The translations under genes and the position numbers were made by a program. This document shows, one piece after another, positions 1-59,634 of a stretch of 59,634 nt of DNA; position 1 is the stretch's first letter, and every line of letters begins with the position of its first letter. The stretch is from Deltaproteobacteria bacterium. GTDB taxonomy: Bacteria; Desulfobacterota; Binatia; Binatales; Binataceae. The stretch lies in NCBI GenBank assembly GCA_021801125.1, contig JAJYYI010000082.1:1-59634 (forward strand), written 5' to 3'. A model generated the notes under the pieces. That model ran no database searches. It was not told the origin of the DNA and saw only the letters and a program-made list of their open reading frames with translations.

Positions 1-67
1 AAATCACCCAGAAAAAACAACTTGTGATGGGAAAAACTATGTCTTTGCACGTAGGAGATGCGATGCA

Positions 68-1834
68 ATGAAACGCTCGCTTCTGTTCAAAGCTAAAGCT
101 CGTGCCGCATTAGCGGCCTTCATAATGCTTTTATGCACGGACCGGGTTTGGGCCCAAGCGACCTCCGGTGCGGGAGCGGCCGGAGGGGGAGGAGAGCTTC
201 ACTTATACGTCGATCCGAACACGGGTCAGCTCTTCATCAAACCCGGGGCGGGTCGCGTACCGGTGACGCTGCCCGTGAGTGCGCTCACCGGGGCGCTTTC
301 GGGCGCGGCGGCAAAGCCGGCGCCGGCGGCTGCAGGCGCAGGCGCGCCGGCCGTAACGCCGGCTTCAGCGACTCAGCCGCTACCGGCGGGGCAGGCGCAA
401 CAGCTCCAACAGGTGGAGAAACGCCAGGACGCTCTTGAGGCCAAGACCGAGAAGCTTGCGGCCGATGCCCAGAAGACCGCCGACCAAGTGAATCAGATGG
501 TGCCGGCGTGGCAGCATTACGTGGACACGTTCGGCAGCCGGATGTATATCGGCGGTCAGTTTTGGGCGGACTGGGCATGGTACCCGCACACTTCGTATGC
601 ACCTCAACTCTTGACCCAGATTAACCCGCCTGGACCGGGTAACGGCGGCTACAACGCGATAGACATCACGCGCTCGTATATTAACGCCTTCTTCAATCCC
701 ACTGACGACTGGATTTTGCGTATCACTCCTAACCTGTATCGTCAGCTTGGAGGAGCCACTAACGTCAACTACGGCGCGTTGGGCGGGCTCGGCCAAACTG
801 TCAACGGTAACTACGCGTGGCGCCTAAAGTACGGCTACATGTCGTACACGAAGATCTTTCAAGGGTTCGACGCGCTTAGCGACGACCAACTGGTGGTAGG
901 ACAACAGCCTGAGCCGCTCGTTCCATGGGAAGAAGACCTGTACGGCTTCCGCTACGTCAACCTGGTCACCTGGAATATGAGCATGGCCTCAACGTTTCCA
1001 GGGATTACGCTGCAGGGACCGATTCGATTCGGCGAGCAGAAGCTTCAGTATATCGACTATAACGTCGGTGTCTTCGACGAAGGTAGCTTCCACGCCCTCG
1101 AACAGGCCGACACTAAAGAAGCCATGGCGCGCGTGTCGGTTTATCCGTTCGGCGCACGCTGGCGCTACGACGGTCTAGGCATCACGACCTTCTACGACTG
1201 GGGCTGGGGAAACGTGACCCCCGACCTATTCAACCTGCCGGCCAACCTCAAAGGACCGCAGGCACAAATCCAGCGCTTGGCGGAAATCATCCACTATACG
1301 ACCGACACCTGGCAGATCGCCTTCGAATACGACTGGGGCCGCAACGCTTGGACGCCAGGCAACCAGTTCTCCGGCAGCGGACCTGCCCAGATATTCGGCC
1401 TCGAGCCCTCGTCGGAGGTCCCCTCGTACATAGTGATGAATCAGGCCGCGTGGTCTAACCTCGCTAATGCCTTGATGAATAACGGGCGTTCCTATCAGCA
1501 AGGCTTCAACCTTTTCGGCCACTACGTGATCGGCGACACGCCCTTCACTCTGTTTGGGTGGGTCAACCAATGGGAGCCTGCGACTAACGTGAAGACGGAT
1601 CCCTTCGACTGGATCCGTATCGTTGTCGGCATTAGCTACCAATTCAATGAGTACGTAAGAATCGCGCTCGATTACCAGTCTATCCTCTACTACCACAACC
1701 AGATGAACTTCCCCGTGTCTTACGCCAAGACCTTTGGATGGACGGCGCCTTCGGGATTTACCGGCTCGACGATCCCGTACGCTGTAGCGCCTGATCAGCA
1801 GACCGTCATGCTCAACTTCGAGTATGCGTTCTAG
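68..1834 (+). CDS. Outer-membrane beta-barrel porin with N-terminal coiled coil
   Basis: 588 residues. Residues 1-30 form a signal peptide ending at VWAQ. An Ala/Pro/Gly-rich stretch follows (about 80-105), then a Gln/Lys/Glu-rich coiled coil (about 108-145) of the kind that trimerises some porins, then a long region of alternating aromatic and polar residues typical of a beta-barrel. The protein ends in EYAF; a C-terminal Phe is the usual BAM recognition signal of outer-membrane proteins. A GGAG ribosome site lies about 11 bases before the ATG. By architecture it resembles DcaP-type or other porins that carry an N-terminal coiled coil; the substrate cannot be read from sequence. It stands alone, followed by small exported proteins on the same strand. 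Confidence 0.75.
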   Translation: MKRSLLFKAKARAALAAFIMLLCTDRVWAQATSGAGAAGGGGELHLYVDPNTGQLFIKPGAGRVPVTLPVSALTGALSGAAAKPAPAAAGAGAPAVTPASATQPLPAGQAQQLQQVEKRQDALEAKTEKLAADAQKTADQVNQMVPAWQHYVDTFGSRMYIGGQFWADWAWYPHTSYAPQLLTQINPPGPGNGGYNAIDITRSYINAFFNPTDDWILRITPNLYRQLGGATNVNYGALGGLGQTVNGNYAWRLKYGYMSYTKIFQGFDALSDDQLVVGQQPEPLVPWEEDLYGFRYVNLVTWNMSMASTFPGITLQGPIRFGEQKLQYIDYNVGVFDEGSFHALEQADTKEAMARVSVYPFGARWRYDGLGITTFYDWGWGNVTPDLFNLPANLKGPQAQIQRLAEIIHYTTDTWQIAFEYDWGRNAWTPGNQFSGSGPAQIFGLEPSSEVPSYIVMNQAAWSNLANALMNNGRSYQQGFNLFGHYVIGDTPFTLFGWVNQWEPATNVKTDPFDWIRIVVGISYQFNEYVRIALDYQSILYYHNQMNFPVSYAKTFGWTAPSGFTGSTIPYAVAPDQQTVMLNFEYAF

Positions 1835-2117
1835 GTGGGGTCGACGGGCGAGGGCAAGCGACCATGCTTGAGCCGACGACGGCAAGCGACGAGCGGCACG
1901 CAGAGCGATTTGCCACGGCGCGCCGCTCGCGCGACAGCCGGCGTCGGGCGCGGAGCAGAAACGGCTGCAGGCCTCGCCGCTGAGACCGGAACAGACGGTC
2001 CCGTGGGGACCTGACCAGCGCCGGGATGGGAGTACGGCAGGATGGCGGTACGAATTGATGTGGGCGGCACGTTTGGTTGCGATCCATGATATGACTGCTT
2101 TTCAGGAGCGGAACGAG

Positions 2118-2537
2118 ATGATGATGGCGCGTAAGGTGAGGAGATGTTGCTGTGGTAAAGCAGCGATGGGCTCAAGGCGATTTTCTAAAGTAGCCTGCGG
2201 GCTGGTTACGGGCGCTCTTCTTTGGGGCAGCGCCGTGCAGAGTCCGTTCGCCGGCCTGCGGTCCGAGGTGGGGGACACCGGGGCGGACGCTGCAAGCAAT
2301 GATCCAGTTGGTAATGCTGGAGGAGCGGTTGTGGCGCAGGCCACGGACCCCGCAAAGAGATTCCTCGGCAAAGGCCCCGCTGACCTGATCAGGGAGCTTG
2401 GCCCGCCGACGAAAGTGATGCCGTCGGACGTAAAGGGCGGAAAGATTTTCATATACGCGAAGCCAGGGCAGCCGCGGCAAGTGTTTGAAACCGATGGCAC
2501 TAACAAAATTGATTTAGCGGTGACTGTTCAGCAATAA
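2118..2537 (+). CDS. Small exported protein with BamE/OmlA-like C-terminal domain (copy 1)
   Basis: 139 residues from the ATG at 2118, which has AGGAG at 2104-2108; an upstream in-frame ATG at 2055 has no such site. Residues 1-45 contain a basic start and a hydrophobic stretch, so export is likely. The last 60 residues carry the motif RFLGKGPADLIRELGPPTKV followed by a GGKIFIYA strand and a VFET strand. This pattern, a helix ending in LGPPT and then antiparallel strands, is what BamE/SmpA-type domains look like, but that assignment is inference. The downstream gene is a clear paralog. Function unknown; likely periplasmic or envelope-associated. Confidence 0.6.
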   Translation: MMMARKVRRCCCGKAAMGSRRFSKVACGLVTGALLWGSAVQSPFAGLRSEVGDTGADAASNDPVGNAGGAVVAQATDPAKRFLGKGPADLIRELGPPTKVMPSDVKGGKIFIYAKPGQPRQVFETDGTNKIDLAVTVQQ

Positions 2538-2580
2538 ACTTGAGGACGGGTTGACGCCACAGGCGTATATCTGAGTCGTT

Positions 2581-2958
2581 ATGGATAATAGCAAGCGAGA
2601 GCATAAGGGCGAACGTCGGCGGCGGACCGCCGTGCGGGTTGCCTCCATGTGTGGGTTTGCTGCGGTTGTGAGCTTAAGCTGGGGCTGCGGCGGGCAGAAT
2701 CCGGCGACCTACTGGACGACCACGCCGCATGGGCAGGCGAAACCGCCGGACGTCTTCGTTCCGGCTGACGACCCGGCCAAGCGGTTTATAGGCAAAGGAC
2801 CGGGCGATCTGTTTAAAGAATTAGGCCCGCCCTCGCAGACGATCCCGTTCCCACCTACGGGCGGCAAGATGTTCATATATGCCGAGCCCGGCAAGCCGCA
2901 CTACGTCTTCGAGACCAACGGTCTTAATCGAATCGATCGCGCCGCGACGGTTCAGTAA
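2581..2958 (+). CDS. Predicted lipoprotein with BamE/OmlA-like C-terminal domain (copy 2)
   Basis: 125 residues. A basic N-terminus is followed by a hydrophobic segment and the lipobox-like LSWGC near residue 36, so it is probably a lipoprotein. The C-terminal part, RFIGKGPGDLFKELGPPSQT then GGKMFIYAEPGKP and VFETNGLNRID, matches the preceding gene almost residue for residue (GKGP-DL--ELGPP, GGK-FIYA-PG-P, VFET-G-N-ID), so the pair arose by tandem duplication; the N-termini differ. No strong ribosome site precedes the ATG, and the 43-base gap suggests cotranscription. Function unknown. Confidence 0.65.
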   Translation: MDNSKREHKGERRRRTAVRVASMCGFAAVVSLSWGCGGQNPATYWTTTPHGQAKPPDVFVPADDPAKRFIGKGPGDLFKELGPPSQTIPFPPTGGKMFIYAEPGKPHYVFETNGLNRIDRAATVQ

Positions 2959-3014
2959 AACAGCGACCGACAAGGCGAACGTGGCTTTCCCTCAAACGCC
3001 GCTCGAATATGAAA

Positions 3015-3054
3015 CAGCCGGCGTGGCCGCATCCCTAGCGGCTCGCGCCGGCTG
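3015..3054. terminator. Long GC-rich hairpin between convergent genes
   Basis: CAGCCGGCG (3015-3023) pairs perfectly with CGCCGGCTG (3046-3054), and an inner GCCGC/GCGGC pair (3026-3030 with 3038-3042) extends it. It lies between two convergent genes, so a transcription-ending role in both directions is plausible, but there is no T tract. Confidence 0.4.
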
Positions 3055-3154
3055 AGACGGCGTGCACCCCAGCCTGGTCGCCCTCTCACGTTACCCGACT
3101 CTTTTTACGATAAAGCTTCACGCGCATCAGCCAACCGTGCCCGCGAAGCCTCGC

Positions 3155-4597
3155 TTAGCGGGCCTCGACCTCCAGGGCGCGGCCGGTGGCGTGGTCGACC
3201 TGGGCCTTGGCGTAGGAAAAATCGTATAGCGAATCGGCATATTGCGCGTCGTCGTCCGTGTAGTGACGCTCGGCATCTTCCAGGAAGACGATATTCGTAA
3301 GGCCGGCCTCATAGCGCTTCTCGACCAGTTCGAGCTCCACGCGCGAGGCGGCCAATGCCTTCTCGGCGCGCTCGATCCGCTCGACGGAGGCCTGCCAGTT
3401 TAAAAACGCGGTCTTGACTTGGAAGATAACCCGCTGATTCAGGTCGGCGAGAGCGTATTCTATCGCTTTTTGACTGAGCTTGGCGGCCTGTAGCTGATGG
3501 GTGGTTAGGAAGCTGTTGAAGATGGGCCAATGAACGACCAGGCCCACGGCCCAGTTGTTGGCGGGCTGAGCGAAACTCGGCGATCCCGTCAATGAACTCC
3601 CCATGGTTGTCCCCTCGGAGAACGCGCCGGCGCTCGGGAAATAGTCGCTACGGAATTGCACGACCTGAGCGCCCATCGCTTCGATCAGCGCCTGGAACAT
3701 TTTGACGTCCGGTCGGGTGCGGTAGGCGAGCTGCAACAAAGCTCTCATGGTGTCGCTAATCTTCCCGTATGTGAGCACGTCCGCCGGTTCGTAACTCGGA
3801 GCCAAATCGCTCAAGCCCATCGCATTATCGAGCGCCACCTTGGCGTCGGCCAACGCGTAGCGCGCGTCGACCATATGAAGCTCAGCGCGTTGCAACTCCG
3901 CTTCCATCGTGTAGACGTCAACGTCAGGTCGCAGTTTGGCCGACGCTTTCACTTGAGCCTCGTGAAGATGGAAGCGGCGCTGCTCGACCGCCTTTTCGAA
4001 AACACGCACCATTTGCTTTGCCCGCAGCAGTGCGAAATAGCGTCGAGACACTTCGAAGATCAGGTTGAGGTCGGTTAATAGCTGCCGGTCCTCTGCCGCT
4101 TGCGCCTCGAACTGACGCTGCTTGACGAAGCCACGATGGCGACCGAAGTCGAACAGGAATTGATCGAGCGAATATCCGGTGAGGAAATTGTTGTACCAGT
4201 CGAAAGTATTGCCCATGCGCGCCGGCTCAGGCCGCGAGAAGTTGCTCGAGTGGATAGTGGGCATGTTGTAGAACGGATACGCGATGTATTGGGTGTCGCC
4301 CACCGGGTTGTCGGTGGCGCCGATCTCCTCGGCGACGCCGTGAAGTTGCGGGCCCATGAGCGCTCGTGCCTCTCCGATTTTCTCCCGCGCCGCGCTGGCC
4401 TCGTAAATCCGCTGCTTGCGCCTGGGGTGATAACGCAGCGCGATTAGAATGGCTTGCTTGAGCGTCAACTCGGTGCCGGGCGTGATCGGATACTCCTCAA
4501 CCGTTGCCGCCGAGCTCCAAGCGCCCAAGCCTATCGGGCCAGCTGCCACGGCGGCCAAAAGAATCCACATCGTTAATCTTGTGCGACAGCTTCCCAT
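3155..4597 (-). CDS. TolC-family outer-membrane efflux channel
   Basis: 480 residues. A signal peptide covers about residues 1-31, and the mature part begins with TLKQAILIALRYHP, the usual start of the outer membrane efflux protein repeat. Two long helical repeats follow, rich in heptad-like Ala/Gln/Glu/Leu, with the second repeat near RPDVKMFQALIEAMGAQVVQ. Length is typical of TolC/OprM-type channels. It is not next to its own pump or adaptor; the RND-adaptor pair at 36-40 kb lacks an outer-membrane channel and could use this one (inference). The C-terminus ends at a TAG shortly after TGRALEVEAR. Confidence 0.9.
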   Translation of the reverse strand: MGSCRTRLTMWILLAAVAAGPIGLGAWSSAATVEEYPITPGTELTLKQAILIALRYHPRRKQRIYEASAAREKIGEARALMGPQLHGVAEEIGATDNPVGDTQYIAYPFYNMPTIHSSNFSRPEPARMGNTFDWYNNFLTGYSLDQFLFDFGRHRGFVKQRQFEAQAAEDRQLLTDLNLIFEVSRRYFALLRAKQMVRVFEKAVEQRRFHLHEAQVKASAKLRPDVDVYTMEAELQRAELHMVDARYALADAKVALDNAMGLSDLAPSYEPADVLTYGKISDTMRALLQLAYRTRPDVKMFQALIEAMGAQVVQFRSDYFPSAGAFSEGTTMGSSLTGSPSFAQPANNWAVGLVVHWPIFNSFLTTHQLQAAKLSQKAIEYALADLNQRVIFQVKTAFLNWQASVERIERAEKALAASRVELELVEKRYEAGLTNIVFLEDAERHYTDDDAQYADSLYDFSYAKAQVDHATGRALEVEAR

Positions 4598-4970
4598 AAT
4601 GGACCTTCTCCGCTCTTTGTTAATGCGACTGCGCGAGCATCACGCTAACCGGTTAACCTCGCGGAAGTGACCGAGGGCGAATTCAACGCGCCGGCTCGCA
4701 CCCTGATGAGTCGCGAGAATACGCTATAAGCCTGCTCGCGAGTCCAGCAATAGGCGATGCTCTCTGACGGAACAAGCAGAGCAACAGGCGCGGCTTCGCG
4801 CTTCCTGCGCCACTTCTGCCTCACAGCGCGAACGATAAGGCTATGACTGGACGTGACGCCGCGAGGCTTTATTCATGATAGGTGCCGCGCGCAGTGCGCC
4901 GCAGCCGGACTGGCCGGCGCGCACCCTTGCGGCAAGGCCAGATTGCTCATATGCTCAATATTGGGTGAGG
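4598..4970. other. Intergenic region between divergent genes
   Basis: 373 bases between divergently transcribed genes, so promoters in both directions are expected here. I see an imperfect inverted repeat, GAGTCGCGAG (4708-4717) with CTCGCGAGTC (4735-4744), and overlapping short palindromes AACCGGTT and GGTTAACC near 4648-4660 that could be protein-binding sites. No coding sequence is convincing. Confidence 0.35.
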
Positions 4971-5771
4971 ATGATGGCCGTTATTCGGCGTAGGCCCGCC
5001 CGGGTTGCGATAATTATTGGCGTCTGCTTGGCGCTCGCACCTTCAGTTTTATGCGCGGCTAGTTTCTCCCAGAACGCATCATTGAGCCGCGCGCTCACCA
5101 GTTACCTGCAGATCAACAATCATTTTCCGTTAGTCAGAGCGCAGGTTCTGGACAACAGTTTCGGCGACCGCAAAGTTATCCTGTTCGGTTTCGTTGCCAG
5201 CACGGATGAAAGGATCACGGCCGAGTTGCGTGCAGAGGAGTTCCTGAGTAATCCGTGGATCGATATCGACGATCAGATAAAGATTCGTCCTGAATTGCGC
5301 GCAGCCGAGCAGCAACCGAAGACGACGCCGCCCGCTCCCTCCGCCAGCGCGAGCGATGGCGCAGGCGCTGACTCGGCGGCTCAACCGGCCGCGCAGGCGC
5401 AGCCCAACGCCGCGGAGATGCCCAATGATATACAGGCCTACGAGGAGCAGTTTGAGACCGAGATGTTGGGGCCTGGGCTCGGCGCGTTTGCCGGTGTCGT
5501 CCCCTTTCTTGGTGCTGGAACTCTGGTCGGATTGCCGCTTTTCTTCGGCATTCCGGTGATCGGGTTCAATCCCTCAACAGTTCATCCGGCGGTCGGCACC
5601 GTTCCCAGCGTTGCTCCGGTCGGCTCGGGTCTCGTCGGGGCGGGCGGACCCGGCATGGGCGGCGCCGGCGCGCCGGCAAGTGCGGGTGCATTTGGTCCGG
5701 GCCGCCCTGGCTTTGAAACCGGGCTGCCTCTCGGTCATTTCCGGCCTATGGGAGGGCTGGGGCACCGTTAA
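4971..5771 (+). CDS. Exported protein, BON-like region plus Gly/Pro-rich tail, function unknown
   Basis: 266 residues from the ATG at 4971, which directly follows a GTGAGG ribosome site; an in-frame ATG at 4875 would put about 30 residues in front of the signal peptide and is less likely. Signal peptide about 1-29 (cleavage near VLCA). Residues 30-105 read like a compact alpha/beta domain (DRKVILFGFVASTDERITAE), reminiscent of BON domains, in which a strand is followed by a helix. A Pro/Ala/Gln-rich linker follows, then a hydrophobic segment (LGAFAGVVPFLGAGTLVG) and a Gly-rich tail. I do not recognise the family with certainty. Confidence 0.6.
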   Translation: MMAVIRRRPARVAIIIGVCLALAPSVLCAASFSQNASLSRALTSYLQINNHFPLVRAQVLDNSFGDRKVILFGFVASTDERITAELRAEEFLSNPWIDIDDQIKIRPELRAAEQQPKTTPPAPSASASDGAGADSAAQPAAQAQPNAAEMPNDIQAYEEQFETEMLGPGLGAFAGVVPFLGAGTLVGLPLFFGIPVIGFNPSTVHPAVGTVPSVAPVGSGLVGAGGPGMGGAGAPASAGAFGPGRPGFETGLPLGHFRPMGGLGHR

Positions 5772-6053
5772 GCCCGTAACGATACGCCGCCTGCCGCGCC
5801 GGTCTCCGAGATTGCCGCCCCGCTCATCAATGGAAATAGCGTCCACCGCGTGCCGAACCGACGCGGCGAGCAATTCGTGCGCCGTGATTTTGCGTGTCCC
5901 GCGACTCGTACTTGCACGCGCCCGCCGCGTGACGCTTGCGCGGTTGGCAAGCGCTTCAGGCGATGCGGCGACGGCGCTCGTAACTTTTGATTCTCGTCCG
6001 GAAGATGACAGAATGCGTTTGGATCGATCGAGAGAAATGCCTGTTGTGGTAGG

Positions 6054-8066
6054 ATGAGCGGCGCTTTGGACGACAAAGTTATCCTTTTGCGCAAGGACGC
6101 TTCAGCCGGCCGGCGCTTTCAGGTCGATTACTCGTCGCTGTTGAATCCTGCCCAACTCGAAGCCGTCATGCACGATGAAGGGCCGGCGCTGGTCGTCGCC
6201 GGAGCCGGGTCGGGCAAGACGCGCACGCTGGTTTATCGCGTCGCGCGGCTGATCGAAAGCGGCGTTGCGCCGCAGGCGATCTTGATGCTTACCTTCACGC
6301 GTCGCGCGGCGCAAGAGATGCTCTCGCGCGTCGAGCGATTGGTCGGCGAGCGGAGCCGATCGGTCACCGGCGGCACGTTTCATTCCTTCGCCAACGGTGT
6401 GTTGAGGCGCAACGGCAAGGCGATGGGCCTGCCGGGCAATTTCACGATCCTCGACCGCGGCGACATGGAAGACCTGATCAACCTTCTGCGCGGGCAGATG
6501 GGGCTCGCGTCCAGGGAACGGCGGTTTCCCAACAAAAGCACGCTGGCGGAAGTTATCAGCATGGCGCGCAACAAGGCGCGCTCGCTCGAACAGGAATTGG
6601 AAGCTGACTTCCCCCATCTGCTCGATCACTCCGCGGACATCGCGCTCCTGGCCGAGAATTACGCGCGTTACAAGCGTGCGCGCGCGCTGCTGGATTACGA
6701 TGACCTGCTACACCTGCTGGCCGAGTTGCTTAAGGACGATCCCGCAGTGCGCCGGCGTGTCTCGGACTTTTTTCGCTACATCCTGGTTGACGAGTATCAA
6801 GACACCAACCCGATTCAGGCCGAGTTGGTAAGCCTTCTTGCCGCGACGCATCAGAACGTGATGGCCGTGGGCGACGACGGCCAGTCGATTTACTCCTTCC
6901 GCGGCGCCGACTTCCGCAATATCCTGGAGTTCCCGCAGCGGTTTCGCGGGGCCCGCATTATCAAGCTCGAAGAAAACTACCGCTCGCTGCAAGGGATACT
7001 GAACCTTGCTAACGAGGTCCTGGCGAGCGCCGCTCATAAATACAGCAAGACGCTTTTCACGCGTCGCAGCGGCGAGTTCCGGCCCTTGCTTGTGCGGGCC
7101 CAAGATGAGCATATGCAGTCGCGCTTCGTGGCGCAGCGAATACTTGAGTTGCGCGAAGAGGGCGTTGAGCTGAACGAAATCGCGGTGCTCTTCCGCTCGA
7201 GCTTCCACTCCTTCGACCTCGAGCTCGAGCTTCAGCGTCGCGATATACCTTTTGTCAAACGGGGCGGTTTTAAGTTTGTCGAGACGGCCCATGTCAAGGA
7301 CGTGATGGCCCATTTGCGGGTTGCCGCGAATCCGGCGGACGCCGTATCTTGGCTTCGCGCTCTGACGCTGATTCACGGCGTTGGCAGCCGCAAGGGCCAG
7401 CGCCTGGTCGAGGCTCTGGCGCGGGCGGATGATCCGGAGCAATCTCTTAGGAACAAGGCGACGGAAGTAGCCGGCAAACATCCCACCGCGGCTCAGGAGT
7501 TGGTCAAGTTGGGCGCGTTGATGGGCTCGCTCAGACGTAATTTGGAGCCCCCGGCAAACCAGGTTGGCGCCGTGATAGATTATTATTTGCCGCTGATGCG
7601 TGACGCGTACCCGGATGACTATCCCCGCCGCGAACGGGACCTGGAGCACTTTCAGCAGATTGCCCAGCGTTATCGAAGCTTGCAGGCGATGCTCGCGGAT
7701 ATGGCGCTTGAGCCACCCTCCGATTCGATCGGCGGCGTGCTCGCGGCCGACAGTGAAACCGAGTGCTTGACGCTCAGCACGATTCATTCGGCCAAGGGGC
7801 TGGAGTGGAAGGTGGTCTTTTTGATCTGGGCCGCGGACGGACGCTTCCCACCGCCGCAGAGCATGCATGTCGACGAGCTCGAAGAAGAACGACGCTTGAC
7901 ATACGTGGCAATCACGCGCGCTCGCGACGAGCTTTACATCGTCTATCCGATTTACGTATTCGAGCGCAGCGTAGGTTACACGATGGGCCAGGTGTCGCGT
8001 TTTTTGCAGGACATCGACCCGCACACATTGGCCTGCGCGTCGCTCCAAGAGGAGGTCGAGGATTGA
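6054..8066 (+). CDS. UvrD/Rep/PcrA-type superfamily 1A ATP-dependent DNA helicase
   Basis: 670 residues, normal for this family. Walker A is AGAGSGKT at about residues 49-56, motif II is DEYQDTN, and GDDGQSIYSFRGAD (motif III), LEENYRS (motif IV) and the C-terminal TIHSAKGLEWKVVFL and VAITRARDELY (motifs V-VI) are all present. It unwinds DNA 3' to 5' during repair and replication restart. Whether it is orthologous to UvrD, Rep or PcrA cannot be told from motifs. Its stop codon overlaps the start of the next gene (TGATG), so the two are translationally coupled. Confidence 0.93.
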   Translation: MSGALDDKVILLRKDASAGRRFQVDYSSLLNPAQLEAVMHDEGPALVVAGAGSGKTRTLVYRVARLIESGVAPQAILMLTFTRRAAQEMLSRVERLVGERSRSVTGGTFHSFANGVLRRNGKAMGLPGNFTILDRGDMEDLINLLRGQMGLASRERRFPNKSTLAEVISMARNKARSLEQELEADFPHLLDHSADIALLAENYARYKRARALLDYDDLLHLLAELLKDDPAVRRRVSDFFRYILVDEYQDTNPIQAELVSLLAATHQNVMAVGDDGQSIYSFRGADFRNILEFPQRFRGARIIKLEENYRSLQGILNLANEVLASAAHKYSKTLFTRRSGEFRPLLVRAQDEHMQSRFVAQRILELREEGVELNEIAVLFRSSFHSFDLELELQRRDIPFVKRGGFKFVETAHVKDVMAHLRVAANPADAVSWLRALTLIHGVGSRKGQRLVEALARADDPEQSLRNKATEVAGKHPTAAQELVKLGALMGSLRRNLEPPANQVGAVIDYYLPLMRDAYPDDYPRRERDLEHFQQIAQRYRSLQAMLADMALEPPSDSIGGVLAADSETECLTLSTIHSAKGLEWKVVFLIWAADGRFPPPQSMHVDELEEERRLTYVAITRARDELYIVYPIYVFERSVGYTMGQVSRFLQDIDPHTLACASLQEEVED

Positions 8067-8944
8067 TGCGCGCGCGCAAACGTGTTGAAGGTGGGCGGGG
8101 GGATGCACGTGGCGAGAGGCGACGGCGACCGCGTGTCGCACATAATCTTGCGCGCGCCGTTCGCCAAGGACCGACTGGCGCCAGTGGCGACGGCCACGGT
8201 CCGGGCGAGCCGACTCTAACCGTGCTCGGCGCGGGCGATGCGTTTGCCAGCGGCGGCCGGATGCAAGCGAGTTATGTTTTAAGAAGCAAGTCCGCCAACG
8301 TGCTGATCGATGCCGGGCCGACGCTGCTCGCCGGGCTCAAGCGCGCGGCAATCAAGCCCGGCGCACTCGATCTAATCCTGGTGACGCACTTGCACGGCGA
8401 CCATTTCGCCGGCTTGCCCTTTCTCTTTCTCGAGTATCTGTACGAAAGCCCCGCCCCGCGCCGGCTTACGATCGCGGGGCCGCGCAATCTCGAAAACCGC
8501 GTCTGGGCCCTGTTCCGCCTGATGTTCCCCAAATCGCCCGGCGAGCGCCTGGCGCGTAAGATCAGGTTCGTAACGCTCAAACCCGCGACGCGTTCACGAT
8601 TTGGCGCCGTCAGCGTCGAGTGCATCCGCACCCCTCACACCACGACCGACGTCTCCTTGGCGTTCAAGCTTACGACGGACGGGAAGTCGCTGGTGTTCTC
8701 AGGCGATACGGGCTGGACCGAGGATCTTGTCCCCTTTAGCGCGAACGCTGATCTGATGCTCCTCGAATGTACCTATTTCGAAACCGAAGCGCCATTTCAT
8801 CTTAACTATCCTCGGATCTCCGCTAATCTCGACCGCTTCAGGGCGCGTCGCCTCGTCTTGACGCACCTGGGACGCGAGGCGTTGCGCCACAGCGACGAGA
8901 TTGATCTGGAGATCGCGTACGACGGCATGACGCTGGCCTTGTGA
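8066..8944 (+). CDS. Metallo-beta-lactamase-fold hydrolase, RNase Z-like (copy 1)
   Basis: 292 residues from the ATG at 8066, which overlaps the helicase stop (TGATG) behind an AGGAGG ribosome site. The zinc motif HLHGDH is at residues 108-113, followed by FSGDTGW and a conserved LTHLGREAL near the end. The core begins only at about residue 49 (PTLTVLGAGDAFASGGR); the first 48 residues are Arg/Gly-rich and absent from the paralog at 45.6-46.3 kb, with which it shares the LG-GDAF-SGGR-Q opening, the HLHGDHF-GLPFL motif and a K/F-HLNY segment. Coupling to a helicase may point to nucleic-acid processing, but the substrate is unknown. Confidence 0.85.
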   Translation: MRARKRVEGGRGDARGERRRRPRVAHNLARAVRQGPTGASGDGHGPGEPTLTVLGAGDAFASGGRMQASYVLRSKSANVLIDAGPTLLAGLKRAAIKPGALDLILVTHLHGDHFAGLPFLFLEYLYESPAPRRLTIAGPRNLENRVWALFRLMFPKSPGERLARKIRFVTLKPATRSRFGAVSVECIRTPHTTTDVSLAFKLTTDGKSLVFSGDTGWTEDLVPFSANADLMLLECTYFETEAPFHLNYPRISANLDRFRARRLVLTHLGREALRHSDEIDLEIAYDGMTLAL

Positions 8945-9158
8945 TTCGGAGTCGATGCCGGCAGAGCCCGCCGTGGGTTGCGCCGTGCACCTTGAGATGT
9001 CTGCCCTTTTCCCGACCGGATTGGTGGTTCGCAGTGCTGTTGACCTTTGTCTAATTGGGCTAAGATCGGTGCGCGCCCGAGGTTCAGGCTAGCGGCGCGC
9101 AATCCGAGTTTCCGAGCTGCGATTAATCTCGGCGCGGTTTGCAGGAGGTCAGATCGGA

Positions 9159-9932
9159 ATGGGGATCGCCGAAGGAAAAACTGCCTTGGTCGTGGGTGTG
9201 GCCAATGAGAGAAGCTTGGCCTGGGGAATTGTGCAAAACCTTGTTGCTCAGGGCGCAAAGGTCGCCCTCACCTATCAAGGCGAGCCGCTGGAGCGGCGCG
9301 TTCGCCCGCTCGCCGAGCAGGTTGGAGCGACGGTGGTCGGCGAAATGGACGTGATGAACGAGGAGAGCGTCGGCGCCGCTTTCGCCCGAGTCGACGAACT
9401 CTGGGGTGGGCTCGACATGCTGGTTCATTCCGTGGCCTTTGCCGAGCGCGAAGACCTGCAGGGTAGGTTTCTGAATGTGAGCCGACAGAATTTCAGCCGC
9501 GCCGTCGAGGTCAGCGCATACTCCCTGGTTAGTTTGGCGCGGGCGGCTGAGCCCCTGATGGAGAAGCGCGGCGGCGGTTCGATACTCACCCTTACCTACC
9601 TCGGGGCGGTGCGCGCGGTGCCGAACTACAATGTGATGGGGGTGGCGAAAGCGGCTTTGGAGGCCTGTGTGCGCTATCTGGCCGTTGATCTGGGCGAGAA
9701 GAGCATCCGCGTCAACGCGATTAGCGCCGCGCCGGTGCGGACCTTGTCGGCCGCGGCGATTCGCGGCTTTTACGACATGATGCACGAGGTTGAACGGCGC
9801 TCGCCGCTAAGGCGGGCGCTCAACCGAGAGGAGGTCGGCTCGATGGCTGTCGCGCTGTTAAGCACCTTGGGCAGCGGCGTCACCGGGCAGACGGTTTACG
9901 TTGACCTCGGCTATAGCATCGTTGGCTTGTGA
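9159..9932 (+). CDS. fabI: Enoyl-[acyl-carrier-protein] reductase (NADH)
   Basis: 257 residues. It catalyses the last reduction of each fatty-acid elongation cycle. The N-terminus has the FabI form of the nucleotide site (VVGVANERSLAWGI), and the active-site pattern is TLTYLGAVRAVPNYNVMGVA then K, giving Tyr147, Tyr157 and Lys164, the spacing expected for FabI. A strong ribosome site, CAGGAGGT, lies 11 bases upstream. It is monocistronic by spacing. As the only enoyl-ACP reductase in this window it could also supply acyl groups to the LuxC/LuxE locus, but nothing in the sequence links them. Confidence 0.95.
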   Translation: MGIAEGKTALVVGVANERSLAWGIVQNLVAQGAKVALTYQGEPLERRVRPLAEQVGATVVGEMDVMNEESVGAAFARVDELWGGLDMLVHSVAFAEREDLQGRFLNVSRQNFSRAVEVSAYSLVSLARAAEPLMEKRGGGSILTLTYLGAVRAVPNYNVMGVAKAALEACVRYLAVDLGEKSIRVNAISAAPVRTLSAAAIRGFYDMMHEVERRSPLRRALNREEVGSMAVALLSTLGSGVTGQTVYVDLGYSIVGL

Positions 9933-10109
9933 CTGGCGCGGCGCGAGAATATCTACTGGAATCGGTGGTGTAACGCGCCGGGCTTATGTGACCGAGAAGG
10001 CAAGCTGCGGAGAAACTAGGGAACAGCGCGGGTCGAATACGGGCGTCAGGTGTCAGGTCGAATCCCAACGCCGGCGTGCTGCGCGGCCCGCTCGCCAAAG
10101 GAGGGAACG

Positions 10110-10886
10110 ATGAGCGTAATTACGGTTCCCCAGCTAACTGATAACTACGCCTATCTGGTAGTCGACGATGCGAGCGGAAAGGCGGCCGTTGTTGACTGCG
10201 CGGAACCCGCGGCGGTGCTGGATGCGGTCGGGAAACGCGGTCTTAAGCTTGAAGCGGTGCTTTCCACCCATTGGCACGGTGACCATACCGGCGGCAACTC
10301 GGCTCTCGCCGCCAAGGTTCCCGGAATAAAGATATACGGCGCGCGCGCCGAGGGCGGCCGAATACCCGCCCTGACCGACCCGGTCGATGACGGCGACACG
10401 GTCAAAGTTGGGAACCTTGTCGGACGGGTGCTGGGGATTCCGGCCCATACCAACGGCCACGTGGCCTACTACTTTGCCTCGCTCAAGGCGCTCTTCTGCG
10501 GAGACACGCTGTTTGTTGCGGGCTGCGGACGCGTATTCGAAGGACGAGCGGCCACCATGGTCGCCTCGCTGAACAAACTGGCGTCGTTGCCCGACGACAC
10601 GCAGGTATTCTGCGGTCACGAATACACCGAGAACAATCTGCGCTTCGCGCTCACGGTCGAGCCTGGTAACGACGCGTTGAAAAAGAAGTACGACTGGGCG
10701 CGTGAGCGGCGGCGCGAAAAGCAATCGACGATTCCTTCGACGATCGCTGAGGAGAAGCGGACCAATCCATTTCTGCGTACCGATAGCGCGGAGATCCGCG
10801 CCAACCTCAAGCGCGTCAATCCGGGCCTCAGCGACGACTCGGTCGAGATCTTTGCCAAGCTGCGCGAGATGAAGGACCGCTTCTGA
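10110..10886 (+). CDS. gloB: Hydroxyacylglutathione hydrolase (glyoxalase II)
   Basis: 258 residues from the ATG at 10110, preceded by AAAGGAGGG; an in-frame start at 10050 lacks this. The zinc motif THWHGDHTGGN is at residues 53-63, followed by GHVAYYF, CGDTLFVAGCGRVFEG and FCGHEYTENNLRFA, all signatures of glyoxalase II. It hydrolyses S-D-lactoylglutathione to D-lactate and glutathione in methylglyoxal detoxification; the FAD-dependent 2-hydroxyacid dehydrogenase at 29.4-32.3 kb could oxidise D-lactate (inference). Length and C-terminal domain are normal. It converges with the next, minus-strand gene. Confidence 0.93.
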   Translation: MSVITVPQLTDNYAYLVVDDASGKAAVVDCAEPAAVLDAVGKRGLKLEAVLSTHWHGDHTGGNSALAAKVPGIKIYGARAEGGRIPALTDPVDDGDTVKVGNLVGRVLGIPAHTNGHVAYYFASLKALFCGDTLFVAGCGRVFEGRAATMVASLNKLASLPDDTQVFCGHEYTENNLRFALTVEPGNDALKKKYDWARERRREKQSTIPSTIAEEKRTNPFLRTDSAEIRANLKRVNPGLSDDSVEIFAKLREMKDRF

Positions 10887-10928
10887 GCCTGCGGCCGCCG
10901 CTGCGCGCGACTTCTGGCGCGTGCTCGG

Positions 10929-11351
10929 CTAGAACGGCCTGACCAGCACCAAAAATAGGATTACGAGCAGGATAAGACTGAAGGCTCCGTGAAGCGTGGC
11001 GAACTGCTTGGCGGTCGCGGGGTACGACGGCTCGCTTTCCAGCACGCGCGCGCGCAAGAAAAGGCGCCCATGTAAGAAGATCAGCACCAATACCAGCAGG
11101 AGCTTGGCGTGAAGCCATCCCTCGTGCAAAAGCTTGGGCTCCGCGATGAGCAGCAGTACGCCCAGAACAATCGCGACCGCCGCCCCGGCGTTTGCTCCGG
11201 CGCTAAGCATGCGCCGAGCCAACGCGTAGCTTGAGCGCTTTTCCGCGTCGGATTGCCCGCTTGCGATGCGCAAGGCGGACGTGACCGCCAGTAAGCCGCC
11301 TATCCAAAGGATCACACCGAACAAGTGCAGGACCCGTAGCACTGAAATCAT
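10929..11351 (-). CDS. HemJ-like (CopD-superfamily) four-helix membrane protein
   Basis: 140 residues with four hydrophobic segments. The N-terminal VLHLFGVILWIGGLL (His9), the central GWLHAKLLLVLVLIFLHGRL and the C-terminal LFLVLVRPF match the HemJ pattern, in which a His in the first helix and the Lys of HAK are conserved. HemJ is the oxygen-using or haem-linked protoporphyrinogen IX oxidase of many bacteria without HemG or HemY. Assignment to true HemJ rather than another CopD-like protein is inference because no other haem genes are nearby. It starts 18 bases after the MFS gene ends, so the two probably form an operon. Confidence 0.65.
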   Translation of the reverse strand: MISVLRVLHLFGVILWIGGLLAVTSALRIASGQSDAEKRSSYALARRMLSAGANAGAAVAIVLGVLLLIAEPKLLHEGWLHAKLLLVLVLIFLHGRLFLRARVLESEPSYPATAKQFATLHGAFSLILLVILFLVLVRPF

Positions 11352-11369
11352 GACTTAAGTAGACCTCTT

Positions 11370-12587
11370 CTAATCCGCAGCGTCCGTTACGTCGCGCGCA
11401 ACAATCAGCCCGACCAGCATCACGAGAGCACCGCCCACGTACGGCGCCGCCGGGCCCAGAGACTCATAGGCCACACCGCCAATCAATGGCCCTGCGATCC
11501 GTGCGAGCGACAAGGCCGACTGGTTAACCCCCAGCGCCTCGCCTTTGCTCCCCGGACTGGCAAGCTTCGATAGCAGGCTCGCGATTGAGGGGTTGGCAAA
11601 ACCGTAGCCGGCGGCGGCCAGCCCCAGCAGCGACAGCAGCCAGGCGCTGGATGAAAAACTGGCCAACGGTCCCATGCCGATAGCCAGGGCGATCATACCA
11701 AGCCGGATGAGCCGCGACTCGCCAAGGTTGCGCGCAAGCTTGCCTACCAGGAAACCCTGTGCCAGAGCCTGCGCAATCCCGGCCCAGGCCAGCGCGCCGC
11801 CCACGGCGCGGGGCCCGTAGCCGTAGCGCGCAGCCGCTACCAGCGCAAAGGTCGTCTCAAAGGCCGCGAACACAAGTGTGCATAGAAAGGCTAGAACGAA
11901 CAGGCGCCGCAGGTCAGGATGTGTCAACCCTGACGGAATCACCAATGTGCGCAGGCCTTGACGCCTCGGCTTTGCAGACCTTTCGGAGGAAACAACCGCT
12001 AGTGATTCAGGCAAGCTGTACAGCGCGAAAAGAAAATTGGCCGCTGCAAGACCGCTCGCGAAATAAGCCGGCACACGTAGGCTCGAATGACCCAGCAAAC
12101 CTCCCAATGCCGGCCCCAAAACGAAACCCAGGCCGAAAGCGGCGCCGATTAGCCCCATCGCGTGCGCCCGCTTCTCGGGAGGTGTGACGTCCGACATGTA
12201 GGCCTGCGCCGTTGACACCGTACCCGCACAGGCGCCATGCACAATCCGTGAAATCAGTAGCCAAAGGAACGAACTGGCGTCGCCGTAAAGCAGGTAACCA
12301 ACGGCGGAACCTGCAAGGCCAAGCAACAGAATCGGGCGGCGTCCCACGCGGTCGGAGAGGTTGCCCAGCACCGGAGCAGACAAAAGCTGCGCCCCTGAAT
12401 AAGCAGCCAGAACCAGACCGACTCCAGCGGCGCCGACCCCTAGGCGAGCCGCGAACAGCGGCAGGAACGGGATAACTATGCCGAAGCCGAGGAGATCGAT
12501 GAAAACCGTTACAAACAGAATCAGGCGCGCCGAGCGAGCAGCAGGGCGCGGAGAAGCCTCGGTCCTTAGGGTTTGTGGTGCTCCCAT
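11370..12587 (-). CDS. Major facilitator superfamily exporter, TetA/DHA1-like
   Basis: 405 residues with twelve predicted membrane segments. The cytoplasmic loop 2-3 has the family motif GNLSDRVGRRPILL near residue 77, and segment 5 carries a GAAFGLGFVLGPALGG motif, the antiporter motif of drug:proton exporters. The N-terminus FVTVFIDLLGFGIVIPFLPL is typical of the TetA/DHA1 group. The substrate cannot be predicted. It is the first gene of a likely two-gene minus-strand unit with the HemJ-like protein. Confidence 0.88.
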   Translation of the reverse strand: MGAPQTLRTEASPRPAARSARLILFVTVFIDLLGFGIVIPFLPLFAARLGVGAAGVGLVLAAYSGAQLLSAPVLGNLSDRVGRRPILLLGLAGSAVGYLLYGDASSFLWLLISRIVHGACAGTVSTAQAYMSDVTPPEKRAHAMGLIGAAFGLGFVLGPALGGLLGHSSLRVPAYFASGLAAANFLFALYSLPESLAVVSSERSAKPRRQGLRTLVIPSGLTHPDLRRLFVLAFLCTLVFAAFETTFALVAAARYGYGPRAVGGALAWAGIAQALAQGFLVGKLARNLGESRLIRLGMIALAIGMGPLASFSSSAWLLSLLGLAAAGYGFANPSIASLLSKLASPGSKGEALGVNQSALSLARIAGPLIGGVAYESLGPAAPYVGGALVMLVGLIVARDVTDAAD

Positions 12588-12730
12588 TTCCCGTGTTCCG
12601 TTTCAGCCCAATCCGCGTTGGTGAGAAGAGGTCGGTATCGACCCAATCGCGCCGAACGCAGCCGCTGGAAGGCGTAAAAAGCGAGTTCGTTAGCAGGTAA
12701 TTCTAGCGACCCATAAGCGCGCCAACCAGT

Positions 12731-13057
12731 TTAGCGCGTTGCTGGGTGCCGTTCGAAGCCGAAGCGATAAATTAACTCGTCCTGCCTAACCAGGCCTAGC
12801 TTGCGCCTGATCAGGCTCTGGAGATACTCGTCGTCAAAACGGAGTTGTTCGATCTGCGCAGTTAAAACCGCGTTCTCGCTTTCGATCTGCTGGCACTGGG
12901 CGCGTAGCTGAACCTCCTCTTCGCGCAAAGCGAGGAGGTCTCGCAGCCCACGGCGAGACCAAGTCAGGTGAAAGACCGCCACCCCGAGGGCTAGGAGCAG
13001 ACCAATCAAAAAGAGGCGTTGTCGCAATGACTCCACTAATCGATTCCGGCCCAGCAC
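12731..13057 (-). CDS. FtsB/DivIC-family septum formation initiator
   Basis: 108 residues: a short cytoplasmic start, one transmembrane helix (about 14-33), a coiled coil (about 38-75) and the diagnostic tail IRRKLGLVRQDELIYRF, which corresponds to the ARKELGMV-x-x-GE-x-x-Y/F motif of FtsB/DivIC. In the divisome, FtsB pairs with FtsL and FtsQ to control septal peptidoglycan synthesis. It is alone here; eno, often its neighbour, is not in the window. Confidence 0.85.
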   Translation of the reverse strand: MLGRNRLVESLRQRLFLIGLLLALGVAVFHLTWSRRGLRDLLALREEEVQLRAQCQQIESENAVLTAQIEQLRFDDEYLQSLIRRKLGLVRQDELIYRFGFERHPATR

Positions 13058-13186
13058 TCTAATTCCCTGCGCAATTGCAAATTAAGCACACTTATCCGCG
13101 AACACCATTCTAGCGGCCTTTAAAGCGCTTTGATAAGCGGGTTTCGGCCGCTTTAAAATTTTTTTCTATATTTCGAAAAGTTTCTC

Positions 13187-13215
13187 TTGATTTAGCAATA
13201 ACGTTTTTATATAAA
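13187..13215 (+). promoter_or_regulatory. Sigma-70-like promoter for the Lys-rich micro-gene
   Basis: TTGATT (13187-13192) and TATAAA (13210-13215) are separated by exactly 17 bases, within a conspicuously AT-rich stretch (13150-13216) in an otherwise GC-rich region; the A/T runs just upstream could act as an UP element. Transcription would begin near 13222, leaving a leader of about 84 bases before the ATG at 13306. Confidence 0.6.
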
Positions 13216-13305
13216 TTCGAGGGAAAGCGGCATGGCATCAAAGGCTAGCTTAAGCCGGGATGCCCCCGCGGCGCTAGCGCAAGTGATTTTGGCAAGGAGG
13301 AGCTT

Positions 13306-13371
13306 ATGCCTGCAGCAAAAAAGGCTACCAAAGCCGCGATGAAGAAAAAGACCACGAAGAAAAAGAAGTAA
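13306..13371 (+). CDS. 21-residue lysine-rich basic peptide
   Basis: The frame encodes only 21 residues, composed of 12 Lys, 4 Ala, 3 Thr, one Pro and two Met (counting the start), for example AAKKATKAAMKKK. A very strong ribosome site, AAGGAGGAGC, ends a few bases before the ATG. It has a good promoter (13187-13215) and a perfect terminator (13479-13522), so the whole looks like a dedicated single-gene transcription unit of about 300 bases. The composition resembles the Lys/Ala-rich tails of histone H1-like and other DNA- or RNA-binding proteins; a nucleic-acid-associated role is inference. Genes this short are usually missed by annotation. Confidence 0.6.
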   Translation: MPAAKKATKAAMKKKTTKKKK

Positions 13372-13478
13372 CGTTTTATCTCAGCCTCCGCCGCCCCTGT
13401 AATTCTAGCGGCAACACTCGGTTTTAGTGCGCTAGCGCCGATTCTTAAGTATAGGGACCGTTACTGGTCTCGCAGAAG

Positions 13479-13522
13479 AAAAGGAGCCCTCGCGTAATAG
13501 CGAGGGCTCCTTTTCGGTTTTT
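13479..13522 (+). terminator. Strong rho-independent terminator
   Basis: A perfect 15-base-pair stem (13479-13493 with 13500-13514), core GGAGCCCTCGC, encloses a 6-base loop GTAATA and is followed by TTTT CGG TTTTT. The A-rich left flank makes it work on the minus strand too, so it may also stop transcripts coming from the ZIP gene. Confidence 0.85.
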
Positions 13523-13624
13523 ACGCCTGCGCCACTGGGGCTCTGAAGAGAGGTCGCTGCCGCGTGCCCCATCGCTCGTATCAACCGCTCGCACAACCAT
13601 CACGTGGGAACTCCTCCCAGGGCT

Positions 13625-14377
13625 TTAAAGCGCGCGCTCTAATGCTGCTGCGGCCCAGCTAAGGACGACACCGGCAAGAAATGCCATAAGGGGCAGTGCG
13701 CGGCCGCTGTAGGAGCGCTCCACTTGAATTCGCGGCAGGATGTCCGAGGCGGCGATAGCAAGGAAGGTTCCAGCGGAGAAGGCGACGGCCGCAGCAATGG
13801 AAGACGGGTCCGCATTTCGTAAAAAGTCGATTGTTAAGAAGGCGCCAACGGGTGTCGTTATGGAGTAGGCGACAAGCCACACGGTCGTGGCCGTCCGGCG
13901 CCAATGGTCGAGCAGAAGGAGCGTGACCAGGGCGAACGCCTCGGGTATTTTGTGCGCGATGACCGCCACCAATACCACGGCACCCAGTTTTCCCTGGCCG
14001 AATGAGGCGGCGACCGCCAGGCCGTCGAGCATGCTATGGAACGAAATGCCGATCGCGACCGCGGCGCCGACATGAACGTGGCGTTTCTGGCCATGCTCGG
14101 CAGGATGCTCGGGGTGCGGATGCACGATCAAGAAGTGTTCGAGCACCGCGATTATTGAGAAACCGCCTACCAGCGGTAAGCCCAGGCCCTGCCCCAACAA
14201 TGGGGCGGCGTTCGGGATCATGTGAAAGAAGGCGACGCCGAGCAAGATGCCACCGGCGAAGCTTGCGGGCACGAGTTGGCTGTCGGTGCGCTGTCCGGAA
14301 AAAAGCAGACGCGCACCGCCTCCCGCAACCGAGCATAGGACGATCGCCGCCAGGTATAGGCGCAACTCCCAGTTCAT
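13625..14377 (-). CDS. ZIP-family divalent metal transporter
   Basis: 250 residues, about eight membrane segments. Between segments 3 and 4 is a His-rich loop (HPHPEHPAEHGQKRHVH). Segments 4 and 5 carry the metal-site motifs FHSMLDG and AHKIPEAF, the hallmark of ZIP proteins, which import zinc, iron or manganese. Metal specificity is not visible. It is transcribed away from guaB, and about 200 bases separate the two starts. Confidence 0.88.
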   Translation of the reverse strand: MNWELRLYLAAIVLCSVAGGGARLLFSGQRTDSQLVPASFAGGILLGVAFFHMIPNAAPLLGQGLGLPLVGGFSIIAVLEHFLIVHPHPEHPAEHGQKRHVHVGAAVAIGISFHSMLDGLAVAASFGQGKLGAVVLVAVIAHKIPEAFALVTLLLLDHWRRTATTVWLVAYSITTPVGAFLTIDFLRNADPSSIAAAVAFSAGTFLAIAASDILPRIQVERSYSGRALPLMAFLAGVVLSWAAAALERAL

Positions 14378-14460
14378 CGGCGAAGGGCGCGCTCGCAGGC
14401 GGGAGTTCGAGAGGCATGGCGTTCATGCATCGCGATGATACCTGGTAGCGGAACTGTGGT

Positions 14461-14564
14461 CCGTTGCGCAAGCGGCGGCAAATTGCTAGTCAATAGTATG
14501 CCTCTGTCAACCGAAAGGTGTCGCTTTTTAGCAGATACAGCCCGCACCCGCGTGCGGGCTTTTT
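14461..14564 (+). promoter_or_regulatory. Structured RNA leader upstream of guaB, candidate attenuator
   Basis: Three elements occur in order: a 7-bp hairpin with a GCAA tetraloop (14461-14467 with 14472-14478), a short ACC-GAAA-GGT hairpin (about 14510-14519), and a terminator hairpin at 14539-14564 ending 15 bases before the guaB start. Having a terminator directly in front of the ribosome site suggests either attenuation control of guaB or the 3' end of a small RNA. I cannot match it to a known riboswitch class. Confidence 0.45.
14539..14564 (+). terminator. Terminator hairpin immediately before guaB
   Basis: AGCCCGCAC (14539-14547), loop CCGC, GTGCGGGCT (14552-14560) forms a perfect 9-bp stem followed by TTTT. 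The guaB ribosome site GGGAG begins five bases later. Confidence 0.75.
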
Positions 14565-14579
14565 CATTGGGAGAAGCTT

Positions 14580-16034
14580 ATGCGTCACGCGGAGCTGCGC
14601 GAGGGACTAGCCTTTGACGACGTGCTCCTGCTCCCTCAGGAATCTGATTTACTGCCATCTCAGTGCGACGTTTCGACTTTCCTAACGCGCAAAATTCGCC
14701 TAAACATCCCCTTGGTGGCCAGCCCGATGGATACGGTCAGCGAGTCGCGCGCCGCTATTGTGATGGCGCAAAGCGGAGGGATCGCTTTCATCCATCGCAA
14801 CCTCTCGATCGAAACTCAAGTCGCCGAGGTCGCCGCGGTCAAAAAGTTCGAGAGCGGGATGATCGTTGATCCGGTCACGGTGCATCCCGATCAGAAAATC
14901 GAAGACGCGCTCGAGGTGATGCGCCGTTGCAGGATTTCCGGCCTGCCCGTGGCTGTTGAAGGTCGCTTGGTTGGAATCGTGACTCATCGCGACCTGCGCT
15001 TTGAAGGGCAGCTGGAGCGGCCCGTGCGCGAGGTCATGACGACCAAAGTGATCACGGCGAGCCCAGGAATCTCGCTTGAGCGAGCCAAAGAAATCCTTCA
15101 GCAGCATCGAATCGAAAAGTTGCCGTTGGTTGACGAGCATCATCACCTTTGCGGGCTAATTACGGTCAAGGACATGGAGAAGGCCTCGCGCTACCCGAAA
15201 GCATGCAAGGACGCGTTGGGTCGGTTGCGCGTAGGCGCGGCGATCGGCGTGGGAGCAGAGGCCGAGGCTCGGGTTGAGGCGCTGAAACAAGCCGGTGTTG
15301 ACGTAGTCTGTATCGATTCCGCTCACGGTCATTCGCGCAACGTGATCGAGACACTCAAAGCGACCAAGCGGCGGTTTCCGGATATGGAGGTCGTCGCGGG
15401 AAGTGTGGCGACACCCGATGGCGTGACGGCCTTGATCGAAGCTGGAGCCGACGCGATCCGCGTCGGGATGGGCCCGGGCTCCATATGCACCACGCGGGTG
15501 ATCTCCGGCGTGGGCGTGCCGCAGTTTACGGCGATCCTCGATTGCGTTCCAGCGGCAGCGTCGCGCAAAGTGCCCGTGATTGCCGACGGCGGCATTCGCT
15601 TTTCCGGCGATATCACCAAAGCGCTGGGTGCCGGCGCCGACAGCGCGATGATTGGCTCGCTTTTCGCCGGCACCGAGGAAAGCCCGGGCGAGGTGGTGAT
15701 TTATCAGGGGCGCGCGTACAAGGTTTACCGCGGCATGGGCTCGCTCGGCGCGATGATGGAGCGCGCCCGCGACCGTTACGGGCAACAGGACCTCAGCGAC
15801 GACAAACTGGTCCCCGAAGGAATTGAGGGCCGCGTTCCATATCGCGGCCCACTGGCCTCGAACGTGGAGCAGCTCGTCGGCGGGCTGCAGGCTGGAATGG
15901 GATACGTCGGTGCGTGCAACCTGGCCGAGCTCAGGCGTCGCGCGCGCTTTATCCGGGTTAGCGAGGCAGGCCAGCGGGAAAGCCACGTCCATGATGTCTT
16001 CATCACCAAGGAAACGCCTAATTATCGGCTGTAA
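14580..16034 (+). CDS. guaB: Inosine-5'-monophosphate dehydrogenase
   Basis: 484 residues, standard length. It oxidises IMP to XMP with NAD+, the committed step of GMP synthesis. The N-terminus has [14 protein letters not shown]; two CBS domains span about residues 95-205 ([21 protein letters not shown]); the catalytic loop is GPGSICTTR with the active Cys; [12 protein letters not shown] binds phosphate; and EGRVPYRG is the mobile flap. A terminator hairpin sits just upstream (see the leader entry). It is followed on the same strand by ddl and rdgB, but the 130-base gap leaves cotranscription open. Confidence 0.96.
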
Positions 16035-16163
16035 GCCGCCATGCGCTGCGGCGACGGCAAAGCCTTACCAATGAACGCGGTGTGGACATTAGAACGGCGA
16101 TTCAGGCCAGAGCGCCGAGCGATCTGACCACGGTCCGGACGGCGCAACCACGGCGAGAGTTTC

Positions 16164-17318
16164 ATGGCAAAGCTTAGGGTCGCGGTCTTATTCGGCGGAC
16201 GTTCAGGCGAGCATGAGATCTCGCTGCGCTCGGCGCTGGCGGTGATGTCCGCGATGGACCCGGCGCGCTACGAGATCATTCCTATCAACATCGACCGAAG
16301 CGGGCGTTGGTTCGTGCGGGACGATGCCCTTTCGGCTTTGCCCGACGCCAGCGGGCAGCTGGCGGAACTCGGGCCGGGCGGCCTTCCCGCTGCCTTGTTG
16401 CCGTACCCGCTGGCGCAGGGAGCGCTATGTAGGTCGGGTGCGGGGAACGGCTTTGAGGCGGTCAAGTTCGCGGCCAGTGAGCAGGTTGATGTCGTCTTTC
16501 CGATTTTGCATGGAACCTACGGCGAGGACGGGACTATACAAGGACTGTTCGAGTTGGCCGGGGTCCCCTACGTGGGTTCCGGCGTGTTGGGCTCGGCCGT
16601 GGGGATGAGCAAGAACGTGCAAAAGCGCTTGATGCGGGAGGCGGGAATTCCGGTTACGGAGTTCGTCGTCCTGAGCGTGGCGAACTGGGAGGAAAATCGC
16701 AAGCAAGCGCTTAAGCTGGCAGAGGGATTGGGCTATCCGGTTTACGTCAAGCCTAGTTGTCTGGGTTCATCGATCGGAGTCAACCGGGTCTGTGGGCCGC
16801 GGGAACTCGAGCCGGCGATTTTGGACGCGTTGCAATACGATCGCAAAGTGCTTGTAGAAGCGGCGTGCGAAGGCCGTGAGTTGGAATGCGCGGTTCTGGG
16901 GAACCGGCGGCCCGAGGTCGCCGGCCCCGGCGAAATTGTGGTCGAACATGGACATTCTTTTTATAGCTATGAGTCCAAGTACGTCGATCCCGAGGGCGCA
17001 AGCCTCAGAATTCCCGCCGAGCTGCCGTCCGAGGTGGCCGAGCGGATGCGCGCGATCTCCCGCGCGGCGTTTCTCGCGCTCGACCTGCGCGGGATGGCGC
17101 GCGTGGACTTCTTGGCGCGCAAGGACTTAAGTGAGATTTTCGTTAACGAGGTCAACACCATCCCCGGTTTCACCAACATAAGCATGTACCCCAAGCTGTG
17201 GGAGGCGGACGGGATGCCGATGGCGAAGTTGGTGGACCGTCTGATCGAACTCGCACTCGAAGAGCACGCCGAGCGCCGAGCGTTGAGCTTCACCTACAAG
17301 GCAAAGACGCAAACTTGA
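16164..17318 (+). CDS. ddl: D-alanine--D-alanine ligase
   Basis: 384 residues, in the range of DdlA-type enzymes. It makes the D-Ala-D-Ala dipeptide for peptidoglycan precursors. The N-terminal substrate-binding motif is VLFGGRSGEHEISLRSA; HGTYGEDGTIQGLFE, YVKPSCLGSSIGV and the ATP/metal motif FVNEVNTIPGFT follow in the order expected of the ATP-grasp fold. The Tyr-Val-Gly-Ser-Gly segment (VPYVGSGVLGSAVGM) is also present. It sits between guaB and rdgB; no other wall genes are adjacent. Confidence 0.95.
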   Translation: MAKLRVAVLFGGRSGEHEISLRSALAVMSAMDPARYEIIPINIDRSGRWFVRDDALSALPDASGQLAELGPGGLPAALLPYPLAQGALCRSGAGNGFEAVKFAASEQVDVVFPILHGTYGEDGTIQGLFELAGVPYVGSGVLGSAVGMSKNVQKRLMREAGIPVTEFVVLSVANWEENRKQALKLAEGLGYPVYVKPSCLGSSIGVNRVCGPRELEPAILDALQYDRKVLVEAACEGRELECAVLGNRRPEVAGPGEIVVEHGHSFYSYESKYVDPEGASLRIPAELPSEVAERMRAISRAAFLALDLRGMARVDFLARKDLSEIFVNEVNTIPGFTNISMYPKLWEADGMPMAKLVDRLIELALEEHAERRALSFTYKAKTQT

Positions 17319-17376
17319 AGGTCGAGGGGTGATGCGATAGCGCCATGCTCGGCGGTCGGTGTGCCCCGAATTCCCC

Positions 17377-18027
17377 ATGACAAACACTGCTCCGCGGCTT
17401 TTGATCGCTTCGACGAATCGCGCCAAGCTGGACGAATACCGGCTCCTGCTGGCAGAGCTTCCGCTCACTTTGGTTTCGTTGGCCGATGTCGGTGTTGAGG
17501 CTGCGCCAAGAGAAAGCGGCTCCACCTTCGCCGAGAATGCGCTGGTCAAGGCGCGCTTTTATCGTCGCATGACCGGCCTTGCGACGCTTGCCGATGACGG
17601 CGGACTGGAGGTCGATGCTCTCGGCGGCGAGCCGGGTGTTCGCTCCCATCGCTGGCTTGACGGAAGCGAAGCGGACGACCAGGCGTTGATCGCCGAGGTG
17701 CTGCGCCGGATGGAAGGCGTCCGAGACGAGCGCAGGACCGCGCGGCTTAAGGTTGCGCTCGCTCTCGCCTACAGTGTCGACGGCCGGGAACGAGAGGCGG
17801 TGGTCGAGGCCGCGCTCGAAGGGATTATCGCCCAAAACGCCCATCCCAGCTATAAGTTGGGATTCCCCTATCGCGCGGTGCTGTTTTTGCCCGAACGCGG
17901 ATGCTACTACGCTGAGCTCGACGAGCGCGAGGCTGCGGCGATAAGCCATCGCAAGGCCGCTGTTGAGCGCGCTCGCCCCTACCTGACGGACATCGTCCGC
18001 ACCGAGCGGCCGCCGCAGGCCGATTGA
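17377..18027 (+). CDS. rdgB: Non-canonical purine NTP pyrophosphatase (RdgB/HAM1)
   Basis: 216 residues from the ATG at 17377; a GTG at 17359 is an alternative, and neither has a strong ribosome site. The enzyme removes ITP, dITP and XTP, which suits its position after guaB. Family signatures are LLIASTNRAKLDEYR at the start (usual T/S-x-N-x-x-K), GSTFAENALVKARFY, ADDGGLEVDALGGEPGVRS and ISHRKAA near the end. The usual GF-Y-DP-F stretch appears as KLGFPYRAVLFLPERG, a slightly divergent version. Confidence 0.88.
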   Translation: MTNTAPRLLIASTNRAKLDEYRLLLAELPLTLVSLADVGVEAAPRESGSTFAENALVKARFYRRMTGLATLADDGGLEVDALGGEPGVRSHRWLDGSEADDQALIAEVLRRMEGVRDERRTARLKVALALAYSVDGREREAVVEAALEGIIAQNAHPSYKLGFPYRAVLFLPERGCYYAELDEREAAAISHRKAAVERARPYLTDIVRTERPPQAD

Positions 18028-18209
18028 GCCGGCGCGCCCCGAAACCTTTAAAATGGGCGGGCCAAGGGCTAATGTGAAGTTAGTCCCAAGGGTTCGACAA
18101 AGCTAAGCAAGGCGCAACGGCCGGTGGGCCTTTTCAGCCAAGTCGGGGGTTTTCGCCTAACCTGGAGCCCGCGCTTGAGGTCTTTCGGAACGCGCTCAGG
18201 GGATTTGTC

Positions 18210-20267
18210 ATGAGCCGAATTTTACGCCTTTTAGGTTGGTTTCTGGTGGCCGTTGTGGGCGCCGGCGCGCTTGGGTTTGTGGCCTTTGCCAGGGGGGAGC
18301 AGCCCGGCGCGATGTGGTTCGTGGTTGCGGCCGCATGCATCTACACCGTTGCCTACCGCTTTTACTCCCGCTTTATCGCCGACCGCGTCCTGGAACTGGA
18401 CGACGCCCGCATCACCCCTGCCGTGCGGCTTAACAACGGGCGCGATTACGTTCCGACCAACCGCTGGATCACGCTGGGTCATCACTTTGCCGCTATAGCG
18501 GGGCCAGGGCCGCTGGTGGGACCGGTGCTGGCCGCTCAGTTCGGCTACCTCCCTGGAATCCTTTGGATCGTGATCGGCGCGGTGCTCGGCGGTTGTGTGC
18601 AGGACTTCGTTATCCTTGGTTGTTCATTGCGCCGTGACGGACGCTCGCTGGGCAAGATGGCGCGGGACGAGATCGGTCCGCTGGGCGGGGTCGTCGCGCT
18701 TTTCGGCGTGATGATGATCATGGTCATCCTGATCGCCGCGCTGGGACTGGTCGTGGTGAATGCGCTCAAGCACAGCGTATGGGCGACTTCGACGGTGGCG
18801 GCGACGATTCCGATCGCGATGTTGGTCGGGCTCTACCTCACCTTTGTGCGCCCCGGCCGGATCGTCGAGGCCACCACGATCGGCCTTATATTGATCGCCT
18901 TCGCCGTCGTGGGCGGGCGCTACGTCGGCGATTTCAGCTGGGGTCACTACTTCCTGCGCAGCGCCCCTGAGCTGGCATTGTGGATCATCGGATACGGCTT
19001 CCTGGCCTCGGTGTTGCCGATCTGGTTGTTGCTCGGACCGCGCGACTATCTCTCGGCCTTTATCAAGGTGGCGACGATCCTTTTTCTTGCCTTGTGCATC
19101 GTCGCAATCCATCCGCCGACCCATATGCCGGCGCTGACCCAGTTCACCAACGGGACCGGGCCGGTCTTTGGCGGCAAGGTGTTTCCCTTCGCGTTTATCA
19201 CCATCGCGTGCGGCGCTATATCCGGCTTTCATGCCCTAGTGTCATCGGGCACGACGCCCAAGATGCTGATTAAGGAGCGCGACGCGCGGATGGTTGGCTA
19301 CGGCAGCATGATGATGGAATCCTTCGTGGCCGTGACGGCGATTATCGCCGCGATTACGCTCAAGCCCGGCGTTTACTTCGCGATGAACAGCCCGGTCGGC
19401 AGGGTTGGAACCGGGGTCGCCGCAGCCACAACGGTTTCGTCGTGGGGCTATGAGGTGACCGACGCCGACATGCAAAAGCTCGCAAACGACGTCGGTGAAA
19501 CCACGCTTTACGCGCGCGCGGGCGGAGCCCCGACGCTGGCGGTCGGAATGGCCGAGATCTTCTCGAACACGTTGGGCGGGAAGGCCCTGATGGCGCTTTG
19601 GTACCATTTTGCAATCATGTTCGAGGCCTTGTTCATCTTGACCACTCTGGACGCCGGAACCCGCGTCGCTCGATTTATGTTCCAGGATTTAATCGGGCAT
19701 CTTTACAAACCGTTCGCGGCGGCGTCCACGTCCTACCTGAATACTCTGGTGACCTCCTTCCTGGTCTGCTTGGCGTGGGGCTACTTTGTCTACTCCGGCA
19801 CCATTGATCCGCTCGGAGGCATCAATTCGCTCTGGCCGCTCTTTGGCATTGCCAACCAGATGCTGGCAAGTATCGCGCTGTGCGTAGCCACAACGATAAT
19901 AATCCGCTCGGGCAAGGCCCGTTACGCTTTTGTCACGCTGCTGCCGTTGACTTGGCTCGTCGCCGTAACGATGACGGCGGGATTCCAAAAGGTGCTAAGT
20001 CCGCTTCCCAACGTGGGCTTTTTCGCTCACGCGAACGCGCTTCAGCATCAGCTTGTCACCTCGTCGGCGCTGCCGGCCGAACGGTCAAGCACGCTTGTTC
20101 AGATGGTCTGGAACGACCGCATCGACGGCGTTCTCACAATCGTGTTTATCGGGGTGGTGCTCACCGTTTTGCTTGACGCGATCCGCGTCTGGACGCGCCT
20201 GATTCTGGCTCCGCCCGAGATCGTGGCCGAGCGTGCCGAAGGGCGCGTCGTATCGAAGGCGTCGTGA
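18210..20267 (+). CDS. cstA: Carbon starvation protein CstA family transporter
   Basis: 685 residues, typical for CstA, with about sixteen membrane segments. Signature segments include RLNNGRDYVPTNRWITLGHH, AIAGPGPLVGPVLAAQFG, QDFVILGCSLRRDGRSLG and SGFHALVSSGTTPKML. In enterobacteria CstA and its paralog take up peptides or pyruvate. Its stop codon overlaps the start of a small downstream gene by four bases, the arrangement seen for cstA-ybdD pairs. Confidence 0.93.
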   Translation: MSRILRLLGWFLVAVVGAGALGFVAFARGEQPGAMWFVVAAACIYTVAYRFYSRFIADRVLELDDARITPAVRLNNGRDYVPTNRWITLGHHFAAIAGPGPLVGPVLAAQFGYLPGILWIVIGAVLGGCVQDFVILGCSLRRDGRSLGKMARDEIGPLGGVVALFGVMMIMVILIAALGLVVVNALKHSVWATSTVAATIPIAMLVGLYLTFVRPGRIVEATTIGLILIAFAVVGGRYVGDFSWGHYFLRSAPELALWIIGYGFLASVLPIWLLLGPRDYLSAFIKVATILFLALCIVAIHPPTHMPALTQFTNGTGPVFGGKVFPFAFITIACGAISGFHALVSSGTTPKMLIKERDARMVGYGSMMMESFVAVTAIIAAITLKPGVYFAMNSPVGRVGTGVAAATTVSSWGYEVTDADMQKLANDVGETTLYARAGGAPTLAVGMAEIFSNTLGGKALMALWYHFAIMFEALFILTTLDAGTRVARFMFQDLIGHLYKPFAAASTSYLNTLVTSFLVCLAWGYFVYSGTIDPLGGINSLWPLFGIANQMLASIALCVATTIIIRSGKARYAFVTLLPLTWLVAVTMTAGFQKVLSPLPNVGFFAHANALQHQLVTSSALPAERSSTLVQMVWNDRIDGVLTIVFIGVVLTVLLDAIRVWTRLILAPPEIVAERAEGRVVSKAS

Positions 20268-20536
20268 ATCGCGGGTTCCTGAAAGCCGTGCACGTGGCGC
20301 CGGCCGATGAGCGTTGCCGACGCTGGAGCGCGTTTGGTTCTAGCGTCGCTCGCTGCGGTGCAAACCTGATGCGCCGGGCTGTGGCCGCATGGCGAGCGAC
20401 GGGTGACGAACTGCGACGGCTCAACAGCGCCGGCCTCGACGCCGACGAGCTTAGGCGGCGAAGCCGTCGCGAGCGCGTGCGCATGGTGAAAGACGCCCTG
20501 GTCAGGCGCCACGGCGGTATAAACCACTGTTGCTGA
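20264..20536 (+). CDS. Small YbdD/YjiX-like protein, divergent
   Basis: 90 residues starting at a GTG that overlaps the cstA stop (GTGA), so translation is coupled. It is strongly basic and helical, and ends in RRHGGINHCC; YbdD/YjiX proteins, the usual partners of CstA, likewise end in a Gly-rich stretch and Cys-Cys. The YbdD core around P-x-Y-x-x-Y-x-x-H is not visible, so homology rests on position, size and the tail. Role presumed accessory to CstA. Confidence 0.5.
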   Translation: MNRGFLKAVHVAPADERCRRWSAFGSSVARCGANLMRRAVAAWRATGDELRRLNSAGLDADELRRRSRRERVRMVKDALVRRHGGINHCC

Positions 20537-20694
20537 AAAGGCTCGCGCGCGAGAAGGACCAAGCCTAGCACCCGAAGGACGGTTGTGCGCGAAACCGTCG
20601 TGTCGCGCCGGCCACCCGTGCGCGAAGCTTTGAGGACTGCGTCGGCGCCCATTTCGTTGTCCTCGCGTGTGCAGCACGGACCGCGCCACTTCCT

Positions 20695-20700
20695 TATAAT
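20695..20700 (+). promoter_or_regulatory. Perfect TATAAT -10 box before nadE
   Basis: TATAAT lies directly before an ATG at 20701. If it is a true -10 box, transcription starts near 20707, beyond that ATG, which favours the ATG at 20719 as the nadE start with a leader of only about 12 bases. I do not see a good -35 box. Confidence 0.4.
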
Positions 20701-20718
20701 ATGACCCAGAGGCCGGCG

Positions 20719-22818
20719 ATGTCGGAGAAAAATTCCTTTTTCAATCTCTACCAGCATAATTTCGTCCGGGCCGCAGTAGGAATTCCACGAGTTCGCGTCG
20801 CCGATCCCCAATTCAACGGCGAGCAGACGATAGCCCTGATGCGGCAGGCGGCCGAGCGCGGCGCGCTGCTCGCCGTCTTTCCGGAACTGGGGCTTTCATC
20901 CTACACCTGCGATGACCTGTTTCATCAGCAAGCGCTGCTCGGCGGTTCCCTGGACGCGCTGGCCGAGGTGTTGACGGCGACCAAGGCCAGTCCGGTCATC
21001 ACGGTCGTTGGGTTGCCGATCGAGGTTGACGGGATGCTCTTCAACTGCGCCGCGGTGCTGTATCGCTCAAAGATTCTGGGCGTGGTCCCCAAGACCTACC
21101 TTCCCAACTACCGCGAGTATTACGAAGGGCGGCAGTTCGTCCCCGCCGATTTCCGCTTGCGCGATCGCATCGATCTTTGCGGCCATCGCGACGTTCCTTT
21201 CGGAAATCGACTGGTGTTTAGAGCGGAAAACCATCCTTCGCTCTCGTTTTACGTCGAGATTTGCGAGGATCTGTGGGTTCCGATCCCGCCGTCCTCGTAT
21301 GGCGCGCTGGCAGGCGCCACCGTGCTCGTCAACCTGTCCGCCTCCAACGTGACCGTGGGGAAAGAAGATTACCGGCGCCAGTTGGTGAGCAATTTGTCCG
21401 GCAGATGCTTGGCTGCCTATGTTTACGCCGGCGCCGGTGCCGGCGAGTCCACCACCGATCTGGCCTGGGATGGCCACGGCATGGTCTACGAGAACGGCAC
21501 CTGCCTCGGCGAGACGCAACGTTTCGCATACACGCCCCAGCTCTTGACCGCCGATATTGATTTGGACCGGCTGGTAATGGACCGCATGCGGCAAAACACC
21601 TTCGGGCAGGCCGTGCAACATCACCGCGAAGTGTTGTCCAAATTCGAGACGGTCGATTTTCACGTTGACGTGCCGACGCGAGGCTTTTTGCCGCTCGCCC
21701 GTTCTTACGAGCGCTTTCCCTACGTGCCGGCCGAGCCCGCGATGCGCGATCTGCGCTGTCACGAGGTCTACGAAATCCAGGTGCAGGGTCTGGTGACGCG
21801 GCTCGAAAGCGCTAAGATCGATAAAATCGTAATCGGCATTTCCGGCGGCCTCGACTCAACTCATGCGCTGCTCGTATGCTCGCGCGCGGTGGATCTGATG
21901 GGGCTTCCGCGGGACCATATTCTGGCGTACACGATGCCGGGCTTTGCCACCAGCGAGCGCACGCTGGAACAGGCGCGTCGCTTGATGGCAGCGATCGGTT
22001 GCAAGTCCTCTCATATCGACATTCGCCCGAGCTGCATGCAAATGCTTAAGGCGATCGGCCATCCGTACGCCGACGGCGTGCCGACCTACGACGTGACCTT
22101 CGAGAATGTTCAAGCGGGCGAACGAGCAAATTATCTGTTCCGCTTGGCAAATCTTCACCATGCGCTGGTCGTCGGCACCAGCGACTTGAGCGAGCTTGCG
22201 CTCGGATGGTGCACTTACGGCGTGGGCGATCACATGTCGCATTACCACGTTAATGCGAGCGTTCCCAAAACGCTGATTCAGTATCTGATACGCTGGGTTG
22301 CCGAAAGCGGTCAGCTGGGGGCGGAACTCGGCGCCGTGCTCGAAGAAGTTCTTGCGACGGAAATCAGTCCGGAGTTAATTCCAGGCGAGGCTGCCGGCCA
22401 GCCCGCGCAGCGCTCCGAAGACCATATCGGTCCTTACGAGCTGCAGGACTTCCATTTGTATTACACGCTGCGTTTCGGCTATACGCCGGCGAAAATAGCC
22501 TTCCTTGCTTGGTCCGCGTGGCATGACCGAACGCAGGGACTATGGCCCGACGGCCGCTCCGTCGGTCAGCGCAGCCAGTACGGAATCCGCGAGATCAAGC
22601 ATTGGCTCGGCGTTTTCGTCCGCCGCTTCTTCGAACTAACGCAGTTCAAACGAAGCTGCATGCCCAACGCGCCCAAGGTAGGCTCCGGCGGTTCGCTGTC
22701 GCCGCGCGGTGATTATCGCGCTCCCAGCGACAGCCGGGCGTCGGTATGGCTCAAGCAGCTGGAGCGGATTCCTGACGTGGAGCCAGTCAAGGTCGGCGAG
22801 AAGCGACTTTCCGCATGA
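20719..22818 (+). CDS. nadE: Glutamine-dependent NAD+ synthetase
   Basis: 699 residues from the ATG at 20719 (AGAGG six bases upstream; an ATG at 20701 is the alternative). The N-terminal carbon-nitrogen hydrolase domain shows its catalytic Glu (FPELGLSSYTC), Lys (VPKTYLPNYREYYEGRQF) and Cys (YVEICEDLWVP). The C-terminal synthetase domain has the SGGLDST pyrophosphate loop and GTSDLSELALGWCTYG. It amidates deamido-NAD with glutamine-derived ammonia, the last step of NAD synthesis. The length fits the two-domain, glutamine-using form. Confidence 0.95.
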   Translation: MSEKNSFFNLYQHNFVRAAVGIPRVRVADPQFNGEQTIALMRQAAERGALLAVFPELGLSSYTCDDLFHQQALLGGSLDALAEVLTATKASPVITVVGLPIEVDGMLFNCAAVLYRSKILGVVPKTYLPNYREYYEGRQFVPADFRLRDRIDLCGHRDVPFGNRLVFRAENHPSLSFYVEICEDLWVPIPPSSYGALAGATVLVNLSASNVTVGKEDYRRQLVSNLSGRCLAAYVYAGAGAGESTTDLAWDGHGMVYENGTCLGETQRFAYTPQLLTADIDLDRLVMDRMRQNTFGQAVQHHREVLSKFETVDFHVDVPTRGFLPLARSYERFPYVPAEPAMRDLRCHEVYEIQVQGLVTRLESAKIDKIVIGISGGLDSTHALLVCSRAVDLMGLPRDHILAYTMPGFATSERTLEQARRLMAAIGCKSSHIDIRPSCMQMLKAIGHPYADGVPTYDVTFENVQAGERANYLFRLANLHHALVVGTSDLSELALGWCTYGVGDHMSHYHVNASVPKTLIQYLIRWVAESGQLGAELGAVLEEVLATEISPELIPGEAAGQPAQRSEDHIGPYELQDFHLYYTLRFGYTPAKIAFLAWSAWHDRTQGLWPDGRSVGQRSQYGIREIKHWLGVFVRRFFELTQFKRSCMPNAPKVGSGGSLSPRGDYRAPSDSRASVWLKQLERIPDVEPVKVGEKRLSA

Positions 22819-22849
22819 GCCCGGCGGCCGCGCCCTTGCGCGAAGCGGG

Positions 22850-22877
22850 TTGACATTCGCACTTCCTGCGCGATAAG
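22850..22877 (+). promoter_or_regulatory. Promoter with consensus -35 before the small lipoprotein gene
   Basis: TTGACA (22850-22855), a 16-base spacer, then GATAAG (22872-22877). The resulting leader of about 130 bases includes a perfect GGGCCG/CGGCCC hairpin (22901-22906 with 22913-22918). Confidence 0.5.
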
Positions 22878-23013
22878 AGAGGGTGAGTTCAATTCCGAAG
22901 GGGCCGAATTTCCGGCCCGGAAAAACCGCACTCTTGCTGCAACGGGGCCCTGCCAATTATGCAGCGGATGGCGTGGTCGCTGCCGCTCAATCCTTTTCGT
23001 CTAGGGAGGAAGT

Positions 23014-23328
23014 ATGCGCCACTTCCATAAGTTTGTGGCCGTTCTGTATCTGTCGATGGTGCTCGTGCTCGGCGGGTGCGTGATGCTCACTTCAAGCTCC
23101 ATTTCCGACTCGACCAAGACCGGTGCCGGGAATACCGCCACCGCAAGCGTAAGCGACTGGGGCATCTTGATGCTCACCATTCCCGAGGGGTTGACCGCGG
23201 CGGCTAACCAACAGCTTGCAAGCGCCTGTCCGAGCGGCAGGTTTACTGATGTACAGACCGAACTGAGCATGCGCAATTTCTTCGTTGCTCAAAAGTACGA
23301 AGTGGACGCAGTCGCAATCTGTCAGTAG
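23014..23328 (+). CDS. Small lipoprotein, function unknown
   Basis: 104 residues preceded by AGGGAGGA. The N-terminus MRHFHK plus a hydrophobic core ends in the lipobox LVLGGC, so the mature protein would begin at Cys22 and be lipid-anchored. The mature part (about 80 residues) has two further Cys near the end and a segment ACPSGRFTDVQTELSMRNFF. It reads as a compact alpha/beta envelope protein; family not recognised. Confidence 0.75.
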   Translation: MRHFHKFVAVLYLSMVLVLGGCVMLTSSSISDSTKTGAGNTATASVSDWGILMLTIPEGLTAAANQQLASACPSGRFTDVQTELSMRNFFVAQKYEVDAVAICQ

Positions 23329-23433
23329 CTGCTGTGTGAAAGAAACTGCGCAGTTCGCGCGGCGCCACCGGCACCACGGCCTAAGCGCACTCGAGGCCGG
23401 TCGGTTTTCCTAGGCGAGGATCGCGGGACCGTA

Positions 23434-24639
23434 TTAGGGAACGGACGAACCCGCCAGCGCCTCGCGCATCACACCGACGGCGAACTTTATTTCGTCGTCG
23501 GAGATCGTCAGCGGCGGCGCAAGCCTCACTACATTGTCCGCGTTGAGCGTCCAGTTGACGATCACGCCGCCGGCGATGGTCTTCTCGACGAAGCGCTGGG
23601 CAAGCGTCGCGCTGGTAAGCTCGATACCGAGCAGCAGACCGATACCGCGCACGGCGTGCACCTGTTTTGAGTCGATAAGCTCGCTAAGTTGCTGCAGTAA
23701 TTGCGCGCCGGAGTGACGCGCACGCTCTGCAAGGCGATTGGCCACGATGAACTCCAGCGCGGCAAGGCCGGTTGCGCAGGACAGGGGATGGCCGCCGAAC
23801 GTCGTGATATGGCCCAGCGGCGGGTCGTGCGAAAGCGTGTCGAGCACGACGCTAGGCGCGCAAAACGCGCCCAGCGGTAAGCCGCCTCCCAGCGCCTTAG
23901 CGAGGACGACGAAATCGGGCGTGACACCGAAATGCTCGAGCGCGAAGAGCTTGCCGGTGCGGCCGAAACCGGTCAGCACTTCATCAAAGACGAGCAGCGC
24001 GCCCACCTCGTCGCATCGCTTGCGAAGCGCGCGCATAAATTCGACGCTCGGGATTCTGACTCCAGCCTCGGCTTGGACCGGCTCGATGACGACGGCGCTT
24101 ATCGTTTGGTCGAGCTTAGCCAGCGCGCCCTCGTCATCGTAGGGTAGATGAAGCACCGGACCAGCAAGCGGTTCAAAGGGTGCGCGGAAGCTCGTATTGC
24201 CGGCCAGCGCCAGGGCGCCCATCGTGTCGCCGTGATAGGCTCCGTCGAAGGCTGCCCATCCCGCGCGGCCCGTATATTTGCGCGCCGTCTTGAGCGTGCC
24301 TTCGATAGCTTCGGTCCCCGAGTTGGTGAAGTAGACTCGGTCGATTGGAGAAGGCAGCAGCGCGGCGAGACGAGATGCCAGCGCAACTTGCGCTTCGAGC
24401 ACGTACTCGCCGTAAACCATCACGTGCAAGTGACGTGCGGACTGCCTCGCTATGGCTTCCAGCACCACCGGATGGCCATGGCCGAGCGCGCAGACGCCGA
24501 TTCCGGCGATGAAGTCCAAGTAACGCCGACCGTCGCGCGCGATCAGCCAGCAACCGCTGGCCCGTTCTATTTCTAGACCTATCGGAGCTGGCGAAGTCTG
24601 CGCCAGGTGGCGCACGAAGCCTTCTCGGAGATTACTCAC
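23434..24639 (-). CDS. Class III (acetylornithine/putrescine-type) PLP aminotransferase
   Basis: 401 residues. PLP-site features include YFTNSGTEAIEGTLKTARKYT, GAYHGDTMGALALAG, LLVFDEVLTGFGRTGK and the Schiff-base Lys in VVLAKALGGGLPLGAF. Class III enzymes transfer amino groups to and from terminal carbons (acetylornithine, putrescine, GABA). The start ATG overlaps the stop of the LuxC-like gene (ATGA), so the two are coupled. In that company the likely acceptor is the aldehyde made by the reductase, giving a primary amine; this is inference from context. An argD role is less likely because argC lies 10 kb away on its own. Confidence 0.85.
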   Translation of the reverse strand: MSNLREGFVRHLAQTSPAPIGLEIERASGCWLIARDGRRYLDFIAGIGVCALGHGHPVVLEAIARQSARHLHVMVYGEYVLEAQVALASRLAALLPSPIDRVYFTNSGTEAIEGTLKTARKYTGRAGWAAFDGAYHGDTMGALALAGNTSFRAPFEPLAGPVLHLPYDDEGALAKLDQTISAVVIEPVQAEAGVRIPSVEFMRALRKRCDEVGALLVFDEVLTGFGRTGKLFALEHFGVTPDFVVLAKALGGGLPLGAFCAPSVVLDTLSHDPPLGHITTFGGHPLSCATGLAALEFIVANRLAERARHSGAQLLQQLSELIDSKQVHAVRGIGLLLGIELTSATLAQRFVEKTIAGGVIVNWTLNADNVVRLAPPLTISDDEIKFAVGVMREALAGSSVP

Positions 24640-25982
24640 ACGCGATAGCCCAGGTGCTTAAGTAATCGCCCACGGTCGTGCGGCCAGTCAAGCGGTGGCG
24701 ATTGCATCCGGCCAGGCGCGCAGACATGCGACACACCAAAGGCCCTGAGCCGCGACGCCAGCCGCGGCCATCGGCCGTGCGGGTCGAAAACGGCGAAGGC
24801 CTCGAGCTTGCCCTTGAACGGACAAAGGCGCCGTTCCAATTCGGTTTGGTCGGAGACCATCGAGACGTACACCGTTCGGTACCCAGGCGAGAGGCGAAAG
24901 CTTGCGGCCGGCTCGAAGATCACGTTGTAGGAAAATTCGCTCCCTTCCCAGAAATCCACAGCCTCGCCGCCGATTTTGCGCCATCGCGCCTCTTCACGCG
25001 CCGAGCGTAGCGGAGCCGCCGTGCCGAGGCTTAGCTGGCGGGGCGGTGGAAGACGGTCCGCGACCTGTTTCAGAGCCCGAGCCATCCGCATCGCAAAGCG
25101 TAGCGCTGATTTCGGCTCTCGCGTTCGCACGAAGACGTGATGCAGCGAAAGGCATCCACGCTGCTCGAACAGGGCGACGTCGCGCGCCACCGCAGCGGCC
25201 AGCGCCGTGATACACGCCGGCGCGACGTTCTCGATCTCCACGAATCCGCCGCTTGCCCGACTGCCGAACGGAATTAGTTTTGGTGTCAGGGCCTGTAACG
25301 CTTCCATCGTGCTGTCCGCGCCGAAAGCAACCAGAGCATCGCAATTGACCGCTAGCGCCCGGGTGAGATCCGCGCGCTCGCGCTCGAAGGCCGTCACCAC
25401 GATTAGGTTCGCCAGCACAGGGTCGCTCTCCGCGACAGTACACGCGAACTCATCGAAAAAAAGCGGCTCGGCGGTCGCACTCTTGACGATTACCGCGGCG
25501 CCCGCGACGAGCGCCTGTACCACCTCGTGCAGCCCGGCGCCTACCACATTGCCGGGCATGATAAAGCCTAGCAGCTCGCGCCGGCCAGACGCGCGCTTAG
25601 CCAAGTACTTGAAGGCGGCTGGTTCGAAGGGTTCGAGCAGCGCGTTTAGCGACTCGTCGAGAAGATCGATACTAAAGCCCGAGCGCAGCGAGACTTGTTC
25701 GAGCAGGTTGCGCCGCCGCTTGTAAGCGGGGTCGCGCCACTTTTCGCAAACCAGTGCGAGGGTCGCGGCCACCCGCTCCGGCTCCGGTGGCGCCGCCGAC
25801 GCGGCACGCAGCCGGCGGGCGCAGTACGCTAAAAACGCCGGGTTCAGGGCCGGCTCGAAGCCATTGACGGCCCGCCGGTCGGCTTTCGTCAACAGAGCGG
25901 CTTTAGTGCCGGACGGAGCAGCTTCCGCGGTGCGAATTCGCGCGCGACGCAGATACTGATGTTTGCGTGCGGGTGGACGCAT
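24636..25982 (-). CDS. LuxC-like acyl reductase (acyl-CoA or acyl-enzyme to aldehyde)
   Basis: 448 residues. LuxC-family features are the stretch ELLGFIMPGNVVGAGLHEVV, the nucleotide-site-like AGAAVIVKSATAEPLFFDEF, and the catalytic-Cys motif FEQRGCLSLHHVFV. LuxC reduces fatty acyl groups to aldehydes with NADPH, receiving them from the acyl-protein synthetase LuxE, whose homolog is encoded just upstream. There is no luciferase gene here, so bioluminescence is not its role. It overlaps the following aminotransferase by four bases. The C-terminal third, with a tyrosine-rich VTVYVSMV-like strand region, also fits the family. Confidence 0.82.
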   Translation of the reverse strand: MRPPARKHQYLRRARIRTAEAAPSGTKAALLTKADRRAVNGFEPALNPAFLAYCARRLRAASAAPPEPERVAATLALVCEKWRDPAYKRRRNLLEQVSLRSGFSIDLLDESLNALLEPFEPAAFKYLAKRASGRRELLGFIMPGNVVGAGLHEVVQALVAGAAVIVKSATAEPLFFDEFACTVAESDPVLANLIVVTAFERERADLTRALAVNCDALVAFGADSTMEALQALTPKLIPFGSRASGGFVEIENVAPACITALAAAVARDVALFEQRGCLSLHHVFVRTREPKSALRFAMRMARALKQVADRLPPPRQLSLGTAAPLRSAREEARWRKIGGEAVDFWEGSEFSYNVIFEPAASFRLSPGYRTVYVSMVSDQTELERRLCPFKGKLEAFAVFDPHGRWPRLASRLRAFGVSHVCAPGRMQSPPLDWPHDRGRLLKHLGYRV

Positions 25983-26036
25983 CGTTTGCTCACTTATCGC
26001 GGCTTAAGTCGAGCGCGTCCAAGGGGCGCATCACCT

Positions 26037-27134
26037 TCATCGGCCCGGCGCTTCGCTGGTCAGTGCGGGCTCGGCGAACTGAGCGATCCCGAGCGCGCAT
26101 CCGCGCGGCTCGCTAAGTGCCGCGCGGCCGAGGATCTGTACCAAACCGCCGCTCACCACACCGACGTCCTCGGTTAGCAGCGCTGAGACCGAGCCAACGT
26201 TGGCCAGGTCGAAAAACTTAAGCAGGCCAGGCTGCCCCTGGGCGACCGAGGCTAAGTTAATCGGATCTACCGCGCTGACATGGAGCCAGGGCGGGGCAAC
26301 CTTAAGGCGCTGGCCCTCGGCTGGCTGCACCTGTGAATTGAATGGAGTTGCGTCGTATAGCTGCGAGCACATCTCGCTCATGCCGTACTCGTTGACGACC
26401 AGGTCGGGATGTACGCCCAGCCATCGCCAGCATAGTTCCAGGACGTCCGAGACGCTTAGCGGGCGCACCTGTCCTTTGGCGCCGCCGGTGTCCATGACGC
26501 GGGAGCCGCGCGGGAGTTCAATCGGGGTATGCCTTTTACGCAAGTCCTCGAGCAGCGCGCCCAGGGCGGCGGTCGTGCCAAGGATGCAGACCGGGGTTCC
26601 CGCGCGCGCGACCGTGCGCAAAAAGCGGCGCGCCGCGGCAAGGTCCACCGCGCGCCTAGTTGCGGCGCATAACGTAGGCGGCTGCGCAAACTCCTCGATA
26701 CACCAAGTAAGCATCTGGGCGAGCGACGATTCGGGCATCCGATTAGCGGTGGGATGCAAAGCCAGCATTGGCATTCGCGCACCATCCGGAAACAACATTG
26801 CGCGTAAGTGAGAAAGGGCGGACGCGCGGTAAACGTCCAGGCGCGCTATGAAGTGTTGTCCGCGCCGTTGCTTTCCCCGACTAGTCCCGCTGCTGCGAAA
26901 GACCCGTTCGGCCTGTCCGTTTTGCAGCCGGGCATACTTGAATGCGAGGGTACTGACGGCTGGAATATCGTTCAACCGGCGCACCGTGCTAGTATTGCGC
27001 CCAACGCTCAGGCAAAATGCCCGATATGCGCCGACGGCGGCGAATTGATAGGCGAAAACCTTAAGTGCTAGCGGCTCGAAACGTTCAGGCCTGGGCATCT
27101 GGATATAGTCAAGCACTTCGTCGTAGATAGTCAT
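26037..27134 (-). CDS. LuxE-like acyl-protein synthetase
   Basis: 365 residues from the ATG at 27134, behind a GAGG; an in-frame ATG nine codons earlier (27161) is possible. Features of the acyl-protein synthetase branch of adenylating enzymes: FRSSGTSRGKQR (nucleotide loop), VMDTGGAKGQVRPLS and VNEYGMSEMCSQLYD, the EYG motif of the active site. LuxE activates a carboxylic acid as acyl-AMP, holds it as a thioester and passes it to LuxC. Only 54 bases separate it from the LuxC-like gene. LuxE-like proteins also occur in polysaccharide loci, but none is nearby. Confidence 0.8.
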   Translation of the reverse strand: MTIYDEVLDYIQMPRPERFEPLALKVFAYQFAAVGAYRAFCLSVGRNTSTVRRLNDIPAVSTLAFKYARLQNGQAERVFRSSGTSRGKQRRGQHFIARLDVYRASALSHLRAMLFPDGARMPMLALHPTANRMPESSLAQMLTWCIEEFAQPPTLCAATRRAVDLAAARRFLRTVARAGTPVCILGTTAALGALLEDLRKRHTPIELPRGSRVMDTGGAKGQVRPLSVSDVLELCWRWLGVHPDLVVNEYGMSEMCSQLYDATPFNSQVQPAEGQRLKVAPPWLHVSAVDPINLASVAQGQPGLLKFFDLANVGSVSALLTEDVGVVSGGLVQILGRAALSEPRGCALGIAQFAEPALTSEAPGR

Positions 27135-27815
27135 TCTTGACCGAACCTCGATTCGGGTCATTTTCAGTTGGGCCTTGGTGGCGGCGGTGGCGGAATGTGT
27201 ATCAACTGGCCCGTGGACTAAGTAAGCTTCCAGGCGTGTCCGAAAAGCACGCGTTTCGCCTTGATGCCCCTTTATGCTCCGCAGGCGACGCCAACGGAAC
27301 GCGGAAGCTTTGGCCGGCCCTGTTCTCAGCGGATCCTATTTTCCCCGCGCAGCGCGACCGGGACGGCTCCGTTAGCGTCGGATTCCTAAGGCTAATTTCT
27401 GTTAGGTTCCGGTGCTCTGTGTCATTCAGCCCCATCGAGCCCCTCTTCGGTTGCCGACTCAGCGGGGTGCGCCACGGTTAGCCAACACGCTGTTTTCTAG
27501 CCAAAAAATGACTAACGGACGAGTGAGGTTGGGGTCAACGTTGCGGTCCCCGCGGCTTCGTTGCGCGCCCGGGCGCCTTTTTGCACTGTACTACGGTGCT
27601 TTACGTCGTCAACCTTCGGCTTGCGACAACCGTCTGTGTACGGAGTTTCTTTTCCCTGCGGTCTTAACGGACGCGAGGTTACTACAACGGTAATTGCAAT
27701 AATTGCATCCGCATCGGTCAGGCGGCAACGCGACTTGCGTTTGAAGGTCGCTTTGCCATTTGCTTAAGGCTATGCTACGTGAAGCATGGAAGGCTCTTTC
27801 GGAAGCCTAGGGACA
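27135..27815. other. Long intergenic region
   Basis: About 680 bases between divergent genes, holding the promoters of the LuxE-LuxC-aminotransferase operon and of the next gene. No convincing reading frame. A short symmetrical AT-rich site, TGCAAT-A-ATTGCA (27695-27707), stands out in GC-rich surroundings and may be a regulator site. A GCGCCC/GGGCGC palindrome followed by five T lies near 27568. Confidence 0.35.
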
Positions 27816-28238
27816 ATGAAAAAATTTGTTGCCGGAGTTGTTACGGGCTTTATCTTAAGCTGTGGTCTCGCGCTCGCCGCCGAGGATTTCGGTCACAATG
27901 GTGTGTTCTGGATGGGGCTTGACCTCTCGGGTAAGCGAGGTTATCTGACGGGCTACTCCGACGCGATGAAGATTAGCGTCGGCAAGCTCGAAAACCTGGA
28001 AGTTGCCGCCGAACTCTTTCGCTGGAAGAGCGCGCGCAAGATTATCGGCCAAGTGTCACGCGAGCTTCGCATGGCGGACGTCGGGCCGGAGAAGCTGATG
28101 CAGCAACTCGATCACCTCTATTCGGATCGGAAGTACAGCGATCTCGATTTGGGGTCGGCGCTGCAACTGGTCAATATTCGGACCGAGAATCAATCGGAAA
28201 AGCCGCCCAAGGCCGAGCAGAATCCCGCCAAAAATTAA
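27816..28238 (+). CDS. Small exported protein, function unknown
   Basis: 140 residues from the ATG at 27816 (TAGGGA just upstream); an ATG ten codons earlier would spoil the signal peptide. MKKFVAGVVTGFILSCGLALAA is a clean signal peptide, cleaved after residue 22. The mature part contains GYLTGYSDAMKISVGKLENL, similar in shape to the G-Y-x-x-G-x-x-D motif of small periplasmic Rap1a/Tai-type proteins, though I would not assign it. The tail is Lys/Pro/Glu-rich. It precedes the protease-like gene by 179 bases. Confidence 0.6.
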   Translation: MKKFVAGVVTGFILSCGLALAAEDFGHNGVFWMGLDLSGKRGYLTGYSDAMKISVGKLENLEVAAELFRWKSARKIIGQVSRELRMADVGPEKLMQQLDHLYSDRKYSDLDLGSALQLVNIRTENQSEKPPKAEQNPAKN

Positions 28239-28417
28239 GCTCGTTCGTTGACGACGTTTAGCGGCCGATTTTGATGCCGTAAAGGGCTTTTTGATTGGTT
28301 GGCATCGGTCGCGTGTGGGTCGAAAGCTTTTTCAACGAGTCTGCGAGGTAGAAGCGCCGGCAATCGGTGTTGAGGAGGTTTTGAGCTAGCCCGGTCCGGT
28401 TGCGGAGGTACAGCGAG

Positions 28418-29323
28418 GTGAATGGGGCGGTACATCTGTTAGAACAAGTCGCTGCCTCAGTGGTAGGAATCCACGCCAGCGTACCACGGGAGCATCCTTC
28501 GGTCGCGGTTGGGTTGGGTGCTGACCGACGCGGCAGCGGCACGTTGATAAGCGCGGAAGGCTTGGTGCTCACGGTCAACTACGTGGTGATGGGAGCGCGC
28601 CGGCTGATCGTGACCCTCACTGACGGGACGCAGTACGACGGGCGAATCGCGGCCCAGGACTTCACGAGCAATCTCGCGTTGGTGAAGATCGAACCCAGCG
28701 CGCAGCTACCCCACCTTAGGATCACTTCGTCGAGAGATTTAGTGCCCGGCCAGGACGCGTTCATTGTCGCGAGCACCGGCAATGAAGCGCGGCGAGCTGA
28801 TTCCGGGTTGGTCAGCTATATCGGCCCGTTCGACGCGCTATGGGAGTTTGTCCTGGAGCGCTGCGTCATGGTGTCGGCCATGAACCTTGGCTTTGGCGGT
28901 GCCCCGGTCTGTAACGTCAAGGGAGAGCTCTTCGGCGTATCGTACCTTAGCATGGCCGAAGTAGGCCGCGCGGTGCTTGCAATCCCGACCGAGTGTTTTC
29001 TGGACGTGCGCGACGAGCTGGTCAGCCAAGGGCGGCGCGTGAGCGCGCGGCCGTGGGCGTGGCTCGGGTTGCTCTCCTATACTCTACGCGAGCATGTAGT
29101 CGTGGCCGGCCTTTTGCCGGGCGGACCTGCCGAAAAAGCCGGGCTGAAGCAAGGGGACGTTATTCTTGCGATCGACGGCCAAGGCTTGAGCGAGCGGCGC
29201 GCCCTTTATGAAGCACTGCGGTCGCGCCAGCCTGGCGAGGCGTTGAACCTGCGAATTTTTCGCGACAATAAAGTGCATACGCTGGAAGTCGCAGGCATCC
29301 GCGTCGAAGACTACTTCGGTTAG
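28418..29323 (+). CDS. Catalytically dead DegP/HtrA-like protein with PDZ domain
   Basis: 301 residues from a GTG at 28418, with GGAGG (28404-28408) upstream. Residues about 30-195 follow the DegP/HtrA protease fold: RGSGTLISAEGLVLTVNYVV, TDGTQYDGRIAAQDFTSNLA, NLGFGGAPVCNVKGELFGVS. All three catalytic positions differ: where DegP has NNHVV this has VNYVV (His to Tyr), RSDIALI becomes TSNLALV (Asp to Asn), and GNSGG becomes GFGGA (Ser to Gly). A PDZ domain follows (about 205-295: GLLPGGPAEKAGLKQGDVIL). No signal peptide is visible, so it may be cytoplasmic. It is intact, hence more likely a scaffold or substrate-binding pseudoprotease than decaying DNA. Confidence 0.75.
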   Translation: MNGAVHLLEQVAASVVGIHASVPREHPSVAVGLGADRRGSGTLISAEGLVLTVNYVVMGARRLIVTLTDGTQYDGRIAAQDFTSNLALVKIEPSAQLPHLRITSSRDLVPGQDAFIVASTGNEARRADSGLVSYIGPFDALWEFVLERCVMVSAMNLGFGGAPVCNVKGELFGVSYLSMAEVGRAVLAIPTECFLDVRDELVSQGRRVSARPWAWLGLLSYTLREHVVVAGLLPGGPAEKAGLKQGDVILAIDGQGLSERRALYEALRSRQPGEALNLRIFRDNKVHTLEVAGIRVEDYFG

Positions 29324-29429
29324 CGCCACCCGGTCAGGACACGGCGCAAGCTTGTGTTAAGCCGCGAACGTACGCGAGCAACCGCGCTGGCTGCCCGCAA
29401 GCGGCCTGCGGGCGCGGCGCGAAATTGCT

Positions 29430-32312
29430 TCATTTTCCATCGGTCTGAGCCATATTAAGCACCTGGGCCAGGTGAAGCGGCCGCCGTCCGTGGCAAAGGC
29501 TCGCGATCTGGGTCCGACAGGAAAAGCCGTCGGCAAGCACCAGAGTGTCGGGCGAGCTTTTGCGAATGGCCGGAGCCAGTATTCGCTCGCCGAGCATGCG
29601 CGAAATCTCGAAGCGGTCGCGATGGTACCCGAAAGCGCCGGCCATGCCGCAGCATCCCGCATCGAGTTCCCTTAGCTCAAGCCCTTCAACTTGTCCAAGG
29701 AGGCTGCGCGCGGACGCGGTGCCCGCAATCGCCTTCTGATGGCAATGCCCGTGCAGCAGCACCTTCGCCGGCAAGGCGAGCGGGCTTTCGCCCAGCCCTT
29801 GGCGCGACAGAAACTCATCGAGCAGCAGGGCCTTTTCCGACAGCATTTTTGCCCTGGGGTCTTTCGGGAAGAAACGCAAGGCCTCATCGCGAAAGGTCAG
29901 CAGGCAACTCGGTTCGAGACCGACTATGTAAATACCGCGCTCGGCGAACGGCGAGAGAACGGTCAGAATTTTGGCCAGGCGCTGCCGAGCCTGGGCCAGC
30001 ATCCCGACGTCATACAAGGGACGCCCGCAGCACAGATCCTGTTCGGCAACGGTGACCGCGAAGCCGGCCCGCTCAAGCACCTCTACCGCGCATCGTCCGA
30101 CGTCCGGATCGAAAAAGTTCGTGAACGTATCCACGAACAGAACCACCTCGCGCCCGTTGCCGTAGGGCAGCCGCCGGGCTCTGAACCAGTCGCGAAACGA
30201 GTGCTGCGCGAGTGCGGGAAGAGGCCGTTCAGGATGAACCTTCAAGGCGCGTTTGACCAGTTCCGCGAACGGCGGCTTTCGTGAGAAAAAGTTGGCCAAC
30301 CGCGGAGTCTTTGCCCCCCATGCCGCAAGCTCGTGCAAGTAGCCCAGGAACAGGTCATGCGCCGAGCGGCGGTGGGAGCGATAGTAATGGGCGAGAAATT
30401 CCGCTTTGTAGGCCGCCATGTCCACTTCGGCGGGGCATTCGCGTTTGCATCCTTTGCAAGAAAGGCAGAGTTCGAGCGCGGCATAAAGGGCGGGATCCTC
30501 AAACCCGCCATCCAGGACGCCGCTGTAAAGCGCCTCGAAAAGCAGCCGCGCGCGCCCGCGCGTGGAATGCACCTCTTCGCGGGTTGCCATGTATGAGGGG
30601 CACATCGTGCCGGCCTCGAGCTTGCGGCACTTGCCGATTCCAGCGCATCCCAGGGCGACGCCTTCCAGACCTTGCTCGCGGCTGAAATCCATATGGGTTT
30701 TTATCGCCGGTGTTCGGCGCCAGGCGCCGGGGCGCAAGTGAGCGTCCAATGCGTCAGGGCGCACTACGACTCCCGGGTTCATCATTCCGTCCGGGTCGAA
30801 GATGCGCTTGAACTCGGCGAAATCGCCCAACAATTGGGTACCGAACATCTTGTCGAGCATCTGAGAACGGGCGCGGCCGTCTCCGTGCTCGCCTGACAGG
30901 GATCCGCCGTTTTCGACCACAAGGTCGCCGATCTTTAGCATCGCCGTGCGATACCGCTCGGCTCCCTGCGGATCGGCGAAGGGGAAATCGATTCGGCAGT
31001 GAAGGCAGCCGTCGCCGAAATGACCGTAATAAACCGCAACTTTAAGGCCGTGCGCGGTCAACAGGCGGTGAAACTCCCGCAAATAGCTGCCAAGTTTTTG
31101 CGGTGCTACCGCCGTGTCTTCAGCCCCGGGCCAGGTGCGCGGCATCCCTTCGATAGCCACGCTGGAGCCCAGACCTGATTCGCGCAGGCCCCACACCGCC
31201 TGCTGTTCGTTTGAATCCGCCAGCACGCGCGCCTGAGTTACGCCGGATTGCGTCGCGGCGCGGGCCGCGAGCGCCTCGGCTTGGTCGCGCGCCTCGTCGG
31301 TGTGGTCCGCGGCGAGCTCGACGAGCAGCCAGCCGCGGCCGTCGGGTAGCAGCTTCACCGCGTCGAGCGCGATTCCTCGGTGGCGGGCGAGCGGCACGAT
31401 CCGATCGTCGAACCCCTCGACCGCCTGAGGTCGATATTCAAGCAGCCAAGCCACCTGGTCCGCGGCGGCGAAGATGTCATCACAGCCGACTGCTACGGTG
31501 ATTCGCCTGCGGGGCAACGGCACCAGCTTCACCGTGGCCTGCAGAGTGAGCGCGAGAGTACCTTCCGAACCCGCAAGCGCGCCAGCCAGATTAAAACCGT
31601 GCTCCGGCAGAAGTTGGTCGAGGTTGTAGCCCGAGACGCGCCGCGGAATCTTCGGATAGCGTTCGCGAACCCGCTCGGCGCATCGGTTGCGCAGCTCCAA
31701 CAACCGGCGAAAAATCGCACCCTCTCGGCCGGGCAACGCCGCGCGTTCCGCCGCGAGCGCTTCGTTGCTCCCCCCGGCGCTCAAGACGGTGCCGTCGTAA
31801 AGCAACACCTCAAGCCGCTCCAGATTGTCGACGGTCTTTCCGTAACGCAGCGAATGGGCGCCGCAGGAGTTATTACCGATCATTCCGCCGATGTTGCATC
31901 GGTCCTTGGTCGTCGGGTCGGGCGCGAAAAACAAGCCGTAGGGAGCAAGTGCGGCGTTGAGCTGGCTTTGTACGACCCCCGGTTCCACCACCGCCAGGCG
32001 GCGGTCCGGGTCGACCTTAATTGTGCGGTTGATGTACTTGGAAAAATCGAGCACCAGCGCGCTGTTGCAGGTCTGTCCGCCCAGGCTGGTTCCTCCGCCG
32101 CGCGCGAGCACGGCGACGGCATTTTCCCGCGCCAAGCCCAATGTGGCGCGCAAATCTCCCTCATGGCGCGGAATGACGACTCCGAGCGGGACCAGCCGAT
32201 AGTTCGAAGCGTCAGTGGAATAGACGGCCAGCGTGGCGCGGTCGAAGCGCACTTCGCCGTCGATGCGCCGGCGAAGCTCCTTTTGCAAACGCTCGATTGA
32301 CAACGCGGCCAT
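29430..32312 (-). CDS. FAD/4Fe-4S 2-hydroxyacid dehydrogenase (GlcD-GlpC fusion, YdiJ-like)
   Basis: 960 residues. The N-terminal FAD-binding domain has VLARGGGTSLGGQTCNSALV and MIGNNSCGAHSLRYGKTVDN; the FAD-linked oxidase C-terminal domain follows with LSGEHGDGRARSQML. An Fe-S region has GCAGIGKC and CLSCKGCKRECPAEVDM, and the last 250 residues have two CCG-type motifs, DLCCGRPLYDVG and LDAGCCGMAGAFGYHRDR. This is the arrangement of YdiJ-type enzymes, which oxidise D-2-hydroxyacids such as D-lactate or D-2-hydroxyglutarate and pass electrons to the respiratory chain. The exact substrate is open; D-lactate from the GloB reaction is one option. Confidence 0.88.
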   Translation of the reverse strand: MAALSIERLQKELRRRIDGEVRFDRATLAVYSTDASNYRLVPLGVVIPRHEGDLRATLGLARENAVAVLARGGGTSLGGQTCNSALVLDFSKYINRTIKVDPDRRLAVVEPGVVQSQLNAALAPYGLFFAPDPTTKDRCNIGGMIGNNSCGAHSLRYGKTVDNLERLEVLLYDGTVLSAGGSNEALAAERAALPGREGAIFRRLLELRNRCAERVRERYPKIPRRVSGYNLDQLLPEHGFNLAGALAGSEGTLALTLQATVKLVPLPRRRITVAVGCDDIFAAADQVAWLLEYRPQAVEGFDDRIVPLARHRGIALDAVKLLPDGRGWLLVELAADHTDEARDQAEALAARAATQSGVTQARVLADSNEQQAVWGLRESGLGSSVAIEGMPRTWPGAEDTAVAPQKLGSYLREFHRLLTAHGLKVAVYYGHFGDGCLHCRIDFPFADPQGAERYRTAMLKIGDLVVENGGSLSGEHGDGRARSQMLDKMFGTQLLGDFAEFKRIFDPDGMMNPGVVVRPDALDAHLRPGAWRRTPAIKTHMDFSREQGLEGVALGCAGIGKCRKLEAGTMCPSYMATREEVHSTRGRARLLFEALYSGVLDGGFEDPALYAALELCLSCKGCKRECPAEVDMAAYKAEFLAHYYRSHRRSAHDLFLGYLHELAAWGAKTPRLANFFSRKPPFAELVKRALKVHPERPLPALAQHSFRDWFRARRLPYGNGREVVLFVDTFTNFFDPDVGRCAVEVLERAGFAVTVAEQDLCCGRPLYDVGMLAQARQRLAKILTVLSPFAERGIYIVGLEPSCLLTFRDEALRFFPKDPRAKMLSEKALLLDEFLSRQGLGESPLALPAKVLLHGHCHQKAIAGTASARSLLGQVEGLELRELDAGCCGMAGAFGYHRDRFEISRMLGERILAPAIRKSSPDTLVLADGFSCRTQIASLCHGRRPLHLAQVLNMAQTDGK

Positions 32313-32530
32313 CGCAAAACCTCCACCTCCTAGAGTTCCTGCACAGCCTTTGGTTGCGCGTCAAGTGTTGGGAAGGGTGAATGGTTAGGTGCTCCTCGGC
32401 AAGCCATGCGAGAGCGAAAGATCCCGCGCAGCCGGCCGCTGCCTGACTACACGCGGCCTTATGCTTATGCCAAGCTGGTTTCCTCAGCCGAGGGGCTTCT
32501 TAGCTCAAGCATAGGGGAGAACGCATAGCG

Positions 32531-33568
32531 ATGTACGTAATCGACAACGGGAAACGCTTCGTAATTCCACGCACCGAACTGACGTACCCGGCGCACAGCC
32601 TCAAGTTTCATCGCAACGCCGCCGATTCGGTGCGCTCGCCGGTGGACTTGGTGATGGCGGACTTCGAGGACGCCTGTCCCTACGAATTCAAGGGGGACAA
32701 GAGCCGCAAAGTGGCGCTGGAAGCGCTGAACACGCTCGACTTTGGGAACAAAGTTGTGACCGTGCGCCCCAATAACCTGCGGTCGCCATTTTTTCGCGAG
32801 GACGTCGAGAGCGTCGTGCTCGGAGCACCCAATCGTTTTCATGGGTTTATCCTGCCCAAAGTGAGGGAGCCGGACGAGGTGCGTGAGGTGGCTCAGCTAC
32901 TTGACGCGCTCGAGCCGCGCGGCAAGTGGCGCTACAAGCTTCAGCTCGAGGTGTTGATCGAAACGCCCCAGGCGCTAATCAACGCCTACGGCATCGCTCG
33001 CGCCTCGGACCGCATGGCGGGCCTGATCTTTGGCATCGCCGATTTTGCCGCTAATCTGGGGATTCGCGATATCTTCGAGAACCAGAATCAGAATTTTCAT
33101 TACGCCAAACAGGCTACCGTCGTCGCGGCCAAGGCGGCCGGCCTGCACGCGATCGACAACGTTTTCGTGAAGTTGTGGCGCACCGACGACCCGCCCGAGA
33201 AAGTCGCGCAGATCCAGCGTCAGTTGCGCGAAAAAAACCTCGGCGCGGCCAGCCTAGGGATGGACGGCACGTGGGTGATTCATCCCCAGCAGGCGGAGAT
33301 TGCCAACGCCTGCTTCACGCCGACGGCCGAGCACGTGGAGTTCGCGCGCCGGCTACTGACGCTTTATCACGCCCAGGGCGGCGGCTCGATGACTGACCCG
33401 CAGACCGGGGAGATGGCCGACGAGGCCACCGTGAAGATCGCGCTCATGGATCTCGCCAAAGGAGTGCAGGCGGGGATGGTAGCGGCGCAGGAACTGGCGC
33501 AATGGTCCGAGAAAAGCCGAGCCGTGACCGGCTACGACATTATCGAGCTAATGCGGCGGGGAAGCTAA
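32531..33568 (+). CDS. HpcH/HpaI (CitE-like) aldolase, malyl-CoA lyase type
   Basis: 345 residues. The fold's metal and substrate residues are visible in DLVMADFEDACPYEFKGDKS, TVRPNNLRSPFF, LQLEVLIETPQALINAYGIA (Glu) and LIFGIADFAANLG (Asp), and the C-terminal MDGTWVIHPQQAEIAN is the usual end of malyl-CoA/citramalyl-CoA lyases. Such enzymes cleave or form C-C bonds between acetyl-CoA or propionyl-CoA and glyoxylate or pyruvate. Substrate is not predictable and there is no adjacent CoA-transferase. It is divergent from the FAD dehydrogenase and could process its 2-oxoacid products (inference). Confidence 0.82.
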   Translation: MYVIDNGKRFVIPRTELTYPAHSLKFHRNAADSVRSPVDLVMADFEDACPYEFKGDKSRKVALEALNTLDFGNKVVTVRPNNLRSPFFREDVESVVLGAPNRFHGFILPKVREPDEVREVAQLLDALEPRGKWRYKLQLEVLIETPQALINAYGIARASDRMAGLIFGIADFAANLGIRDIFENQNQNFHYAKQATVVAAKAAGLHAIDNVFVKLWRTDDPPEKVAQIQRQLREKNLGAASLGMDGTWVIHPQQAEIANACFTPTAEHVEFARRLLTLYHAQGGGSMTDPQTGEMADEATVKIALMDLAKGVQAGMVAAQELAQWSEKSRAVTGYDIIELMRRGS

Positions 33569-33577
33569 GCCGCGCGT

Positions 33578-34633
33578 CTAGGGGACGGGCGCGAGGTTGC
33601 GCAATCCCGCGCCTTCGTCCCAACCGAGCATCAAATTGAGATTTTGGACCGCTTGTCCGGCGGCGCCCTTGCCGAGGTTGTCGATCGCCGTCATTACGCA
33701 CAGCGCCTGCGCGCGATGGTTGAGCACAAAGCCGATCTCGCAGAAGTTCGTTGCGCGGACGTTCTTGAGTTCCGGCAGTTGCCCTTCGCCCAGAAGCCTG
33801 ACGAATGGCGACTTGGCGAAGGCCGTCTCGAACGCGGCTCGCACATCCTCGGCGAGCGTGCCGGCCCGCGGCCGCAGAAAGATCGACGTCAAGATGCCTC
33901 GACTCACCGGCAGCAGATGAGGTACGAACATCAGCGCGACGTCGCGGTCCAGCAGCGCGCCGATTTCCTGCTCCATCTCAGGGGTATGGCGATGACTACC
34001 GACCTTGTAAGGCCGGCAGTTTTCATTAACTTCGGCGAAGAGCTGTTCCACGCTGGCTGCGCGGCGCGCTCCGGTGGTGCCGGACTTGGCGTCGATGAGG
34101 ATCATCGACGGATCGACGAGCCCTTGCCTGATAAGCGGCAGCAAACCTAACAATACCGCGGTGGGATAGCATCCCGGATTGGCCACCAAGCGCGCTTCGG
34201 CGAGCGCGTGGCGGTGAAACTCCGATAGTCCGTACACCGCCTCCCGCAAAAGCTCCGGTGCCGGATGCTCCATGCCGTAGGTGCGACGGTAGACCTCGGG
34301 GTCACGCAGACGAAAGTCGGCCGAAAAATCGATCACCCGCCTGCCGCTCTTGACCAGGCTCCCGACCACTTCGATGCCAGCTCCCTCTGGAAGGCAAGAG
34401 AGGACAATCTCGGCCCGTCCCTTGAGAAGATTTGGACGCAGATCCTCGAGCGAGGGCAGGTCGAGTCCGGACAGATGGCGATAAACGTCCGCCACCTCGC
34501 GTCCGGCATAATGCTCGGAAGTTAGCACGGTCAACTCGACCAAGGGATGGCACGCCAGCAGCCGCACGGCTTCGATTCCCGAATAGCCCGTGGCGCCTAA
34601 GATCGCCACTTTGACTCGATTGTGACGCGTCAT
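33578..34633 (-). CDS. argC: N-acetyl-gamma-glutamyl-phosphate reductase
   Basis: 351 residues. Third step of arginine synthesis: NADPH reduction of N-acetylglutamyl phosphate. The N-terminal nucleotide motif is VAILGATGYSGIEAVRLL, the catalytic Cys155 is in ANPGCYPTAV, and KSGTTGARRAA and the SHRHTPEM motif follow, as in the long (type I) form. It lies downstream of rplM-rpsI on the same strand, with a gap of about 190 bases; this linkage is familiar from deltaproteobacterial genomes. Confidence 0.95.
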   Translation of the reverse strand: MTRHNRVKVAILGATGYSGIEAVRLLACHPLVELTVLTSEHYAGREVADVYRHLSGLDLPSLEDLRPNLLKGRAEIVLSCLPEGAGIEVVGSLVKSGRRVIDFSADFRLRDPEVYRRTYGMEHPAPELLREAVYGLSEFHRHALAEARLVANPGCYPTAVLLGLLPLIRQGLVDPSMILIDAKSGTTGARRAASVEQLFAEVNENCRPYKVGSHRHTPEMEQEIGALLDRDVALMFVPHLLPVSRGILTSIFLRPRAGTLAEDVRAAFETAFAKSPFVRLLGEGQLPELKNVRATNFCEIGFVLNHRAQALCVMTAIDNLGKGAAGQAVQNLNLMLGWDEGAGLRNLAPVP

Positions 34634-34826
34634 TTAAAACCTCAAACCGTCATTGTTCTCTGGAAGGCGATGCCGATTCCTTACGCGAGGAGACAAGACT
34701 CAAATCTGACGAGGTCTCGGCAGCAAACGCGCGCTGAAGGATTTCGACGCTCGCCGCCGCTGGGCCGGATTCCGCGCCCTTTTCACCTACGGGCGCGATA
34801 GGTTCGCACCGACAAAGCTCGCCAGT

Positions 34827-35225
34827 TTAGCGCTTGGAGTACTGCGGCCGTTTGCGAGCCTTATGCCGGCCATATTTTTTCCTTTCCACCTCCCGAGGGT
34901 CGCGCGTGAGCAAGCCAGCCTTGCGTAGCGCAGGGCGCAAACCTTCTGTCGCTTTCACCAAAGCGCGCGCGATCCCAAGTTGCACGGCAGTTGCCTGAGC
35001 GGCCACACCACCGCCTCCTACGCTAACCAGAACATCGTAGTCGCCGCCGGTTTTGGTGACCTCGAACGGTTCAAGGATCTGCATGCGCGCGGTCTCGCGC
35101 GGAAAGTAGTCTTCGAGGCTGCGTTCGTTAACTCGTACCGAGCCGCTGCCGGGGATAAGTCTCACCCTGGCGATCGCGGTCTTGCGTTTGCCGGTAGCCC
35201 AGATTGCGGGCGTTTTGCTTGTCAT
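34827..35225 (-). CDS. rpsI: Small-subunit ribosomal protein uS9
   Basis: 132 residues. WATGKRKTAIARVRLIPG at the start and the conserved C-terminus DPREVERKKYGRHKARKRPQ, ending in Lys-Arg, are diagnostic. The tail reaches into the ribosomal P site against tRNA. It begins nine bases after rplM ends, the normal rplM-rpsI operon. Confidence 0.97.
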   Translation of the reverse strand: MTSKTPAIWATGKRKTAIARVRLIPGSGSVRVNERSLEDYFPRETARMQILEPFEVTKTGGDYDVLVSVGGGGVAAQATAVQLGIARALVKATEGLRPALRKAGLLTRDPREVERKKYGRHKARKRPQYSKR

Positions 35226-35234
35226 GATCGGTTT

Positions 35235-35693
35235 TCAGCTTCTCGTCTTGATGGCTATGCTCACAGGGGCCTGCGCCGCATGCGGATGCTCTCCACCGCG
35301 GTAGACCTTAAGCTTGGTGAAAAGTTGCCTGCCCAAACGGTTTTTGGGCAACATACCGCGTACTGCCATCTCGATCAGACGCTCGGGCCTTGACTGGAGA
35401 AGTTGGCGTGCCGTGGTCTTGCGGATTCCGCCAGGATAGCCGCTGTGCCTGTAGTAAACCTTTTGCTCCATCTTCGCCCCGGTCAGTTCAACCAGTTGCG
35501 CATTGACGACCACGACGAAATCGCCGCAGTTCTGGTTGGGCGTGAAGTCCGGGCGGTCTTTACCGCGTAGCATGCTCGCTACACGCGCGGCCAACCGGCC
35601 CAAAGGACATCCGGCCGCGTCGACCAGGACCCATCGCCGGTCGCGCAACGCTTCCTCGCGCGAAACGCTCGCCGTTTGTTCGCTCAGCTTCAA
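35235..35693 (-). CDS. rplM: Large-subunit ribosomal protein uL13
   Basis: 152 residues. Signature segments: [46 protein letters not shown] and [32 protein letters not shown]. It is an early-assembling 50S protein. A 7-bp hairpin lies in its leader (see 35734-35760). Confidence 0.97.
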
Positions 35694-35733
35694 TTAGGTA
35701 GCCTCAATTACTGCCGCTGTTGGCGCGGCGTCC

Positions 35734-35760
35734 GTACGGGCGCCTTAGGGTCACCCGTAC
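35734..35760 (-). promoter_or_regulatory. Hairpin in the rplM leader
   Basis: GTACGGG (35734-35740) and CCCGTAC (35754-35760) form a perfect 7-bp stem with a 13-base loop between tRNA-Asp and rplM. It may be a processing or termination signal after the tRNA, or an L13-binding autoregulatory leader of the kind known in other bacteria. Confidence 0.35.
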
Positions 35761-35771
35761 CACCAATCATA

Positions 35772-35849
35772 TGGCGGGGCCGATGGGATTTGAACCCACG
35801 ACTTCCGACGTGACAGGCCGGCGTTCTAACCGGGCTGAACTACGACCCC
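35772..35849 (-). tRNA. tRNA-Asp (GTC)
   Basis: 78 bases including an encoded 3' CCA. Read on the minus strand: acceptor stem GGGGTCG/CGGCCCC with discriminator G and CCA, D stem GTTC/GAAC, anticodon stem CCGGC/GTCGG with loop CTGTCAC (anticodon GTC), variable AAGTC, T stem GTGGG/CCCAT with loop TTCAAAT. All arms pair normally. Confidence 0.97.
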
Positions 35850-36005
35850 GCAGAGCTAACTTTTGCCATTTTCCGGCTTATCGAGCAACCTGACAATCGC
35901 TCATGATAACATAACTGCGAGCTACCACGAGGTGTCGGGTCGCGAACACCGTTCGTGCAATCTCCGCGATTGCGCGCTGTATTTCGTTGTGCATATTTTA
36001 ATTTT

Positions 36006-36020
36006 GTGACCGCTGGTCAC
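36006..36020 (+). promoter_or_regulatory. Inverted-repeat operator upstream of the RND-adaptor operon
   Basis: GTGACC-GCT-GGTCAC is a perfect 6-bp dyad, extended by TT/AA two bases further out. It lies 31 bases before the pump start and just downstream of an AT-rich stretch, TATTTTAATTTT, that can serve as the -10 region. The size and symmetry suit a TetR-type repressor, but no such gene is in the window. Confidence 0.45.
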
Positions 36021-36050
36021 GAAATCCTCACTCGGTAAGCTAAGGACGCC

Positions 36051-39000
36051 ATGTGGATTGTCCGCCTCGCGCTGCGCCGGCCGTTGTCTACTGCGGTGTT
36101 AGCGATCTTGATGGTTTTGATGGCCGTCGTTTCGCTGTCGCGCATGAGCTTCGACATCTTTCCGGCGATCGACATCCCGGTCGTCATAGCGGTGTGGAAC
36201 TACCCGGGTCTTTCCGCGGTCGATATGGAGCGGCGCGTCGTGCTGATTGCGGAACGCGCATATTCCACCACCGTGAACGGTATCGAGCACATGGAGTCGG
36301 AATGCCTCAGCGGCGTCGGGATCATGCGCATCTACTTCCATCCCGGCGTCAGCGTCGGCGAAGGTATCGCGCAAATCAGCGCGGTCTCGGAGACTCTGCT
36401 GCGCATCGCCCCGCCCGGGATCTTTCCGCCCAATATCGTCGATTATAACGCGGCCAACGTTCCGGTGGCCCAGCTCACGGTATGGAGCGACACGCTTTCC
36501 GAGCAGGAGCTTTTCGACTACGGCCTTAACTTCGCGCGCGTCCGATTGTTTACGATTCGCGGTTTGTCGTCGCCGGCGCCGTTTGGCGGCACGCAGCGCC
36601 AGGTGATGGTCAATATCAACCCGGTCCAGCTGTATTCCAGGGGGTTGTCGCCGCAAGACGTGGTCAATGCCCTGCAGCAGACCAACGTCATCCTTCCCGC
36701 CGGTATCGCGCGCATCGGGAATTACGAGTACAACGTCACGCTAAACGGTAATCCTCCGTCGATTCGGGATTTTAACCATCTGCCGATCAAGGCGGTGGGC
36801 AACAGCGTCGTTTATATGGGCGACGTAGGCTCGGTAATCGACGGTCATGCGCCTCAGACCAATATCGTTCGCGTGAACCGACGGCGCGCGACGTTCATGG
36901 CGATTTTCAAGCACGCTTCGGCCTCGACGATGCGCGTGGTCAGCGAGGTTCGCGAGGTGATTCCGCTCATTATGGCGACCGCGCCAAAGGGGATGAACGT
37001 ATCGGTCGACTTCGATCAGTCGGTGTTTGTCCGCGGCGCGCTTAAGGGCGTGGTGGTTGAAGCCTCGCTTGCCGCGTTGTTGGTGGCGTTGATGGTGCTG
37101 CTGTTCATCGGGTCGTGGCGCAGCACGCTAATTGTGATCATATCGATTCCGTTGTGCGTTATGACGGCGATCGTCGGGTTGTACCTCACCGGCCAGACGA
37201 TCAACATCATGAGCCTTGGCGGACTCGCTCTCGCGGTTGGAATGCTGGTTGACGACGCCACCGTCGAGGTGGAGAACATCCATCGCAATTTCGCGATGGG
37301 CAAGGTGCTGGAGGTTGCGATTCTCGACGGCGCGCGCCAGATTGCGGCGCCGGCCTTCGTCGGCACACTCGCCATCTGCATCGTCTTTTTCCCGATCGTC
37401 CTGCTCGAAGGAGTGGCCAAGTACCTGTTCCTTCCTCTGGGGCTGTCGGTGGTCTACTCGATGCTGACGTCGTACCTTCTGTCACGCACGCTGGTCACCA
37501 CCATGGCGCGCCACCTAATCCGCAAGGAGCACGAGGAAGGAGACGAAGCGCGCGGATTTTGGCCCCGGTTCAACCGCGGCCGCGATTATTACTTCGACGC
37601 CCTGCGCGACGCTTATGCGCGCTTGCTGGCGCGCGTGATAGGGGCGCGCGGATGGGTGCTGGCATGCACCGTGCTGATGATTGTCGCCTCGGCCGCGCTA
37701 GTGAGGGCGGTTGGCGTGGACTTCTTTCCCAAGGCCGACGCGGGAATGATGAAGCTGCATGTACGTGTCAGCCCGGGAACGCGTATAGAGGAGACCGAGC
37801 GAATCATTGACGCGATCGAGCGCCGGATTCAGCAGATAATTCCTCCCAAAGAACTCGACAACATCACCGACGACATCGGCCTCCCGATTTATTACAACCT
37901 CGCCTTCTACCAGACTGATAGCATAGGCTCGCAAGACGCCGATATGCAGATCTCGTTGAAACCCGGGCATCACCCGACCGAGATCTACGTCAAGCGCATA
38001 CGGGAGATGCTCCACAGGGAGTTTCCCGAAGTGACCGCCTACTTCCAGGCGGCCGATATCGTGAGCCAGGTGCTTAACTTCGGGCTGCCCGCGCCGATCG
38101 ACGTCCAGGTCGAAGGCCAGGATCTCAACGTGGCCTACAAGATCGCGCAGAGGCTCAGGGACAAGGTCAAAGAAATACCTGGTACCACCGACGTGCGTAT
38201 TGCGCAGGTCATGGACTATCCCACGCTTGGCCTGTACGTCGACCGGTCCAAGGCGCTGCAGCTCGGAGTGACCGAAAACGACGTTGCGGAAAGCTTGATC
38301 ACCTCGCTTTCGTCGAGTTCTCTGACGGCGCCCAACTATTGGCTCAATCCGGTGAACGCGGTGAACTATATCGTCGCGGTCGAGACGCCCATTCAGCTAA
38401 TAGACAGCCTGCAGAGCCTGATGAACACGCCGCTTACGCCGGGGTCGCGCACGGACGGCGCCACGTTGGACACGCAGTTTTTGTCCAACGTCGCGGCGGT
38501 CAAGCATGAGTTGCAACCCTGGGTGGTCAATCACTACAGCGTGCAGCGCGTGATCGACGTTGACTCGGAGGTCGAGGGGCGCGACCTGGGAGGCGTAACC
38601 TCCGATGTGGAGCGCGCGATCAAGGACCTCGGCAAGCTCCCGCGCGGCGTCCGCATCGCCATCAGAGGACAAAGCCAGGCGATGTGGCAATCGTTCAGCG
38701 GCCTCGAAATGGGGATCGTGCTGGCCGTGATCTTGGTGTACCTCCTGATGGTGACCAACTTTCAGAGCTGGGTTGATCCGTTCATCATCATCGTTGCGGT
38801 TCCCGGCGCGCTGGTCGGGGTGCTCTGGATGCTCGTGCTGACGCACACCACGCTCAACGTCGAATCGCTGATGGGCGCGGTGATGGCGGTGGGCGTCGGC
38901 GTTGCCAACGGCAACCTGGTGATCACCTTCGCCAACGATCTGCGCGAAGAAGGCCACAGCGCGGTGAGCGCCGCGATAGAGGCGGGCCGTATCAGATTGA

Positions 39001-39245
39001 GGCCGGTGCTCATGACGGCGTTGGCGATGCTACTCGGCATGTTGCCGACGGCGTTGGCCTTGGGCGAGGCCGGTGAACAGAATGCTCCGCTCGGGTTGGC
39101 ATTAATCGGCGGACTTATCGCGGCGACCCTGATGACGCTGTTCGTGGTGCCGACGGTCTACTCGCTATTCAGCACCAACCGCCTGCGCAAGCATCATCGC
39201 GACGCCGAGATCGCCGCGTTCGTTGCACAGTCGGAAGGCGATTGA
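36051..39245 (+). CDS. RND-superfamily efflux permease (variant proton relay)
   Basis: 1064 residues, full length, twelve membrane segments with two large periplasmic loops (after segments 1 and 7). The segment 4 acidic pair is present (VGMLVDDATVEVEN), but the segment 10 Lys that AcrB-type pumps have in AKNAILIVEF is missing: this protein reads VGVANGNLVITFAND. Similar replacements occur in other RND branches, so it probably belongs to a branch distinct from the two RND pumps at 50.8-57.2 kb. The adaptor gene follows 39 bases later; pump before adaptor is the reverse of the common order. No outer-membrane channel is encoded beside it. A symmetrical operator lies upstream. Confidence 0.9.
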   Translation: MWIVRLALRRPLSTAVLAILMVLMAVVSLSRMSFDIFPAIDIPVVIAVWNYPGLSAVDMERRVVLIAERAYSTTVNGIEHMESECLSGVGIMRIYFHPGVSVGEGIAQISAVSETLLRIAPPGIFPPNIVDYNAANVPVAQLTVWSDTLSEQELFDYGLNFARVRLFTIRGLSSPAPFGGTQRQVMVNINPVQLYSRGLSPQDVVNALQQTNVILPAGIARIGNYEYNVTLNGNPPSIRDFNHLPIKAVGNSVVYMGDVGSVIDGHAPQTNIVRVNRRRATFMAIFKHASASTMRVVSEVREVIPLIMATAPKGMNVSVDFDQSVFVRGALKGVVVEASLAALLVALMVLLFIGSWRSTLIVIISIPLCVMTAIVGLYLTGQTINIMSLGGLALAVGMLVDDATVEVENIHRNFAMGKVLEVAILDGARQIAAPAFVGTLAICIVFFPIVLLEGVAKYLFLPLGLSVVYSMLTSYLLSRTLVTTMARHLIRKEHEEGDEARGFWPRFNRGRDYYFDALRDAYARLLARVIGARGWVLACTVLMIVASAALVRAVGVDFFPKADAGMMKLHVRVSPGTRIEETERIIDAIERRIQQIIPPKELDNITDDIGLPIYYNLAFYQTDSIGSQDADMQISLKPGHHPTEIYVKRIREMLHREFPEVTAYFQAADIVSQVLNFGLPAPIDVQVEGQDLNVAYKIAQRLRDKVKEIPGTTDVRIAQVMDYPTLGLYVDRSKALQLGVTENDVAESLITSLSSSSLTAPNYWLNPVNAVNYIVAVETPIQLIDSLQSLMNTPLTPGSRTDGATLDTQFLSNVAAVKHELQPWVVNHYSVQRVIDVDSEVEGRDLGGVTSDVERAIKDLGKLPRGVRIAIRGQSQAMWQSFSGLEMGIVLAVILVYLLMVTNFQSWVDPFIIIVAVPGALVGVLWMLVLTHTTLNVESLMGAVMAVGVGVANGNLVITFANDLREEGHSAVSAAIEAGRIRLRPVLMTALAMLLGMLPTALALGEAGEQNAPLGLALIGGLIAATLMTLFVVPTVYSLFSTNRLRKHHRDAEIAAFVAQSEGD

Positions 39246-39284
39246 TAAGTTCTGTGCCACTAGAACGAGGCCCCTATACCCGCG

Positions 39285-40478
39285 ATGGAAGATAAATCAA
39301 CATCGGCTACCCCAGTGAAACCAGGCAAGCTGTTCTTGTTTGGCTGGGTGCTCGCCGCACTGGCGGTGGTTGGGGTCACCGTGGGGATAGTGCTGGCGCG
39401 TGAGCAGCTGATGCGTAGCCAGCAGGCGATACGCTCGGAAGAGGTACAGCGAGGCCCGCGGGTCCTAGTGAAGCGCCTCGATTTCGCGGAGAAAGGCCGC
39501 GAAGTGAAGATCCCGGCCGAGATTCACGGCTACCTCGAAACTCCGATTTACGCTAAGGTCAGCGGTTTCGTTAAGAAGATGCTGGTTGACAAGGGCGACT
39601 GGGTCAAGCAGAACCAGCTACTCGCCGTGATCGAGGCTCCAGAACTCGACAAACAGATGGCCAATGCCATGGCCAATTACCGGATCATGAAGATCACCAA
39701 CGATCGCTATCAGGCGTTGGTGAGGAACCAGGTTATCGCGCAGCAGGACGCGGACCAGGCGGAAGCCAACTTCCAACAGGCGAAAGCCTCGCTGCAGCAG
39801 ATTCGGGACATCACGCGTTATCAAGAAGTGCGTGCTCCCTACTCCGGGATGATCAGCGCCCGCAACGTCGATCCCGGCGTCTTGGTCGCTCAGTCAAGCG
39901 CCGCCGCCTCTTCCGCTCCGCTAGTCACCGCCGCCGCCTCGAGCCAGACTCCGCTGTTTACGCTGGCGTTGCTCGATACCGTGCGAGTTTACGCCTATAT
40001 GCCGCAGAGTTCGGCCACCTATATCAAGGACGGCGACCCAGCGGTAGTTACCATCGCCGAATACCCGGGACGTCACTATTCGGGTACCGTCACGCGCCAT
40101 CCGGCTGCCTTGATGAGCTCGACGCGCACGATGCTGGTGGAAGTGGACTTAAAGAATAAGGATCATGCCTTGCTGCCCGGCATGTACGCCGAAATGGAGG
40201 TACGGGTCTCGGCGCCCCAGACCGTGCCGACGGTGCCGGACGACATTCTGATCTTCAATAACGGCAAGGTCTTTGTGCCCACCGTGGACCAGGAGCGACT
40301 TCATTTGGCTGAGGTCACGCTCGGCTATGACGACGGACGCGTGGTGGAGATTACCCGCGGCCTGTCCGGCCATGAGTTGATCGCGATGAACGTTGGTCAG
40401 AGTGCGGTCGAAGGCGAGCGAGTGCAACCAATCTTCAAGGACGGCTCCCACGCTCAGGGCGGCCCGCAAAATCACTAG
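39285..40478 (+). CDS. RND periplasmic adaptor (membrane fusion protein)
   Basis: 397 residues. An N-terminal membrane anchor (about 17-37) is followed by the lipoyl-like half-motif (AKVSGFVKKMLVDKGDWVKQ), a helical hairpin rich in Gln/Ala (about 110-165), the second lipoyl half (VRAPYSGMISARNVDPGVLV), and a beta-barrel domain with YAYMPQSSATYIKDGDPAVV. A Ser/Ala-rich insert (AQSSAAASSAPLVTAAASS) follows the second lipoyl half. It connects the preceding RND pump to an outer-membrane channel. No lipobox is seen, so it is anchored by the N-terminal helix. Confidence 0.92.
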   Translation: MEDKSTSATPVKPGKLFLFGWVLAALAVVGVTVGIVLAREQLMRSQQAIRSEEVQRGPRVLVKRLDFAEKGREVKIPAEIHGYLETPIYAKVSGFVKKMLVDKGDWVKQNQLLAVIEAPELDKQMANAMANYRIMKITNDRYQALVRNQVIAQQDADQAEANFQQAKASLQQIRDITRYQEVRAPYSGMISARNVDPGVLVAQSSAAASSAPLVTAAASSQTPLFTLALLDTVRVYAYMPQSSATYIKDGDPAVVTIAEYPGRHYSGTVTRHPAALMSSTRTMLVEVDLKNKDHALLPGMYAEMEVRVSAPQTVPTVPDDILIFNNGKVFVPTVDQERLHLAEVTLGYDDGRVVEITRGLSGHELIAMNVGQSAVEGERVQPIFKDGSHAQGGPQNH

Positions 40479-41035
40479 CTGACTAGCTGGCGCAAAAACA
40501 AGCCGCAGCCTAAGTTGGCTTCGGCGCGGCCAGTATGGTTCGCATCGCGTCGGGCTGACGCGGCTAACGCCTGCTAAGCTGCCCAGGCGCTGTGCTGCGC
40601 AACCTCGACTGCGCCCCGCTGGTCCGAAGATTGTAAAAGCTTGCCAAAGGTTAGTTCTCACACCGGAAAAATGACGGCAGGCCGATACCACATGAAACGC
40701 CGCCTTCACGCACGCCCATTCGCGAAGAAGTTGTGGCGACGTTTTGAGCCCGGCGCTTCTGGCCTTTAAGTCGCGCGAAGTGGTTGCCGCGCTTGAGGGG
40801 GCGGCCCTGTTTGTCCGTCATTCGGGCGGCAGCCGCGTCTAGACGAAACATCGCGATCACACCGATTTGAGAATCGCGATTCCTCGCCATTGCGGCGACG
40901 CACGGCAAAACCCTTCGTTTAATTATTCGATAGGCCGATCTTACCGTTAAGCAGTTCGCTGTGTTGCCATAGGTCGCATTTCCCAGCCGGCCCGCAATTG
41001 CGTTTGGCGCCAAGATTAGCGCTGTCCGTCGCACT
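40479..41035. other. Intergenic region, no gene seen
   Basis: About 560 bases after the adaptor gene. A minus-strand frame of 130 codons exists here but its composition is not protein-like. It may hold remnants belonging to the gene fragment at 41036-41266; I see no repeats or terminator. Confidence 0.3.
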
Positions 41036-41266
41036 TTACTCACTTTTCCGCCGAGCCTCGTGCCAGACCAGCAGGTTGCCTTTGCGAAGTTTCGGGACTT
41101 TTTGCCGCTTGCTCATACCTTCGATGCATAGAGGGTCTTTTTGCCAATCTCTGCTCCAGCCCTTCAAGTCGCTCTTGCAGACGAGCGGAAAGGTAAGCGC
41201 TTTAGCAAACGCTTCATCGTACGGAACTCTACACTCAGAACGCAGGAAATCCTCAAAAGCCGTCTT
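41036..41266 (-). pseudogene. Start-less gene fragment downstream of the DUF5131 gene
   Basis: A 76-codon open frame begins directly after a TGA and has no start in normal position, yet its product is convincingly protein-like: FEDFLRSECRVPYDEAF, ALTFPLVCKSDLKGWSRDW, DPLCIEGMSKRQKVPKLR and LLVWHEARRKSE, with balanced composition unlike the surrounding non-coding frames. It looks like the C-terminal, winged-helix-sized part of a lost protein. DUF5131 genes are often paired with three-Cys-motif partner (TcmP) genes; that this is the relic of such a partner is a guess I cannot verify. Confidence 0.45.
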
Positions 41267-41289
41267 TCATACGGAACCGGCAAAGTGCG

Positions 41290-42063
41290 TTACTCCGCCG
41301 CCGCAACGGGATGAGCAGTGCCAGCGGACCGTCGCCAAAGCGCGGCCGGCAACTCGTCGTAAGTGACGCCGCGCAACTGCCGCCCGCTGCGATTCTTGCG
41401 GACGCCTCCACACTGCTTGAAGAAGAAAGGCACCTGCTGGCTGCGGCAATGTTCCAGGATCGAGAGCACCCACTCTTCCTTCATTTCGCGCGCGTAGGGG
41501 CCGCTCTCGCCGCCCACGATTACCCAATCGATTCCCGCCAGATCCAGTTTTCCCAAATCCTCGAGGAGCGGCTCGATGCACAAGAAGCGGACCGAAGCGG
41601 GAGTTCTGCGCAGGAAGTCGATCCGCGGAATTCCGTGCTGGCGATCCTCCACGCTTGCGCCAAACCACACGTTGGGCAGGGCAGCCAACCATCGCAGCTT
41701 GCCGCAAAGGAGCGCGTGCATCCGCTCATGGCGCTTGGTGAGCAACTGATAGGTGTGCCAATGCGCCTGCTGCATCACGCGCCCCAATCTGGCGATGTAC
41801 TCAGTTGGAACAAGCTCGTGGAAGACGTCGCTCATGGAGTTGACGAAAATGCGCCGGGGGCGCCGCCAGCGCAGCGGTTCGGCGACCTTTTCAGGGACAA
41901 GCCTTACGTCAAACCCTCTTTCAAAAGGATGACCGGCGACGCCGCGAAAGCGCTCGGCGAACCTCTCAGCGTAACAATGCTTGCAGCCGGGGCTGATCTT
42001 CGTGCAACCCCGCACGGGGTTCCATGTAGCATCGGTCCATTCTATCGACGTTCCGTCGCTCAT
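41290..42063 (-). CDS. DUF5131 (phage Gp37/Gp68-like) radical-SAM-like protein
   Basis: 257 residues. IEWTDATWNPVRGCTKISPG then CKHCYAE is the family signature, with a C-x6-C-x2-C cysteine cluster resembling radical-SAM Fe-S motifs. NSMSDVFHELVP, LLTKRHERM, NVWFGASVEDRQ, WVIVGGESGPYAREM and VPFFFKQCGG complete the conserved set. The family is found in phages, mobile islands and bacterial genomes and its reaction is unknown to me. It is isolated, between an efflux operon and a sulfur-metabolism gene, with a gene fragment just downstream. Confidence 0.85.
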   Translation of the reverse strand: MSDGTSIEWTDATWNPVRGCTKISPGCKHCYAERFAERFRGVAGHPFERGFDVRLVPEKVAEPLRWRRPRRIFVNSMSDVFHELVPTEYIARLGRVMQQAHWHTYQLLTKRHERMHALLCGKLRWLAALPNVWFGASVEDRQHGIPRIDFLRRTPASVRFLCIEPLLEDLGKLDLAGIDWVIVGGESGPYAREMKEEWVLSILEHCRSQQVPFFFKQCGGVRKNRSGRQLRGVTYDELPAALWRRSAGTAHPVAAAE

Positions 42064-42254
42064 GAGCGTTAGGCGAAGTTATAGCGAATATCGTGCTGGC
42101 AGTCGACTTGCGCGCTGCGTTTGCTGCCGCCGTGTTGCGTTAGACGCTCTCGCGCCGTGCTCCATCGGAAGGTTCTAAGCGGACCTCATGGCAATATCGA
42201 CGAACGTTGCCGACTCGAACGAAACGGGTCTGGAGCGGTTGAAGACGGAAAGCG

Positions 42255-43295
42255 TCAGAAGTCGCGGGCAAAGCCACTTGAATGCCACTCCAGCATCCCG
42301 CCGGTCAAGTTGTAGACCTGCTCCAAGCCAAAGCTCCTGAGGATGGCCGCGGCGATCGCGCTTCTGACGCCGGCACGGCACAGCGTGACTATCACGCTGT
42401 CCTTGAGCGTTTTGAGTTCCTGTCGCCGCGCGGGGAGTTCGCGCAGCGGTATCAGCCGGCTTCCAGGTATGATCCCCAAGCCGCCGCATTGCACTTCCTG
42501 TTCCTCCCGCACGTCGATAAGAATGGGCGGGTTGGGCTCGGACAGGCGCGCGGCGAGTTCCGCGACAGTCAGTTCACGGACCTGGCTTAGCTGTTCGAGG
42601 GTCGGAAAAGGGATCGCATTCTCTTCAAGGCCGCACTGATTCGGCTGCAGCACGCTTTGTATCTTGTCCGGCAGCGGAAGCCCCAGATGGTTCATCAAGT
42701 CGACGTACTCCTCTTTCGTTTTCCCGACCACCCTTGGATTGTCCCTCTTCTCCTTGCCAATCGTCGAGCAGGTGCGGCCGCGATAATCATGCGCGGGGAA
42801 TAGCAGCGTCTTGTCGGGAAGTGCAAAGAGCTGGCGCGTGATGCTTTCGTATTGGGCCCCAGGGTCTCCGCCGGCGAAATCGGTGCGCCCGGTGCCGCCG
42901 ATAAGCAGCGTATCGCCGCAGAACACCCGATCCTCGACGACCAGCGAGATACCGTCAGGCGTGTGGCCGGGGGTGTAGAGGACGCGCAGAGCGAGTTCGC
43001 CGACTGCAAGCCGGTCGCCGTCATCAACATGGAGATCGACGCGTGGCGAAGGCGCCCGCTTATGCATCACAACTCGCGCGTCCAAAAGATCGTGCAGCGC
43101 TGCCGCCCCGGAGCGATGGTCGGCGTGCGTATGCGTGTCTATCGCCAGATCGAGCGCGAGCCGATGATACGCGAGCATCGAGATATAGCGGTCGAGATGA
43201 TCTTTGAGCGGATCGATGAGCGCGGCCCGTCTGGTGTCCTGGCAAGCCACCAGATAAGTTTTACAACTAGCCTGGTTCAACTCGCGAAATAGCAT
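42255..43295 (-). CDS. Persulfide dioxygenase (ETHE1-like) fused to rhodanese
   Basis: 346 residues from the ATG at 43295, which has AGGGGGA upstream; an in-frame ATG at 43355 is less likely. The N-terminal metallo-beta-lactamase-fold domain has the iron-site motif THTHADHRSG, then TPGHTPDGISLV, CGDTLLIGGTGRTDF and FPAHDYRG, matching ETHE1/Blh persulfide dioxygenases. The C-terminal rhodanese domain (about 245-346) ends in the active-site loop LCRAGVRSA with catalytic Cys. The fusion would oxidise glutathione persulfide to sulfite and handle sulfane sulfur in one chain. Such fusions are known in other bacteria. Confidence 0.9.
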   Translation of the reverse strand: MLFRELNQASCKTYLVACQDTRRAALIDPLKDHLDRYISMLAYHRLALDLAIDTHTHADHRSGAAALHDLLDARVVMHKRAPSPRVDLHVDDGDRLAVGELALRVLYTPGHTPDGISLVVEDRVFCGDTLLIGGTGRTDFAGGDPGAQYESITRQLFALPDKTLLFPAHDYRGRTCSTIGKEKRDNPRVVGKTKEEYVDLMNHLGLPLPDKIQSVLQPNQCGLEENAIPFPTLEQLSQVRELTVAELAARLSEPNPPILIDVREEQEVQCGGLGIIPGSRLIPLRELPARRQELKTLKDSVIVTLCRAGVRSAIAAAILRSFGLEQVYNLTGGMLEWHSSGFARDF

Positions 43296-43510
43296 GGCAT
43301 CTTCCCCCTGCAAGCGATTATACGCCGCAACAGCGCATCCAACCATTGTTGTCAATAGTGCTTCGCGGTGCGGGCCGCGGATACGGGTCGAGGCTTGCCA
43401 GAGAGCCGGCGGCCTCGGATTCCAAGACGCATTCGTTTTGGCGCTCGGCCAATCGCGGCGCGCAGCTGGGGCGACTGCGTGCCCTGCAGGTTCGGTCTTG
43501 CCGCTGTCGT

Positions 43511-45037
43511 CTATTTGACCGAGTATAGGTAGCCGTTTTGCGAGCCAAGGTAAATTTGACCGCTGCCGGAACCCGCGAGCGCGCTTATCGTGCCGTTGAT
43601 CTTCAACGCCGCGCTGGCCTCGCCGGCCGTCTGGAGCAGCAACGCCACGCTTCCGGTTTGTGTGGTCAGGAGGGCGGAGGCCGTCGCCGTGAGTATCGCG
43701 TCGCTCGAGGTCGAGGCGGTCGGGCTATGCCAGGCGAGTTGGCCTGACGGGTCGAGCGCATATACACCGTCGGCGACGAGATCGATGGTTCCATCGGCCG
43801 CCACGACCGGGCCGGCGAGGATAGCGCTGGGAGCCTGGAACTCCCACGCGAGACGCCCGCTGGAACTTAGCGCGTACACTACGCCCGCGGCGGAGCCCGC
43901 GTACACGTTCCCGCTGTTGTCCGCGGCGAGCGCTCCGGCAAAGCCGCCCGCGGGCATGAACGACCAATTCTGCTGGCCGGCTGGTGTCACGCCGACGATC
44001 GCGCCGCCCATGGTGCCCAACACAACTTCGCCCTCGGTCGTAACGGAAATCGCGTTGCCCGAGATGCCTGGAAGCGACCAGACCGTCGCGCCGTTCTTAT
44101 CGAACGAGACCAATCCCCCGAGCCCTGCTGCGTAAAGCGCGCCGTTCGGGCCGAGCGCCATAGCGGTGATGCCGCCGAACTCAAGGCGCCAGCGCGTTAT
44201 GCCATTGCTGTCCAGCGCGTCGACGGAGCCTTGCTGGCCGACGGCGTACAAGTTCCCGCTCTGGTCCAACAGCAGTTGCGGTCCACCCACCTGGACGCTC
44301 CACAACTCCTGGCCGCTCGCGCTCAGCGCGTGCAGCGTCCCGTCACTCGAAGTGAAATAGATGGTGCCGGACGGCGCGACCACGACCGTAGGCGCGATCG
44401 GCGCTTGCGCGTTGAACGACCACTGCAGAGTCGGCAGGGCCTGGACCGTGCCTTGCTGCCGAATCACTTGTGCGGCAACCGTGGGAGAAGCGGACGATAC
44501 CGTCGGGCATCCCGAGGGCGCCGAGCCGGTCACGCTCACCGTTACGTGCTGGCTCTGCAACCCGCTATTTAGGCTGGCGTCGAGTAACGACGTGCCGGGA
44601 CAGGCTGCGCTGTATTCGCCAGGGCTAGGCGAAGGCGACGGCGCCGGCTGGAGTACGGACGGATTTGAGTTGCTCCAAAACGTCGTGCTGGCGTCGGTGA
44701 CGTCTTGCGTGGTTCCGTCGCTGTACAAGGCGACAGCCTCGAAGGCTACTACCTCGCCGACCGCAACAGAAGTTGCGGTAAAAGAAGGACACGGAGTCGG
44801 TGAGGCCGATGAACTCGCCGCCGGGCAGATTGAAACCGAGGTGATGCCGGGGCCCGGTGGGCCGGGCGTTGGGGTGGGTGCTGCGCAGCTAACCAGCGGG
44901 ACGAATTCAAAAGGGTTGAGGCTTTGCCCGCAAGCACCGCCGACCCCGAAAAGCCCATTGCCGCAGCTTTGAGTAAGCGTGGCGGCGAAAAGCAGAAGCG
45001 TGGGCGTCAGTAGAAGCCAGATTCTCTTGAAATTCAT
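43511..45037 (-). CDS. Exported PQQ-like beta-propeller lipoprotein
   Basis: 508 residues from the ATG at 45037; an in-frame start at 45103 lies too far ahead of the signal sequence. A hydrophobic segment ends at LTQSC, a lipobox-like site near residue 25. A Pro/Ser/Thr-rich linker with several Cys and a bacterial Ig-like stretch (VGEVVAFEAVALYSDGTTQDV) covers about 50-170. From about 205 on, repeats of the type G-x-IYFTSSDGTLHALSASGQ, GNLYAVGQQGSVDALDSNG and GNVYAGSAAGVVYALSSSGR form a seven- or eight-bladed propeller of the PQQ/BamB kind. Probably an envelope scaffold; catalytic function is not suggested. Confidence 0.8.
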   Translation of the reverse strand: MNFKRIWLLLTPTLLLFAATLTQSCGNGLFGVGGACGQSLNPFEFVPLVSCAAPTPTPGPPGPGITSVSICPAASSSASPTPCPSFTATSVAVGEVVAFEAVALYSDGTTQDVTDASTTFWSNSNPSVLQPAPSPSPSPGEYSAACPGTSLLDASLNSGLQSQHVTVSVTGSAPSGCPTVSSASPTVAAQVIRQQGTVQALPTLQWSFNAQAPIAPTVVVAPSGTIYFTSSDGTLHALSASGQELWSVQVGGPQLLLDQSGNLYAVGQQGSVDALDSNGITRWRLEFGGITAMALGPNGALYAAGLGGLVSFDKNGATVWSLPGISGNAISVTTEGEVVLGTMGGAIVGVTPAGQQNWSFMPAGGFAGALAADNSGNVYAGSAAGVVYALSSSGRLAWEFQAPSAILAGPVVAADGTIDLVADGVYALDPSGQLAWHSPTASTSSDAILTATASALLTTQTGSVALLLQTAGEASAALKINGTISALAGSGSGQIYLGSQNGYLYSVK

Positions 45038-45557
45038 TCGACTCGCGAGCTCAAGGCAAACTGCGGCGCGGGCGCGCTGGCTGATGCCGCTGGTAACCGG
45101 CAAGCGGCATTACGGAGCAGCACCCGCGGCGCCCTTTGGCAGGCCTGTGCCAGCCTTGGTATTGTGGTTGGCACGGGCCCCCGCTTCCGGATTTCGCGCT
45201 TTGCCTTGTCTACCCACGTCCGCCTCGTCTAAAGCTTTCATGTTGTCCGGCCAAGCTGTCAAGCGCATGGGCCGACGATGATGCTGGCGCGTTATGCTTG
45301 ACTGCCGAACCACCGTTGCCCCCTTTCGCTCGTGTCTTGGGCTTTAGCCGCCAAGGCGCGTCCGCGCCCGGCGCAGAGCCATTGCGTCGAGTTCCTTTTG
45401 CCCCGCGTGTAGACAGACAGTCGACTGACCGCATGGCGGGCGGAACCCGCATGTTCCGCACGGGCGTTCTTCGCACCGTACTCGACTACGGGGCGTGAAG
45501 CGAACGCTGCCGCCAGCTCTCTGCCGCGAAGGCCGCGTAGGCGCGCCGTCGCGTACT
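45038..45557. other. Intergenic region, no gene seen
   Basis: About 520 bases with GC-rich composition and only short overlapping frames that are not protein-like. It lies upstream of the propeller gene and downstream of the metallo-beta-lactamase-fold gene. No clear terminator or repeat. Confidence 0.3.
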
Positions 45558-46298
45558 CTACACAATGATCTCCTGGCCATCGTGGGCGCACTCCATCTCC
45601 AAACGAGCGCCTGCGGCCAGCATCTCCGCGCTCATATGCGTAAGGACTACTCGCCGGCATTCAAGATTTTGCCGTTGAGCGAGCAACGTTGCATAGTTCA
45701 GATGGTACTTGACCTTGCGCTCGAAGAAGTACGCCTCGCAAACAAAGACGTCCGCTCCGCGCGCGACGTCCAACAGCGCGTCGGTCCATTCGGTGTCGCC
45801 TGTATAGGCGATCACTTTGCCGCCGTACTCGACGCGTACGGCGTGCGAGGGTGCGCCGCTCGGATGCTCGACGAGAAACGGTGTTACCGCTGCCGGCCCT
45901 ACGCGGTACGGCACGCGCTCGGTCAGCTCGATGAAATCGACCGAGAAGCGCCGTGCCACGCGTGAAGAGCCGGGGAACAGAACTTCCATCGCCGCCTCCA
46001 CCCTCGCGCGCGTGCCTTGCGGACCGGCAACGACAAGCTGCGCGGCTCGTCGGTTGAACTGGCCGTCGAGAACCAAGAAAGGCAGTCCGCCGAAATGGTC
46101 GCCGTGCAGGTGCGTGAGAATCACCCAGGAAAGCTCCGATGGGTTGACCTGCGCAAGCTTCATCGCGATTAGCGACGACGCGCCGCAGTCGATCACTACT
46201 TTGTCGCCGCCCCCGGCCAGAAGCATGCAAGTTTGAAAACGGCCACCGCTCCCGAAGGCGTCGCCGGAACCGAGAAACTTGAGTGTAACCCGACTCAT
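45558..46298 (-). CDS. Metallo-beta-lactamase-fold hydrolase, RNase Z-like (copy 2)
   Basis: 246 residues from the ATG at 46298, which has AAGGAGAG upstream; an in-frame ATG 48 codons earlier is not supported. Core: LKFLGSGDAFGSGGRFQTCM, the zinc motif THLHGDHFGGLPFLVLD, YTGDTEWTDALLD, VKYHLNY and VVLTHMSAEML. These match the protein at 8066-8944 in order and spacing, but without its Arg-rich N-terminal extension. Hydrolases of this size often act on phosphodiesters or thioesters; substrate unknown. Confidence 0.85.
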   Translation of the reverse strand: MSRVTLKFLGSGDAFGSGGRFQTCMLLAGGGDKVVIDCGASSLIAMKLAQVNPSELSWVILTHLHGDHFGGLPFLVLDGQFNRRAAQLVVAGPQGTRARVEAAMEVLFPGSSRVARRFSVDFIELTERVPYRVGPAAVTPFLVEHPSGAPSHAVRVEYGGKVIAYTGDTEWTDALLDVARGADVFVCEAYFFERKVKYHLNYATLLAQRQNLECRRVVLTHMSAEMLAAGARLEMECAHDGQEIIV

Positions 46299-46561
46299 CG
46301 TGCTCTCCTTATTCGCCACGGTTGCACCCCCAACCACGCGATCAACATACCTCCGAGCGCCGACGAAGCGAGCGCGCGAGAAGCAATTCATTCGCCACAC
46401 ATTAATCGCGCGGCCGGCAGGCAGTTGACGCTGGCGCGACAAGTGAGTTAAATGTCGCGCGCTTGGAGCCGTTTCGTTCGACCTTTCTCTTGGCGACTCC
46501 TGATCGGCCTTGATAGTAAGGATGAGCGAATGACGGCGGCCTCCAATCCGGGAAGAGGTCT

Positions 46562-47301
46562 ATGAAATGCCTTGTCCTGCTGCCGAGCGCGTTACTTGCC
46601 GGATGCGCTTGCGGTCAGATGGGTCAGCCGGCATGTCAGAGCATCCGGGTTACGGGCAATCCGAATTACCTGACCATTAACGGTTCTTCTTTCAGCAACA
46701 TTACAAACTGCACCCATCTAAGCATGGCCGGATCGCTGCCGCCTGAGGCGATCATTATAAATCGGCAATCCGCAATGCTCGAACGGATCGTTTCAAAACT
46801 TCAATTGGCAATTCTCCTACGCGGTTTGTTCGCCGTTCACTTCGGTCAAATCGACCAGACCGCATGTCCTTCCGGCTGCGTGTCGGGCGTGGACTCGGGG
46901 GGCACGTGCGTTGCCTGTGGCGGCGAGGGGCAGCCCGTATGCACCGGCAACGTGTGCGCGACCGCCATGCCGGACCTTCATCCGAAGATGCAAGTCGGGG
47001 AGTTGATAGGTACCGCTAGCTGCGGGCGCGCGTTGGGCGCGCCGTGCGCCAGCAATGACCCCGGATGTGGGGGCAGCCGCCTGTTTTTCAATTTCCGCAA
47101 AGCCCGTGCGTAAACCAAAACGGCAACCTCAACGATTACACTTGCTACGAACATTCGATGATCGACGTCTTCGGGAGCTGCCTGTGCGTGCCGAACACGT
47201 TCAATTCATGTCAGCAGCGTACAAGCGTACGGAAGCCGCCCGCGAGCGATCCGGGCACTTGCGCCCATGTTGCGAACCGTAGTGGTTGGTCGAATTGCTG
47301 A
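46562..47301 (+). pseudogene. Frameshifted Cys-rich lipoprotein gene
   Basis: A start with a GGGAAGAGG ribosome site opens on MKCLVLLPSALLAGC, a lipobox signal. The product then continues in pieces that change frame: residues up to GSLPPEAI in frame 1; GNPQCSNGSFQNFNWQFSYA in another frame (about 46766-46850); TACPSGCVSGVDSGGTCVAC back in the first; and QSPCVNQNGNLNDYTCYEHS through to NRSGWSNC in a third (47065-47301). Each piece has similar Cys/Asn/Gly-rich composition, so one ancestral protein of about 240 residues is likely. Read as one frame, the 183-residue product is interrupted by unrelated sequence. Either decay or sequencing indels would explain it. Confidence 0.55.
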
Positions 47302-47859
47302 GCCAGTCGCTAAACGATGCAGTTCACCTGTCTCGATGCGCTTGACGTCGCTATGTCGAGGTCGCGCCCGCTTCGGTCCGCGACTTTCCGCGCCGTTCGG
47401 ATACCTAGTCTCGGCCGCTTTGACCGACGCCTCGTCGCGCGGTCACACCTTCGTGAGAAAGCTCCTCGCCGCCGGCTGCCGTATTTCAAAAACCGCGCGA
47501 GAGGTCTTGAACATGATCTCGCTCACGTCGATGCTTCTTAACGATTTTAGTTTCGGCCAGGCTCGACCTTTTCGCTTAGCCGGGGCGAAATTATACCTGC
47601 TCCCGCAAACCGCGGGAACGGAACAACACGTTAACCATGTTGCCTAGTATTCCGATCCTTGCCTCGTATAGCGTTCATCAGTTCGGCTCTGTCTGCTGAA
47701 CATCTCGCGAGGGAATTCGCTATTCGCTGTGGTACTTGACGCGCTCATTATGCCTACGATGGTTGCTCGCTTGAGTTGTTCGTCGCCCGACGGAGGTCGC
47801 CGCGTTCCGCCGCCGTCGAGCGCGGAGCGATCTAGGATGAGACGGCATCGTGCAGATCG
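47302..47859. other. Intergenic region, no gene seen
   Basis: About 560 bases upstream of the NodT-adaptor-RND-RND operon. Short frames only. A C-CGCAAACCGCGG-type inverted repeat near 47605 (CCCGCAAACCGCGGG) could form a small hairpin. The promoter and operator of the operon are in the last 90 bases before the gene (next entry). Confidence 0.3.
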
Positions 47860-47892
47860 TTTACAGCCTGCGGTAGATAGCACTATATCTAC
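47860..47892 (+). promoter_or_regulatory. Promoter and overlapping operator of the NodT-adaptor-RND-RND operon
   Basis: TTTACA (47860-47865) and CTATAT or TATATC (47883-47889) are spaced 17-18 bases. Overlapping the -10 region is a perfect inverted repeat, GTAGATA (47873-47879) and TATCTAC (47886-47892), with a 6-base spacer. A repressor bound there would block transcription, the usual control of tripartite efflux operons. The regulator gene is not in the window. Confidence 0.5.
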
Positions 47893-47967
47893 GTCGAACC
47901 TCGTCGATGACCAGGGCGCGATAGATGCCCTCATGTCGGATGGTTTTTCGTGAGAGGAGCGAAAGAA

Positions 47968-49593
47968 ATGATCAAGGCGCCAGCGCATGGGATGCCCGAT
48001 GGCATGCCCCTTCGTTACATGAGATTCTGTCTCGTGGCGATGATGCTGATAATATGCGGGTGCACGATGGTGGGGCCGGATTTCTCCCGCCCGCGAGCGC
48101 CGGTGGCGCGGCAATGGCGTGAAACCAACGACCCGGTCGTGGATTCGTCGCGACGAGAAGACTTCCAGTGGTGGACAGTGTTTCATGACCCGGTGCTTGT
48201 GCGTCTGATTGAGGTCGCTTACCGCCAGAACTTAACCCTGCGCGTTGCTGGGTTGCGGGTGTTGAGAGCACGGGCGCAGTTGGCGGTCGCGATCGGGGGG
48301 CTTTATCCGCAGCAACAACAGATCTCTACCGCCCTGTCGTACACCCGACTGCCGCTCGAGCTGCCCTACGTCTATGAAACCGTTCCCAATTACTGGACGA
48401 CGTCGTTCATGCTACAGGAAGGATGGGAGATCGATTTCTGGGGCCAACTGCGGCGCGCGGTCCAATACGCTGACGACGTCTTCCTGGGGTCGGTGGCGAA
48501 TTACGACGCCGCGCTGGTCACGCTCATCGGAGACGTCGCGAGCGACTACGTGCAGATTCGCACGCTGCAAAAGCGTATCGATATTGCGCGCGCGAACGTC
48601 GAGAAGCAGCGTCAGTCTTTGCAGATAGCCGAGGCGAAGTTTCATGGAGGGACGGCCACTGAACTCGACGTCGATCAGGCCAAAAATGTTCTGGGTGCGA
48701 CCGAAGCTACGATTCCCGCGCTCAGGATGAGGCTCGCGGAGACGGAGAATGCGCTCGCTGTGCTTCTCGGGATACCGCCCCAGCCGCTTGACAAGCTGCT
48801 GGCCGGTTCGTCGGATATCCCCACGGCGCCGGCTAGCGTGGCGGTAGGGATTCCAGCCGACCTGCTCGAGCGGCGGCCCGACGTGCGTAAAGCGGAGCTG
48901 GACGCGGCGGCGCAATGCGCGCAAATCGGCGTTGCCAAGGCGTACCTCTATCCCATACTGAGCATTGGCGGCTCTATCGGAACATTGACAACCACGTTGG
49001 GCGCCTCCGGCTTAGACGCTTTATTCACCGGAGGGTCTCTGCTGTATAGCGTGGGACCGACAATCCAATGGAATTTCCTCAATTTCGGCCGCCTCGATAA
49101 TAATGTACGAGTGCAGGACGCGAGATTTGAGGAGCTTCTGGTCGTCTATCAGAATACGGTTCTCGCCGCGCAGCAGGAGGTCGAGAACGGTATCGCTACC
49201 TTCACGCAGTCGCGGGAGCAGGCCAAATTCCTGCGCGATAGCGTCGACGCGGCTCAACGTGCCCTGGAGATCGCCATGCTCCAGTACACCGAAGGCACCG
49301 CGGATTTCACCACGGTCTTGACCGCCGAGCAGAATCTGCTCGTGGCCCAGGATAATCTGGCAACCGCGACCGGTACGATCGCGCTCGGACTAATCCAGAC
49401 CTACCGCGCGCTGGGCGGCGGATGGCAAATCCGCCAGAGCGGCGATTTCGTGCCGGAGCCGACGCGCGCCGAGATGGCTCGACGAACGAATTGGGGCGAT
49501 TTGCTGACGCCGGTCGATATGCTTCGACCAGAGGCCCCCGGGTTGCCTTCGTCGCAAGACACGGGCCCGTTGGTCAGGCCGCCGGAATGGTGA
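47968..49593 (+). CDS. NodT/OprM-family outer-membrane channel lipoprotein
   Basis: 541 residues from the ATG at 47968 with GAGAGGAGCG upstream. The lipobox LIICGC gives a mature lipoprotein at about Cys29, followed by TMVGPDFSRPRAPVARQW, the standard start of the NodT group. Two outer-membrane efflux repeats follow, each with long helices (ARANVEKQRQSLQIAEAKFH; the second with AAQCAQIGVAKAYLYP), and PADLLERRPDVRKAELDAAA is a strong NodT signature. First gene of a four-gene efflux operon; it overlaps or closely abuts the adaptor gene. Confidence 0.93.
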   Translation: MIKAPAHGMPDGMPLRYMRFCLVAMMLIICGCTMVGPDFSRPRAPVARQWRETNDPVVDSSRREDFQWWTVFHDPVLVRLIEVAYRQNLTLRVAGLRVLRARAQLAVAIGGLYPQQQQISTALSYTRLPLELPYVYETVPNYWTTSFMLQEGWEIDFWGQLRRAVQYADDVFLGSVANYDAALVTLIGDVASDYVQIRTLQKRIDIARANVEKQRQSLQIAEAKFHGGTATELDVDQAKNVLGATEATIPALRMRLAETENALAVLLGIPPQPLDKLLAGSSDIPTAPASVAVGIPADLLERRPDVRKAELDAAAQCAQIGVAKAYLYPILSIGGSIGTLTTTLGASGLDALFTGGSLLYSVGPTIQWNFLNFGRLDNNVRVQDARFEELLVVYQNTVLAAQQEVENGIATFTQSREQAKFLRDSVDAAQRALEIAMLQYTEGTADFTTVLTAEQNLLVAQDNLATATGTIALGLIQTYRALGGGWQIRQSGDFVPEPTRAEMARRTNWGDLLTPVDMLRPEAPGLPSSQDTGPLVRPPEW

Positions 49594-49622
49594 GGCGGCG
49601 GCGAGATTATTGGACGCGTGAT

Positions 49623-50816
49623 ATGACGAATGGCGGAAAAATCTTTTACCGCTGGTCGGGTCTTTTGCGGCTGGCACTCGTCGCTCTGATCGTTTTGATG
49701 GTGGGATGCAAAGCCAACGAAAACGAGAGCGCCCCGCCACCGCCGACCGTGGAGGTGACCAATCCCGTCCTGCAGCGGGTAACCAGCTATCTCGATTTCA
49801 CCGGCAATACGGCGGCGACCAATTCGGTGACTCTAGTGGCTCGCGTCGAGGGTTATCTCGAAAAAATCTACTTCACCGATGGCGCCTGGGTGCATAAGGG
49901 CGACCTGCTGTTCGTGATTCAGCGCGACCAGTATCTCGCGCAATTGCAGAAAGCCGAGGCGGAGGCTGAGGCCCAACGCGCGTCGTTATGGCACGCGACC
50001 ACCGAGTTCAAGCGTTATAGCGGCCTGTTCCTCAAGAGTGCGGCCACGCAGACGCAGGTCGATCAATGGCATTATCAGCGCGATGCCGCAGCGGCTGCGC
50101 TGATGGCGGCCGAAGCGCAGATCGCTCTGGCCAAGTTGAACCTTAGCTACACGGAGGTGAAAGCTCCCTTTGACGGCAGAATAGGCCGCCATCTCATTAA
50201 TCCAGGCAACCTGGTTGGCGCGGCTGGCAAGCAGACCCAATTGGCCGAGATTAACGGGATAGATCCGATCTACGTCTACTTCACAATCAACGAGCGCGAT
50301 TTGTCGCGAATCCTCGCGCGCAACCGCGAGTTGTCGTCACGTCCGGTCAATGAGCAGGCAATCCCGGTCTATTATGGATTAACCACTGACGACGGCTACC
50401 CGCGGCGCGGCCGGCTCGACTTTGCCTCTATCAGCGTGGCGCCCACCACAGGCACGCTCCAACTGCGCGGGATCTTTCCGAATCCAGACCATACCGTGCT
50501 TCCGGGGCTGTTCGTTCACGTCCGCGTTCCGGAGCGCAGCAGCCGCGAGGCGCTGCTGATTCCCGGCGAGGCGGTCAATTTCGACCAACAGGGACAGTAC
50601 GTCCTGGTCGTGAACGAGCACGACATAGTCGAAAGGCGGGCAGTGAAAACCGGCGCGCAGGTCGGCACGATGCTGGTAATCGAGGACGGGCTGAAGTCCA
50701 ATGACCGGGTGGTTGTCGCGGGGCTGCTACAGGCCATCCCGGGCCGCAAGGTGAATCCGCAGCCGGTCGCTGCCGCCAGCCCGGCCGCCACCGCCTCTGC
50801 TCACAAGGCGAACTGA
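49623..50816 (+). CDS. RND periplasmic adaptor lipoprotein (AcrA/MexA type)
   Basis: 397 residues from the ATG at 49623; an ATG at 49587 that overlaps the nodT stop (ATGGTGA) would add 12 basic residues and is equally coupled. Hydrophobic signal ends in LIVLMVGC, a lipobox, as in AcrA. Lipoyl halves (VARVEGYLEKIYFTDGAWVH and VKAPFDGRIGRHLINPGNLV) flank a helical hairpin (about 95-150), followed by barrel and membrane-proximal domains (YVYFTINERDLSRIL, DRVVVAGLLQAIPGRKV). It links the NodT channel to the two downstream pumps. Confidence 0.93.
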   Translation: MTNGGKIFYRWSGLLRLALVALIVLMVGCKANENESAPPPPTVEVTNPVLQRVTSYLDFTGNTAATNSVTLVARVEGYLEKIYFTDGAWVHKGDLLFVIQRDQYLAQLQKAEAEAEAQRASLWHATTEFKRYSGLFLKSAATQTQVDQWHYQRDAAAAALMAAEAQIALAKLNLSYTEVKAPFDGRIGRHLINPGNLVGAAGKQTQLAEINGIDPIYVYFTINERDLSRILARNRELSSRPVNEQAIPVYYGLTTDDGYPRRGRLDFASISVAPTTGTLQLRGIFPNPDHTVLPGLFVHVRVPERSSREALLIPGEAVNFDQQGQYVLVVNEHDIVERRAVKTGAQVGTMLVIEDGLKSNDRVVVAGLLQAIPGRKVNPQPVAAASPAATASAHKAN

Positions 50817-50834
50817 CTCGCCGAGGGGGCTGGC

Positions 50835-53800
50835 ATGTCCCGATTTTTCATCGAACGACCCATACTTGCCAACGTAATCGCCATCGTCACAGTGGTTCTG
50901 GGAGCGGTCTGCCTATACACGCTGCCGGTGACGCAATATCCCCAGATTGTCCCGCCGACTATTCAGGTCATGGCGTCGTACCCGGGGGCGAGCGCGGCTA
51001 CCGTGGCCAACACCGTGGGAATCCCGATCGAACAGGCGGTGAACGGCGTGGAGGGGTCCCTGTACACGCAGTCAACCAGCGGCAGTGACGGCAGTTACAC
51101 ACTCACCGTCACCTTCGCCGTGGGGACGGATCTGGACGCCGCTATCGCGTTGGTGCAAAACGCCGTCAGCGGCGCCCTGGCGCAGTTGCCGGATGCCGTG
51201 CAAACCCAGGGCGTTACCGTGCAAAAGGTGAGCACCAACGTCTTGATGATCGGCAGCCTCTATTCGGACGATAACCGTTACAGTGAAACCTTTCTCAGCA
51301 ACTACGCACTGATCAACTTGCGAGCGCCAATCGCGCGCCTGCCAGGCGTCGGACAGGTGCAGATTCTCGGCGCTGGTCCCTACAGCATGCGCGTCTGGCT
51401 CGACCCGGCGAAGCTCAAGACCTACGGACTCACGGCGCTCGACGTGCAGCGGGCGATCGCGACCCAGAACGCGCAAGTGGCGGCCGGCCAACTGGGAGGT
51501 CCACCCGTGCCGGCTGGGCAGCTTTTCCAGTTTACCGTTAACACGTTGGGGCGGCTGTCGGACGTTGCGGAGTTCGAGAATATCGTGATCAAAAGCCGTC
51601 CACCTGAGCAACGATTCGCCGGGAACACCCTCAAGGGCGAGGTCGATCAGACGGCCGCGATCGTGCGCGTGCGCGACGTCGCTTCCGTTGAGCTGAGCCA
51701 GCAGATGTTCACCACCTTTTCGGGCATCAGCGGCCGGAAAGCCGCGCAAATGAACATCTACACGTTGCCGGGTGCCAACTCGCTCCGAGTCTCGCAGGCG
51801 GTTGAGGGCCTGATGGCCAAGATGAGCGAGCGCTTCCCGCCCGGTATGAAGTACCGAGCGCTGCTCGATACCTCGAAGTTCATCCGCGACTCAATCCACG
51901 GCGTCTACGAGGCGTTGTTCGAGGCAGGGGTGCTGGTGCTGCTGGTGATCGTGCTGTTTTTGCAGGACTGGCGGGCGACGCTGGTGCCGGCGACGACGGT
52001 GCCGGTGACGATAATAGGGGCGTTCGCGGCGATGGCGTTGTTGGGATTCACGGTGAACCTGATGACGCTGTTTGCGCTGATCCTAGCGATCGGGATCGTG
52101 GTGGACGACGCGATCGTGATCGTGGAGAACTCGTCGCATTATATCGAGCAGGGGCTGACGCCGAAGGACGCGGCGATTCGCGCGATGGGCGAGCTGACGG
52201 GTCCGGTGTTGGGGATCACTTTGGTGCTGGTGTCGGTATTTCTGCCGGCGTCGTTTTTGCCTGGGATCACGGGGCAGATGTTTCGGCAGTTTGCATTGGT
52301 GATAGCGTCGACGGCGGTGATCAGCGCGCTGAACGCGCTGACGCTGAAGCCGACGCAATGCGCGCAGTATCTGCGAGCGCGCCGCGGCGGCAAGCAGAAT
52401 TGGTTTTTCCGGGGTTTCAACTACGCGTACGAGGCGTTGGAGCACCGTTACGTTGGGCTGGTGTCGTGGATGGCGCATCGGCCGCGCGCCATGGCCACGC
52501 TCTTCGGTGTTATCGTCCTAGCCGCGGGCGGCGTCTTCGCGATGCATCCCACGGCGTTTTTGCCGACAGAGGATCAAGGTTATTGCATTGTGGTGGGTCA
52601 ACTGCCGCCTGGCGCCTCGCAGCCGCGCGTGCGCCGACTCGCCGCGCAGGTCGACAGCGTTCTCTCCCATGTTCCCGGCGTCAAGGGATGGATTACCAGC
52701 GGCGGCTTCTCGGCCCTTGATTCAGCGAACCTATCTAATGTCGTGACGGAATACGTCATGTATCAGGACTTTGGCGAGCGCGGTCCGGGGCTTAGCCAGA
52801 GCGCGATCGTTGCCGACCTGCAGCGGCGCCTCAGTTCGATTCACGAGGCGGCGTTCAACGTCCTGATTCCGCCGCCGATTTCGGGCCTCGGTCAGGCCGG
52901 CGGATTTCAAATGATGATCGAGGACCGCACCGGCGTGGGGCTGCAACCGCTTCAGGAGGCTGTGGAGGTGATTCTGGTGTCCGCGGATCGGGCGCCCATG
53001 CTGCGGCAGGTCGCAACCACTTTCGATGCGCGCAGCCCGCAGCTTTATCTCGATATTAATCGCACCCAAGCCGAATCGCTCGGCGTCAGTATTAACGACG
53101 TCTTCCAAACGCTCCAGACCTATCTCGGCTCGACTTACGTGAATCAGTTCAACCTGTTCAATCAGAGCTTCCAGGTGCGCGTGCAGGCGGCGCCCGATTT
53201 TCGTCGCAGCCTGGAAGACATTGGACGCCTCTACGTGGCGAACCGAACCGGCGAGATGGTGCCGCTCGGCGCGGTCCTCGACGTGCATCACATGCTCGGG
53301 CCTGAGCTGATTACGCGGTACAATCTCTACCCGGCCGCGACGATCGTGGGCCGGCCGGCACCCGATTACAGCTCCGGTCAGGCTCTGGACGTGATGGAGC
53401 GGATAGCGCGCAACCACCTGCCGCTCAGTATGGGCTATGACTGGACGGGCCTCTCCTATCAGGAAAAGCTGATCGGCAATCAGGCCTATTTCATTTTCGC
53501 GTTGTCGATCACGCTGGTCTTTCTCGTCCTTGCGGGCCAGTACGAGAGCTGGGCGGACCCGGCGGCCGTCGTGCTGACCGTGCCGATGGCGTTAGTGGGG
53601 GTAGCGGCCGCGTTGATCGCGCGGGGGTTTCCGACCGATCTATACACGCAGATCGGCTTGGTCCTGATGATTGCGCTGGCCGCCAAGAATGCGATTTTGA
53701 TTGTCGAGTTCGCGCGCGAGCTTCACGCCGAAGGACAATCGACCGTTGACGCCGCGGTGGAGGCGACCCGCAGGCGCCTGCGGCCGATCCTGATGACCTC

Positions 53801-54029
53801 GATCGCGTTCATCTTGGGCGTTGTGCCGCTGCTGACTGCCAGCGGCGCCGGCTCCGCCAGCCAGCAAGCGCTTGGCACCGTGGTGTTCGGCGGGATGCTC
53901 GCCTCGACGCTGTTGGCAATTCCTTTCGTGCCGGTTTTCTACATCGTGATGGAACGCTTGAGCGAGTGGAAGCGCAAGCGTTCGGCAGCGCCGGTTGGCG
54001 GCCCGGTCGCGACCGACCGGGCAACATAG
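50835..54029 (+). CDS. HAE1-family RND multidrug efflux permease (copy A)
   Basis: 1064 residues. MSRFFIERPILANVIAIVTV is the usual AcrB/MexB-type start. Segment 4 has the acidic pair IGIVVDDAIVIVENSSHY, segment 10 has the proton-relay Lys in AAKNAILIVEFARELH, and the pore-domain motifs GPSMRVWL-like GAGPYSMRVWLDPAKLKTYG and GQYESWADP are all present. Proton-driven exporter of hydrophobic drugs or lipids. It starts 18 bases after the adaptor. Codons for residues about 356-565 are identical in DNA to copy B (see repeat). Confidence 0.95.
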   Translation: MSRFFIERPILANVIAIVTVVLGAVCLYTLPVTQYPQIVPPTIQVMASYPGASAATVANTVGIPIEQAVNGVEGSLYTQSTSGSDGSYTLTVTFAVGTDLDAAIALVQNAVSGALAQLPDAVQTQGVTVQKVSTNVLMIGSLYSDDNRYSETFLSNYALINLRAPIARLPGVGQVQILGAGPYSMRVWLDPAKLKTYGLTALDVQRAIATQNAQVAAGQLGGPPVPAGQLFQFTVNTLGRLSDVAEFENIVIKSRPPEQRFAGNTLKGEVDQTAAIVRVRDVASVELSQQMFTTFSGISGRKAAQMNIYTLPGANSLRVSQAVEGLMAKMSERFPPGMKYRALLDTSKFIRDSIHGVYEALFEAGVLVLLVIVLFLQDWRATLVPATTVPVTIIGAFAAMALLGFTVNLMTLFALILAIGIVVDDAIVIVENSSHYIEQGLTPKDAAIRAMGELTGPVLGITLVLVSVFLPASFLPGITGQMFRQFALVIASTAVISALNALTLKPTQCAQYLRARRGGKQNWFFRGFNYAYEALEHRYVGLVSWMAHRPRAMATLFGVIVLAAGGVFAMHPTAFLPTEDQGYCIVVGQLPPGASQPRVRRLAAQVDSVLSHVPGVKGWITSGGFSALDSANLSNVVTEYVMYQDFGERGPGLSQSAIVADLQRRLSSIHEAAFNVLIPPPISGLGQAGGFQMMIEDRTGVGLQPLQEAVEVILVSADRAPMLRQVATTFDARSPQLYLDINRTQAESLGVSINDVFQTLQTYLGSTYVNQFNLFNQSFQVRVQAAPDFRRSLEDIGRLYVANRTGEMVPLGAVLDVHHMLGPELITRYNLYPAATIVGRPAPDYSSGQALDVMERIARNHLPLSMGYDWTGLSYQEKLIGNQAYFIFALSITLVFLVLAGQYESWADPAAVVLTVPMALVGVAAALIARGFPTDLYTQIGLVLMIALAAKNAILIVEFARELHAEGQSTVDAAVEATRRRLRPILMTSIAFILGVVPLLTASGAGSASQQALGTVVFGGMLASTLLAIPFVPVFYIVMERLSEWKRKRSAAPVGGPVATDRAT
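51902..52528. repeat. 627-bp perfect repeat, copy in RND A
   Basis: Identical in every base I compared to 55102-55728, at a constant offset of 3200, and encodes membrane segments 2-6 with the acidic-pair region. Flanking DNA is clearly diverged on both sides. Shorter near-identical blocks at the same offset occur at about 51571-51706 and 52570-52624. Confidence 0.9.
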
Positions 54030-54034
54030 CGCCC

Positions 54035-57000
54035 GTGTCTCGATTCTTCATCGAGCGACCGATACTCGCAAACGTAATCGCGATCATTACGGTCGTGTTG
54101 GGGGCGGTGTGTTTGTACACGCTGCCGGTGGCGCAGTACCCGCAGATAGTTCCGCCGACCATCCAGGTTTCCGTGTCGTACCCGGGAGCCAGCGCGGCCA
54201 TCGTGGCAAACACGGTCGGAATTCCCATAGAGCAGGCGGTCAACGGCGTGGAAGGGTCGCTCTACATGGAGTCGACCAGCGGCAGCGACGGCAGCTACAC
54301 GCTCACCGTCACCTTCGCCGTCGGAAGCGACCTTAACCGCGGATTGACCCTTGTGCAGAACGCGGTAAATAGCGCCGTGCCCCTATTACCCGAGCCGGTT
54401 CGCAAGCAAGGTCTGCAAGTTCGGAAGGTCAGCACCAACATTCTCATGATCGAGAGCCTCTATTCCGACGATAACCGCTTTACCGAGACCTTCCTCAGCA
54501 ACTATGCACAGATTAACCTGCTGGCGCCGATTCAGCGCGTGCCCGGCATCGGGCAGGTGCAGATTCTCGGCGCCGGTCCCTACAGCATGCGCGTCTGGCT
54601 CGATCCGGCGAAGCTCAAGACGTACGGGCTCACGGTGCTCGACGTGCAGCGGGCGATCGCGACCCAGAACGTGCAGGTGGCGGCGGGGCAGCTGGGTGGT
54701 CCGCCCACGGCCGCAGGCGAAATATTTCAGTTTACGATCAACACCTTGGGGCGACTGTGGGACGCGGAGCAGTTCGAGAATATCGTGATCAAAAGCCGTC
54801 CACCTGAGCAACGATTCGCCGGAAGCACCCTCAAGGGCGAGGCCGATCAGACGGCCGCGATCGTGCGCGTGCGCGACGTCGCTTCCGTTGAGCTGAGCCA
54901 GCAGAACTATAACGTTTTCTCCAGCCTCAACGGCAAAAAAACGGCGCACATCGCCATCTTCGCGCTGCCCGGCGCCAACGCACTGGAGGTTGCCGACGCG
55001 GCCCGCGCTCTGATGGCCCAGATGGGCAAGCGCTTCCCGCCCGGCCTGAAATACACGACTCTCTACGACACGACCCTGTTTATCAGCCAGTCAATCTCGG
55101 CCGTCTACGAGGCGTTGTTCGAGGCAGGGGTGCTGGTGCTGCTGGTGATCGTGCTGTTTTTGCAGGACTGGCGGGCGACGCTGGTGCCGGCGACGACGGT
55201 GCCGGTGACGATAATAGGGGCGTTCGCGGCGATGGCGTTGTTGGGATTCACGGTGAACCTGATGACGCTGTTTGCGCTGATCCTAGCGATCGGGATCGTG
55301 GTGGACGACGCGATCGTGATCGTGGAGAACTCGTCGCATTATATCGAGCAGGGGCTGACGCCGAAGGACGCGGCGATTCGCGCGATGGGCGAGCTGACGG
55401 GTCCGGTGTTGGGGATCACTTTGGTGCTGGTGTCGGTATTTCTGCCGGCGTCGTTTTTGCCTGGGATCACGGGGCAGATGTTTCGGCAGTTTGCATTGGT
55501 GATAGCGTCGACGGCGGTGATCAGCGCGCTGAACGCGCTGACGCTGAAGCCGACGCAATGCGCGCAGTATCTGCGAGCGCGCCGCGGCGGCAAGCAGAAT
55601 TGGTTTTTCCGGGGTTTCAACTACGCGTACGAGGCGTTGGAGCACCGTTACGTTGGGCTGGTGTCGTGGATGGCGCATCGGCCGCGCGCCATGGCCACGC
55701 TCTTCGGTGTTATCGTCCTAGCCGCGGGGTGGTTCGCGTCAATCTATCCGACCGCGTTGATGCCGCTTGAGGATCAAGGTTATTGCATTGTGGTGGGTCA
55801 ACTGCCGCCTGGCGCCTCGCAGCCACGGGTCCGCGCAGCGGCGGCGCGTGCTGACGCGATCCTCTCACGGACCCCGGGTATCAAAGGATGGGTGACCATC
55901 GGCGGCTACTCCGCGCTTGACTCGGCGAAGATCGCGAACGTTTTCACCACTTTCGTCATCTACGACGACTGGGGCAGCCGGCCCGTTGGGTTCGAGCAGA
56001 CGAGGTTTTTGCGCCAGCTCCAAGAGAAGCTTGCGTCCATTTCCAGCGCGCGCTTCAGCGTGCTGCCTCCCTCGCCGATTCCGGGGCTCGGCGTGGCTTT
56101 TGGTTTCGAGATGATGGTCGAAGATCGGGGAAGCGCGACATTACGGACCATGCAGCAGGCGACCGAGGAAATGCTCAACGTCGCGCGCGGCCGCCCGGGT
56201 TTCTTAATGACCGGGTTCACGACTTTCGACGATCGGAGTCCTCAGCTTTTTCTCGATATCGATCGCACCCAAGCCGAGGCGCTGGGAGTTACTATCAACG
56301 ACGTCTTCGAAACGCTGCAGACGTTTCTGGGCTCGGGCTATGTCAATCAGTTCAATCTCTTCAACCAGAGTTTTCAGGTTCGCCCGCAGGCCAGCGCTGA
56401 GTTTCGTCGCCACCTGGAGGACATCGGAGAACTCTACGTCGCCAACCGCACCGGCGAGATGGTGCCCCTTGGCGCATTGCTGGGCGTCCGCCGCACCCTC
56501 GGCTCGGAGTTGATCACGCGCTACAACCTCTATCCGGCAGCGACGGTTATCGGCATCCCGACGCCGAAATTCAGCTCGGGGCAGGCGATGAGCCGCATGG
56601 AGCAAATCGCGGATGGAGTGTTCCCCGCGAGCTTGGGGTTTGAATGGACGGGGTTGTCGTACCAGGAAAGGCTGGTGGGCAATCAGGCGTACCTTATCTT
56701 TGCGCTTTCGATCACCCTGGTGTTTCTCGTGCTGGCCGGGCAATACGAGAGCTGGCACGATCCTGCCGCGGTTATTCTGACCGTGCCGATGGCGTTGGTT
56801 GGGATCGTTGTGGCATTGTTCGTGCGGCACTTTCCTATGAGCCTTTATTCACAGGTCGGCCTGGTTTTGATGATTGCGCTGGCGGCGAAAAACGCGATAC
56901 TTATCGTCGAGTTTGCGCGCGAATTGAAGGAACAAGGAATGTCCGCGCCTGAGGCTGCGATCGAGGCGACCCGACGCAGGTTCAGGCCGATCGTGATGAC

Positions 57001-57181
57001 CTCGGTCGCGTTCATCCTGGGCGTCGTGCCGCTGTTGACGGCTGGCGGCGCCGGCTCCGCCAGCCAGCAAGCGCTCGGCACGGTGGTGTTCGGCGGGATG
57101 CTCGCCGCAACCTTGCTTGGTATTCCGTTTGTGCCGGTCTTTTATATCCTGATGCAGCCGAAAGAAAATCGCAGGTGCTGA
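54035..57181 (+). CDS. HAE1-family RND multidrug efflux permease (copy B)
   Basis: 1048 residues from a GTG at 54035, five bases after the stop of copy A; the start was chosen because it restores VSRFFIERPILANVIAI, the same N-terminus as copy A. An in-frame ATG at 53966 lies inside copy A. Same hallmarks: VVDDAIVIVEN, AAKNAILIVEFARELK, and GQYESWHDP. Outside the identical block the two copies differ at many residues, for example FSSLNGKKTAHIAIFALPGA versus FSGISGRKAAQMNIYTLPGA, so they are paralogs that may form a heteromeric or alternative pump. The operon ends here. Confidence 0.95.
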   Translation: MSRFFIERPILANVIAIITVVLGAVCLYTLPVAQYPQIVPPTIQVSVSYPGASAAIVANTVGIPIEQAVNGVEGSLYMESTSGSDGSYTLTVTFAVGSDLNRGLTLVQNAVNSAVPLLPEPVRKQGLQVRKVSTNILMIESLYSDDNRFTETFLSNYAQINLLAPIQRVPGIGQVQILGAGPYSMRVWLDPAKLKTYGLTVLDVQRAIATQNVQVAAGQLGGPPTAAGEIFQFTINTLGRLWDAEQFENIVIKSRPPEQRFAGSTLKGEADQTAAIVRVRDVASVELSQQNYNVFSSLNGKKTAHIAIFALPGANALEVADAARALMAQMGKRFPPGLKYTTLYDTTLFISQSISAVYEALFEAGVLVLLVIVLFLQDWRATLVPATTVPVTIIGAFAAMALLGFTVNLMTLFALILAIGIVVDDAIVIVENSSHYIEQGLTPKDAAIRAMGELTGPVLGITLVLVSVFLPASFLPGITGQMFRQFALVIASTAVISALNALTLKPTQCAQYLRARRGGKQNWFFRGFNYAYEALEHRYVGLVSWMAHRPRAMATLFGVIVLAAGWFASIYPTALMPLEDQGYCIVVGQLPPGASQPRVRAAAARADAILSRTPGIKGWVTIGGYSALDSAKIANVFTTFVIYDDWGSRPVGFEQTRFLRQLQEKLASISSARFSVLPPSPIPGLGVAFGFEMMVEDRGSATLRTMQQATEEMLNVARGRPGFLMTGFTTFDDRSPQLFLDIDRTQAEALGVTINDVFETLQTFLGSGYVNQFNLFNQSFQVRPQASAEFRRHLEDIGELYVANRTGEMVPLGALLGVRRTLGSELITRYNLYPAATVIGIPTPKFSSGQAMSRMEQIADGVFPASLGFEWTGLSYQERLVGNQAYLIFALSITLVFLVLAGQYESWHDPAAVILTVPMALVGIVVALFVRHFPMSLYSQVGLVLMIALAAKNAILIVEFARELKEQGMSAPEAAIEATRRRFRPIVMTSVAFILGVVPLLTAGGAGSASQQALGTVVFGGMLAATLLGIPFVPVFYILMQPKENRRC
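55102..55728. repeat. 627-bp perfect repeat, copy in RND B
   Basis: Partner of 51902-52528. The identity stops abruptly at the base after GCCGCGGG, where copy A has C and copy B has G. Its codon use is heavily G-ending, unlike the rest of either gene. Confidence 0.9.
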
Positions 57182-57395
57182 TCTCCAGGCGTGAGCCCCG
57201 CAAAAGATCAGCGCAGCTGACCTGGGGCCGATCGGTCGCCTGCAAATAGACTTAGCTTGTGGCGGAATCTAACGCGCGCCGGGATTCCCGAGGCCGCTTT
57301 TCGCGGGCACGCGGTTTCAGGCCTCGGGCGCATCTTCGCCGGCCAGCGTGCGCCTTAATTACTTTGATCACACGCTTTGCGACGTGTCGCTCGGT

Positions 57396-58119
57396 CTAGA
57401 GAATCTTCGATTGCGACGGATGGAGCAGACCCATTTCGAGTTCGGCCGGCGTTACAAGCTCTGCGAGGGCCCGCGCCGCCTCGATGAACATCTCATCCGT
57501 GACGCGCTTGGCCCGGGTGCTGTAAATCGCCAGGAATCTGTAGAGATTGTTGCTTTGGCCGGGCACGAGCCGCCGTCCCTCAAACGTCACTGGCGCAAAC
57601 GGACTTCCGCTGAGGTCTCCTAGTCGCAGGATTCGCTCACCGCTCATAACGACGACGAATCCACGTCGCGCGCGGGCCAATTGCGAAGGATCTCACGCAC
57701 GCGGCCTCTGCGCGCTATCGAAAGATCGAGACCCTTGGGGCGCCGGATGATGTGGCTCCATCTGAGACGGGCTTCCCCAACGGTCGGCGTATAGACAAGC
57801 GGCGGGTAGCGACTTGGTTCCCTCGCCAGCACGCGATAGCAGAGGCCCTCGTCGATGTCCTGCAGCTCGCAGAGATATAGATACTTCTCCAAAGCGCTCG
57901 TCTTGCTTCCGAGCTGAGAGGAAATCGGCTGGACAGCGATTTGTTCGCTGTCAATTACTCCGGAAGCAAACCCAGCAGACCCAAGGACTCGCGCTCGGTC
58001 TTAGAGAAAGTGAACGACCGATTCAGACGCAAATCGCGCACGAGTGCAACGCCGTGCGGCTTCGTCGAATTTGTCCCGCTCGTCCTCATACCCCGGTTGC
58101 TGGAGCGGGCAAAATCCAT
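57396..58119 (-). pseudogene. NAD-malic enzyme relic: frameshifts and deleted core
   Basis: Minus-strand pieces of a malic enzyme (SfcA/MaeA type, normally about 560 residues) lie in order: HGVALVRDLRLNRSFTFSK and LLGLLPE; then, after a frame change near 57957, SALEKYLYLCELQDIDEGL, YPPLVYTPTVGEARLRWSHI and RGRVREILRNWPARDVD; then, after a second frame change near 57650, VVVMSGERILRLGDLS fused straight to GSPFAPVTFEGRRLVPGQSN and AKRVTDEMFIEAARALAELV. The join after GDLS removes the central catalytic and NAD-binding part (roughly 250 residues), and the 3' end is cut at SQSKIL. It cannot be functional. An IS element sits about 110 bases upstream of its start. Confidence 0.8.
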
Positions 58120-58229
58120 TTCTTCATACGAATATAGTGACGCCTGCGGTTGCGTTAGTACAAAAGTTAATCGCAAAAGGTCGGATCGATCTGTCTTTCG
58201 CGGCGCCGATACGCGCTCGTCTCCGCTAG

Positions 58230-59404
58230 GTAAGCTCTGCACAAGCTGATCGGTTCGTGTGCAAGGTAATAAGTGGATTGGCAGATGTGGAGGTGAGGTG
58301 ATGGGTAGTCAGCGGGGGTTCGCTTCGATGGCGTGACAGGCGAAAGGCAAAGTGACTCGGCGCGAGCGTTTTCTGGCCGAGATGGGCGCGGTGATTCCCT
58401 GGGCTCGGCTAGTGGCGCTGATTGAACCGTACTACCCAAAGGCGAGCCAAGGCCGTCAGCCGCTGGGACTGGAGAAGATGCTGCGGATTTATTTCCTGCA
58501 GCAGTGGTTCAACCTCTCCGACCCGCAGGCTGAGGATGCGATCTGCGACAGCGAGTCGATGCGCCGCTTTGCGCGGGTGGAGTTGGGCGACGAGGTGGTC
58601 CCGGACGAGAGCACGATTTTGCGCTTTCGCCATCTGCTGGAGTGCTACCGGCTGACCCAGACGATCTTCGATGCGGTGCACGGGCTCCTGGAAGAGCGCC
58701 GGCTGTTGCTGCGCTCGGGAACTATCGTGGACGCGACCATCATCGCGGCGCCCAGTTCGACCAAGAACGCCACGGCGAGCCGCGACCCTGAGATGAAGCA
58801 GACCAGAAAGGGCCGCAACTGGCACTTCGGGATGAAGCTGCACATCGGGGCGGACCCGCGCGGCATGGTGCACACCGTTATCGCGACCGACGCGGCTGCA
58901 GCCGACATCACCGAACTGCCAGATCTGCTGCACGGGCGCGAGCGCGTGATATTCGGCGATCAGGTGTATTGGAAGGAAGCCGACCGCCAGGCGTTCGCGG
59001 CGCGTGGGGTGCGCTATCGAATCAATCGGCGCCCGACTTCCAGCCGGCCCTTGAGTGCGCGTTGGCGGATGATCGACCGGGTCCGCTCGCGCACCCGCGC
59101 CTGCGGCGAGCATCCCTTCCGCGTGCTCAAGCAGTTGTGGGGCTTCACTAAGGTCAGATACCGGGGGCTGGCCAAGAATCTGGCGCGCGCCCAGACCATG
59201 TTCGCGCTGGCCAATCTCTACCAGCTTCGGCGCGAACTGCTTTCCGCTGGAGCGAGGTGCGTATTGTGAACACGATTGATAAGACCACTGCTCCCCGCGA
59301 CCGCTTAGGCCGCACCACCGAGCCATCGCGCCGTCGCCGCTTACCTTGATGATGCCCGCCTCCATCTCAAATAGTCACCGCATCACGCCCTCAGCAGAGC
59401 TTCT
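58230..59404 (+). mobile_element. IS5-family insertion sequence, complete, 1175 bp
   Basis: Flanked by a CTAG target duplication (58226-58229 and 59405-59408), the YTAR-type site preferred by IS5 relatives. Terminal inverted repeats begin GTAAGCTCTGC on the left and, read inward from the right, AGAAGCTCTGC: 9 of 11 match. It contains one intact transposase gene. Ends were found by eye, so the exact outer base could be off by one or two. Confidence 0.75.
58352..59269 (+). CDS. IS5-family DDE transposase
   Basis: 305 residues, starting at a GTG. N-terminal DNA-binding part RERFLAEMGAVIPWARLVAL, then GLEKMLRIYFLQQWFNLSDP. DDE residues: Asp in SGTIVDATIIAAPSSTKN, Asp in VIFGDQVYW (family usually GD-x-GY), and Glu in CGEHPFRVLKQLWGFTKVRY, followed by RGLAKN. 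The reading frame is intact. The GD-x-x-Y variant at the second Asp is mildly unusual. Confidence 0.92.
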   Translation: MTRRERFLAEMGAVIPWARLVALIEPYYPKASQGRQPLGLEKMLRIYFLQQWFNLSDPQAEDAICDSESMRRFARVELGDEVVPDESTILRFRHLLECYRLTQTIFDAVHGLLEERRLLLRSGTIVDATIIAAPSSTKNATASRDPEMKQTRKGRNWHFGMKLHIGADPRGMVHTVIATDAAAADITELPDLLHGRERVIFGDQVYWKEADRQAFAARGVRYRINRRPTSSRPLSARWRMIDRVRSRTRACGEHPFRVLKQLWGFTKVRYRGLAKNLARAQTMFALANLYQLRRELLSAGARCVL

Positions 59405-59408
59405 CTAG

Positions 59409-59634
59409 GGCTTCCAAGCCTCGCGCTCCGTTACGGACGCTTCGGTGCCTCGGCTCGTATTGAATGAAGTCGCGCAAGCGCGCATCTTTTTGACTGTTTT
59501 GAAGATCATCTTTGGGTAGTGTCGGGGAGTTGGTGGAAAAGTGAAAAAGCGTCAAGATCCGGCGAGTTGAGCCACAACTCGCGCCCGCTTGGCGGCGGGT
59601 GCCGGAGGATGACGCTATGGAAAGCGATAGCAGG
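59409..59634 (+). other. Window end: possible edge of a second insertion element
   Basis: The 226 bases after the IS contain no complete gene. Near 59513 GGGTAGTGTCGGGGAGTTGG reads like the outer end of an insertion element of the IS256 or a similar family, followed by an untranslated stretch and a new start (next entry). Based on general resemblance only. Confidence 0.25.
59617..59634 (+). CDS. Start of a gene cut by the window edge
   Basis: ATG GAA AGC GAT AGC AGG follows GGAGG (59604-59608) with eight-base spacing, an excellent ribosome site. Only six codons are visible. A transposase is possible given the preceding sequence. Confidence 0.4.

Follow-up and report, generated by a model that had tools for sequence, protein, structure and literature searches.

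The window, the whole 59,634-nucleotide stretch of Binatia DNA analyzed here, carries on its minus strand three consecutive genes with intact open reading frames (ORFs) for a LuxE-family acyl-adenylating/acyl-protein synthetase, a LuxC-family acyl reductase, and a class III PLP aminotransferase (AT). We consider it likely, with a probability of about 0.7, that this trio constitutes one self-contained pathway leading from an acid via an aldehyde to a primary amine. Medium- or long-chain fatty acids are the most likely substrates, which would make the product a fatty amine. The acid-to-amine interpretation given in an earlier note on this DNA is supported. The familiar role of LuxE and LuxC is to supply luciferase with its aldehyde in luminous bacteria. 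No account of the trio was found in the open-access literature searched.

The LuxE gene occupies positions 26037 to 27134 (Pfam LuxE, 57.4 bits; cutoff, 24.9). Its frame can be extended to 27161 (26037 to 27161, 374 aa), but translation probably begins at the later ATG (27134), the end coordinate given in the earlier note and the place where the LuxE frames of loci L044 and L046 begin. After a gap of 54 bases follows LuxC (24636 to 25982, 448 aa; Pfam LuxC, 144.1 bits; cutoff, 21), the end of which shares 4 bases, GTGA, with the start of the AT gene (23434 to 24639, 401 aa, GTG start; Aminotran_3, 344.6 bits; cutoff, 30.5). Both the tight or overlapping spacing and the three family calls of the earlier note are thereby borne out. 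Profile searches of the whole genome returned one match each for LuxE and LuxC and 10 for Aminotran_3. No luxA or luxB adjoins the trio: the genome has 18 Bac_luciferase matches, none of them on the window's contig, in agreement with the absence of luciferase noted before. Of the best four, three scan as F420-dependent oxidoreductases and one gave no match at an E value of 1e-80. A search for the LuxD thioesterase gave no match in the genome, but none in any control genome either. The flanking genes scanned, which are only part of the window's genes, encode an NAD synthase, a protease/PDZ protein, an FAD oxidase, a CitE-like protein, and two small ORFs without a Pfam match; as had been stated, polyketide and polysaccharide genes are not among them.

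The closest structural reference for both Lux-type proteins is the Photobacterium LuxC-LuxE fatty acid reductase complex (7xc6), with which they share both families, both catalytic Cys positions, and the LuxC fold. Its LuxE is the sole match of the window LuxE among PDB sequences at an E value of 0.01 (E, 3e-31). The LuxE motifs GT..G, TGG.KG, YGM.E, and RGC are invariant in 27 aligned rows, and Cys355 of RGC (26097 to 26099, minus strand; 27/27 rows) aligns with the GC of 7xc6 LuxE. It is the putative acyl-carrying residue, since we take the Cys at this position to be the one that becomes acylated. LuxC matches 7xc6_A in sequence (E, 7e-41), and its AlphaFold model (pLDDT, 90.5) has the same chain as its top fold match (Z, 37.0; rmsd, 2.8; 394 residues aligned), followed by aldehyde dehydrogenases at Z scores of 30.9 and less. 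The FEQRGCLSL active-site motif reported previously is present and contains Cys277 (25154 to 25152, minus strand), the putative catalytic nucleophile, which aligns with the Cys of 7xc6 LuxC and is invariant in 27/27 rows, as is Asn145. Identity to 7xc6 LuxC is only 18% over the fold alignment. The NCBIfam bioluminescence equivalogs score far below their cutoffs for both LuxC (40.9 of 750 bits) and LuxE (65.4 of 550 bits). Hence, although fatty acyl groups are the substrates of known LuxC and LuxE, this acyl specificity cannot be transferred to the window enzymes. The genes also depart from the lux genes of luminous bacteria in lacking a luciferase match on their contig and in that an aminotransferase follows LuxC instead.

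The AT is of the class III fold, with an AlphaFold model (pLDDT, 91.8) closest to the ArgD-type 1vef of Thermus (Z, 55.0), the putrescine aminotransferase YgjG (Z, 53.7), and, also among the closest, the transaminase part of PigE (Z, 52.0). The structure prediction proposed in the earlier note confirms the fold rather than resolving the pocket; the ArgD, putrescine, and PigE enzymes rank close together in it. Lys248 in LAKALGGG (23896 to 23898, minus strand) is the predicted PLP-binding lysine and is conserved in 26/26 rows. The AT shares this lysine and its fold with ArgD, LysJ, GabT, and putrescine aminotransferase, and it retains the Glu and Arg that match GabT Glu211 and Arg398 in 26/26 Binatia rows, residues that presumably face the donor. 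It differs from these enzymes at the substrate side and in adjoining LuxC. At the place of GabT Arg141 and its ArgD equivalent, all 26 Binatia ATs carry Asp (Asp138 in HGDT; 24226 to 24228, minus strand), whereas this organism's ArgD and GabT, like E. coli ArgD, AstC, and GabT, have Arg, and E. coli PatA has Lys. We assume that the Arg of HG-R-T binds the substrate carboxylate in ArgD and GabT. Its replacement, together with retention of the donor-side Glu and Arg, is what an enzyme that uses glutamate to aminate a neutral aldehyde would be expected to show. Asp is also present at this place in BioA, so by itself it is no proof of a fatty substrate. Among NCBIfam models, ArgD types score best with the AT, but neither cutoff is reached (TIGR00707, 349.5 of 410.05 bits; PRK03244, 356.9 of 457 bits). 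The genome's ArgD lies separately on contig G000:C43 and does pass TIGR00707 (469.2 bits). These scores, the separate ArgD, and the Asp rule out that the AT is the organism's ArgD, an identity that, according to the earlier note, would have spoken against the pathway.

Taken together, the three proteins probably operate as follows. LuxE, which requires ATP for loading an acid, would convert a free carboxylic acid to acyl-AMP and then place the acyl group on Cys355, from where it would move to Cys277 of LuxC. Reduction with NAD(P)H by LuxC would yield the aldehyde, which may be handed on without release to the AT and converted to the primary amine; L-glutamate is the most likely donor.

The distribution of the genes indicates that they belong together. 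Among 148 genomes of the class Binatia, to which named relatives assign the genome of the window, LuxE and LuxC were each present in 105 and the AT in 101 (counted at an E value of 1e-100, a threshold that truncated copies may fail to reach); all three occur in 99 and none in 41, genomes not individually named in the presence tables being assigned through tallies. Every AT genome also has LuxC (101/101), with a spacing of at most 300 bp in 86 and of 0.5 to 2.7 kb in 9; this is the outcome of the neighborhood check suggested in the earlier note. Only rarely does the AT appear to move independently: in six genomes it lies apart from LuxC, at 14 to 15 kb in two and on separate contigs in four. 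Genome G037 has LuxE and LuxC in midcontig without an AT. In 40 Binatia loci from 12 families, selected from the 105 LuxE genomes for contig size and family spread, the LuxE-LuxC-AT order and strand are conserved in 39. LuxE is fused to LuxC in three of the 40 and LuxC to the AT in six. Both kinds of fusion follow the pathway order, and a single open frame carries the Cys or Lys motifs of the two halves; the six LuxC-AT fusions belong to family f13 and have LuxC N-terminal to the AT. Given the co-occurrence in 101/101 genomes and the linkage, we reject a chance neighborhood. Almost all of the related genomes examined have either the whole trio or none of it.

Outside Binatia we considered the best 80 of 570 confirmed LuxE loci, a choice that makes the set lean toward Binatia-like LuxE; L083 to L087, being Binatia-like, were excluded, so that 75 remained. 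By an eye count within this best-80 set, in which some loci are short, 53 of the 75 have no class III AT match, and 40 of these 53 have a LuxC match. Eighteen loci of the same set have a class III AT no more than 600 bp away from LuxE or LuxC, and a different class III AT adjoins LuxE-LuxC in Myxococcota, Omnitrophota, and others. The 16 of these 18 with sequence at the active-site positions all differ from the Binatia active site. A test of one origin for all linked ATs argued weakly against a single clade (p-AU, 0.034, with only 16 reference rows); the tree left out L110 (a partial sequence some 3.5 kb away from LuxE), OWN_p12, and then L107 and L140 (partial).

The same three-step logic might serve an acid that is not fatty but aromatic, terpenoid, or sugar-linked, which we regard as unlikely. 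Known LuxC and LuxE use fatty acyl groups, 7xc6 is itself titled "fatty acid reductase complex," and the loci share no genes next to the trio for making a different acid. The low identity to 7xc6 LuxC would nevertheless agree with a different acid, as would the LuxE/LuxC homologs of flagellar glycosylation islands, for which a lipid-sugar has been proposed (PMC4875605, PMC7874193). Alternatively, the trio could be a counterpart of ArgB-ArgC-ArgD or LysZ-LysY-LysJ acting on an amino-acid side-chain carboxylate. The acid-semialdehyde-amine chemistry would be the same, the best family models and the top fold of the AT are of the ArgD type, and a Nitrospirota AT of the same type (L097) even passes TIGR00707 (415.6 versus 410.05 bits). 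We find this reading improbable given the subcutoff score of the window AT, the invariant Asp, and the separate ArgD, to which may be added an ArgC-like frame, identified by eye only, at 33578 to 34633.

It is also conceivable that the aldehyde made by LuxE-LuxC feeds an alcohol or hydrocarbon and that the AT is unrelated to it. The many AT-less loci among the best 80 of 570, most of them with LuxC, would fit such a role, but in Binatia the AT occurs only where LuxC does, is usually adjacent, and is fused to it in family f13, which makes this explanation very improbable. Finally, the AT might run in reverse, breaking down an amine to an aldehyde, with LuxC as the dehydrogenase. Class III aminotransferases and ALDH-fold enzymes often form catabolic pairs, and putrescine aminotransferase is among the close folds of the AT. 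However, an ATP-requiring acid loader such as LuxE would then be left without a role, and LuxC is nearer to a thioester reductase than to any aldehyde dehydrogenase (Z, 37.0 versus 30.9 or less), so that we give amine breakdown hardly any credence.

The preferred acid-to-amine pathway would appear to follow the logic of TamA/TamH, built from other enzymes. In the biosynthesis of tambjamine YP1 in Pseudoalteromonas tunicata, TamA and TamH are described as converting a C12 acid to the C12 amine with ATP, NADH, and L-Glu (PMC9594044). Activation, thioester reduction, and glutamate-dependent class III transamination are encoded together there, as the gene families and their linkage predict for the window trio. 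TamH is a reductase-transaminase fusion, as are the LuxC-AT fusions of Binatia, but its AAR-like reductase is C-terminal to the transaminase where LuxC is N-terminal; TamA is an ANL-ACP fusion, while LuxE is the sole Pfam match of the window's activating gene product; and TamA/TamH belong to a pigment gene cluster, whereas no biosynthetic cluster is seen around the trio (PMC9594044). PigE of the prodigiosin MAP branch and Zmn14/Zmn12 of zeamine also combine an acyl thioester or aldehyde with a class III transaminase, but with other reductase families and in an assembly-line context; Zmn14 is proposed to liberate an aldehyde for subsequent transamination (PMC3547906). The flagellin glycosylation islands of Enterobacteriaceae and Aeromonas resemble the window in having LuxE and LuxC without luciferase, although their partners are ACP, FabG, CaiC, and glycosyltransferases rather than an aminotransferase (PMC4875605, PMC7874193).

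In most genera of this uncultured class, LuxE and LuxC are a luciferase-free trait that is tied to an AT by linkage, co-loss, and fusion. If fatty amines are indeed made, they would represent an unrecognized class of bacterial lipids or signals, reached from fatty acids by a three-gene enzymatic route, and this would explain a gene for which acetylornithine aminotransferases are the best-scoring models. More tentatively, and with the odds somewhat against it, LuxE-LuxC-AT may be an undescribed, widespread "acid aminating" module whose luminescence-type fatty acid reductase, no longer serving a luciferase, channels the aldehyde to the AT, the long-chain amines of Binatia serving a core component such as an amino-lipid instead of a specialized metabolite, with a second origin involving another class III AT in Myxococcota, Omnitrophota, Chlamydiota, and others. 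The role of many LuxE-LuxC pairs outside luminous bacteria becomes a testable question.

No neighbor that would show the use of the amine is common to all loci. ORF clustering over 41 loci, the 40 Binatia loci and the window, yielded no conserved extra gene that names the product, the only two clusters present in 41/41 being mostly ORFs that overlap the trio. Likewise, among the best 80 of 570 loci, 22 non-Binatia ones have an AT match, and no ORF cluster outside the trio occurred in more than five of these. A CoA-transferase III cluster is found in 21/41 loci, but more than half of its members (19 of 34) run into the trio genes, probably because their frames are chimeric. The protease/orphan pair at 27786 to 29323 recurs among the 41 loci only in family f1, and zinc alcohol dehydrogenase, lipid A acyltransferase, histidine kinase, and PEP mutase are confined to subgroups of loci. 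An SDR cluster is present in 20/41 loci at varying distances. Two clusters of short orphans, each represented in 14 loci, have no Pfam match; most of their members share the strand of the trio, and about half or more lie within 1 kb of it.

On the minus strand of contig C143, one of the 150 contigs of a 3.5-Mb genome, three consecutive genes encode a LuxE family protein (26037-27134, or to 27161), a LuxC family protein (24636-25982) and a class III aminotransferase (AT; 23434-24639), with one genome-wide match each for LuxE and LuxC. The tight or overlapping spacing described in the earlier note was borne out, with a gap of 54 bases between LuxE and LuxC and a 4-base overlap (GTGA) between LuxC and AT. 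The operon likewise proved to lack luciferase nearby: the genome's 18 luciferase-family matches are all on other contigs, and the four best comprise three that score as F420-dependent oxidoreductases and one protein without an NCBIfam match at E 1e-80. LuxE probably starts at the later ATG at 27134, which is also where the earlier note ended its interval, since the frames of two compared loci (L044 and L046) start at the equivalent residue.

We put at about 0.7 the probability of an acid-to-aldehyde-to-amine pathway, a chemistry predicted from the enzyme families. The acid would be activated with ATP to acyl-AMP and acyl-LuxE, the acyl group would pass to Cys277 of LuxC, LuxC would reduce it to the aldehyde, and AT would convert this to a primary amine by transamination. 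We hold it near certain that the three proteins function together; for a fatty acid as the substrate we put the odds slightly above even.

Evidence for joint function comes from the class of this genome, which we take to be Binatia because close LuxE relatives come from 'Candidatus Binataceae' (L084 and L085) and 'Candidatus Binatia' (L086). Among 148 genomes, LuxE and LuxC each occur in 105 (54 of 72 genera; 75 of the 95 genomes with completeness of 90% or more and contamination of 5% or less) and AT in 101 (54 of 72 genera; 73 of those 95), with AT counted at E 1e-100 or better and one match each for LuxE, LuxC and AT. All three are present in 99 genomes and none in 41. Six genomes have LuxE without AT (G008, G058, G059, G065, G075 and G095), each in at least 470 contigs, and two have AT and LuxC without LuxE (G012 and G051). 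LuxC accompanies AT in 101 of 101 genomes, at a distance of at most 300 bp in 86, 0.5-2.7 kb in 9 and 14-15 kb in 2 (G050 and G067), and on separate contigs in 4 (G012, G016, G037 and G051). By our own arithmetic, with some ten class III ATs spread over 3.5 Mb, the chance of finding one at most 300 bp from a random gene is well below 1%. The order LuxE-LuxC-AT was found in 39 of 40 hand-picked loci of 12-20 kb from 12 families; in the exception (L049, genome G037) AT lies elsewhere, though LuxE and LuxC are mid-contig. LuxE and LuxC share a single frame in three of the 40 (L046, L074 and L075, all of family f1), and LuxC and AT do so in six (L054, L055, L056, L068, L077 and L082, all of family f13); the fused frames hold the active-site motifs of both halves, which stand in the same order as the proposed reactions. 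Conservation is highest for AT (52-83% identity to the window protein, against 37-75% for LuxE and 23-67% for LuxC). At one locus (L053, genome G064) LuxC and AT are still paired, with some 8 kb of intervening sequence between them and LuxE.

Both reductase components resemble the Photobacterium LuxC-LuxE fatty acid reductase complex (PDB 7xc6). Its LuxE is the sole PDB match of the window LuxE at E 0.01 or better (E 3e-31), with the SSGT stretch and C-terminal GC aligned, and its LuxC is the top match of the window LuxC (E 7e-41). Across 27 aligned class rows Cys355 of LuxE is invariant, as are Asn145 and Cys277 of LuxC, the latter aligning with the Cys of the 7xc6 LuxC. The AlphaFold model of LuxC (pLDDT 90.5, low at residues 1-39) is nearest in fold to 7xc6_A (Z 37.0, rmsd 2.8, 394 aligned residues, 18% identity), aldehyde dehydrogenase-fold entries being more distant (Z 30.9 and below). 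Neither protein reaches the NCBIfam bioluminescence cut-offs, and we therefore regard them as family members, not luminescence enzymes.

Among the findings that would refute its pathway reading, the earlier note had listed identity of AT with the organism's ArgD; this was not borne out. The AT model (pLDDT 91.8) does have ArgD of Mycobacterium tuberculosis among its nearest folds (Z 53.4), alongside 1vef (55.0), YgjG (53.7) and PigE (52.0). The genome's ArgD, however, is another gene (G000:C43:24442-25557; TIGR00707, 469.2 bits against a cut-off of 410.05), and GabT, BioA, AptA and HemL are likewise assigned to genes other than AT. At the place of Arg141 of Escherichia coli GabT, AT and 25 of 25 other Binatia rows carry Asp, whereas ArgD and GabT of both this genome and E. 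coli, and also E. coli AstC, carry Arg; this Arg (Arg144 of Salmonella ArgD, Arg180 of human OAT) binds the substrate carboxylate. Glu211 and Arg398, which serve the glutamate/2-oxoglutarate half reaction, are kept in AT and in all 25 rows. Such a site fits a carboxylate-free aldehyde aminated from glutamate. BioA of this genome and of E. coli also has Asp at this place, and Asp alone is therefore no proof of a fatty substrate. Counting against a clean split from ArgD, a Binatia-type AT with Asp at the Arg141 place, from a Nitrospirota locus (L097), passes the cut-off of the argD subfamily with some 5 bits to spare. Two further class III ATs of this genome (L010 on C115 and L011 on C29; matches of 374-375 aa) fall short of every NCBIfam cut-off and have in common an unusual active-site pattern, HGH[ST] and QFKPG.

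Beyond Binatia we surveyed a biased set, the 75 loci not evidently of this class among the best 80 of 570 LuxE matches. A class III AT match was found in 22 of the 75, and in 19 it lies no more than 600 bp from LuxE or LuxC. Most of these loci, from Myxococcota, Omnitrophota and Chlamydiota, have the order AT-LuxE-LuxC; the order is LuxE-LuxC-AT in L142, L145, L147 and L097. In a 61-row tree, 18 of these ATs form one group and those of Binatia another, both with 100/99 support; a single clade for the two was only weakly rejected (p-AU 0.034). The 18 have Leu (15), Met (2) or Cys (1) at the Arg141 place, Arg at that of Glu211 (18 of 18) and mostly Ser or Thr at that of Arg398, and this second type stands beside LuxE-LuxC in L091, L105, L116, L117, L125, L129, L144 and others. 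That two distinct AT active sites adjoin the same reductase pair argues for a partnership in function, with either two origins or a deep divergence behind it. The AT of L097 falls with the Binatia group; this Nitrospirota-labelled contig carries a Binatia-type trio (AT up to 58% identical), for which horizontal transfer and mislabelled binning are candidate explanations. The other 53 of the 75 loci lack an AT match, 40 of them having a LuxC match, and LuxE-LuxC therefore have other roles too, a published example being the flagellin glycosylation islands described in PMC4875605 and PMC7874193.

The individual parts and the activate-reduce-aminate logic are already known. As described in PMC9594044, TamA/TamH of tambjamine YP1 biosynthesis follow like logic with different enzyme families; supplied with ATP, NADH and L-Glu, they were shown to make C12 amine from C12 acid, and the transaminase range is C7-C14. 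In the open-access literature searched, we found no description of a LuxE-LuxC-aminotransferase pathway, and a word search of the Binatota genome paper (PMC8262859, main text) gave no match for 'lux' or 'aminotransferase'.

The 41 loci compared for clues to the product's use have no ORF cluster in common other than the trio itself. Closest to this are two families of short orphan proteins (L062:5133-5684, L070:8161-8484 and relatives), each present in 14 loci and encoded upstream of LuxE, mostly on the trio's strand, in part of the class; they have no Pfam match and may be accessory genes. In the window, a 150-aa orphan without a Pfam match and with a signal-like N terminus by eye (27786-28238, plus strand) and a trypsin/PDZ protease (28400-29323, plus strand) diverge from LuxE, an arrangement confined to family f1 among the loci compared. 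Next to these, 29430-32312 (minus strand) encodes a 960-aa protein that combines an FAD-linked oxidase part with a GlpC-like part and falls under the NCBIfam cut-off of the D-2-hydroxyglutarate dehydrogenase YdiJ.
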